Source of the DNA: Candidatus Zixiibacteriota bacterium
GTDB lineage: Bacteria; Zixibacteria; MSB-5A5; WJJR01
Assembly (NCBI GenBank): GCA_040752595.1
Contig: JBFMGX010000019.1
Location: forward strand, 1 to 32,880
Length of the DNA stretch: 32,880 nt
Reading direction: 5' to 3'
A program made the translations under genes and the position numbers. How positions within the stretch are numbered: position 1 is the first letter of the stretch; each line of letters begins with the position of its first letter. The notes beneath the pieces were generated by a model. That model was given only the letters and a program-made list of their open reading frames with translations. It ran no database searches and was not told where the DNA came from. Shown piece after piece: positions 1 through 32,880 of this stretch.

Positions 1-76
1 ATGCAACGGGTTATGGTCGAGGCGCATAAACGAAAGCCTGAAACTTATGCGTGGGACTTGCGGGACACGACACTAG

Positions 77-195
77 AATCAGTTGCATAACCCCAACGAC
101 TCACTCTCAAGCGTCGTGGCGCCGGGTGCCCACACCCGGCGCTGCGGTCGGGTGTGGGCACCCGACAGCACAGAAATCGGGTTATGCAACTGATT
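77..195. repeat. Nested palindromic element with 17-bp terminal inverted repeats
   Basis: The ends 77-93 and 179-195 are perfect 17-bp inverted repeats (left end AATCAGTTGCATAACCC). Inside lie two further hairpins: 119-142, with 10-bp arms around CCCA, and about 148-165, with 8-bp arms around TGGG. The two inner hairpins are inverted copies of each other, so the whole 119 bp folds as one large palindrome. There is no coding capacity worth naming. It looks like a MITE-like or REP-like mobile palindrome. No target-site duplication was established. Confidence 0.7.
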
Positions 196-258
196 GTAAC
201 AAGATGGAGGATTCAAGGTGCGTCGGGGCTTCGGCATGTGTCGTGCGCGGATTCTTGA

Positions 259-353
259 CCCCTCACCCTACCCTCTCCCCAAAGGGGAGAGGGGAAGTCT
301 AATCTCGCCCTCCGGGAGAAGTCGATCCGCCGCAGGCGGATCGGGTGAGGGCG
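259..353 (-). repeat. REP-like 'CTCACCC...GATCCG' palindromic repeat, copy 1
   Basis: This is one of five copies of a family built from CCCTCACC, a GATCCG/CGGATC hairpin, and CTCTCCCGGAGGGAGAG-type hairpins. Here it reads in the opposite orientation to the other copies. It sits just upstream of the cobA-hemD fusion. No gene is seen in 1-400 beyond this and the nested palindrome. A TATATT hexamer at 365-370 could be a -10 element, but no convincing -35 accompanies it. Confidence 0.75.
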
Positions 354-400
354 TCTTCTTTTCGTATATTCTGTTAGAAAGTCCAAAAGGTTGACAGTCC

Positions 401-1978
401 ATGGATGACCGCGAGCACACAAGCGGGTGCGTATACCTGGTCGGCGCCGGGCCGGGAGAGCCGGAGTTGGTCACCGTCCGGGGCATGCGTCTTTTGCGAA
501 CCTGCGATGTGGTCGTTTATGACGATTTGGTTCCCGACGAGTTGATCGCGGCGCTGCCGGAGGGGGTCGAGCGGCACTATGTCGGGAAGAAGGCCGGCAA
601 ACACAAGTGCTCGCAGGAAGAGATCAATGGGCTTTTGATCCATCTGGCCCAGGCCGGCAAGGCAGTCGTCCGTCTCAAGGGCGGCGATCCCTTCATCTTT
701 GGGCGTGGCGGGGAGGAAGCGCAGGCACTCGCAGAACACGGCATTCCGTTTGAAATCGTGCCCGGAGTCACCTCCGGAATCGCCGCCCCGGCCTTTGCCG
801 GCATCCCATGCACGGACCGACGGAAGGCGTCGTCGGTGACATTTGTCACCGGGCATAAGTCCGTGGGGGAGGAGTCGGCGGACGTGCCGTGGGATTGGAT
901 CGGGCAGGCGCCGTCCGGGACGCTCGTCATCTATATGGGCGTGGGCGAGATTGAGAACATCGTGTCGCGGCTGCTGAATTCCGGCATGCCGCCCGATACA
1001 CCGGCGGCGGCGATCGAGCGTGGGACGTTCCCCACGCAACGTGTGATCTGCGCGGATTTGCGCGAGCTCCCGGAGCAGGTCCGGCAGCAAGGAATCCGTC
1101 CCCCCGCGGTCTTTGTCATCGGCGCGACCGTGAGTCTGCATGACACGCTCCATTGGATCAAGGATCGACCGCTCTTCGGCGTGCGCATCCTGGTGACCAG
1201 GCCGGCCGATCAGGCACTGCCGCTGTACCGATCGCTGCGCGGGCTCGGAGCGGAAGTACAGCCGTTCGCCACGATTGCGACGGTGACGGCGACGGATGAA
1301 GAGGGGTGGCGCGTCTTCGATCGCATCGACCGGGAACGGCGGTGGCTGCTCTTCACGAGTGAAAACGGCGTGCGCTATTTTCTCGAACACTGGCGGGCGC
1401 GACGCGGCGACATCCGTGCGTTGGCCGCGTACAAGATCGCCGCGATCGGGGGGCGCACGGTCGGTGCGCTGCAGGACAACATGCTGTCTGCCGACCTCGT
1501 GTTGGGACAAGCGAAGGAGGCGTCGCCCGCCGACCAACTGGCGTCCCTATTGGCTTCGTCGCCGGCCGTGGTCGTGCGCGTGCGCGGGAGCTCCAGCGAT
1601 TCCACGACGGAGGAGACACTCACGCGGAAGGGAATCGACGTCGTCCCGCTTACGGTCTACAAGACCCACGCGCTCGTCTGGCCCGATGAAGTGAAAGAGA
1701 AATTGACCGCCTATCCCCCGGACCTCGCGCTGTTCACGAGCGGGCCGGCCGTGACGGCTCTGTCGGCGAGTCTGTCGGACGACCAAAGGCGGCAGATTCT
1801 TGCCCGGACGGGAATCGTGACGATCGGGCCGGCGGCATCGAACGCGGTTCGCGCTCTGGGACTGTCGGTGGCGCTGGAAACCGGCACGCGGACGATTTCG
1901 GGAATGGTCCGGGAGTTGGTGGCGTTCTGGCAGGCGAACCGGACCGGGATTATCTCCAGTCTTCCTCCTCGCGCCTGA
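401..1978 (+). CDS. cobA-hemD: Fused uroporphyrinogen-III C-methyltransferase / uroporphyrinogen-III synthase
   Basis: This cytoplasmic bifunctional enzyme of tetrapyrrole synthesis has 525 residues. The N-terminal ~250 residues are a SAM-dependent uroporphyrinogen-III methyltransferase making precorrin-2. The near-N-terminal VGAGPGEPEL loop, RLKGGDPFIFGRGGEEA and VPGVTSG/AGIPCTDR motifs are all present. From about residue 264 (VRILVTRPADQA) a HemD domain follows, which cyclises hydroxymethylbilane to uroporphyrinogen III. Such CobA-HemD fusions are common outside Proteobacteria. The product feeds siroheme (sulfite reductase) and cobalamin. The siroheme link fits the nearby Qmo genes but is an inference. 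ATG 401 is the first start, and homology begins within 15 residues of it. The gene stands alone; the next gene is convergent. Confidence 0.95.
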   Translation: MDDREHTSGCVYLVGAGPGEPELVTVRGMRLLRTCDVVVYDDLVPDELIAALPEGVERHYVGKKAGKHKCSQEEINGLLIHLAQAGKAVVRLKGGDPFIFGRGGEEAQALAEHGIPFEIVPGVTSGIAAPAFAGIPCTDRRKASSVTFVTGHKSVGEESADVPWDWIGQAPSGTLVIYMGVGEIENIVSRLLNSGMPPDTPAAAIERGTFPTQRVICADLRELPEQVRQQGIRPPAVFVIGATVSLHDTLHWIKDRPLFGVRILVTRPADQALPLYRSLRGLGAEVQPFATIATVTATDEEGWRVFDRIDRERRWLLFTSENGVRYFLEHWRARRGDIRALAAYKIAAIGGRTVGALQDNMLSADLVLGQAKEASPADQLASLLASSPAVVVRVRGSSSDSTTEETLTRKGIDVVPLTVYKTHALVWPDEVKEKLTAYPPDLALFTSGPAVTALSASLSDDQRRQILARTGIVTIGPAASNAVRALGLSVALETGTRTISGMVRELVAFWQANRTGIISSLPPRA

Positions 1979-2039
1979 ATCCTCTGAAGTCGGCATGAGC
2001 AATCCGCGGCGTCGCAGTGGCGCACCGTCGTCGGAGGAA

Positions 2040-2055
2040 GCCCGGCCAGCCGGGC
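2040..2055. terminator. Small GC hairpin between convergent genes
   Basis: A 7-bp stem (GCCCGGC/GCCGGGC) with a 2-nt loop lies in the 103-bp gap between the convergent cobA-hemD and AhpD-like genes. There is no T-tract, so its role as a terminator is only suggested by position. Confidence 0.3.
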
Positions 2056-2081
2056 CAGCGCGCCCACCGTGTGGATCGCGT

Positions 2082-2639
2082 TCAGATGCCATCTCGTGGA
2101 TTCATCTCCGGCTCCAAGTCGACGCCGAGCCCGTCAGCGATACGATTGATGTACGCAAAGTACGCCGTCACAGCACATACGTCGTGAATGGCGCGGTCAT
2201 CGAGCCCGGCATCGCGCAGGTGCTGGATGTCCGCCTGGGCGATCGAAGCCGGTTCCCGCGTCAGCTTTTCGACGTACCGACAAATCGCCCGGTCTACGGT
2301 ACCCAGGGGCGCCGTTTTCCAATCCGATCTTAGTTTCTGTACGTCGTCGGTGGACACACCTGTGAGACGGAGATCCTCTCCGTGAGCTTCAATTCAGTAG
2401 TGGCATTGATTGACAGTCGAGACCACAGTGGCGATCATTTCACGTTGGCGCCTGGTCAGAGGAGACCGTCCATACATGACCGCGCGGTAGAGGTCCAAGG
2501 CCGCTGAGAGCACAGGAGCATTCTGCGATTGAATGTGGACAATCTGATACACTCGTCCGGCTCTCTGTATCGACGCATCGAAAATCGACTTCAATTGCCC
2601 GGTCGCTTCTTCGATTGGGATCTTCTTGATCCATGCCAT
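2082..2639 (-). CDS. AhpD-like peroxidase-related protein, probable selenoprotein (CxxU)
   Basis: The 186-codon frame is interrupted once, by TGA at 2394-2396 (codon 82), with the same frame open on both sides. The N-terminal part (from MAWIKKIPIEEATG) and the C-terminal part (AYINRIADGLGVDLEPE) are both typical of the carboxymuconolactone-decarboxylase/AhpD-like peroxidase-related family, whose usual length is about 180-190 residues. The TGA falls where the family has the second Cys of CxxC: Glu67-x11-Cys79-His-Tyr-U82-x3-His86. This reproduces the Glu...CxxC...His spacing of the AhpD active site. The likely role is thiol-dependent peroxide reduction, with selenocysteine as the attacking residue. 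Start ATG 2639 has GGAGG at 2645-2649, five bases upstream; an upstream extension to 2780 would overlap the divergent sigma factor and has no family similarity. Normal termination is also TGA (2082-2084). The alternative is a pseudogene with a single Cys-to-stop mutation. The selenocysteine machinery genes are not in this window. Confidence 0.8.
2363..2391 (-). promoter_or_regulatory. Candidate bacterial SECIS element
   Basis: Immediately downstream of the in-frame UGA, the mRNA forms a 6-bp perfect stem, ACGGAG (2383-2378) with CTCCGT (2372-2367). It closes a 5-nt loop AGGAT (2377-2373). A lower 3-bp helix (2391-2389 with 2365-2363) may extend it past an asymmetric internal loop. Sixteen bases separate UGA from the apical loop, and G is in loop position 2, both as described for bacterial SECIS elements bound by SelB. 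The loop begins AGG, like the one I recall for E. coli fdhF. The hairpin lies within coding sequence, as bacterial SECIS elements do. Confidence 0.65.
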
Positions 2640-2728
2640 ATGGTCCTCCGAGGGAATGTATGCTGCGTCATCGACTCTAATTTGGAGTGAACAATCGTGA
2701 ATTTGATTTGTTTTGCATCTAACAGACA

Positions 2729-3346
2729 ATGCCCGATGCCGGAGACCACAATCGCAATAGTCTTTCCGATCCACGCTCATGGGTGGATCGGCACGGCGAC
2801 ATTCTCTATCGCTTCGCCCTCGCTCGCGTCAAGGATCGCTCCGCCGCGGAGGATCTCGTCCAAGAGACGTTTCTGGCCGCGCTTCAGGCACGCAGCCAGT
2901 TCTCAGGTCTCTCCGACGAACAAACTTGGCTGATATCCATCCTCAAACACAAGGTCTTTGACTACTTCCGCCGGACGAGCAAAGAGGCAATCTCCGATAC
3001 CGATCTCGACTCGTGGACGGAAGACCCTGATTTTCGGACAGGTTCCCTTCTCCCCGGGTCCTGGAAGACGGGAAGACATCCGGCCGATTGGGCGGTCGAT
3101 CCTGACAGCACACTGGAAGCCAAGGAGTTGAGGGGGTTGCTGAAGAAGTGCCTGGATGACCTCCCGAGCTCGCTCTTCCGTGCTTTCACCCTTCGCGAGG
3201 TTGAGGAAATGCCCCCAGAAAAAGTCTGTAACGTTTTGGGGGTCTCTACGACCAACCTGCGAGTCATGATGTACCGGGCCCGCAAGAGTCTGAGACGGTG
3301 CCTGGAGATCCACTGGCTCGAGGAGAGACGAACACGAAAGCGGTGA
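2729..3346 (+). CDS. ECF-type RNA polymerase sigma factor
   Basis: This 205-residue sigma-70 family (extracytoplasmic-function) protein has region 2 at about residues 18-80 (ILYRFALARVKDRSAAEDLVQETF, shown here in two parts by its core AEDLVQETF and the WLISILKHKVFDYFR helix). A linker of roughly 50 residues is followed by region 4 at about 128-195 (LPSSLFRAFTLREVEEM; VLGVSTTNLRVMMYRARKSLR). It directs RNA polymerase to a stress regulon. Its stop lies 4 bp before a zinc-binding anti-sigma gene, the usual arrangement for a sigma/anti-sigma pair. The gene diverges from the AhpD-like selenoprotein gene across about 90 bp, which may hold a shared, autoregulated promoter. ATG 2729 lacks a clear Shine-Dalgarno, but no other ATG precedes region 2. 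Confidence 0.93.
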   Translation: MPDAGDHNRNSLSDPRSWVDRHGDILYRFALARVKDRSAAEDLVQETFLAALQARSQFSGLSDEQTWLISILKHKVFDYFRRTSKEAISDTDLDSWTEDPDFRTGSLLPGSWKTGRHPADWAVDPDSTLEAKELRGLLKKCLDDLPSSLFRAFTLREVEEMPPEKVCNVLGVSTTNLRVMMYRARKSLRRCLEIHWLEERRTRKR

Positions 3347-3350
3347 GGCG

Positions 3351-3665
3351 ATGAAACGAACCTTGGCAATCAAGCTGCGGGCGATGCGCCTGATGAGCCG
3401 CATGATGCCGAGCTGCGAGGACGTAACGCGTCTCGTCTCCGCCGGCATGGACCAGCACCTGTCGTTGGGTGACAGGCTCAAGGTCCGGACACACCTTCTG
3501 TTCTGTCAGTGGTGCTCGATGTTCGAAGAGCAGTTGCGACTCCTCCGCACACTGGTCCGCGAGGAGGCGGGGAGTCTTGATGGTGAGGACTTGGGAGACA
3601 CGGGTCGACTGGTACCGGGGGCGAAGGCCAAGCTCCAGGCGATCTTGATCCGTGAATGCGCGTGA
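3351..3665 (+). CDS. Zinc-binding anti-sigma factor (zf-HC2 / ZAS type)
   Basis: The product is a 104-residue soluble protein. It carries SCEDVTRLVS at about residues 21-30 and the ZAS motif HLLFCQWC (His-x3-Cys-x2-Cys) at about 49-56. It most likely binds the ECF sigma factor encoded 4 bp upstream, with which it should be translationally coupled, and releases it when the zinc/cysteine centre is oxidised or metal is displaced. No membrane segment is visible, so it would sense cytoplasmic thiol or peroxide stress rather than an envelope signal. Family assignment is by motif and position; the inducing signal is an inference. Confidence 0.85.
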   Translation: MKRTLAIKLRAMRLMSRMMPSCEDVTRLVSAGMDQHLSLGDRLKVRTHLLFCQWCSMFEEQLRLLRTLVREEAGSLDGEDLGDTGRLVPGAKAKLQAILIRECA

Positions 3666-3672
3666 ACGGAGA

Positions 3673-3690
3673 TCGGGAGCCTGCTCCCGA
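3673..3690 (+). other. Intercistronic hairpin
   Basis: An 8-bp perfect stem (TCGGGAGC/GCTCCCGA) with a 2-nt loop lies between the anti-sigma stop and the Shine-Dalgarno (AGGAG) of the next gene. It may modulate expression or mRNA stability within the operon. It has no T-tract. Confidence 0.4.
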
Positions 3691-3712
3691 CAGTCTCAAA
3701 AGGAGAAGCGTG

Positions 3713-4162
3713 ATGAAAACACGAAATCCAATTCTGGGTGCACTGGCCGGGATGGCGGGTGGCGTGGCCTTCGGCATGCTGATGGGCATGATGGGCATGT
3801 TGCCGATGGTGGCGCAGTTGGTCGGCAGCCACTCCAGCGTGATCGGATTCCTCGTCCATATGATCAACAGCGCCCTGATCGGCGGAGCCTTCGGGACTCT
3901 TCTCGGCAGCAAAGTGAGAACGCCCGCTCAAGGCGCCGGCTGGGGAGCCGGTTATGGCGTCATCTGGTGGTTTCTTGGCACCCTATTGATTATGCCGATC
4001 TGGCTTGGGATGCCGGCGCAACTTCATGTGGAAGGCATGAAGAATGCCATGCCCAGTCTGATGGGGCATGTCATCTACGGAATCATCACCGGAATCACAT
4101 TCGACCGGCTATCGCACCGGTCGGTGAGCCGGCACGTCGGCGTGTTGTCGACAGCGCGATAA
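3713..4162 (+). CDS. Small polytopic membrane protein, function unknown
   Basis: The product is 149 residues from ATG 3713, which has AGGAG about 8 bases upstream; a longer open frame from 3656 would overlap the anti-sigma gene and lacks a ribosome site. It has about four hydrophobic segments: a Gly/Met-rich one near the N-terminus (GALAGMAGGVAFGMLMGMMG), one around SVIGFLVHMINSALIGGAFG, one around WWFLGTLLIMPIWLGM, and a final one near GHVIYGIITG. The many Met and His residues in and near the membrane could bind a metal, but no known family was recognised. It probably belongs to the sigma-factor operon. Confidence 0.7.
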   Translation: MKTRNPILGALAGMAGGVAFGMLMGMMGMLPMVAQLVGSHSSVIGFLVHMINSALIGGAFGTLLGSKVRTPAQGAGWGAGYGVIWWFLGTLLIMPIWLGMPAQLHVEGMKNAMPSLMGHVIYGIITGITFDRLSHRSVSRHVGVLSTAR

Positions 4163-4208
4163 TCCGAATCAACTGCTACACAAACTGCCCAAAGAAAGGA
4201 GATCGACG

Positions 4209-4703
4209 ATGATCAAACGAACTGCCCTTGTGGCCGCCTTGCTGGCGTTCCCGCTTGCGATGTCCTCAGCGGCACACGCCGACCAGTCGAAGGCCGCGAA
4301 CTCGGTCGCCGTTTGCGGATGCGGCAAGGTGTTCACGCCCGACGACAAGACCGAGTACGTCACGGCGAACGGCAAGTACTACGCCTGTTGTTCGCACACA
4401 TGTCATGAGATGGCTGCGAAGGATCCTGCTGCCGCAGCCCGGATGGCAGAGGCCGCCACGGCAAAGCTCACAGGCACAGCGCGCGTCGATTTGGCAGTGG
4501 CGAACGTTGTTGCCGTCACCGACAAAGGCACCAAGGCAGTGTGCGGATGTGGGAAGGAGTTTGTGATCGACCCTTCGATTCCTTACCTCGAAGTCGACGG
4601 CGAGTCTTATGCCTGTTGCGGCAAGGCCTGCCACGAGATGGCGCTCAAGGACCCGAAAGCGGCGGCCAAAGCGACGCGGGAGAGACTCGCATCTCGCAAG
4701 TAG
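4209..4703 (+). CDS. Secreted cysteine-rich protein with two CGCGK/CC-x3-CHEM repeats
   Basis: This 164-residue protein has a cleavable signal peptide (about residues 1-24, ending AAHA). It carries two tandem copies of a ~55-residue domain. Copy one has CGCGK at 36-40, CC at 60-61 and CHEM at 65-68; copy two has CGCGK at 112-116, CC at 136-137 and CHEM at 141-144. Both are followed by AxKDPxAAA. The five cysteines and one histidine per copy suggest a metal site resembling the YHS/TRASH class of small metal-binding domains. It would act in the periplasm as a metal chaperone, store or thiol sensor. The start at 4209 has AAAGGAG eight bases upstream. It is the last gene of the ECF-sigma cluster. 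Function is not established. Confidence 0.8.
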   Translation: MIKRTALVAALLAFPLAMSSAAHADQSKAANSVAVCGCGKVFTPDDKTEYVTANGKYYACCSHTCHEMAAKDPAAAARMAEAATAKLTGTARVDLAVANVVAVTDKGTKAVCGCGKEFVIDPSIPYLEVDGESYACCGKACHEMALKDPKAAAKATRERLASRK

Positions 4704-4749
4704 GATGCCATTCCTGTGTCTCGCCCGCTCGTGGCGAACTCGCAGGTGC

Positions 4750-4779
4750 CAGGGGAAATTCCGCCATGGGATTTCCCCT
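4750..4779. terminator. Hairpin downstream of the cysteine-rich gene
   Basis: A 12-bp near-perfect stem (AGGGGAAATTCC with GGGATTTCCCCT, one G-T pair) and a 5-nt loop begin 46 bp after the stop codon. It plausibly ends the sigma-factor operon. There is no T-run, so strand and efficiency are uncertain. Confidence 0.4.
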
Positions 4780-4813
4780 TGGTACAGTTGAGGCGATCAC
4801 GATCAACGATGCT

Positions 4814-4891
4814 CTGGGAGGACGACGCACCTGCGGAGCCGTTTCCCACTGTGTCGTCGCGTCCGGTTCTATGGTGACATCGTCCTCCCAG
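4814..4891. repeat. Perfect 12-bp inverted repeat between convergent genes
   Basis: CTGGGAGGACGA (4814-4825) is perfectly repeated in inverted form at 4880-4891, enclosing about 54 bp. It lies between the convergent cysteine-rich gene and the ferritin-like gene. It could be a bidirectional terminator or a small palindromic element. Confidence 0.45.
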
Positions 4892-4916
4892 GGGGGGCGG
4901 AATTCAGCCCGACCAA

Positions 4917-5354
4917 TCAACCGTAGGGGTACATCCCTTTCTTGATGCCGCTCAATTGCTCGAGGATGTGATTGTGCTTGTTCTCATCCTCCAGCAGGTA
5001 GTGCAGGAGGTATTCCTGCACGACCATCTTGCTCCCCTTCAGCGCGGCCAACGCCTGACTGGCCATGGCGACGGTCTTCTTTTCCAGCTCGATATGGTCC
5101 TCGATCATGCCCCAGACATCGCCCAGCTCATCCGGCGTCAGCGTCACCGTCTTCGTGCTCAGTGAGTCGGCGATGAACTCCTGCACGCGGTAGTGCATCT
5201 GCGAATCGCGCTGGATGATCTCCATCACCAGCCGGACGATCGGATTGTCGGTCTTCTCGATGACCCTCCCGGTCGAGGCGACCGAGGCGTTCTCGATCTT
5301 CTGCCAGCTGCGCATGATCGCTACGAGCTCGTCTTGAACCGCCTTCTTGGACAT
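4917..5354 (-). CDS. Small helical, ferritin-like protein downstream of the sulP gene
   Basis: The 145-residue product is almost entirely predicted helix, without signal peptide or membrane segment. Acidic residues and histidines recur at helix-bundle spacing: MEIIQRDSQMH (about 43-53), MIEDHIELEKK (about 82-92) and LLEDENKHNHILEQL near residues 118-132. This pattern resembles ferritin-like or rubrerythrin-like four-helix diiron proteins, but the exact family was not recognised and iron binding is unproven. AAGGAAG lies eight bases before the ATG. It is the last gene of the qmo-sulP cluster, with a gap of about 55 bp from the transporter, so it may share that transcript. Confidence 0.75.
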   Translation of the reverse strand: MSKKAVQDELVAIMRSWQKIENASVASTGRVIEKTDNPIVRLVMEIIQRDSQMHYRVQEFIADSLSTKTVTLTPDELGDVWGMIEDHIELEKKTVAMASQALAALKGSKMVVQEYLLHYLLEDENKHNHILEQLSGIKKGMYPYG

Positions 5355-5409
5355 CGTGTGTGCTTCCTTTCTGTTGTGTGGCCACAGCTATCGTCGTAAC
5401 TCCATACCT

Positions 5410-7599
5410 TCAGGATCTCCTGGCGGACCACCAGCGACGCGGCGGTTCGCGATCCGCGGCGATGACGTCCCGGACGGGCACGATCAGCGGGCATTCGGTC
5501 TCCTGGGACAACTCGTGGGTCTTCTTCCAGATGCTCTCGATGGCCCGCGTGGCGTTGCGGTACATGTGCTCCTCGCCGATGCGATCGTAGAGGCCGGTTC
5601 GTCGCATGACATTCAGCACGAAGTCGTTGAGCCCGCTGAATGAGACGTCATATCCGGCGGAGCGCAACCGCTGTACCGTGACCGACAGCATCTGCTCGCC
5701 GGAGGCATCGAGCTCATTGATGCCATTGCCGACGATCAGCACATGCTTCAACTCCGGCATGTCCGCCACCTGCTCCAGAATCTGCTCTTCGAGGTAGTCG
5801 GCATTGGCGAAGACCAGCGACCCCTGGTAGCGGACGACGGCGATATGACGGCACTGGGCCAGTTGGAAGATTCTCCGGTTGCGGTAGGTCCCATCGGGAT
5901 GCAGCGCCAACAGGGCGATACGGGGTTTCATGTCGCGAATGAGATGGACCAAGAGTGTCAACCCCAGCCCGATCATGATGCCCCGGTCCAGATGGGGCGC
6001 GAACAGGAGTGTGGCGGCGAACGTGATGACGCCGATCACGCCATCGTATCGTTGCGCCTTCCATGCGTGCACGAAGGGGCGTGCCCGGATCAGGCTGAAG
6101 ACGGCCATCATAATGATGGCCGCCAGCGCCGGTTCGGGCAGGTAATAGAGCAACGGTGTCAGGAACAGCAGCGTCAGGACTACGACGCCGCTGGAGAAGA
6201 CATTGGAGAGTCCGGTGACGGCTCCGGCTTGCAGATTGACGGCCGAGCGTGAGAACGACCCGGACACCGCATAACTCTGTGCGGTCGAGCCGACGATGTT
6301 GGCCAATCCCTGGCCGATCAATTCCTGATTGGGGTCAAGTCGCTTCCCGGTCTTGATCGCCATCGCCTTACCGATCGAGATGGCCTCCATGAAACCCAGA
6401 ATGGAGATGATCATCGCCATCGGGAGCAGGTGCGGCACCGCGGCCCAGTCGATCCTGGGGACATGGATGCCCGGCAGGCCGGCGGGAATCTGGCCGACGA
6501 TGGCGCCGCCCCGCCGAAACGTCATCGCGGTCTCGTCGATGGGACCATGGCGGACTAAAAGCCGCCACACGCCAGCGTCGACGCCCGGGCCGATCGACGA
6601 GTCTCCCCTGAGATAGAACCGCATCCCTCCGGAAAAATCGCGAGCGGCCAGAAACAGATAGCCGCGTAAGTCCTGACGGCAGTCCTCGGCCAGTGCCTTC
6701 ATGTGGGACATGCCGACATGCAGCAGTGACTTTTCACCCTCCAGCGCCACCGCACCGGCCGACCCGACGCCTTCCGTCTCTTCCGCGCCCGAGATCTGCT
6801 GCCCCAGGTCGACGTTTGTCTGGGACTTGACGGCCAGGACCGCCGTGACGGCGTTGTACATCTGGATCTTCTTCGTCACCTCGACGGAACGGATGTCGGT
6901 CATGCTCGCCCGGTGGTCGTGGTGATACCCCGTCGCCCAGGCAATCACCGACGTGGCGACGGCGGCGAGCAGCACGGCCGGCAGCCGGGGGCTGATCCGC
7001 CGGAGCAGCATCATGACGGCGAATGCCAGCACCGCGAGAAAAACCGTCGGCCAATGCGTGTACGCCAGCGCCGCTTTGATGACCCGAATGACCGTCTGAT
7101 AGTGATGGGGAGCATCCTCCACGTACACGCCGAAGACCTTGGAGAGCTGGGAGGTGGCAATGATCAGCGCCGCCGCATTGGTGAATCCGCTGACGACAGG
7201 GTGAGACAGGAAATTGATCGCCATCCCAAGGCGCAACGCACCCAGTGCGAACTGGATGATGCCCACGAGGAGGGCGAGCATGATGGCGTACGTGATGAAG
7301 GTCTCACTGCCGACCGTGGCGAGAGGGGCCAGCGAGGCGGCCGTCATCAGGGACACGACGGCGACCGGGCCGGTCGCCAGTTGGGGGCTGGAGCCAAACA
7401 GGGCAGCCACCAGGGGCGGCAACAGAGCGGCGTAGAGCCCATAGTAGGCCGGGAGCCCGGCCAATTGGGCGTACGCCATCGACTGCGGGATGAGAACGAG
7501 AGCAACCGTGACACCCGCGATCAGGTCACTCCGCAGCGATGCGGAGGAGTACCCCTTGAACCAGCGGACGAAGGGGAAGGCGGTTTCGACGATCGGCAC
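5410..7599 (-). CDS. SulP-family anion transporter with STAS domain and extra soluble insert
   Basis: This 729-residue inner-membrane protein starts at GTG 7599 (GGGAG upstream). The N-terminal SulP signature (DLIAGVTVALVLIPQSMAYA, residues 25-44), many membrane spans, and a C-terminal STAS domain (about 560-685, with NGINELDASGEQML) identify the family. Its members carry sulfate, bicarbonate or other anions. It lies about 110 bp after qmoC in the same direction, so sulfate uptake for the APS reductase pathway is a fair guess. It is unusual in having about 140 residues (roughly 225-365) of soluble-looking sequence inside the transport domain; standard SulP proteins are about 550-600 residues. 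The substrate cannot be read from sequence. Confidence 0.93.
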   Translation of the reverse strand: MPIVETAFPFVRWFKGYSSASLRSDLIAGVTVALVLIPQSMAYAQLAGLPAYYGLYAALLPPLVAALFGSSPQLATGPVAVVSLMTAASLAPLATVGSETFITYAIMLALLVGIIQFALGALRLGMAINFLSHPVVSGFTNAAALIIATSQLSKVFGVYVEDAPHHYQTVIRVIKAALAYTHWPTVFLAVLAFAVMMLLRRISPRLPAVLLAAVATSVIAWATGYHHDHRASMTDIRSVEVTKKIQMYNAVTAVLAVKSQTNVDLGQQISGAEETEGVGSAGAVALEGEKSLLHVGMSHMKALAEDCRQDLRGYLFLAARDFSGGMRFYLRGDSSIGPGVDAGVWRLLVRHGPIDETAMTFRRGGAIVGQIPAGLPGIHVPRIDWAAVPHLLPMAMIISILGFMEAISIGKAMAIKTGKRLDPNQELIGQGLANIVGSTAQSYAVSGSFSRSAVNLQAGAVTGLSNVFSSGVVVLTLLFLTPLLYYLPEPALAAIIMMAVFSLIRARPFVHAWKAQRYDGVIGVITFAATLLFAPHLDRGIMIGLGLTLLVHLIRDMKPRIALLALHPDGTYRNRRIFQLAQCRHIAVVRYQGSLVFANADYLEEQILEQVADMPELKHVLIVGNGINELDASGEQMLSVTVQRLRSAGYDVSFSGLNDFVLNVMRRTGLYDRIGEEHMYRNATRAIESIWKKTHELSQETECPLIVPVRDVIAADREPPRRWWSARRS

Positions 7600-7708
7600 G
7601 AGGCCTGCTCCCTAACGCTATCGCTTGTCCCGGCTGCCGAGGTTCGGTCAGTTCTCCACGCTGCACCCGTCGGATGTCAAAGCGTCGGACGGGCACCCGC
7701 CCGGGACA

Positions 7709-8887
7709 TCACCTCCGCCGGTCGAGGTATCCAAGCCGCCTTGCCTGCGCCAGCGCCAGCAAGCGATAGATCATGTGGGCGAACTTGGAATACGGCATAT
7801 ACCAGAGGAGGAAGAAGACGCAAACCAGGTGCGCGAAATAGCTCCCATAGGCAATCGTCGCGGTGCCGGCCCAGCGTGCCACCCAGGCGGCCATTCCGGT
7901 CGCCCCGGCCAGGAAGATGACATACAGGAACAGGTAGTCGGTGTAGCCGTTGGCGCCGACTTCGTCTTTCTTGCCCCACCGCCGGATGATCAACAGAGCG
8001 CCCCCGAGCGCCAGCGCCACCCCGCTGAGGGCGCCGAGAATCTTGATCGGGTTGGGAAGATTCAGCGGTAACTCAAAGAGCGGGCGGAGCACTTGCAACC
8101 CGATCTGCTCGAGGTAGTGCGGCGCGAAGATCGACACGAAGATCGCACCGGTCGTCACCATGGCGCCGAGGAAACCATAGAAGAGCAACAGGTGTCCCCA
8201 GGTGCGCGGCCTGTTGGTGTCACACTCCCGGAATTTTCGATGGGACAGCACTTCCGGGATTGTCTTGAGCAGACTGCCCACGAAGGACAATTCGTACTTC
8301 TCCCCCGGCCGTTGCATCCCCTTCCAGAACCGTCGGAACCCCACGGCGGCGAATATGAAGATCATGATGTTGCCGATGACGAAGAGGGCGTCGACATACT
8401 GGTGCGGCAGGAACAGATTGAAGTCGATGACGGCGGCGGTGCCGAAGAGGTAGCGGCCGTCGACGGATTGCGGCGCGAGCCACACAACGCAGGCCAGCAG
8501 GATGACTACGGGGACAAAAACGAGTACCGGCAGCGCCCGCGGAGTGGCCAAGGCCCGTCCCATGAACGAGGGGAACGAGAAGTGCTTGTAGGCATAGGCC
8601 CGGATGGCGGCGAGGACATCACCGGGCCGTGCCCCACGGGGGCAGTAGGTCGTGCAATCGTTGCATTGGTGACACAACCACACGTTCGGGTCGCGCACCA
8701 GCCGCTCGGACTGGCCCCATCCGGCCAACGCCATCTCTTTCCGGGGGAAGGGCGCCGATGGGCTCGACAGATTGCAGACACTGGAGCAGGTGCCGCATTG
8801 GAAGCACTTCTTCAGCGTGTTCCCGCCGAGTCGCTTCACGTCACGGATCAACGCGGGGTCAGGGGTGAGTGGCCGGGTTTCCGCCAT
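7709..8887 (-). CDS. qmoC: Quinone-interacting membrane-bound oxidoreductase subunit C
   Basis: The product is a 392-residue fusion of an HdrC-like iron-sulfur domain and an HdrE-like membrane domain. Two [4Fe-4S] motifs are visible: CFQCGTCSSVC at residues 28-38 and CHQCNDCTTYCP at about 72-83. About six membrane spans follow, with histidines suited to haem b and quinone exchange. In sulfate reducers QmoC anchors QmoAB and exchanges electrons with menaquinone. ATG 8887 is preferred over the GTG six bases upstream because GGAG is then correctly placed. It is third in qmoABC, separated from qmoB by a 269-bp spacer holding a palindromic repeat. Confidence 0.93.
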   Translation of the reverse strand: MAETRPLTPDPALIRDVKRLGGNTLKKCFQCGTCSSVCNLSSPSAPFPRKEMALAGWGQSERLVRDPNVWLCHQCNDCTTYCPRGARPGDVLAAIRAYAYKHFSFPSFMGRALATPRALPVLVFVPVVILLACVVWLAPQSVDGRYLFGTAAVIDFNLFLPHQYVDALFVIGNIMIFIFAAVGFRRFWKGMQRPGEKYELSFVGSLLKTIPEVLSHRKFRECDTNRPRTWGHLLLFYGFLGAMVTTGAIFVSIFAPHYLEQIGLQVLRPLFELPLNLPNPIKILGALSGVALALGGALLIIRRWGKKDEVGANGYTDYLFLYVIFLAGATGMAAWVARWAGTATIAYGSYFAHLVCVFFLLWYMPYSKFAHMIYRLLALAQARRLGYLDRRR

Positions 8888-9020
8888 TTGCACTCCACAG
8901 CTTGGTGGTGATCCTCCAAGGGCCTCTAACGAAATGACGAACGGTCGTCTTCGGGAGGGCGATCCGCCGAACCGGTTCGCCTGACCTAAGAACCTCTATC
9001 ATAATGAATGAGTGAAGAAC

Positions 9021-9114
9021 ACCCTCACCCGATCCGGCCTCCGGCCGGATCGACCTCTCCCGGTGGGAGAGGTTGTCTTTCCCTCTCCCCCTCCGGGAGA
9101 GAGTTGGGGCGAGG
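9021..9114 (+). repeat. REP-like 'CTCACCC...GATCCG' palindromic repeat, copy 2
   Basis: The repeat reads CCCTCACCCGATCCG, a GGCCTCCGGCC-type hairpin, then CTCTCCCGGTGGGAGAG and a final CTCTCCCCCTCCGGGAGAG hairpin ending GGGGCGAGG. It occupies most of the spacer between qmoB and qmoC. No gene is seen in 8888-9156. Confidence 0.8.
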
Positions 9115-9156
9115 ATATCTACCATTTCCGTTCATTCCGTTGGGGGCCGCAAGCGT

Positions 9157-11430
9157 CTACATGCCCTTGTAGGGATTGGGCCCGATCGTTTCGATCTTCT
9201 CCAAGAACTCATCGAGAATCGCGGGTAGCTGGTCGCAGTCCGACATCGAGACCTCGTTGAGCTGCACGCGTTCCTCTTCCAGAACCAGTTGTTTCAGCTT
9301 CTCGCGGACGTTGCCGACCCGGTAGTCGGCCAGCTCGCTGCCGCGCACGAAGTGGCACTGGTAGTCATCGCCCTTCTTGCAGCCCAAGAGCAAGACGCCG
9401 TCGAATCCGCCCGCCAGTGCATCATTCACCCAGATCGTGTTCATCGATCCGAGACAGCGCAGGGGAACGAACCGGATCATCGCGTTGTATTGCAGCCGCT
9501 TGATCCCCGCCATGTCGAGCGCGGGGAGGGCGTCGTTCTCGCAGATGAAACAGAGAATGCGTGGTTTCTCCTCGAACTCGTCCGGCACGTGGATCGACTT
9601 GATCATCTCCGACATCATGTTGACGTTATAGTTCTTGAAGGAGATGATACGCTCCGGACAGGAACCCATGCAGATGCCGCAGCGGCGGCAGCGTAGCGGG
9701 TTCGGCAGCGGTGTGCCCTTGTTGTCCTCATCGAGCGTGCCGAACGGACACTCTTCGGTGCAACGTTTGCACTGCGTGCAGCGCTGCATCAGGAACTCGG
9801 GATAGGTCTGATCTCCCGCGCGCGGGTGGACCGCCTCGCCGCGGGCGATCGCTTCCACCACCTGGATCGCCTTGAGGGCGGCCCCATCGGCGTCATTTCC
9901 CGCCGCGTCCAAGTCCATCGGGGCGCGCACGGCACCGGCGGCGTAGATGCCGGTGCGACGTGTCTCGTAGGGGAAGCAGATGAAGTGGGAATCGGGGAAA
10001 CCGTATTTCAACGTCGGTAGATCGGTCCCCTGACGGTAGGTCAGGTTGAGGATTCGAGCACCCTTTTCGGCGGACTCGGCTTCCTTCTTGCCATCGGCGG
10101 TCACGCCCTCGGCTGGCGCCACCGTCCCCGTTTCTCCTTCCGGGGCCGCTGTGGAGGCCGTCTCCGCAGCCCCGGCATCGCTGTCGGGTTCCACCTTCGT
10201 GGCGGGAACCATCCCGGTGGCGAGCACCACCAGATCGGCCTGGATCCGGATGTTCTCACCGAGAAGGGTCTCGCCGACGTCGAGACTGACACTGCCGTCG
10301 GGCTCTTTCACGACGGCGGCGAGTTCCCCCTTCGTGAGGAAGACGCCATCGTCGTCCTGAGCCCAGGCATAGAACCGCTCATACTGGGCCGGGGACCTGA
10401 GGTCCTTGTACACGATGAAGACGTTGGTCCCGGGGAGACGGTTCCGGATGTATTTCGCCTGCTTGAGCGAGACCCGGCAGCAGACCGCCGAGCAATACGG
10501 GAGGTGATCGGGGTCGCGGGAACCGGCACACTGGATGAACGCGACGCTGGCCGGGCTCTTTCCGTCGGAAGGTCGTCTGATCTCCCCGGATGCCATCATC
10601 GCCTCAAAGTCGACGTTGGTAATGACGTCCGGCGAGACTCCGAATCCCCAGCGCGTGAGTTTCTCGCGATCATACGGTTTCCATCCCGCCGCCAGGATGA
10701 TGGCGCCGACCCGGAGGTGCGTCGATCGGCTACCATTGCGCAAATCCACTTCGAATTGCCCGGGCTGCCCGGATGTCTTTTCGACCACCGTCGACTTGTG
10801 CACGGTGATTTTCGGGTCGGACTCGACCGCGCGCACGAGCGCATCCCAGCCGGGATCCTCAAGGTCCTGATAGGGTGGCTTTTTCGGGAAGACCTTGACG
10901 AACTTCCGAGCCCACCCGCCCAACTCCGCCTCTTTTTCCACGAGAGTGACATTGTACCCGGCGGCGGCGGCGGATTTGGCTGCGGTCATCCCGGTGGTGC
11001 CGCCGCCGATCACCATGATGTCCTTGCTGGTCTCGGCAATGAACGGCTCCGGCGGCTGGCTGGTTCTGACCTTGGCCAATCCCATCCGGATGGCATCTTC
11101 GGCCAGCATCTGGGTGTCTTCATCCTGCGGGGGATGACACCATACGACCCGCTCCCGCAGGCAGACGCGGTCAACGAGAACATCGCGGCCGAAGTTGAAC
11201 TCCTCGGGGAAGACCCGCTCGGAACAGGCGGCGACGACGGCGCGATTCAACTGCCCCTCGGCCATCGCCGCGTGGATCATGTCCTGCCCCGCCGGGCTGC
11301 ACAGGGCGCCATGCGTCTGACAGACACCGACCTGCTTGTCGCCCTTGGCGATTTCGACCAGCTTGGCTAGGTCGATGGATTTGGCGATCTCGCATCCTTC
11401 ACAGATGAACGTGCCGATCTTGATCTCCAT
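9157..11430 (-). CDS. qmoB: Quinone-interacting membrane-bound oxidoreductase subunit B (HdrA-MvhD fusion)
   Basis: The product is a 757-residue cytoplasmic flavoprotein. The N-terminal domain has Cys pairs (FICEGCE at 9-14). An FAD-binding HdrA core begins at IGGGTTGMTAA (about 141-151) and includes the HdrA cluster motif CAGSR (301-305) with YCSAVCC (312-318). Two ferredoxin clusters follow (CTQCKRCTEECP about 551-562; CRRCGICMGSCP about 581-592). The C-terminal ~130 residues are MvhD-like (ILCFICENDA; GCKKGDDYQCHF). With QmoA it links QmoC to APS reductase. Residues about 415-458 are a low-complexity Ala/Glu/Gly/Thr insert. It starts 4 bp after the qmoA stop. Confidence 0.94.
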   Translation of the reverse strand: MEIKIGTFICEGCEIAKSIDLAKLVEIAKGDKQVGVCQTHGALCSPAGQDMIHAAMAEGQLNRAVVAACSERVFPEEFNFGRDVLVDRVCLRERVVWCHPPQDEDTQMLAEDAIRMGLAKVRTSQPPEPFIAETSKDIMVIGGGTTGMTAAKSAAAAGYNVTLVEKEAELGGWARKFVKVFPKKPPYQDLEDPGWDALVRAVESDPKITVHKSTVVEKTSGQPGQFEVDLRNGSRSTHLRVGAIILAAGWKPYDREKLTRWGFGVSPDVITNVDFEAMMASGEIRRPSDGKSPASVAFIQCAGSRDPDHLPYCSAVCCRVSLKQAKYIRNRLPGTNVFIVYKDLRSPAQYERFYAWAQDDDGVFLTKGELAAVVKEPDGSVSLDVGETLLGENIRIQADLVVLATGMVPATKVEPDSDAGAAETASTAAPEGETGTVAPAEGVTADGKKEAESAEKGARILNLTYRQGTDLPTLKYGFPDSHFICFPYETRRTGIYAAGAVRAPMDLDAAGNDADGAALKAIQVVEAIARGEAVHPRAGDQTYPEFLMQRCTQCKRCTEECPFGTLDEDNKGTPLPNPLRCRRCGICMGSCPERIISFKNYNVNMMSEMIKSIHVPDEFEEKPRILCFICENDALPALDMAGIKRLQYNAMIRFVPLRCLGSMNTIWVNDALAGGFDGVLLLGCKKGDDYQCHFVRGSELADYRVGNVREKLKQLVLEEERVQLNEVSMSDCDQLPAILDEFLEKIETIGPNPYKGM

Positions 11431-11434
11431 CGTC

Positions 11435-12730
11435 CTATCTCCCCGTGGCTGCGATCAACGCCGTCATGGCCGCGCCGGTGGCATCCCGGACCGAAGTGGC
11501 CACATCCTGCGGGCGGACCGCGACTCCGGCACCGATGAGGCCCGCATTCTGTCCCGACAGCAGGAAACCGTAGTCATCGAGCGCCGCGCTCACCGGTAGC
11601 GGGTCGACTTTGGTATTCGGCACCATGCCGGTCGCCAGGACCGCCATGTCGACTTCGGATGAGGTCAATTCCCCGGTCAGGGTGTTCTCCGCTTCCAGAA
11701 TCAGATTCCGACTCCCCGCAACTTCCGTGATCCGACCGACCTTGCCGCGATGGAAGAAGATCTTCCCGTCGGCCTTGACGTCGGTGTAGAAGTCCTCCAT
11801 CCGTCCGGGCGCGCGGACGTCGATGTAGAAGACGTGAATCTCCGCCTCGGGGTATTGCGCGCGGACGTATGTGGCCTGCTTCAGCGTGGCCAGACAGCAA
11901 ATCGAGGAGCAGTACGGGAGATGCTTGTCATCCCGCGACCCGGCACACTGGACGAAGCCGATCTTGCGAATCTCCCCCTTGTCCGAGAGCCGGACAATCC
12001 GTCCGGCGGTCGGGCCGGTCGGCGACGCCAGCCGCTCCATGATCACATTGGTGACGACGTTCGGGAAACGACCGAACCCGAGATTGTCGAGCTTCGACGC
12101 ATCGTAGGGACGCCACCCGGTCGCCCAGATGATCGCGGCGACATGGGCCGTGACGGTGCGGGGTGGCATGTCGAGTTCGATGGCATCATACGGGCAGGCC
12201 TCGACGCACTTTTTCATCCGCTCGTCGGCGGCATATCGGGGGTCGACGACGTAGCGGAAGGGGAAGGCCATCAGGTGGGGGAGATAGATCGCCTTGGTCT
12301 TGTCCAACCCGTAATTGAACGGGTTGTCGCGTTCGATTTCGCACACGTTCGCACACTCGCCGCAGGCCGTGCATCTGGAGTTGACGAACCGTGGATTCAT
12401 CCGGATCGGCACCGTCCACGCACCGGGCGCGCCCGTCACGCTTGTGACCTCGGCCAGGGTCAACACCCGCACATTGGGGTTGGCCCGGATGCGACGGAGA
12501 TTGATCTCCAGGCCGCACGTCGGCGGGCAGCGCTTGGGAAAGTACTGGTGCGAGGCGGCCACCCGGCCGCCGATGGTTGGTTCGCGCTCGACCAGGATGA
12601 CCTTCTTGCCGACCTCCGCCGCCTCGATGGCGGCCGTCATCCCGGCGATCCCGGCCCCGACCACCAGCAGATCGGCCGTGATCGGACCGCCGGAATCGTG
12701 ACCAGTTCCGACAGAGGTGCTCTCGCTCAT
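11435..12730 (-). CDS. qmoA: Quinone-interacting membrane-bound oxidoreductase subunit A (HdrA-like flavoprotein)
   Basis: The 431-residue protein has an FAD-binding GAGIAGMTAA motif at about residues 25-34. A ferredoxin-type cluster CTACGECANVC lies at about 120-130, and CVEACP at about 175-180. The HdrA-type cluster motif is CAGSR (about 262) with YCSSICC (about 273-279). It is the short HdrA paralogue of the Qmo complex. ATG 12730 is preferred (GGAG six bases upstream) over an in-frame GTG 12 bases earlier. It opens the qmoABC-sulP-ferritin-like cluster and overlaps nothing. A weak promoter-like TTGACT, reading on the minus strand at about 12807-12812, lies upstream but lacks a convincing -10. 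Confidence 0.94.
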   Translation of the reverse strand: MSESTSVGTGHDSGGPITADLLVVGAGIAGMTAAIEAAEVGKKVILVEREPTIGGRVAASHQYFPKRCPPTCGLEINLRRIRANPNVRVLTLAEVTSVTGAPGAWTVPIRMNPRFVNSRCTACGECANVCEIERDNPFNYGLDKTKAIYLPHLMAFPFRYVVDPRYAADERMKKCVEACPYDAIELDMPPRTVTAHVAAIIWATGWRPYDASKLDNLGFGRFPNVVTNVIMERLASPTGPTAGRIVRLSDKGEIRKIGFVQCAGSRDDKHLPYCSSICCLATLKQATYVRAQYPEAEIHVFYIDVRAPGRMEDFYTDVKADGKIFFHRGKVGRITEVAGSRNLILEAENTLTGELTSSEVDMAVLATGMVPNTKVDPLPVSAALDDYGFLLSGQNAGLIGAGVAVRPQDVATSVRDATGAAMTALIAATGR

Positions 12731-13221
12731 TTCAAACTCCACGTGTGTCAGGAATCACCGGCGGTCAGCGCCGGCCAACAGAAACATGCACAAACCACAA
12801 TTGATGGAATCGGCGCAAAAGTCAAAGATAATTGTGATCTTCTTCACGGACTGTGCGGGAATTTGCCACCAGATTCGGCTTCGTACTTTCTTCCTGAGCA
12901 GAGGCCGTGACGCGGCACTTCTTGGGGCGGTCGCATGAGTTCCGCGCGGCCCGTCACAACCGTTTATTGGTGAACGAATAACGGCCGTAGCAACGGGACG
13001 GTGTCGACATTCGCCGTGCCAGAGCATTCGTGAATTCCCAGAGAAGGCAAGGTTGCTTCGGGGGGAATTTCACAAAATCCTTGACAATTTCTGTGGGTTT
13101 CCCGTGGCCGTTCTCAAGGGAGAGTGGAGCGATCGCGGCGACGGGGCCGCTGAGGCGGACCTCCTCGCAACGACTGTCAGTCTGTCCAATACTCGGGCTT
13201 CCAATAGAAACAACGAAGAAC
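12731..13221. other. Non-coding spacer upstream of qmoA
   Basis: No supported gene is seen. The open frames here have no recognisable protein and no good ribosome site. The stretch next to qmoA holds a small GC hairpin (CCGGCG/CGCCGG, about 12756-12772) and should contain the qmo promoter. It leads into a repeat-rich region. Confidence 0.5.
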
Positions 13222-13365
13222 GCCCTCACCCCTTCGACTTCCTTCGACTCCGCTCAGGGCAAGTCGCTCAGGGCAGGCCGATCCACCTACGGCGGATCGA
13301 CCTCTCCCGGAGGGAGAGGTTAGTCTTCCCCCCTCTCCCTTTCAGGGAGAGGGCTGGGGTGAGGG
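13222..13365 (+). repeat. REP-like palindromic repeat, copy 3, with internal insertion
   Basis: This is the longest copy. CCCTCACC is followed by an inserted stretch containing two GCTCAGGGCA(A/G) units. Then come the CGATCC/GGATCG hairpin, CTCTCCCGGAGGGAGAG, and a closing CCCTCTCCCTTTCAGGGAGAGGG hairpin (described here in its two arms) ending GGGGTGAGGG. From 13366 to 13591 I see only short hairpins (for example CTCCC/GGGAG at about 13457-13471) and no gene. Confidence 0.75.
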
Positions 13366-13591
13366 TATCGTCCGTCTCCAGCCATTCCATCATACACTCT
13401 CAGAGTGTGTTTGCGAGGAGGTGGTTCGCGGCAGTGAACCGCCGACGAGGCAATCTCCCGGTGTGGGAGGGCTCTTTCAACAGGCCGCAGAGACACTGCG
13501 AACACGCTTGATCCCGCGCGTCGGGCGTTGGTACACTGGTTCGGACGCAGACACGATGGCCCGTCCTGCCTGAACCGAGATCAGTCCCGCG

Positions 13592-14758
13592 ATGGTGAGC
13601 GGCAAAGTCAACCCACAAGAGCGCACGCAGAGGAATCGCCGCGTTCGTGTCGCGTGGTGGATTCTCCTTCTGGTCTATCCCCTTATCAACCTACTGTTCA
13701 TCGCCAAGTACGTCCCGCGGTATGGTATCTCGCCGTTTTGGGCCTGCGTGGCCTACGGTGCCCTGGCAGCGGCATTGTTCCTGGTGGCCGACAGCGGTGT
13801 CGTCGACCGGATGCTGCGGGGCCGCGCGACGTATGTGGCCGCTGTGGTCGTGGCATCGGTCGTTCTGCTTCTGATCATGCTGCGCGTTGATCCGGAAGGG
13901 ACACGGAGCGGCCGTTACAGCGCCGCCAACGAGTGGCTGCGACGCCTGCTGCATGCCGATTTTCCGTATCGGCCGCCACACCTGCATTCCGGATTCCCGG
14001 GGCTCTTTGCTATCATGCTCCCCTTCCATCTGCTGGGCAATGTCGGGCTTCTCCAGATCATCAGCTTCATCATCCTGGCGCTGATTCTCCGCCACCATGC
14101 GCCGGCGCAGGCCGCATCAGGTCTGCTCTTGGTGTTAACGGCGCCGGCATTTCTGTATGAGATCATGGTGCGCAGCGATCTGTTCAGCAATGTTGTGCTG
14201 GTGATCGGTGCCGTATGCCTGATCGAAGAGCTCGCGCCGGGCGCGAGTGTCACACAGCGCCTGCTTCTGGGCGTGCTGGGAGGGCTTGTCCTGTCCACGC
14301 GCGCCGTCGCCTTCGTCATTTGGATTACCTACCTGGTGTTCGTCTTCCGTCGCCAGCGTCGAATCGCCGTTGAGCTGTTGGCTGCGTCGCTGTTGACATT
14401 CACGGCGACGTTGCTGCCCTTCTGGTTCTGGGACCCCGGCGCCTTTGCGCGCTTCGGGCCTTTGACCTCCGAGCGTCTGCTGGCGCAACTGCCCGTCTTT
14501 CTGGGAGTCGTCCTGCTCCTCGTTGCCGTTTTCCTGAGTCTGCGGGCGCAGTCGCTGGCCAGCATGTTCTTGATCTCCGGCACGGTGCTCTTCGTTGCGG
14601 CCGCGGTGTCGTTTCTTTCGATCGTGGCCTCGACCGGGCTCGCCGAGGCGCTCTGGGGGGATCGGTTCGACATCACATACTTCTGCTTTGCGTTGCCGCT
14701 GCTTGTTGCCGGGTACAAGCTGTTGCCTGCGGGCGGGCCGCGTGCCGTGCGACGGTGA
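13592..14758 (+). CDS. Polytopic membrane protein, GT-C glycosyltransferase-like, unknown substrate
   Basis: The 388-residue product has about 9-11 hydrophobic helices. A loop after the third helix is rich in His, Pro and Tyr (residues about 122-134: FPYRPPHLHSGFP). The pattern of many helices with a conserved-looking loop rich in aromatic residues and histidine resembles GT-C (mannosyl- or arabinosyl-transferase-like) proteins, but no catalytic Asp motif could be fixed. Its TGA stop overlaps a possible GTG start of the PAP2 gene, so the two may be coupled. The exact family was not recognised. Confidence 0.75.
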   Translation: MVSGKVNPQERTQRNRRVRVAWWILLLVYPLINLLFIAKYVPRYGISPFWACVAYGALAAALFLVADSGVVDRMLRGRATYVAAVVVASVVLLLIMLRVDPEGTRSGRYSAANEWLRRLLHADFPYRPPHLHSGFPGLFAIMLPFHLLGNVGLLQIISFIILALILRHHAPAQAASGLLLVLTAPAFLYEIMVRSDLFSNVVLVIGAVCLIEELAPGASVTQRLLLGVLGGLVLSTRAVAFVIWITYLVFVFRRQRRIAVELLAASLLTFTATLLPFWFWDPGAFARFGPLTSERLLAQLPVFLGVVLLLVAVFLSLRAQSLASMFLISGTVLFVAAAVSFLSIVASTGLAEALWGDRFDITYFCFALPLLVAGYKLLPAGGPRAVRR

Positions 14759-14814
14759 ATCCCCACCGCGGGAAGGCAGGCGGCACGGGTTTGAAGACCT
14801 GTGGCACAACATCC

Positions 14815-15780
14815 ATGTGGATCCCCAGAGCGATTGTCGATCGAGCGTTGTTGTCGGCGCTTTTCTGCGTGGCGACGCCCGCCGCCGCGGCAATCGCGCC
14901 GAGGTGGTCACAATACTCCCGTGGTAGCGGCGATATTGCGTCCGTGGCATCACGAAGCGGGGATTCCGAGGCGGCCCAAGGAGATTTTGGCGCGACACGG
15001 CAGGCCATCAGCGCACAGTTCGTGGGTCGCGCCCGGTTCCTCCTGCAAAACACATATGGCGTGCTGACATCTCCGGTCCGCTGGGGAGGACGAGACCGGC
15101 AGAGATTCTCACTCTTGACAGCGACCGTTGTTTCGGTCGGGTTCGCCGATCAACCGATTCGGATTCTCTCGCAACGGAACCGCACCCGTACTGTGGATCA
15201 CGTCGTCGAAGCGGTCGAGCCACTCGGGGCCGGGTATGCGGTCGGCGCGCTGGGGGGGGGGTTCTTTATGGCCGGAGCGATGCTCGCGGACTCCCAGGCG
15301 ACGGCGGTCGCCTGGGATGGTCTGGCCTCCATGCTGATCGCCTCACAGATCATCACACCGGCCCTGAAGGAAGCCGTCGGTCGCTACCGCCCCTTCCAGA
15401 GTCTTGATGCGGACAAGTTCGACCCCTTCAGCGGCCATTCGTCGTTTCCCTCGGGTCATGCCACGCGCGCCTTCTCCGTGGCGTCTGTGATCGCGGCGCA
15501 CTATGATCCTCTGTGGGTCAAGGCAACGGCGTACGGTCTGACCGGGATGGTCGCCTTCGCCCGGGTCAATCGCAACGTGCATTTTGCTTCTGACGTGGTG
15601 GCCGGTTCATTGATCGGAACGACTGTCGGGCGGGCGGTCGTGCACCGTGGTCAACGGCGGGAGACAGAGACGGCATCGCGCCCGCGGATTACTTCCTGGT
15701 TCTTCTCAGATGGTTCCGGCGTTATCGTCACAATGCCGCTCTATCAGGCTGCTGAAAAAGGTCAATCCATGTCATTCTGA
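14815..15780 (+). CDS. PAP2-superfamily membrane-associated phosphatase with N-terminal signal
   Basis: The product is 321 residues from ATG 14815, which places a hydrophobic signal sequence (ALLSALFCVATPAAAA) at the N-terminus. A GTG at 14755, overlapping the previous stop, is an alternative start. PAP2 motifs are present in order: KEAVGRYRP, then PSGHATRAF, then NRNVHFASD. They form the phosphatase site for lipid phosphates such as undecaprenyl or phosphatidyl phosphates. The enzyme probably acts at the periplasmic face. The last residues and the stop codon lie inside a dispersed palindromic repeat (15771-15866), so the natural C-terminus may have been altered by repeat insertion. Confidence 0.9.
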   Translation: MWIPRAIVDRALLSALFCVATPAAAAIAPRWSQYSRGSGDIASVASRSGDSEAAQGDFGATRQAISAQFVGRARFLLQNTYGVLTSPVRWGGRDRQRFSLLTATVVSVGFADQPIRILSQRNRTRTVDHVVEAVEPLGAGYAVGALGGGFFMAGAMLADSQATAVAWDGLASMLIASQIITPALKEAVGRYRPFQSLDADKFDPFSGHSSFPSGHATRAFSVASVIAAHYDPLWVKATAYGLTGMVAFARVNRNVHFASDVVAGSLIGTTVGRAVVHRGQRRETETASRPRITSWFFSDGSGVIVTMPLYQAAEKGQSMSF

Positions 15781-15866
15781 GCCCCGCCGCTGTTGGGCGG
15801 GGCGAAGAATCTGCCGTCGGTTTCATAGGGAGAAACAGCAGATCCCTCGCTCCGCTCGGGATGACA
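15771..15866. repeat. Dispersed GTCATTCTGAG...GGGATGACA repeat, copy 1
   Basis: The repeat begins GTCATTCTGAG and ends CTCGGGATGACA, with internal segments CGAAGAATCTG and CAGCAGATCCCTCGC. A shorter, inverted relative is at 22816-22898. From 15867 to 16158 I see no gene and no strong signal. Confidence 0.7.
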
Positions 15867-16158
15867 ATGGTCGGACAGGTCCGCATTTCTTGGGTCTTCC
15901 AGCAACCTGCTAGAACTTGGTGGCACGACGCGCCTGCGCCCGACAGCACAGGCATGATATGGGAAGCCGATCGCGGGCCGATTTTGACAGCGGGCCGTCA
16001 ATTCCACCGCTCAGCCCGTTTATCTCTACGCCAGAATGACGTAGGTTGAGCACGGAACGGGCCCGGCGCGGGTCGATGACTGTCGCTCCGTCGTTCTGCG
16101 GCTGGCCGCATTGGCGTATCGCCATCAGCCGCCTGCGATCCGGGCGAGGAGTTCTGCC

Positions 16159-18555
16159 ATGCCGACTGTTGCCGAGAATCCAACCGCTGCCCACTCGCAG
16201 CCGATCTTCCGCCCGCGTCGGGGCCGCTACCATGACATCACGGCCGAGCCCTCGGCGGTGGCGATCCGGTGGGATCAGAACGAATTGGCGCAGTGGGAGA
16301 AGATCGATCTGATGTACCGTACGCTGTGCGCCGTCCTCTACAATTTCGTCCCCACTTCCGGACACCCCGGGGGGAGTATTTCATCGGGGCGAATTGTCCA
16401 CGGGATCATCTATCGGGCGCTCGATTACGATCTGAGCCAACCGGATCGTCCTGACAACGATATCCTGTCATATGCGGCCGGGCACAAGGCGATGGGCCTG
16501 TATGCGAATTGGGCGCTGCGCAACGAGTTGGCGCGGGTGTCGCGTCCCGATCTCTTGGCACCGGAGAAACGGCAACTGCGACTCGAGGATTTGTTGGGGT
16601 TCCGTCGCAACCCGACGAACGAGACACCGCTGTTCCGCCGCCTCAATGCCAAGCCGCTCGATGGTCATCCGACCTGCTATGTCCCATTCGTGAAGCATGC
16701 CACCGGCGCCAGCGGCGTCGGCGTGCCGACCGCCTTCGGCGTGGCGATGGGGGCGCTGGATGTGTATCGCGATGACCCGCCCCGCGTGCATGTCCTCGAA
16801 GGAGAAGGAGGGATGACCCCTGGACGTGTGCACGAGGCGCTCGCCGCCGCCGCCACCATCGGGTTGCGCAACATCATCCTCCACGTCGATTTCAACCAGG
16901 CCTCGATTGACTCGAACCATGTCTGTCTCGATGAGAAGGGGCCGGGCGAATATGTGCAATGGAACCCGTTGGAGCTGGCACTCTTCCATGACTGGAATGC
17001 GATTCTGGTCCCGGATGGAATGGACTTCCGTCAGGTTCTGGCGGCGCAGGAGTTGGCACTGTCGCTCGACAATGGCCAGCCGACGGCGGTGGTCTACCGG
17101 ACGATCAAGGGATGGCGGTACGGAGTCGAGGGACGCTCCTCGCACGGCGCCGGTCACAAATTCGCCTCGGAGGGATACTACAAGTCGCTAGCGGAGTTCG
17201 AGAGTGCCTTCGGTGTCGTGTTTCCGCGCTTCTCAGGCGAGGCCAAGCCGGTCCAGATCGAGCAGTGCTACTACGATTCGTTGATGGTTGTGCGCAGCGT
17301 GATCGAGAAGGACAGCGCGCTGTCGACCTTTGCCGGCGACCGGCTGGCCGCTGCGCGTGATCGCCTCGAAAAACGTCGTCGCCGTCCCGCCGAGCAGGCG
17401 CCGCGGCTGGCAACGCTCTACACTGATCCGCAGATCAGTGCCGAGGCGCCGCCGGAGGCGCTCCGCTACAAGCCCGGCGATGCAGTGACGCTGCGCGATG
17501 CGCTGGGACATGCCATCGGTGAGTTGAATCGGCGCACGCAGGGCGGGTTTTTCGCCGCCGCCGCCGATCTCTCCGGCTCGACCAGCGTCGCCAACATCGG
17601 CAAGGGATTCGCGGAGGGGTGGTACCACACCGTGCGGAATCCCGGCTCCCGGCTCGTGGCGATCGGCGGCATCTGCGAGGATGCCATGGGTGGTTTCATG
17701 TCGGGGCTGGCCAGTTTCGGCGGGCACATCGGTGTCTCGTCGTCGTATGGCGCCTTCATCGCGGCGCTGGAGCACATCACCGCCCGCTTGCACGGCATCG
17801 GCCAGCAGGCGCGCGAGGCGATCACCGGTCAGCCGTACGACACCTGGATCATGGTCAATGCCCACGCGGGGGTGAAGACCGGCGAGGACGGCCCCACCCA
17901 TGCCGACCCGCAGGCGCTGCAACTGCTGCAGGAGTGTTTTCCGGGCAAGGTCGTGATCACACTGACGCCGTGGGATGCGCGTGAGATCTGGCCGCTGGTG
18001 GTGGCGGCGTTGCGGCAACGGCCGGCGGTGCTGGCGCCGTTTGTTACTCGTCCGGCCGATGTCCTCGTCGACCGGGACAAGCTGCGGCTGCCCCCGGTGA
18101 CGGAAGCCGTCCATGGAGTGTATGCCTTGCGCCAGGCCGATGCCGGCGCCAAGGCATACCACGGCACCATCGTTCTGCAGGGGAACGGCGTGGCCACGAT
18201 CTTCGTCAACGATGTGCTCCCGCGTCTGGACCAAGCGGGGTTCAATATGAATGTCTACTATGTCTCCTCCGTCGAAATGTTCAACCTGCTCGATCCCGCC
18301 GAGCAGGCGCGCATCTTCCCCGAGCGGCTGGCCTTCGAGTCGATGGGAATCACCGACTTCACGTTGCCGACAATGTACCGCTGGGTGCGCTCATCGCTCG
18401 GGCTGGACCATACTCTGCACTCGTTCCGCCACCACCATTACCTTGGCAGCGGCTCTGCCGAGAAGGTGCTGGAAGAGGCGGGCATCCATGCCGCCGGGCA
18501 GTGGGAGGCGATCTTGTCCTTTGCCAGGGTGATGGAGAAGTCGCCTCGACCCTGA
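16159..18555 (+). CDS. Transketolase-family TPP enzyme, long divergent form
   Basis: The product has 798 residues; ordinary transketolases have about 660. ATG 16159 has GAGGAG eight bases upstream. The N-terminal TPP domain has SGHPGGSIS (about residues 69-77) and a pyrophosphate motif EGEGGMTP...DFNQASID, in which the usual GDG is GEG. The central pyrimidine-binding domain has the catalytic-Glu region GGICEDAMGGFMSGLASFGG and DGPTHADPQAL. A C-terminal transketolase domain follows. All three domains are in one chain. It probably transfers a two-carbon ketol unit in the pentose phosphate or a related carbon-fixation pathway, but an alternative 2-oxo-acid substrate is not excluded. It stands alone between repeat-rich spacers. 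Confidence 0.88.
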   Translation: MPTVAENPTAAHSQPIFRPRRGRYHDITAEPSAVAIRWDQNELAQWEKIDLMYRTLCAVLYNFVPTSGHPGGSISSGRIVHGIIYRALDYDLSQPDRPDNDILSYAAGHKAMGLYANWALRNELARVSRPDLLAPEKRQLRLEDLLGFRRNPTNETPLFRRLNAKPLDGHPTCYVPFVKHATGASGVGVPTAFGVAMGALDVYRDDPPRVHVLEGEGGMTPGRVHEALAAAATIGLRNIILHVDFNQASIDSNHVCLDEKGPGEYVQWNPLELALFHDWNAILVPDGMDFRQVLAAQELALSLDNGQPTAVVYRTIKGWRYGVEGRSSHGAGHKFASEGYYKSLAEFESAFGVVFPRFSGEAKPVQIEQCYYDSLMVVRSVIEKDSALSTFAGDRLAAARDRLEKRRRRPAEQAPRLATLYTDPQISAEAPPEALRYKPGDAVTLRDALGHAIGELNRRTQGGFFAAAADLSGSTSVANIGKGFAEGWYHTVRNPGSRLVAIGGICEDAMGGFMSGLASFGGHIGVSSSYGAFIAALEHITARLHGIGQQAREAITGQPYDTWIMVNAHAGVKTGEDGPTHADPQALQLLQECFPGKVVITLTPWDAREIWPLVVAALRQRPAVLAPFVTRPADVLVDRDKLRLPPVTEAVHGVYALRQADAGAKAYHGTIVLQGNGVATIFVNDVLPRLDQAGFNMNVYYVSSVEMFNLLDPAEQARIFPERLAFESMGITDFTLPTMYRWVRSSLGLDHTLHSFRHHHYLGSGSAEKVLEEAGIHAAGQWEAILSFARVMEKSPRP

Positions 18556-18596
18556 CGGCTCTTGGGCTTCTCACAGAATAAACGCGTGGAGGAGCT

Positions 18597-18651
18597 CCCT
18601 CACCCGATCCGTCCTCGGGACGGATCGACCTCTCCCGGAGGGGGAGGTTAT
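18597..18651 (+). repeat. REP-like 'CTCACCC...GATCCG' palindromic repeat, copy 4 (short)
   Basis: CCCTCACCCGATCCG is followed by a TCCTCGGGA hairpin, CGGATCGACC and CTCTCCCGGAGGGGGAG. It lacks the second CTCTCC hairpin seen in copies 1-3. It lies 41 bp after the transketolase stop. Confidence 0.75.
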
Positions 18652-18687
18652 CAGTTTCACTCTTCATTTGTCACATCGGGTGCCATG

Positions 18688-18723
18688 CACAAGAGGCCGT
18701 CCGAATTGTGACGGCCTCTTGTG
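18688..18723. terminator. Strong 14-bp inverted repeat
   Basis: CACAAGAGGCCGTC (18688-18701) pairs perfectly with GACGGCCTCTTGTG (18710-18723) around an 8-nt loop. It may terminate the transketolase transcript, although no T-tract follows on the plus strand. Confidence 0.5.
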
Positions 18724-18807
18724 CGTGTGGACTGCGGTGCGTTTTGCCCGGGCACGCACATGCGAGTCTGGGGCGTGCTGATACCCCCTGTCACGCCATG
18801 CGCGTCA

Positions 18808-18874
18808 ATGGTGGGCAAAGCCCAACCTACGAAGACGAAGTGATTCCGCAGTGTAGGGTGGGCTCTGCCCACCA
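18808..18874. repeat. Palindromic TGGTGGGC...GCCCACCA repeat
   Basis: An outward arm beginning AATGGTGGGCAAAGCCCAAC is matched by an inverted arm GTAGGGTGGGCTCTGCCCACC. Together they form a ~67-bp imperfect palindrome. A related half-unit (GTAGGGTGGGCTC) occurs at about 21470-21482. No gene is seen in 18556-18943. Confidence 0.65.
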
Positions 18875-18943
18875 TCTTGTCAGTTCAGTGCGTCTCCATC
18901 CCGCCCGTTGCGATCCGGCGTGCACCGTGCCATCTTGCCGCCA

Positions 18944-20581
18944 ATGGACACGGCGACACCGACAGCATCACGTACGACGGTCGGCCTCTATGCCGCGCTT
19001 GTCGTCGCATACGTTGGTATCGCCATCCTCTTCACCTGGCCGTTGATTCTGCACTTCACCACGCACACGCCGGAGGCGGATGCCTCCGGTGATCAGTTTC
19101 AAACGATCTGGTTCTTCTGGTGGATGAAGAAGGCGCTCTTTGCGCTCCATCAGAACCCGTACTGGACCACCGACATCTACTTCCCCTATGGAACCGGGCT
19201 GGCCTACCACCTCTGCCCGCTGACGAATCTGGTGGCGCTGGCGGTTTCGACCATCACCGGTGCAGCGATCAACAGCACTTCAGTGTTCAACGCACTCATC
19301 GTTCTGTCGTTCGTGCTCACGGGATTGGCGGCATTCACGTTGATCCGTCAATTCTCAGGCAGCACGTTGGCCGCTTTCTGGGGGAGCATCTTCATTGTCG
19401 GCGCGCCGTATCGCATCTGGCATTTGAACCACCTCAATCTGCTGTCGTTCGGCTGGGGAATCCTGGCAGTCCACTTCGCGCTGCGATTGCTGCGGCAGCC
19501 GGGGATCAGGCCCGCGATCGGCGCGGCGGTTTGCCTCACGGCAATGTTCCATACCTGCCTGACCGGCACCGCGTTCACCGTTCTTCTGTTGATCGGTTGT
19601 GTGCTGGTCGATTGGGGGGCGTTTCGGGAGGCGGCAAATCGGCGACGCATTCTGATGATGGCCGCGTTGAGCGCGGCCATAGTGGCGGTTCTTGTTGTCC
19701 CCGGCTTGATTGCCCTGCGCCACGTCGATTCGCCCTGGAACCTGCGCTGGGAGGACACCGTCCAGTTCTCCGCCGCCATCTCCGATCTGTTTGTGCCGAC
19801 GACCCAGACCAGTCTGGTGGCACAGTGGTTGCACTTGGAGGGCGGGTTTGCGCCGGGGCTGAGCAGCGAGATCTTTCTGGGGTGGATTCTATTGGCAGCG
19901 ACCGTGGCGGTCATCGTCTTGTTGCGACGACACGCGCCGTGGCGTTGGCTTGTGCTTGCCGCCGTCTTCCTGATCTTGTCCCTGGGACCGACGTTGAAGA
20001 TCAGCGGGCGGTATCTGTTCGATGGCATCATGCCGTATCGCTGGCTGTTTGACACCGTTCCCTATCTCGGTTTGTCGCGCACCCCGGGGCGGCTGGCGAT
20101 GCTGGGACATTTGTGTTTGGTGGTCTTCTGCGCGTGTGGTTTCGCCATCTGGCGGGCGCAGCATCCTGGACTCGACCGCGCGTTGCGACGTGTGCCAGTG
20201 GCGATCATCGCCACACTGGTCCTAATCGTGGGGCTCTTCTTGGAATACACGCGCACCAGCATCCGGCTGTGGGAGATGACGGTTCCCCCGATCTACCAGC
20301 AGGTGGCGAGCGATCCTTCAATCCGCGCCATCTATGATGGGCCGATCGCCGCCTCCAGCCAGATCTGCAATCGCTACATGTACTGGCAGACGTTTCACGG
20401 CAAGAAATCGGCCAATGGATACATCACACACCGATCCCGCAAGGCGTGGACGCTGTTTGACCGCATGAGCCAGTGGCGTCAATTCGGCGATGCCGAGCGG
20501 GCGGAATTGCGTACCGCCGGTATCGACGCGATGGTGTGGCACGAGGAGTCGGGGGAGACGCGGCTGATCCGGCTTCCGTAG
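18944..20581 (+). CDS. Large polytopic membrane protein, GT-C glycosyltransferase-like
   Basis: The product is 545 residues from ATG 18944; the frame extends 36 bases further upstream without a better ribosome site. It has about eleven membrane helices. After the first helix comes GDQFQTIWFFWWMKKAL and then YWTTDIYFPYGTGL, the pattern of an acidic residue and aromatics in the first periplasmic loop seen in GT-C integral membrane glycosyltransferases. The C-terminal ~110 residues are soluble. The likely role is sugar transfer from a polyprenyl-phosphate donor to a cell-surface polymer; donor and acceptor are unknown. Confidence 0.78.
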   Translation: MDTATPTASRTTVGLYAALVVAYVGIAILFTWPLILHFTTHTPEADASGDQFQTIWFFWWMKKALFALHQNPYWTTDIYFPYGTGLAYHLCPLTNLVALAVSTITGAAINSTSVFNALIVLSFVLTGLAAFTLIRQFSGSTLAAFWGSIFIVGAPYRIWHLNHLNLLSFGWGILAVHFALRLLRQPGIRPAIGAAVCLTAMFHTCLTGTAFTVLLLIGCVLVDWGAFREAANRRRILMMAALSAAIVAVLVVPGLIALRHVDSPWNLRWEDTVQFSAAISDLFVPTTQTSLVAQWLHLEGGFAPGLSSEIFLGWILLAATVAVIVLLRRHAPWRWLVLAAVFLILSLGPTLKISGRYLFDGIMPYRWLFDTVPYLGLSRTPGRLAMLGHLCLVVFCACGFAIWRAQHPGLDRALRRVPVAIIATLVLIVGLFLEYTRTSIRLWEMTVPPIYQQVASDPSIRAIYDGPIAASSQICNRYMYWQTFHGKKSANGYITHRSRKAWTLFDRMSQWRQFGDAERAELRTAGIDAMVWHEESGETRLIRLP

Positions 20582-20619
20582 CTGCGGGTGGACTGCAATC
20601 TGGCACGCATTCAATCCAC

Positions 20620-20671
20620 GTAGGGGCGACCCGCCGGGTCGCCCATGGGCGAGGCAACGCCTCGCCCCTAC
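20620..20671. repeat. GTAGGGGC...GCCCCTAC palindromic repeat
   Basis: GTAGGGGCGACCCG and CGGGTCGCCC form one hairpin, and GGGCGAGGC with GCCTCGCCC forms a second, closed by GCCCCTAC. It lies between the convergent GT-C and ABC-ATPase genes. Related units are at 21425-21450, 24221-24248, 25735-25810 and 32090-32113. Confidence 0.75.
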
Positions 20672-20687
20672 ATAGTTCATGAAGAGA

Positions 20688-21386
20688 TCACACGTGCGCG
20701 CCGTTGCCGTTCTCGAGGCGCCCATCGCGCAAATGGAGGGTGCGTTCGCTGCGCATGGGGAGATTGGGATCGTGGGTGATGATCATGATCGTGTGCCCGG
20801 CCTTCCACAGCTCCTCAAAGAGGTCGACGATCTCCCGCCCGGAGGCGGTGTCGAGGTTTCCGGTCGGCTCATCGGCCAGGATCAATGAGGGATTGTTGGC
20901 CAGCGCGCGCGCAATGGCGCAACGCTGCATCTGACCGCCGGAGAGCTCGGTGGGCTTGTGCCCGGTGCGATCGCCGAGGCCGACCCGTTCCAGCACTGCC
21001 AGCGCGCGGTGACGTCGCTCCTTGGCCTTGATCCCGCGAAAGACCAGAGGCAACTCGACGTTTTCCAGCGCGGTCGCATAGGGCAGCAGATTGAAGTTCT
21101 GAAAGACGAAACCGATCTCCTGATTGCGGATCTCCGCCAGACGGTTGACCGACAACTTGTGCACCGGCTCGTCGTTGAAATCATACGTGCCATCGGTCGG
21201 CACATCGAGACAGCCGATGATGTTCATCAGGGTCGATTTCCCCGAGCCGCTGGGGCCGACCAGCGTGACGAATTCGCCGCGCCGCAGAACCAAGTCGACG
21301 CCGCGCAATGCCTCCACCTGCACTTTGCCGGTGTCGTAGGTCTTGCGCACATCCGATAGCGTGATGATGTTGCCGTTCTGTGTCAT
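20688..21386 (-). CDS. ABC transporter ATP-binding protein, MacB/LolD type
   Basis: The 232-residue ATPase has Walker A GPSGSGKST (about residues 40-48), a Q-loop FVFQNFNLLP, the signature LSGGQMQR and Walker B ILADEPTGNLD. These are typical of the MacB/LolD/FtsE group. ATG 21386 is preferred, with AGAGGA nine bases upstream; ATG 21395 would leave no spacing. It is the last gene of a four-gene exporter cluster (adaptor, two permeases, ATPase) and drives the MacB-like permeases upstream of it. Confidence 0.95.
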   Translation of the reverse strand: MTQNGNIITLSDVRKTYDTGKVQVEALRGVDLVLRRGEFVTLVGPSGSGKSTLMNIIGCLDVPTDGTYDFNDEPVHKLSVNRLAEIRNQEIGFVFQNFNLLPYATALENVELPLVFRGIKAKERRHRALAVLERVGLGDRTGHKPTELSGGQMQRCAIARALANNPSLILADEPTGNLDTASGREIVDLFEELWKAGHTIMIITHDPNLPMRSERTLHLRDGRLENGNGAHV

Positions 21387-21414
21387 ATCGTTCATTCCTC
21401 TGAACAAAGTCCGA

Positions 21415-21520
21415 CGTTGGATGGCGGGCGCATTGCCATGCGCCCCTACAAACGAATCCCGTTGACGGATGTAGGGTGGGCTCCCCTCGGCTTCGCTCGG
21501 GACAAGCCGCCCGCCGTATT
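21415..21520. repeat. Repeat fragments between ATPase and permease genes
   Basis: The gap holds a half-unit ending ATGCGCCCCTAC (to about 21450) and a GTAGGGTGGGCTC unit (about 21470) followed by TCGGCTTCGCTCGG. Both belong to repeat families found elsewhere in the window. No gene is seen. Confidence 0.55.
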
Positions 21521-21524
21521 CCTG

Positions 21525-22775
21525 TTATTCATATCGCAACGTCTCCGCCGGGTTCAGTCGCGCCGCCTTGCGGGCGGGGAAATACCCCGATGCCAGGCCG
21601 ATCAGCGCCAGAATCGAGATCGTGATCAGACCGATCGGCACGGAGATGGTTGGGTTACCGAGCCAGGCCATCGCCGATTTCGGATCGCGGGGCACGAGTG
21701 CCGACAGGTCGCAGACCAATTGCGAGACGAAGATCCCGATCGCCCCGCCGCTGAAGCAGATCAACAGCGCTTCCAGCAGCACCTGGGCGGAGATCGTCCT
21801 CGGCTTGGCGCCGAGCGCCATCTTGATGCCGATCTCCTTGGTGCGCTCGCGGATGACGACATACATGATGTTGGCCACGCCGACACCGGCGATGAGCAGC
21901 GTCATGCCGCCGATGATGCCCATGAAGATCTGCATCCCCAGCATCATGTTGCGCATCTCTCGACGTCCTTTGATGGTATCCCAGATGGAGAGCGCCTGCT
22001 TGTCGGTCGGGTCGAACTTCTGCCGCGCACCCATCACCTGATACATGCGGCTCTTGACCACCTCGGCGAGCTGGTCCGACTGCGGCTGGACGACCAGGTT
22101 GCTCAGGTACTTGTTGCCGAAGAGCGAATGGAACGTTGTGGCCGGGATCGAGGCCTTGTCGACGTCCGGGCCGCCGTACATTTCCATTTGTTGTTTGTTT
22201 TGGCCGACGCCGATCACCGTGAAGGGGACAGAGGCCAGCATGACGGTCTGTCCCACGGGGTCCTCATCTCCGAAGAGCTTCGTGGCCAGTTCATAGCCGA
22301 GGAAGATCACGCGCCGCTTCAGCTCCATGTCGGACTCGTTCAAGTAGCGGCCGCCGGCGGTCGGATAGTGCGACCGCATCTCCTGGTAGGTCGGGTATTC
22401 ACCGCAAACATGTTGGGAAAGAACCTTTTGCCCCCGCACCAGATCGACGCCCCAATTGGAGTACTCCGCGCCGATGCGCTCGATCTCGGGGATACTCTGC
22501 TTGAGGACGTCCACGTCCTCGGGCAGAAAACGGATCCGTCGGCCGCGCGGCAGCCCTTGGTACGGGATCGAGGTCTGGCCCCCCCAGGCGATGATGATCG
22601 TCTCCCCCAGACCGCGGCTGTTGCGATCCAATTGCGTACGCAGTCCTTCGCCGAACGCCAGAAGCAGGAGGATCGACATCGTCCCCCAGACGATCGCCGC
22701 CACGGTCAACGCCGCGCGCTTTTTCTGCTTCCGCAACTCGGCCCAGAAGTACTTGAGGAAGATCACGGCGCCCAT
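21525..22775 (-). CDS. MacB-type ABC transporter permease, first copy
   Basis: The 416-residue inner-membrane permease has one N-terminal helix (about residues 20-42), a large periplasmic MacB-like domain (about 45-270) and three C-terminal FtsX-type helices (from IFMGIIGGMTLLIAGVGVAN). The conserved RTKEIGIKMALGA motif follows the first of these three helices. It ends with ARLNPAETLRYE, the usual end of the family. AGGA lies six bases before ATG 22775. Together with its neighbours it should form a periplasm-spanning exporter for antibiotics, lipids or peptides. Confidence 0.94.
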   Translation of the reverse strand: MGAVIFLKYFWAELRKQKKRAALTVAAIVWGTMSILLLLAFGEGLRTQLDRNSRGLGETIIIAWGGQTSIPYQGLPRGRRIRFLPEDVDVLKQSIPEIERIGAEYSNWGVDLVRGQKVLSQHVCGEYPTYQEMRSHYPTAGGRYLNESDMELKRRVIFLGYELATKLFGDEDPVGQTVMLASVPFTVIGVGQNKQQMEMYGGPDVDKASIPATTFHSLFGNKYLSNLVVQPQSDQLAEVVKSRMYQVMGARQKFDPTDKQALSIWDTIKGRREMRNMMLGMQIFMGIIGGMTLLIAGVGVANIMYVVIRERTKEIGIKMALGAKPRTISAQVLLEALLICFSGGAIGIFVSQLVCDLSALVPRDPKSAMAWLGNPTISVPIGLITISILALIGLASGYFPARKAARLNPAETLRYE

Positions 22776-22815
22776 ACAGTTCCTGCTTACAGTTCCCGCG
22801 CAGGGGCCACACCGT

Positions 22816-22898
22816 TGTCACCCCGAGCGGAGCGAGGGGTCTGCTGTTGGGGACGTCCCCAAGAGAACAGCAGATGCCTCGCTGCGCTCGGCATGACA
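22816..22898. repeat. Dispersed GTCA...TGACA repeat, copy 2
   Basis: Begins TGTCACCCCGAGCGGAGCGAG and ends CTCGGCATGACA, quoted here only in part because the arms are long; CTGCTGTT and AACAGCAG are inverted inside. It lies between the two permease genes and is related to 15771-15866. Confidence 0.65.
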
Positions 22899-22936
22899 GT
22901 TGGGGCGATTGGGTCCTGAACTGTCACGAACCACCC

Positions 22937-24169
22937 TTACAGCCGCAACGCCTCGATCGGATTGCAGCGTGCCGCCCGTCGCGCGGGGAAATACCCCGCC
23001 ACCAACCCGATCAGTGCCAGCACCGACAGCGCCGCCACCGCCACCGAGGTGGAGATGGTCGGCGTACCGATGTAATCCTCGATCTTGAAGCTGGGCACGA
23101 TCGACACGACACCCCAGGCAAACAGAAAGCCCAACAGTCCACCGACCGCGGTCAGCATCAGCGTCTCGAACACGAACTGACCCATGATGAACCGCGGCTT
23201 GGCGCCGATCGCCATCTTGATGCCGATCTCCTTGGTGCGCTCCTCGACCACGACGTTCATGATGTTCGAGATGCTGATTCCGCCCACGATCAGCGTGAAG
23301 GCGCCGATCACGCCCAGAAAGATGCGGAAGGCGACGAAGAAGACGCCGAAGAACTGCTCCTGCTCGGTCGTGTCCCACAGGGCGAGCGCCTCTTTGTCGT
23401 CGGGGTCGAACTTGTACTTGGTGCCGAGGACCTTGTAGACCCCCTTCTTCACGCTCTCGGTGCGGCTGGGATCGTCGGCGCGGAAGACGATGTTGTTGAC
23501 ATACTCCCGCCCGTACATCGCCTGAAAGGTCGTCGAGGGAATGAAGGCACGACGGGTGTCGCGGCCGCTGTAGGAGGAATCCTGCTTCTTTTCGATCATC
23601 ACGCCGACGACGGTGAAGGGGACGCCGTTGATGAAGACGATCCGTCCGACCGCCGGCTCATCGCCGAAGAGGTCTTTCTTCAATTCCGGGCCGATGAAGA
23701 TGACGCGGCGGCGACCGGCCATGTCCTCGTCATTGAAGAAGCGCGATTCGGCGTTGGGGATGACATTACGCATCCCGGCATACTCGGGCCAGCATCCGGA
23801 AATCTGGATCAGCTTCTCGACTTTGCCGACACGCGCCTTGGCATCCCAGAGCATGTACTCCGCCGAGATGTTGCCCATGTGCGGAACCTGGGCCTTGAGC
23901 AGACGGGCGTCGTCCTCGCGAAAACGGATGACGCGGTTGCGGGCCAGCCCCTGATACACCTTGGAGGTGCGACCGGGCCACATGATCACGATATATTCAC
24001 CGAGGCCGCGAAAGGCCGCCTGCTGCGAGGCGTGAATCCCTTTGCCGAAGGCCAGGAGCAAGACAACGGACGCCGTTCCCCAGAGAATGCCGAAGACCGT
24101 GAGCGTCGTGCGCATCTTCTGCGACCGCACGTCGCGCCACAACTGCGTGATGAACACTCCCAGCGGCAT
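22937..24169 (-). CDS. MacB-type ABC transporter permease, second copy
   Basis: The 410-residue paralogue of the neighbouring permease has the same layout: an N-terminal helix, a periplasmic domain, then three helices with ISNIMNVVVEERTKEIGIK. It ends RCNPIEALRL. Two non-identical permeases suggest a heterodimeric transporter with the single ATPase. The ribosome site before ATG 24169 is weak, so translation may depend on the upstream adaptor gene, whose stop is about 75 bp away. Confidence 0.94.
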   Translation of the reverse strand: MPLGVFITQLWRDVRSQKMRTTLTVFGILWGTASVVLLLAFGKGIHASQQAAFRGLGEYIVIMWPGRTSKVYQGLARNRVIRFREDDARLLKAQVPHMGNISAEYMLWDAKARVGKVEKLIQISGCWPEYAGMRNVIPNAESRFFNDEDMAGRRRVIFIGPELKKDLFGDEPAVGRIVFINGVPFTVVGVMIEKKQDSSYSGRDTRRAFIPSTTFQAMYGREYVNNIVFRADDPSRTESVKKGVYKVLGTKYKFDPDDKEALALWDTTEQEQFFGVFFVAFRIFLGVIGAFTLIVGGISISNIMNVVVEERTKEIGIKMAIGAKPRFIMGQFVFETLMLTAVGGLLGFLFAWGVVSIVPSFKIEDYIGTPTISTSVAVAALSVLALIGLVAGYFPARRAARCNPIEALRL

Positions 24170-24189
24170 GTCGATTCTGATTTCGAGGA

Positions 24190-24210
24190 CAGGGGGCTTT
24201 TAGCCCCCTG
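24190..24210. other. Perfect 9-bp hairpin between adaptor and permease genes
   Basis: CAGGGGGCT and AGCCCCCTG pair around a 3-nt loop (TTT). Together with the neighbouring palindrome at 24221-24248 it may tune expression between the adaptor and permease genes. Confidence 0.5.
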
Positions 24211-24220
24211 CGGAACGTAT

Positions 24221-24248
24221 GTCCGGGCACGGCAGGCCGTGCCCCTAC
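24221..24248 (-). repeat. GTAGGGGCACGG palindromic repeat overlapping the adaptor stop codon
   Basis: On the minus strand it reads GTAGGGGCACGGCC followed by TGCCGTGCCC. The TAG within GTAGGGGC (24245-24247) is the stop codon of the adaptor gene. It is one member of the GTAGGGGC family. Confidence 0.6.
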
Positions 24249-25339
24249 TTGATCTCCTTCGGCGGCCGTTCGATCACCTGCGCACTATCATCCAGGCCCG
24301 CGAGAATTTCCACCTGCAAGCCGTCGGACAGGCCGGTCTTGATCGGGATCTCCTTGGCCTGATCTTTGACGTCGGTGGGAATCTCGACATAGGCGGAATC
24401 GGCGCGGAAGGTCACCAGCCGTTCCGGCAGAACCAGAACCGAGTCCTTGCGGTTGATCACGATCTCGGCATTGGCCGAGTATCCGGCGCGCAAGGTCACC
24501 GTGTCTGGAACCGACGTCAGATGAATCTCGACGTCGAAGAGAACCGTGTTGTCTTCTTTGCGCGCCTTGGGCGATATCTTGTAGAGCTCCCCTTTCACCG
24601 GCGCACTGGGAAGAGCGCCGACCTTCAAATCGACCGGCATTCCCTGACGCAGCTTGCCGACGTCGATTTCATCGACCGTGCCCTTGAATAATAGTCGTTC
24701 CATCGATGCCAGCGTCAACAGCGCCGTCCCCTCCTGAAATGACGTCAGCGGCACCACCGGATCACCCTGGTTGACGTGACGGGCCAGCACCGTGCCGGTG
24801 ATCGGCGAACGGATGACCGACTCGACCGCCTTGTTGGCAATCGTGGTCTTGCCGCTCTCGATCAGCGAGAATCTCTCCTCGGCGAGTTTCCGTCGCAGAT
24901 CGGTCTCGTCCAATGTCTGGCGGTATTTCTCGATGTCATTTGTGGACATGAGGTTCTTGTCACTCAGTTCCTTGGCGCGATCATAATCGCGTTTGGCTTG
25001 GTCGTAGGCGACCGCCGCCAGCTCGACATTGCGCTTGGCCTCGGCGTACTCCAAAGGCGTCGGATCGGGAGCGACCTCGATCAGCGGGTCGCCGGTGTGC
25101 ACCGAGTCGCCGATCTCGACCAGCAACTTCTTCACGAGCCCGGAGATCTTGGACTTGATGGCGATCTCATTGTCGGGCTCGATACGTCCGATCGCCAGCG
25201 CCTTGTCGATGATCGTGCCGCGCTCGACTTTGACCAGCTTGAAGGAGGCATCGCCGTGCCCGGAACGGTTCATGATGATGAAGATCACGCCGGCGACGAT
25301 GATCACGCCCGTGATCCCCAAACCGATTTTCTTGAACAT
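24245..25339 (-). CDS. Periplasmic adaptor subunit of an ABC exporter (HlyD/MacA-like)
   Basis: The 364-residue membrane-fusion protein has one N-terminal membrane anchor (ITGVIIVAGVIFIIM, about residues 9-23). A biotinyl-lipoyl-like half is split by a coiled-coil hairpin (about 85-165, rich in Ala, Glu, Lys and Arg). Beta-barrel and membrane-proximal domains complete it. It should connect the MacB-like permeases to an outer-membrane channel, which is not encoded here. It is the first gene of the exporter cluster. The C-terminal stop codon lies inside a palindromic repeat. Confidence 0.92.
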   Translation of the reverse strand: MFKKIGLGITGVIIVAGVIFIIMNRSGHGDASFKLVKVERGTIIDKALAIGRIEPDNEIAIKSKISGLVKKLLVEIGDSVHTGDPLIEVAPDPTPLEYAEAKRNVELAAVAYDQAKRDYDRAKELSDKNLMSTNDIEKYRQTLDETDLRRKLAEERFSLIESGKTTIANKAVESVIRSPITGTVLARHVNQGDPVVPLTSFQEGTALLTLASMERLLFKGTVDEIDVGKLRQGMPVDLKVGALPSAPVKGELYKISPKARKEDNTVLFDVEIHLTSVPDTVTLRAGYSANAEIVINRKDSVLVLPERLVTFRADSAYVEIPTDVKDQAKEIPIKTGLSDGLQVEILAGLDDSAQVIERPPKEIK

Positions 25340-25544
25340 GGAGTCCGGCTCCGCGTGGTAGGGGTGAGTATGCGATTCGGCCTGAGCGCCGCCTGCCGAC
25401 GCGAAATGGCGGCGCCTTCAATAATACGGACGTCTTGGTCAAAGGTTTCGTGGCCGGGTCTCGACGCACCGTGGGCATGTGCAACGCCTCCGGTGCCCCA
25501 CCCGAAGGGTGGGATCCCGGAGTCCCGAAGGGGCGCAAGTCAAT

Positions 25545-25568
25545 AGCCCACGGCGTAAGCCGTGGGCT
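25545..25568. repeat. Short palindrome AGCCCACGGC-GTAA-GCCGTGGGCT
   Basis: A perfect 10-bp stem with a 4-nt loop. The motif is of a type common as a dispersed REP-like hairpin in many bacteria. It lies between the divergent adaptor gene and tRNA-Leu. Confidence 0.6.
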
Positions 25569-25587
25569 TACGATCTCCGGCGTCACC

Positions 25588-25616
25588 TTGTGTGACCGAG
25601 ATGGCAGGTCTATATT
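25588..25616 (+). promoter_or_regulatory. Candidate promoter for tRNA-Leu
   Basis: A TTGTGT hexamer (25588-25593) and TATATT (25611-25616) are separated by exactly 17 bases, and the tRNA begins 21 bases after the -10 element. The -10 matches the consensus at five of six positions; the -35 matches at only three. Confidence 0.5.
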
Positions 25617-25637
25617 GAGATGGCAGGGAAGTGCGAT

Positions 25638-25719
25638 GCGAAAGTGGCGGAATTGGCAGACGCGCGGGACTTAGGATCCCGTGGGGCAACCCGTGGGGGT
25701 TCAAATCCCCCCTTTCGCA
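25638..25719 (+). tRNA. tRNA-Leu (anticodon TAG)
   Basis: The acceptor stem GCGAAAG (25638-25644) pairs with CTTTCGC (25712-25718), and A is the discriminator base. The anticodon stem CGGGA/TCCCG encloses the loop CTTAGGA, giving anticodon TAG at 25672-25674. A long variable arm (TGGGGCAACCCG) marks a class II tRNA, and the T arm GGGGG-TTCAAAT-CCCCC is intact. CCA is not encoded. Confidence 0.97.
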
Positions 25720-25734
25720 CTCATGAAATGACAT

Positions 25735-25810
25735 CGGGCAGGCACAGGGGCCTGCCCCTACGATGGAATGGCACGTGTGTCGTAGGGGCGGGCCCCTGTG
25801 GCCGCCCGTG
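25735..25810. repeat. GTAGGGGC-family palindromic repeat after tRNA-Leu
   Basis: Two inverted hairpins, GGGCAGGCACAGGGGCCTGCCC-like and GGGGCGGGCC...GGCCGCCC-like, flank a GTCGTAGGGGC unit. They extend almost to the MscL stop codon. They may serve as a convergent terminator. Confidence 0.6.
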
Positions 25811-25814
25811 ATGG

Positions 25815-26255
25815 TCACACATTCGCCAAGACGACCGTGCAGTGGGCGCAACGGGTCGCCTTGATCGGTATCTCGGAGAGGCATTCCGGACAGGGCTTGG
25901 TGGTCGGGACCGCCGGCGTCTCTGCCTGTTTCTTCATCCGGTTCATTCCCTTGACAACCATAAAGATCGCGAAGGCGACGATGATGAAGTCGATGATCGT
26001 GTTGATGAAGACGCCGTAGTTGATGGTCGCCGCCCCGGCGGCCTGCGCTTCCTTCAATGAGGCGTAGGTGCCGCCCGACAGCGAGATGAACAGGTTGCTG
26101 AAGTCGACATTGCCGAGAAGCCGGCCGATCGGCGGCATGAGAACATCGCCCACCAGCGATGAGACGATCTTGCCGAACGCCGCGCCGATGATGATCCCGA
26201 CCGCCATGTCGACCACGTTGCCGCGCATGGCGAAGGTTTTGAATTCCCTGAACAT
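25815..26255 (-). CDS. mscL: Large-conductance mechanosensitive channel with C-terminal zinc ribbon
   Basis: The 146-residue inner-membrane channel begins [20 protein letters not shown], the family's N-terminal helix and first membrane segment. The second segment is [18 protein letters not shown] (about residues 79-96). It opens under high membrane tension and protects the cell from osmotic downshock. ATG 26255 has GGGAGG four bases upstream; the frame runs 60 bases further without cause. The tail has a zinc-ribbon pattern, [18 protein letters not shown], in place of the usual short helical tail. Confidence 0.96.
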
Positions 26256-26330
26256 GTTCCCTCCCTGTGTTGGATTCTGACCGACTGTCATCCTATAGCG
26301 CTTCTGACAGGACAAATGGGTAGGAGATTT

Positions 26331-26408
26331 CCCTCACCCGATCCGTCCTTCGGACGGATCGTCCTCTCCTCCTCGACCCCGCTCGGGGCAAGCCGGAGGG
26401 AGAGGTTA
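26331..26408 (+). repeat. REP-like 'CTCACCC...GATCCG' palindromic repeat, copy 5
   Basis: CCCTCACCCGATCCGTCC with CGGACGGATC forms the first hairpin. Then CCTCTCC and GGAGGGAGAGG enclose an inserted TCGACCCCGCTCGGGGCAAG stretch. It is located between mscL and the DUF3078-type gene. Confidence 0.75.
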
Positions 26409-26432
26409 TCATCTAGCCCCGGAATTACTCGC

Positions 26433-27317
26433 TCAGATCATCTTCCAGGCGAAGCCGAGCGTGATCGTCTCCTTGAAGCGGCCGCCGCGAGCGACCTCTT
26501 TGTCGTAGAGCCACTGGACGTACAGCGACACGACGAGATACTTGGCGACCTGCGCCGACAGCGTGTTCTCCCAATTGACGTCTATGGACTTCCAGTAGTC
26601 TTCTTCCGGTCTGCCCTTCAACTCGTCGGCACGCGAGTTGAACAGCGCCTTGAACGCCGTCAGCTTCGTCTTCCAAAGGACGCTGGAATGGGGGATCTTG
26701 TACTTCCCGTCGGTGACCCACTCCATGCCGCCGTCCTTGGTGGTCGTGGTCGTCGTCTTGTCCGATTCGGAACTGTAGGCGCGCATGATCCTTTGGCGCA
26801 GCCCGGCGCCGACCCGGGTGAGTATCTCGTCGTCACTCTGCTTGTAGACCAGGCGCGTCACGCCGAATGATTCAGTCAGATCTATCGGGTTGAGGTACAG
26901 CTTGTGGTTGGGGTTCGTGGCGTCCTCAAGCTGGCTGATCAAACGCAAGGCGGCATAGGGCGGCAGGGCCTTCCAGTTCAGATAGCGCAACAGACTCTCG
27001 AAGTCGATGAGGTCGGTCGATTTGAAGGGTTTACGCCAGTCCTTGGTCTCGGCGTCCTGGCTGTGGGTCTGGCCATAGGCCAGATGCAGGGCATTGCGCC
27101 AGTTCCACGAGGTCGGAAACTGCCGCTCCAGACCCAGATTCGCCCCGGCCACCCAAGTCAGACTTCCCGCATCGCCGCCGGCCCAGTTGTCCGAGTAGGC
27201 GTTCTGAGCCAGTGTGAGCGTCATGTCGACCGTCGGCTTCCAGGCCAGCGAATCCTGACCGAAGGCCGTCGTGGTCAGCCCGAGCAAAGCGATCGTCATG
27301 AGCGCGCCCAGTTTCAC
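26433..27317 (-). CDS. DUF3078-type secreted or outer-membrane protein
   Basis: The 294-residue protein has a signal peptide (LMTIALLGLTTTAFGQ, about residues 6-21). SDNWAGGDAGSLTWVAGANL and TDLIDFESLLRY are typical of DUF3078-family proteins, which are common in Bacteroidota and related FCB bacteria and are thought to be beta-rich envelope proteins. The last residues (FAWKMI) end in alternating beta-like sequence. The start is GTG 27317, with GGAGGG four bases upstream. Function is unknown. Confidence 0.82.
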   Translation of the reverse strand: MKLGALMTIALLGLTTTAFGQDSLAWKPTVDMTLTLAQNAYSDNWAGGDAGSLTWVAGANLGLERQFPTSWNWRNALHLAYGQTHSQDAETKDWRKPFKSTDLIDFESLLRYLNWKALPPYAALRLISQLEDATNPNHKLYLNPIDLTESFGVTRLVYKQSDDEILTRVGAGLRQRIMRAYSSESDKTTTTTTKDGGMEWVTDGKYKIPHSSVLWKTKLTAFKALFNSRADELKGRPEEDYWKSIDVNWENTLSAQVAKYLVVSLYVQWLYDKEVARGGRFKETITLGFAWKMI

Positions 27318-27468
27318 GGTTCCCTCCTCATCATGTCACGGTTTCAATTGGGCCAGTCCCTTTTTCGCGAGCAGCCCTGGGCCAAGGAATACCGCGTGAA
27401 TGTCCAAAGGACAAGTCTTGTTCCCTCCAAGGGACAGCGGTGCCGCTTCCGTCGTGTTGCCAACAAGA

Positions 27469-27498
27469 GACGCGCCCCACGTTGCTGCGGGGCGCGTC
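27469..27498 (-). terminator. 10-bp GC hairpin after the Asx-synthetase-like gene
   Basis: GACGCGCCCC and GGGGCGCGTC pair around a 10-nt loop. On the minus strand the hairpin is followed by TCTTGTT, a modest T-rich tail, 28 bp after the stop of the aminoacyl-tRNA-synthetase-like gene. Confidence 0.6.
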
Positions 27499-27526
27499 GT
27501 TGGGAATTGGTCAGTGAAGTGCGGGA

Positions 27527-28531
27527 TCAGACTTCGGCCAGGATCGCCTCAATCGTTTCCGGATGATGGCCGTTGCCATTCTCCGGGACCGGCGCCGCCG
27601 ACAGGTCGGTGTTCACGAGGAACCCGGCGCAGCGGCGGATGTCGGTCTCACCCATGAGATACTGCACGACCCGGTCGATCCCGACGCCGAAGCCGTAGTG
27701 CTCGCCGATGAGGTGCCCCTGGGCTTCCATGTGTCCGAGGTAGTCGGCAAACTGCGCCAATCCCAGACCGCGCCGCTGGAGGGTGGCGAACATCCCGGAT
27801 TTCAGCAGGCGGGCGCGCAGCACGTCACTCTGATGAATGCGCACGGCGCCGCCGAGGGACTCGCCGGAGATCGGGAGCAACAGATCGCACGACTGCACGG
27901 TCGGCCGATCGCCATTGTGGGTCGGCGTCGGCTTCATGTTGAAGAATTTCTCCAATGTGGGCCGCGGCCCGAAGGCAGGTTGCGGGTCAGGATGATGGGT
28001 CAACAGCACCGGCCCGTCGGCACAGAGCGCGATCTCTTGGGCGTGCGAAAAGTCCTCGCCCCAGGAGTCGGCTCCCAATTCCAGTTTCTTCAGGGCCTCG
28101 GAATAGGTCACCAGTTGCAGACGCGAAGCGATCGGCTCGGCACCCCATGTTGCCGAGACCTCGTCGATCGCGGAGAACAGCGACTTGATCGTGCCGACCA
28201 ATTCTGGGAAGCCGCCGCGCCCTTCGACTTCCAAGAGCGTGAATTCACGGAGGTGGCGGTGGTCGATGGTCGCCTCGGCGCGTCCGGAGGAGCCGACGGT
28301 GAAGGCGCGCGGCACTTCGGCGAGCGACATTTCGAGGTAGAGTTGCCCCGTCTGGGCGAAGTAGTACTCGCCGGGGACATTCGCCGAGGTCACCTCCCAG
28401 AGGGTGTCGACGTTCTCGCAGGCGCCGGTGGCGGTGACGATGCGCGGGGTGGGCCGAAATTGATAGTCGTTTTCGCCGGCCCAGCGCCACAGCGCCTTGA
28501 GCACACCGTCGTAGATCTGATGCTTGTTCAT
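27527..28531 (-). CDS. Class II Asx-tRNA-synthetase-like catalytic domain (possible asparagine synthetase paralogue)
   Basis: The 334-residue protein is a class II aminoacyl-tRNA-synthetase catalytic core without the N-terminal OB-fold anticodon-binding domain of AspRS/AsnRS. A motif-2-like segment GRAEATIDHRHLREFTLLEVE (core HRHLREF, about residues 92-98) and motif-3-like GFGVGIDRVVQYLMGE (about 280-295) are visible. Stand-alone proteins of this sort are known in archaea as AsnRS-derived asparagine synthetases. GGGAGG lies four to five bases before ATG 28531. The family call is by motifs; substrate and function are inferred, and an amino-acid ligase or tRNA-independent role is possible. Confidence 0.78.
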   Translation of the reverse strand: MNKHQIYDGVLKALWRWAGENDYQFRPTPRIVTATGACENVDTLWEVTSANVPGEYYFAQTGQLYLEMSLAEVPRAFTVGSSGRAEATIDHRHLREFTLLEVEGRGGFPELVGTIKSLFSAIDEVSATWGAEPIASRLQLVTYSEALKKLELGADSWGEDFSHAQEIALCADGPVLLTHHPDPQPAFGPRPTLEKFFNMKPTPTHNGDRPTVQSCDLLLPISGESLGGAVRIHQSDVLRARLLKSGMFATLQRRGLGLAQFADYLGHMEAQGHLIGEHYGFGVGIDRVVQYLMGETDIRRCAGFLVNTDLSAAPVPENGNGHHPETIEAILAEV

Positions 28532-28684
28532 GAAACCTCCCGTGGCAAAGCCCTCCGTGTCTCGGCGCGGAGGGACGGTTAGGGGTGGGTGGAGCTTTTC
28601 GAATCAGTGGGCGCTGCCGCCAAGGCAAGCGCCGGGGCTATTTGCGGCGGTGCGGAAACGAAGTCAAGACGAAATTAGTCGGCC

Positions 28685-28710
28685 AAAAAGAAAGGCGGGC
28701 AAAGCCCGCC
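28685..28710 (-). terminator. Rho-independent terminator for the lipoprotein gene
   Basis: On the minus strand a perfect 7-bp stem GGCGGGC/GCCCGCC with a TTT loop is followed by TTTCTTTTT. It lies 24 bp beyond the stop of the lipoprotein gene. Confidence 0.85.
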
Positions 28711-28733
28711 CTGCGATTCGAGATTTCAGGTCG

Positions 28734-29525
28734 TCATTGCCCCTGCGGCACCACGATCGAATCCCGGGCGCTGACCGTCAACGCGCAGAGCACGCCGCTG
28801 ATCGATTCCTTCTGGATCGGTGACGGCGTATCCAACGGCGGGGATTTGTAGGTGGCATCCCCGCGGGATAGGAGATTCGGGGTATAGGCCAGCACCTGGA
28901 TGAAATAAGCGTCGGCGACGGTGACGCCGAAATCGTTTTGGAAGGCCTCGCCGTTGAACGTGTAGGAATACTCCCCCAGGTCGATGCGATCCGATAATCC
29001 TTCCGCCCCCGAACCCGTTGTCCTCGGCTTCACGGAGATGGCGTACCCGGTGATTCCCAGAGAAGGCGACCATTCGATGGTGACAGTGCCTCCCTGCCAC
29101 AGGCGCGATGGCGGAATGACGTTGGTGATGAAGAAGGCGGCGGGAAGAACCAATGAATCCCGGTAGACGAATCCCTCGCTGGTGTCGACCGCCGCAATCG
29201 GTATCGCCCGGCCGGTGGTCCAGTGACCGATGCCGTAGCTCTTGGAACCTTCTCCCGACAACGGCAGCGTCGGGATGGTGTCGCCATCGACAACGACCAT
29301 ACCGCCTACGATCCCCTCACGCTCGCGCAGAAACCGTGTCCAGAGGTAGTCCCGGCCGTCGTTGAGGTTCTTTTCCAGGATGACCTGGAGATCGTACTTC
29401 GCCTTTGGTTTGCCGCCGTCTGTGGGAGACGATGAGCATCCCCATGCCGACGCCGCCAAAATGGCCACCAGCACCCGGAATCGGATTGCTGTCCGTGAGA
29501 TTCCCCGCAACTTGTTCTGGTTCAT
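28734..29525 (-). CDS. Lipoprotein of unknown function
   Basis: The 263-residue product begins with a lipoprotein signal peptide. A basic N-terminus and hydrophobic core FRVLVAILAAS precede a plausible lipobox AWGC (Cys about residue 27), then the Ser/Pro/Gly-rich SSSPTDGGKP. The rest is beta-rich; a segment about residues 137-215 (LWQGGTVTIEWSPSLGITGY) resembles a fibronectin type III-like fold. ATG 29525 is chosen because it gives the signal peptide; the upstream 29-codon extension does not. A strong terminator follows. The family was not recognised. Confidence 0.78.
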   Translation of the reverse strand: MNQNKLRGISRTAIRFRVLVAILAASAWGCSSSPTDGGKPKAKYDLQVILEKNLNDGRDYLWTRFLREREGIVGGMVVVDGDTIPTLPLSGEGSKSYGIGHWTTGRAIPIAAVDTSEGFVYRDSLVLPAAFFITNVIPPSRLWQGGTVTIEWSPSLGITGYAISVKPRTTGSGAEGLSDRIDLGEYSYTFNGEAFQNDFGVTVADAYFIQVLAYTPNLLSRGDATYKSPPLDTPSPIQKESISGVLCALTVSARDSIVVPQGQ

Positions 29526-29552
29526 TGGACCCGCCCTGTTAGTCCCACCCCG

Positions 29553-29582
29553 TTTATACATTATCGGCGCATCGACCGACAA
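29553..29582 (-). promoter_or_regulatory. Candidate promoter for the lipoprotein gene
   Basis: On the minus strand TTGTCG (29582-29577) and TATAAA (29558-29553) are separated by 18 bases. The -10 matches consensus at five positions. It would place the start of transcription about 20 bases before the ATG. Confidence 0.4.
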
Positions 29583-29712
29583 AAGTGAATGGGATGGCCC
29601 GTCCCGCGTCAATAGTGCTCGATCACTTCGTCGGGTTAGGCCGGCCGGGTGTTAGATTGACACGGGCCGCATCCACCATCGATGCGGCCATGGGCAATGT
29701 GGGGTTGATCCG

Positions 29713-30393
29713 ATGCCGTGGTGGCTCATCGTGGGTTTTCCTGGTCTGCTGGCGACGGCGTTGATGCTCCTGGCGCCGATCCGCTTGCAGTTGGTCCTTG
29801 AGAGCGGACAGTGGCGGGTGCGCATTTCCTACATCGGTTTGCAGGTGGCGTGGCGACAGGGAGTTGGACGGGCCGAAGTCCGCTTTCTGGGTCTGCGACT
29901 TTGGTCTTCTGTCGGAGTGTTCGACATAAAATCGACAGGCGCAGTCCCACCGCGCGCTGGTGCCGCTCCGGATTCGGCGGCATCGTCACGACCCGGCTCC
30001 CGACCGGGCGCACGCATACCCCGACTGTGGGAATACCGGAGCGTACTGCGGCGGGCGGCGATCGTGCTCGCGCGACTCTTGGGGCGTCTGTGGCGCTGCT
30101 GGCGTCTGGAACGGGGGCGTGTGTTTGTCAGTGTCCGGGCGGCGAATCCCGCCCTCACCGGCTGGGCCAGCGGGGTGTTTTGGGCGATGCAACCGGCCAT
30201 CCGCAAGCGTTGGCCGGTATTGGACGTCAACGGCAGCTTCGATTTTGCTCCCAGAGCCTCGTCCGAGCTCGCGGTCGAGTCGGACTTGATGTATCGCGGA
30301 CTGCCGCTGATGGTCGTATGGGCCGTGGGCAGAGCGGCGGTCACAATGCCATGGCGGGATGTGATCAGAATGAAACGGGCGTGGGCGCGTTGA
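29713..30393 (+). CDS. YtfI/DUF2953-like membrane-associated protein
   Basis: The 226-residue product has an N-terminal membrane helix (IVGFPGLLATALMLLAP, about residues 6-22) followed by beta-like sequence. An Arg-rich central part and a C-terminal hydrophobic stretch (LPLMVVWAVGRAAV) complete it. The pattern resembles DUF2953 proteins such as B. subtilis YtfI. The assignment is supported mainly by the next gene, which is YtfJ/GerW-like, since ytfI and ytfJ are neighbours in spore formers. The two genes are 16 bp apart and probably co-transcribed. The family call is tentative. Confidence 0.7.
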   Translation: MPWWLIVGFPGLLATALMLLAPIRLQLVLESGQWRVRISYIGLQVAWRQGVGRAEVRFLGLRLWSSVGVFDIKSTGAVPPRAGAAPDSAASSRPGSRPGARIPRLWEYRSVLRRAAIVLARLLGRLWRCWRLERGRVFVSVRAANPALTGWASGVFWAMQPAIRKRWPVLDVNGSFDFAPRASSELAVESDLMYRGLPLMVVWAVGRAAVTMPWRDVIRMKRAWAR

Positions 30394-30409
30394 ACACGAG
30401 GAGGCGGGT

Positions 30410-30808
30410 ATGGCAGAGGGAAGCGTTGTACAGATTCTGCAGACGATCGTGGGTGAACTGCGGGCGATGGCCCGCTCGGAGACGATTGTCGGCAACCCGG
30501 TGACATCCGGGGCAAGGACAGTCATACCGATCAGCAAGATCTCGGTCGGCTTCGGAGCCGGTGGCGGCGAGGGAAGCCGGGTGGACAAGGGCTCCGGCTT
30601 CGGTGGCGGTGGCGGGGGCGGCGTCATGATGGAACCGGCCGCGTTTCTGGTTCTCGACGCCGACCGCGTGTACCTGCTGTCGACGCGCAAACCGGGGGCG
30701 ATCGAGGCGATCCTCGATGCCGCGCCCGATCTGATGGAGACGATCAAGAACCTGACCGCGAAAAAGGTCGACAAAGGCGACAAGGTCGAGAAGAAGGAAT
30801 CGACCTGA
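30410..30808 (+). CDS. YtfJ/GerW-family protein
   Basis: The 132-residue protein matches the GerW family pattern: an N-terminal helix, NPVTSGARTVIPISKISVGF (about residues 29-48), a glycine-rich loop (GFGGGGGGGVMMEP, about 63-76), then PAAFLVLDADRVYLL. Members are best known from Bacillus germination and from streptomycetes, but they are widespread in non-sporulating bacteria. GAGGAGG lies six bases before ATG 30410. The Lys-rich tail (AKKVDKGDKVEKKEST) is lineage-specific. Its role here is unknown. Confidence 0.87.
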   Translation: MAEGSVVQILQTIVGELRAMARSETIVGNPVTSGARTVIPISKISVGFGAGGGEGSRVDKGSGFGGGGGGGVMMEPAAFLVLDADRVYLLSTRKPGAIEAILDAAPDLMETIKNLTAKKVDKGDKVEKKEST

Positions 30809-30920
30809 TCGCAGCTTGGGGGACGGCCCCCGACGGACAGACGCGCAGAATGGGGGTCAAGCACGCCGGAAGTCCATTGACCGGGGTGTGCTGAGCAGCT
30901 GGTCCGCATGCCATCGGGCC

Positions 30921-30949
30921 TTTCCACGCCGCCGGTGATCGTGTATAAT
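30921..30949 (+). promoter_or_regulatory. Candidate promoter for the propeller-like gene
   Basis: TATAAT (30944-30949) is a perfect -10 match. TTTCCA (30921-30926), 17 bases upstream, matches the -35 consensus at four of six positions. The gene starts 42 bases downstream. Confidence 0.55.
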
Positions 30950-30991
30950 TCATAATAGTCGTCGCACCCACCACCTGTTGAGGAACCGCTC

Positions 30992-32062
30992 ATGTTGTCC
31001 CTTGCGATGTTGCTCCTTCTGCCGCTGGCGCAGGTCCAGCCGATCGTCCGTGAACTCTCGACCCACTGGCACCCGTCGGATACGATTTTGACCGGACTGG
31101 GACGATTGGCGCAGGTCGTGATCTGCCCCGCCGTCGACCCCGAGGCGGGTTCCGTGCTGGCGGTGGATTCCTCCGGGCAGGTGGCGGAGCTACGCTATTC
31201 GAAGGAGAAATGGTCGGTGGAACGGGTCTTCCCGATCGGAGACCCGGTCACCTGCGCCGCCACCGGTGCCATGCGTGCGAACAAGGTCTGGGCGTTGTAC
31301 GTCGGGACGAAGTCGGGACGTGTCATCGAGGTGACCCGCGGCGCGGTGGGCTGGTCTAAACGGGAGATCATCGCGCTGTCGCCGCCGATTCGCGGTGTTG
31401 CAGCCAGTGAGCCGGATCGCCCCGGACCATCGCAGCTCTTCGTCATCGACGGCAAATCCCTGGTCACCAATCTCCGTGTCGCCACCGATGGCCAGTGGTA
31501 TCCGGTCACGCTTCCGCCGACGGAGGGCGGTGTCGACTGCATGTGTTTTGACTACAGGCGGGAGGGTCTGGTCGCGATCACGGCCGGGCGCAAGGGGACC
31601 ATCTACAAGTTCCAGCAGGACACTCTCGGCCAATGGAGCGGCGGCCAGTGGGCCACCATGTCCGGTCCGGTGATGGACATGGCATCCTCCGCCGATCCCA
31701 CCCAACGCGACATCGTGGTCTTTTACTCCGGCGCCGACGGCATCTTCCGGTATCTCTTCTATGGACGGATGGAGGACGAGACCTCGCGGCTTCCGGTCGC
31801 CAATGGCGCGGTCCATCTCATCGGCAAGGGGGATCAACGCCGCTTCAATGAGTTCTTTGCCATGTCAGGACGGGAATTCTGCATGTTCGAATTCAATAAA
31901 GAGGCCTATGACTGGGTGAAGGAGAAGATCATCGGCATTCCGGGAACCGTTGTCTCGACCACGTTCGGTCCGGGCCGCGGCACCACATTCCACCGGATGT
32001 ACGTCGGCACTGTCGACGGCACCATCTACGAGATCGTCCGCGAGGGACTGGAGGACGAGTGA
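30992..32062 (+). CDS. Secreted propeller-like protein, function unknown
   Basis: The 356-residue protein has a hydrophobic N-terminal signal (SLAMLLLLPLAQV, about residues 3-15). The mature part repeats short four-strand units such as VLAVDSSGQVAELRY, ALYVGTKSGRVIEV, AITAGRKGTIYKF and MYVGTVDGTIYEIV. This suggests a beta-propeller of about seven blades. No catalytic motif is visible; a ligand- or protein-binding role is likely. AGGA lies eight bases before the ATG, and a good promoter is upstream. Confidence 0.75.
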   Translation: MLSLAMLLLLPLAQVQPIVRELSTHWHPSDTILTGLGRLAQVVICPAVDPEAGSVLAVDSSGQVAELRYSKEKWSVERVFPIGDPVTCAATGAMRANKVWALYVGTKSGRVIEVTRGAVGWSKREIIALSPPIRGVAASEPDRPGPSQLFVIDGKSLVTNLRVATDGQWYPVTLPPTEGGVDCMCFDYRREGLVAITAGRKGTIYKFQQDTLGQWSGGQWATMSGPVMDMASSADPTQRDIVVFYSGADGIFRYLFYGRMEDETSRLPVANGAVHLIGKGDQRRFNEFFAMSGREFCMFEFNKEAYDWVKEKIIGIPGTVVSTTFGPGRGTTFHRMYVGTVDGTIYEIVREGLEDE

Positions 32063-32089
32063 ATCCGGTGGATTGCTACAATAGGATGC

Positions 32090-32113
32090 GTAGGGGCACG
32101 GCGTGCCGTGCCC
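32090..32113. repeat. GTAGGGGCACGG palindromic repeat downstream of the propeller gene
   Basis: GTAGGGGCACGGCGTGCCGT forms a near-perfect hairpin ending GCCC. It has the same GTAGGGGCACGG arm as the repeat at the adaptor stop (24221-24248). Confidence 0.65.
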
Positions 32114-32186
32114 TTCTTACGTCAGCGGGCTGGGAGACTCCGCCCCGACGCAAGGACGCTGGCCGGTGACGCTCATGGCCGGTGTG

Positions 32187-32298
32187 GCCCTGACGTTCGT
32201 CAGGGCTCGCAAGAGCTACAATACGCACCGGTGACCCCGCCGTGTTCCGGCTCGCATGCCGATCCGTTGGTCCTTGTAGACCGTGACCAAGGTCACGG
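32187..32298. terminator. Pair of hairpins between convergent genes
   Basis: GCCCTGACG/CGTCAGGGC (32187-32206, 9-bp stem, 2-nt loop) and CCGTGACC/GGTCACGG (32281-32298, 8-bp stem, 2-nt loop) lie between the convergent propeller and VWA genes. Each could stop transcription arriving from one side. Neither is followed by a long T-tract. Confidence 0.45.
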
Positions 32299-32308
32299 CC
32301 ACACTTCG

Positions 32309-32880
32309 CTATCGCAGCCGCCGGCGGCGGTTGTGCAGATAATCCCAGAAGATGTATCCGCCCAGACGGTCGGGCGGGGTGAAGTAGGCGCGTCCCCGGT
32401 TGAGGGCGGTGAGCTTGCGGACGAACTGCTGGAGATAGGGATCGGCGGTCACCATGAACGTGGTGATGATGATCTTCTTGCGGCGGCAGATGACCGCTTC
32501 GTCGAGTGTCCGATTGACGATGACCGGATCCAGCCCCGCCGGGTTCCGGTAGATCGTCCCGTCGCGCTTGCGGATCACCGAGGGCTTCCCGTCGGTGATC
32601 ATGAAGATCTGCTTGTTGTGGTGCTTGCGGTGCAGCAGAATCTGCCGCGCCATCCGCAATCCCGCCTGCGTGTTGGTGTGGTAGGGACCGGCGCCGATAT
32701 ACGCCAAATCGGCCACTTGGATCATCGCGGCGTCATCGCCGAAGACGACGACGTCGAGCGCGTCCTTCGGATAGCGGGTCAGAATCATCTCGGCGAAGGC
32801 GAGCGCCACCTGCTTGGCCGGGGTGATGCGGTCTTCGCCGTAGAGAATCATCGAATGCGAGATGTCCAGGAGGAGCACGG
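32309..32880 (-). CDS. VWA-domain protein, C-terminal part (cut by window edge)
   Basis: The frame is open to the window's right edge, so the N-terminus is missing; 190 residues are seen. A complete von Willebrand factor A fold is visible. The MIDAS metal site has DISHSM (Asp-x-Ser-x-Ser), a Thr in YHTNTQAGL and Asp in FMITDGKPS. Basic residues end the protein (HNRRRRLR). VWA proteins of this type are often paired with MoxR-type AAA ATPases in protein or metal-cofactor assembly, but no partner is visible here. Confidence 0.85.
   Translation of the reverse strand, partial: VLLLDISHSMILYGEDRITPAKQVALAFAEMILTRYPKDALDVVVFGDDAAMIQVADLAYIGAGPYHTNTQAGLRMARQILLHRKHHNKQIFMITDGKPSVIRKRDGTIYRNPAGLDPVIVNRTLDEAVICRRKKIIITTFMVTADPYLQQFVRKLTALNRGRAYFTPPDRLGGYIFWDYLHNRRRRLR

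Follow-up and report, generated by a model that had tools for sequence, protein, structure and literature searches.

An AhpD-like gene of a Zixibacteriota genome very probably encodes a selenoprotein with selenocysteine at its CxxC site

The window analysed here, a stretch of 32,880 nucleotides from a genome of the phylum Zixibacteriota, carries an AhpD-like gene whose frame is interrupted by one TGA and which very probably encodes a selenoprotein with selenocysteine (Sec) at residue 82. We computed the position and conservation of the UGA, the Sec machinery of the genome, a SECIS-type hairpin with its covariation, family membership and active-site spacing, and from these we infer that Sec is inserted. 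An initial annotation had read the gene as a CxxU selenoprotein, and the TGA in homologues, the sel genes and the hairpin lend that reading strong support. Routine annotation would see two fragments or a pseudogene at this place, which the reading as a selenoprotein corrects. Sec at this AhpD site appears, at the level of sequence, to be widespread across a phylum that has received little study (25 of the 132 genomes searched), and the family offers a tidy case for Sec/Cys exchange, the SECIS hairpin being carried by Sec members and missing in Cys members. The less expected feature is the linkage of an ECF/anti-sigma pair to the TGA-bearing gene, seen in the window and in two further genomes. 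The features concerned are listed in Table 1.

Table 1. Features of the AhpD-like locus and its neighbours in the window
Feature	Positions	Strand	Basis
AhpD-like / peroxidase-related selenoprotein gene (probable)	2082..2639	-	Translation with TGA as U, TIGR01926, CMD PF02627, 26 TGA homologues
Sec codon UGA (probable), at the second Cys position of CxxC (CHYU)	2394..2396	-	Frame translation and homologue alignment
Candidate bacterial SECIS hairpin, ACGGAGA-[GGA]-UCUCCGU	2367..2383	-	Model constraints (PMC13188914)
Ribosome-binding-site-like GGAGG	2645..2649	-	5 nt before the ATG at 2639; read from the sequence
ECF sigma factor gene, possible regulator	2729..3346	+	Pfam Sigma70_r2 and Sigma70_r4_2
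Zinc-finger anti-sigma-like protein, HxxxCxxC (HLLFCQWC)	3351..3665	+	Pfam zf-HC2 PF13490; motif from translation

Reading frame and codon 82 across homologues

Translation of the minus strand from the ATG at 2639 to 2085 gives 185 amino acids, with the TGA at codon 82 (2396-2394) as the sole internal stop and another TGA (2084-2082) as terminator. The initial annotation had joined two segments of the same frame, separated by a single TGA, into a full-length AhpD-like protein, and both translation and family search bear this out: the read-through product matches NCBIfam TIGR01926 at 138.3 bits (E 2e-40; model positions 2-177 of 178), exceeding the curated cut-off of 81.8 bits, and Pfam CMD (PF02627) at 55 bits. 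Its coordinates were also right, the span 2082-2639 taking in the stop codon. Read with Sec, the product has the motif C79-H-Y-U82-I-E-A-H86.

A homologue search of 132 genomes of the window's phylum returned matches in 37. Among the 32 genes extracted and aligned, a set that leaves out about seven weaker or partial matches, codon 82 is TGA in 26 and TGT or TGC in the other six. The TGA genes come from 25 genomes of Zixibacteriota, the window's included, and one of Marinimicrobia (L014), the single locus on which occurrence outside the phylum is based. The nearest homologue found, one gene with the handles L013 and L018, comes from a Candidatus Zixiibacteriota bacterium, is 68% identical and has TGA at codon 82; the Marinimicrobia gene is 45% identical and likewise has TGA, and a Marinicella gene (L015) is 28% identical and has TGT. 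The AhpD-like gene is patchily distributed, since both congeners of the window's organism lack it. The genome with the closest homologue, which belongs to the same family as the window's, has a second TGA-bearing AhpD-like match (G131:C511:11257-11742).

The pattern by which a bacterial selenoprotein is recognised, an in-frame UGA at a conserved redox Cys for which other homologues carry Cys, is therefore present in this family. The initial annotation had proposed looking for U or Cys at residue 82 and for TGA at the same site in close relatives; homologues show just these two residues, and the TGA recurs in the closest homologue and 24 others. It had also argued that a TGA would hardly fall on the CxxC residue by chance, which the recurrence of this codon and selection on the part downstream reinforce. 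Between the window gene and L018, pN is 0.24 and pS 0.66 over codons 83-181, downstream of the TGA, and 0.16 and 0.75 over codons 1-81; synonymous change is near saturation, so these values show constraint and not a precise rate. The substitution pattern indicates purifying selection on the part 3' of the TGA. A decayed downstream half in relatives had been named beforehand as evidence against a selenoprotein, and the half is instead conserved.

A single in-frame stop in an otherwise intact gene resembles a recent nonsense mutation, and the TGA could accordingly mark a pseudogene, or a sequencing error, in a former CxxC gene. This is very improbable: the reading is refuted by 26 homologues, drawn from two phyla, that all carry TGA at this codon, and by the conservation of the half downstream; it also leaves unexplained a hairpin that accompanies the TGA genes and is missing from the Cys genes, as well as the full Sec machinery of the genome. 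Bacterial decoding of UGA competes with termination, which speaks for another reading, in which the codon acts as a selenium-dependent switch and an 81-aa product matters when selenium is short. We give such regulated truncation a similarly slight chance, because the 81-aa form would end before U82 and H86 and lose the entire C-terminal half, the very part under purifying selection, and the analysis gives no hint of a function for this form. Reassignment of TGA (e.g., to Trp) or ordinary suppression would likewise open the frame but is scarcely credible, as TGA ends other genes of the window (401-1978, 2729-3346, 3351-3665) and the AhpD-like gene itself, homologues without TGA have Cys and never Trp at residue 82, and the genome encodes a tRNA-Sec with a UCA anticodon.

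In a maximum-likelihood tree with column 82 masked, the window gene and L018 group with L014 (support 100/98). The Sec and Cys labels are clustered on this tree, with two label changes needed, and may go back to a single origin, the direction of change being unreadable because the root is arbitrary.

Selenocysteine machinery and the SECIS hairpin

The window's genome contains selA (466 bits, over the cut-off) and, 65 bp upstream of this match, a tRNA-Sec (RF01852, 70.7 bits; gathering 47); ARAGORN reports a tRNA-SeC with anticodon UCA (tca) in the same genome. An ORF for a SelB-type elongation factor, recognised from its translation only, adjoins selA and the tRNA-Sec (L016 4303-6195), and selD lies at G000:C34:22644-23567 with one in-frame TGA. 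The complete set expected of a bacterium with selenoproteins, selA, selB, selC (tRNA-Sec) and selD, is thus found, as the initial annotation had suggested checking, with selB identified by translation. The selD gene itself probably encodes a selenoprotein, and the same applies to most selD matches in the phylum.

Among the 25 TGA-bearing genomes of the phylum, selA is seen in 23 (some matches partial); the remaining two, G131 (88% complete) and G056 (85% complete), give no selA match, and both have selD with a TGA. The Marinimicrobia genome, with the TGA form, has a partial selA, and no selA match was obtained in the genome of Marinicella, whose AhpD-like gene is of the Cys form. Co-occurrence with selA is by itself weak evidence, because 119 of the 132 genomes of the phylum have this gene, and four Cys-form genomes have it in full. 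In a genome of the same genus as the window's (G002, completeness given as 100%), selD contains a TGA and selA gave no match.

The published model of the bacterial SECIS element sets a loop of 3-9 nt with G in the first two loop positions, a stem of 4-16 bp, a loop 16-37 nt after the UGA and a minimum free energy <= -7.5 kcal/mol (PMC13188914). The hairpin in the window falls within every one of these bounds, having 7 bp, a 3-nt GGA loop that begins with GG, a distance of 17 nt from UGA to loop and an energy of -8.4 kcal/mol. For the family, the search was set from the published constraints before the classes were compared, and the energy limit was not required. A hairpin of the bacterial SECIS type was found in 26/26 TGA genes (mean stem energy -8.4 kcal/mol), whereas the six Cys genes are essentially without one (mean -0.15, best -0.7 kcal/mol). 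Scored alone, about seven of the family hairpins miss the -7.5 kcal/mol limit (e.g., L014 at -5.4 and L038 at -4.9), and in L038 and L041 the scored hairpin is absent from the fold of the whole segment.

When the codons of the window gene were resampled, 7% of the versions were as good, so its hairpin is only moderately better than these; the corresponding fraction is <= 0.1 in 23 of the 26 TGA genes. No other codon position in the window gene has an equal hairpin, and in this positional control the family mean is 2%. Dinucleotide-shuffle folding of the SECIS region of the window gave a free-energy z-score near zero, and hence no signal; the codon-resampled, positional and covariation tests are more informative than this one. 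Covariation was assessed in a subset of 19 sequences with 20-nt spacing and a GUU loop. In these sequences the 7-bp stem is paired in every cell, with both sides changed in 14 cells; slid controls are 43-57% paired and 0/500 shuffles were as good, values to be read for a subset picked by loop sequence, with related members and shuffles that ignore kinship. Within it, the stem appears from the alignment to couple residues 88 and 91: Asn or Asp88 goes with His91 and Thr, Ser or Ala88 with Arg91, the pattern that a stem constraint on both codons would produce, L024 (Asn-Arg) being the exception. The hairpin of the window gene stands outside this subset, and the case for it is built on how well it fits the model, on the positional control and on a near-identical stem in L018.

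Active site and gene neighbourhood

In a 28-member alignment, E67, C79, Y81, C/U82 and H86 show little or no variation. The proton relay of PA0269 consists of E36, C48, Y50, C51 and H55, corresponding to E118, C130, H132, C133 and H137 of M. tuberculosis AhpD (PMC3141380), and the spacing E67-C79-Y81-U82-H86 equals that of PA0269, as expected of an AhpD relay. The placing of the TGA at the second Cys of CxxC, with Glu67, Cys79 and His86 at AhpD spacing, as first proposed from the DNA, hence agrees with a described relay. An AlphaFold model, for which the window protein and three homologues were the input and Sec was modelled as Cys, has a mean pLDDT of 75.9, with values >90 over most of residues 61-160 and <50 at both ends. 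The predicted fold matches 3c1l, 2pfx, 6k40, 2oyo and 2prr (TM about 0.73-0.80), in agreement with a sequence search that gives the same structures (E 1e-15 to 6e-25).

These features suggest that the protein is a Sec-containing AhpD-like (TIGR01926/COG2128) thiol-type peroxidase or disulfide reductase. In the mechanism we propose, SelB and tRNA-Sec(UCA), directed by the hairpin just downstream, would decode UGA codon 82 as Sec, yielding a predicted all-helical protein with its CxxU redox centre (C79/U82) set within the relay E67-C79-Y81-U82-H86. This relay would hold the U82 selenol deprotonated, and the selenolate, or possibly the partner thiol, would attack a hydroperoxide (or a disulfide), after which C79 and U82 would close into a selenenylsulfide that a thiol/NAD(P)H system would reduce. 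The adjacent ECF sigma factor may control the gene.

The ECF gene is divergent from the AhpD-like gene, with 89 bp between the start codons, and the zf-HC2 gene lies 4 bp downstream of it. At two other loci, L042 and L044, an ECF gene (48-49% identity to that of the window) and then a zf-HC2-like gene come directly downstream of a TGA-bearing gene, all on one strand, and zf-HC2-like homologues also stand beside the ECF genes of L052 and L053. On the tree, L042 and L044 are sisters distant from the window gene, so that the link to the ECF factor is either old or was made twice. The association is not obligatory, because ECF homologues occur without a neighbouring AhpD-like gene, as at L053. In G131, the nearest TGA-bearing relative, the AhpD-like gene begins 125 bp from a contig end, and an ECF homologue is near the end of another contig. 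Inspection by eye of the regions preceding the window gene, the TGA-bearing genes of L042 and L044 and the ECF genes at L052 and L053 revealed no shared ECF promoter motif. In six other relatives, the AhpD-like gene is preceded by a flavodiiron-type gene (called in one representative by Pfam, ODP and flavodoxin, and in the rest by BLAST clustering), which fits a role in oxygen/peroxide defence.

It is possible, if somewhat doubtful, that a dedicated redox switch, formed by the ECF sigma factor and the zinc-binding (HxxxCxxC) anti-sigma protein, has the Sec-containing AhpD as its output and is conserved in several lineages of the phylum either as a divergent pair or as an AhpD-ECF-anti-sigma operon. 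If true, a selenoperoxidase regulon would be under the control of an ECF factor, and the recurring ECF/anti-sigma neighbour makes this a testable regulatory hypothesis.

Elsewhere in the window, a predicted secreted-looking protein (4209-4703) has two CGCGK...CCxxxCH repeats and no Pfam match. ORFs resembling, by eye, QmoC, QmoB and QmoA or heterodisulfide-reductase-like subunits (7709-12742) adjoin a SulP-type transporter ORF (5410-7599, by eye). Dispersed palindromic repeats that share the core CCCTCACCCGATCCG...CGGATCGACCTCTCC occur at 8984-9083, 13293-13330, 18559-18658 and 26293-26369 and may represent a mobile element or a structural one.

Comparison with known systems

CMD/AhpD-type genes adjoining ECF41 sigma factor genes, sometimes divergently, have already been described (PMC3426412). 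ECF41 factors carry a regulatory domain fused at the C-terminus and lack a linked anti-sigma gene, whereas the ECF protein of the window matches Pfam sigma regions 2 and 4 only and its gene is followed by a zf-HC2 gene; ECF41 was therefore rejected as a precedent for it. The initial view that linkage to an ECF factor was undescribed thus stands in part: such genes beside ECF41 were known, but the factor here is not ECF41-like, and no report of a Sec-containing AhpD linked to an ECF/anti-sigma pair was found in the literature searched, whose incomplete coverage leaves novelty unproven.

Among proteins with an AhpD domain, AhpD_rel_CFYUT (NF041238) also has Sec in CxxU but is longer (357 positions), and the window protein, at 68 bits against a cut-off of 175, is not a member. 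The solved peroxidase-related AhpD proteins 3c1l (Mesorhizobium mlr4105), 2pfx, 6k40 (D. radiodurans AhpD), 2oyo and 2prr share its fold; the Sec form was not found among these five, and in the alignments 2pfx and 3c1l have Cys where the window protein has Sec.

The window gene belongs to a selenoprotein family that is already described, and its kind is not new. The GOS study of 2008 distinguished AhpD-like 1 (COG2128, CxxU, 299 sequences) and AhpD-like 2 (PMC2398784), and a table in a 2026 review (PMC13188914) gives 'AhpD-like protein, TIGR01926, CxxU' with reference to the Sargasso Sea selenoproteome. The precedent invoked in the initial annotation accordingly exists and is closer than stated there, since TIGR01926 with CxxU is itself listed. 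The window gene and the TIGR01926/COG2128 selenoproteins are alike in family, in a CxxU motif with Sec as the second Cys and in a SECIS-type hairpin downstream. In contrast to the AhpD-like selenoproteins known from ocean metagenomes, the window gene is placed on a 32.9-kb contig, in a genome with all sel genes, and with an ECF/anti-sigma pair adjoining it.
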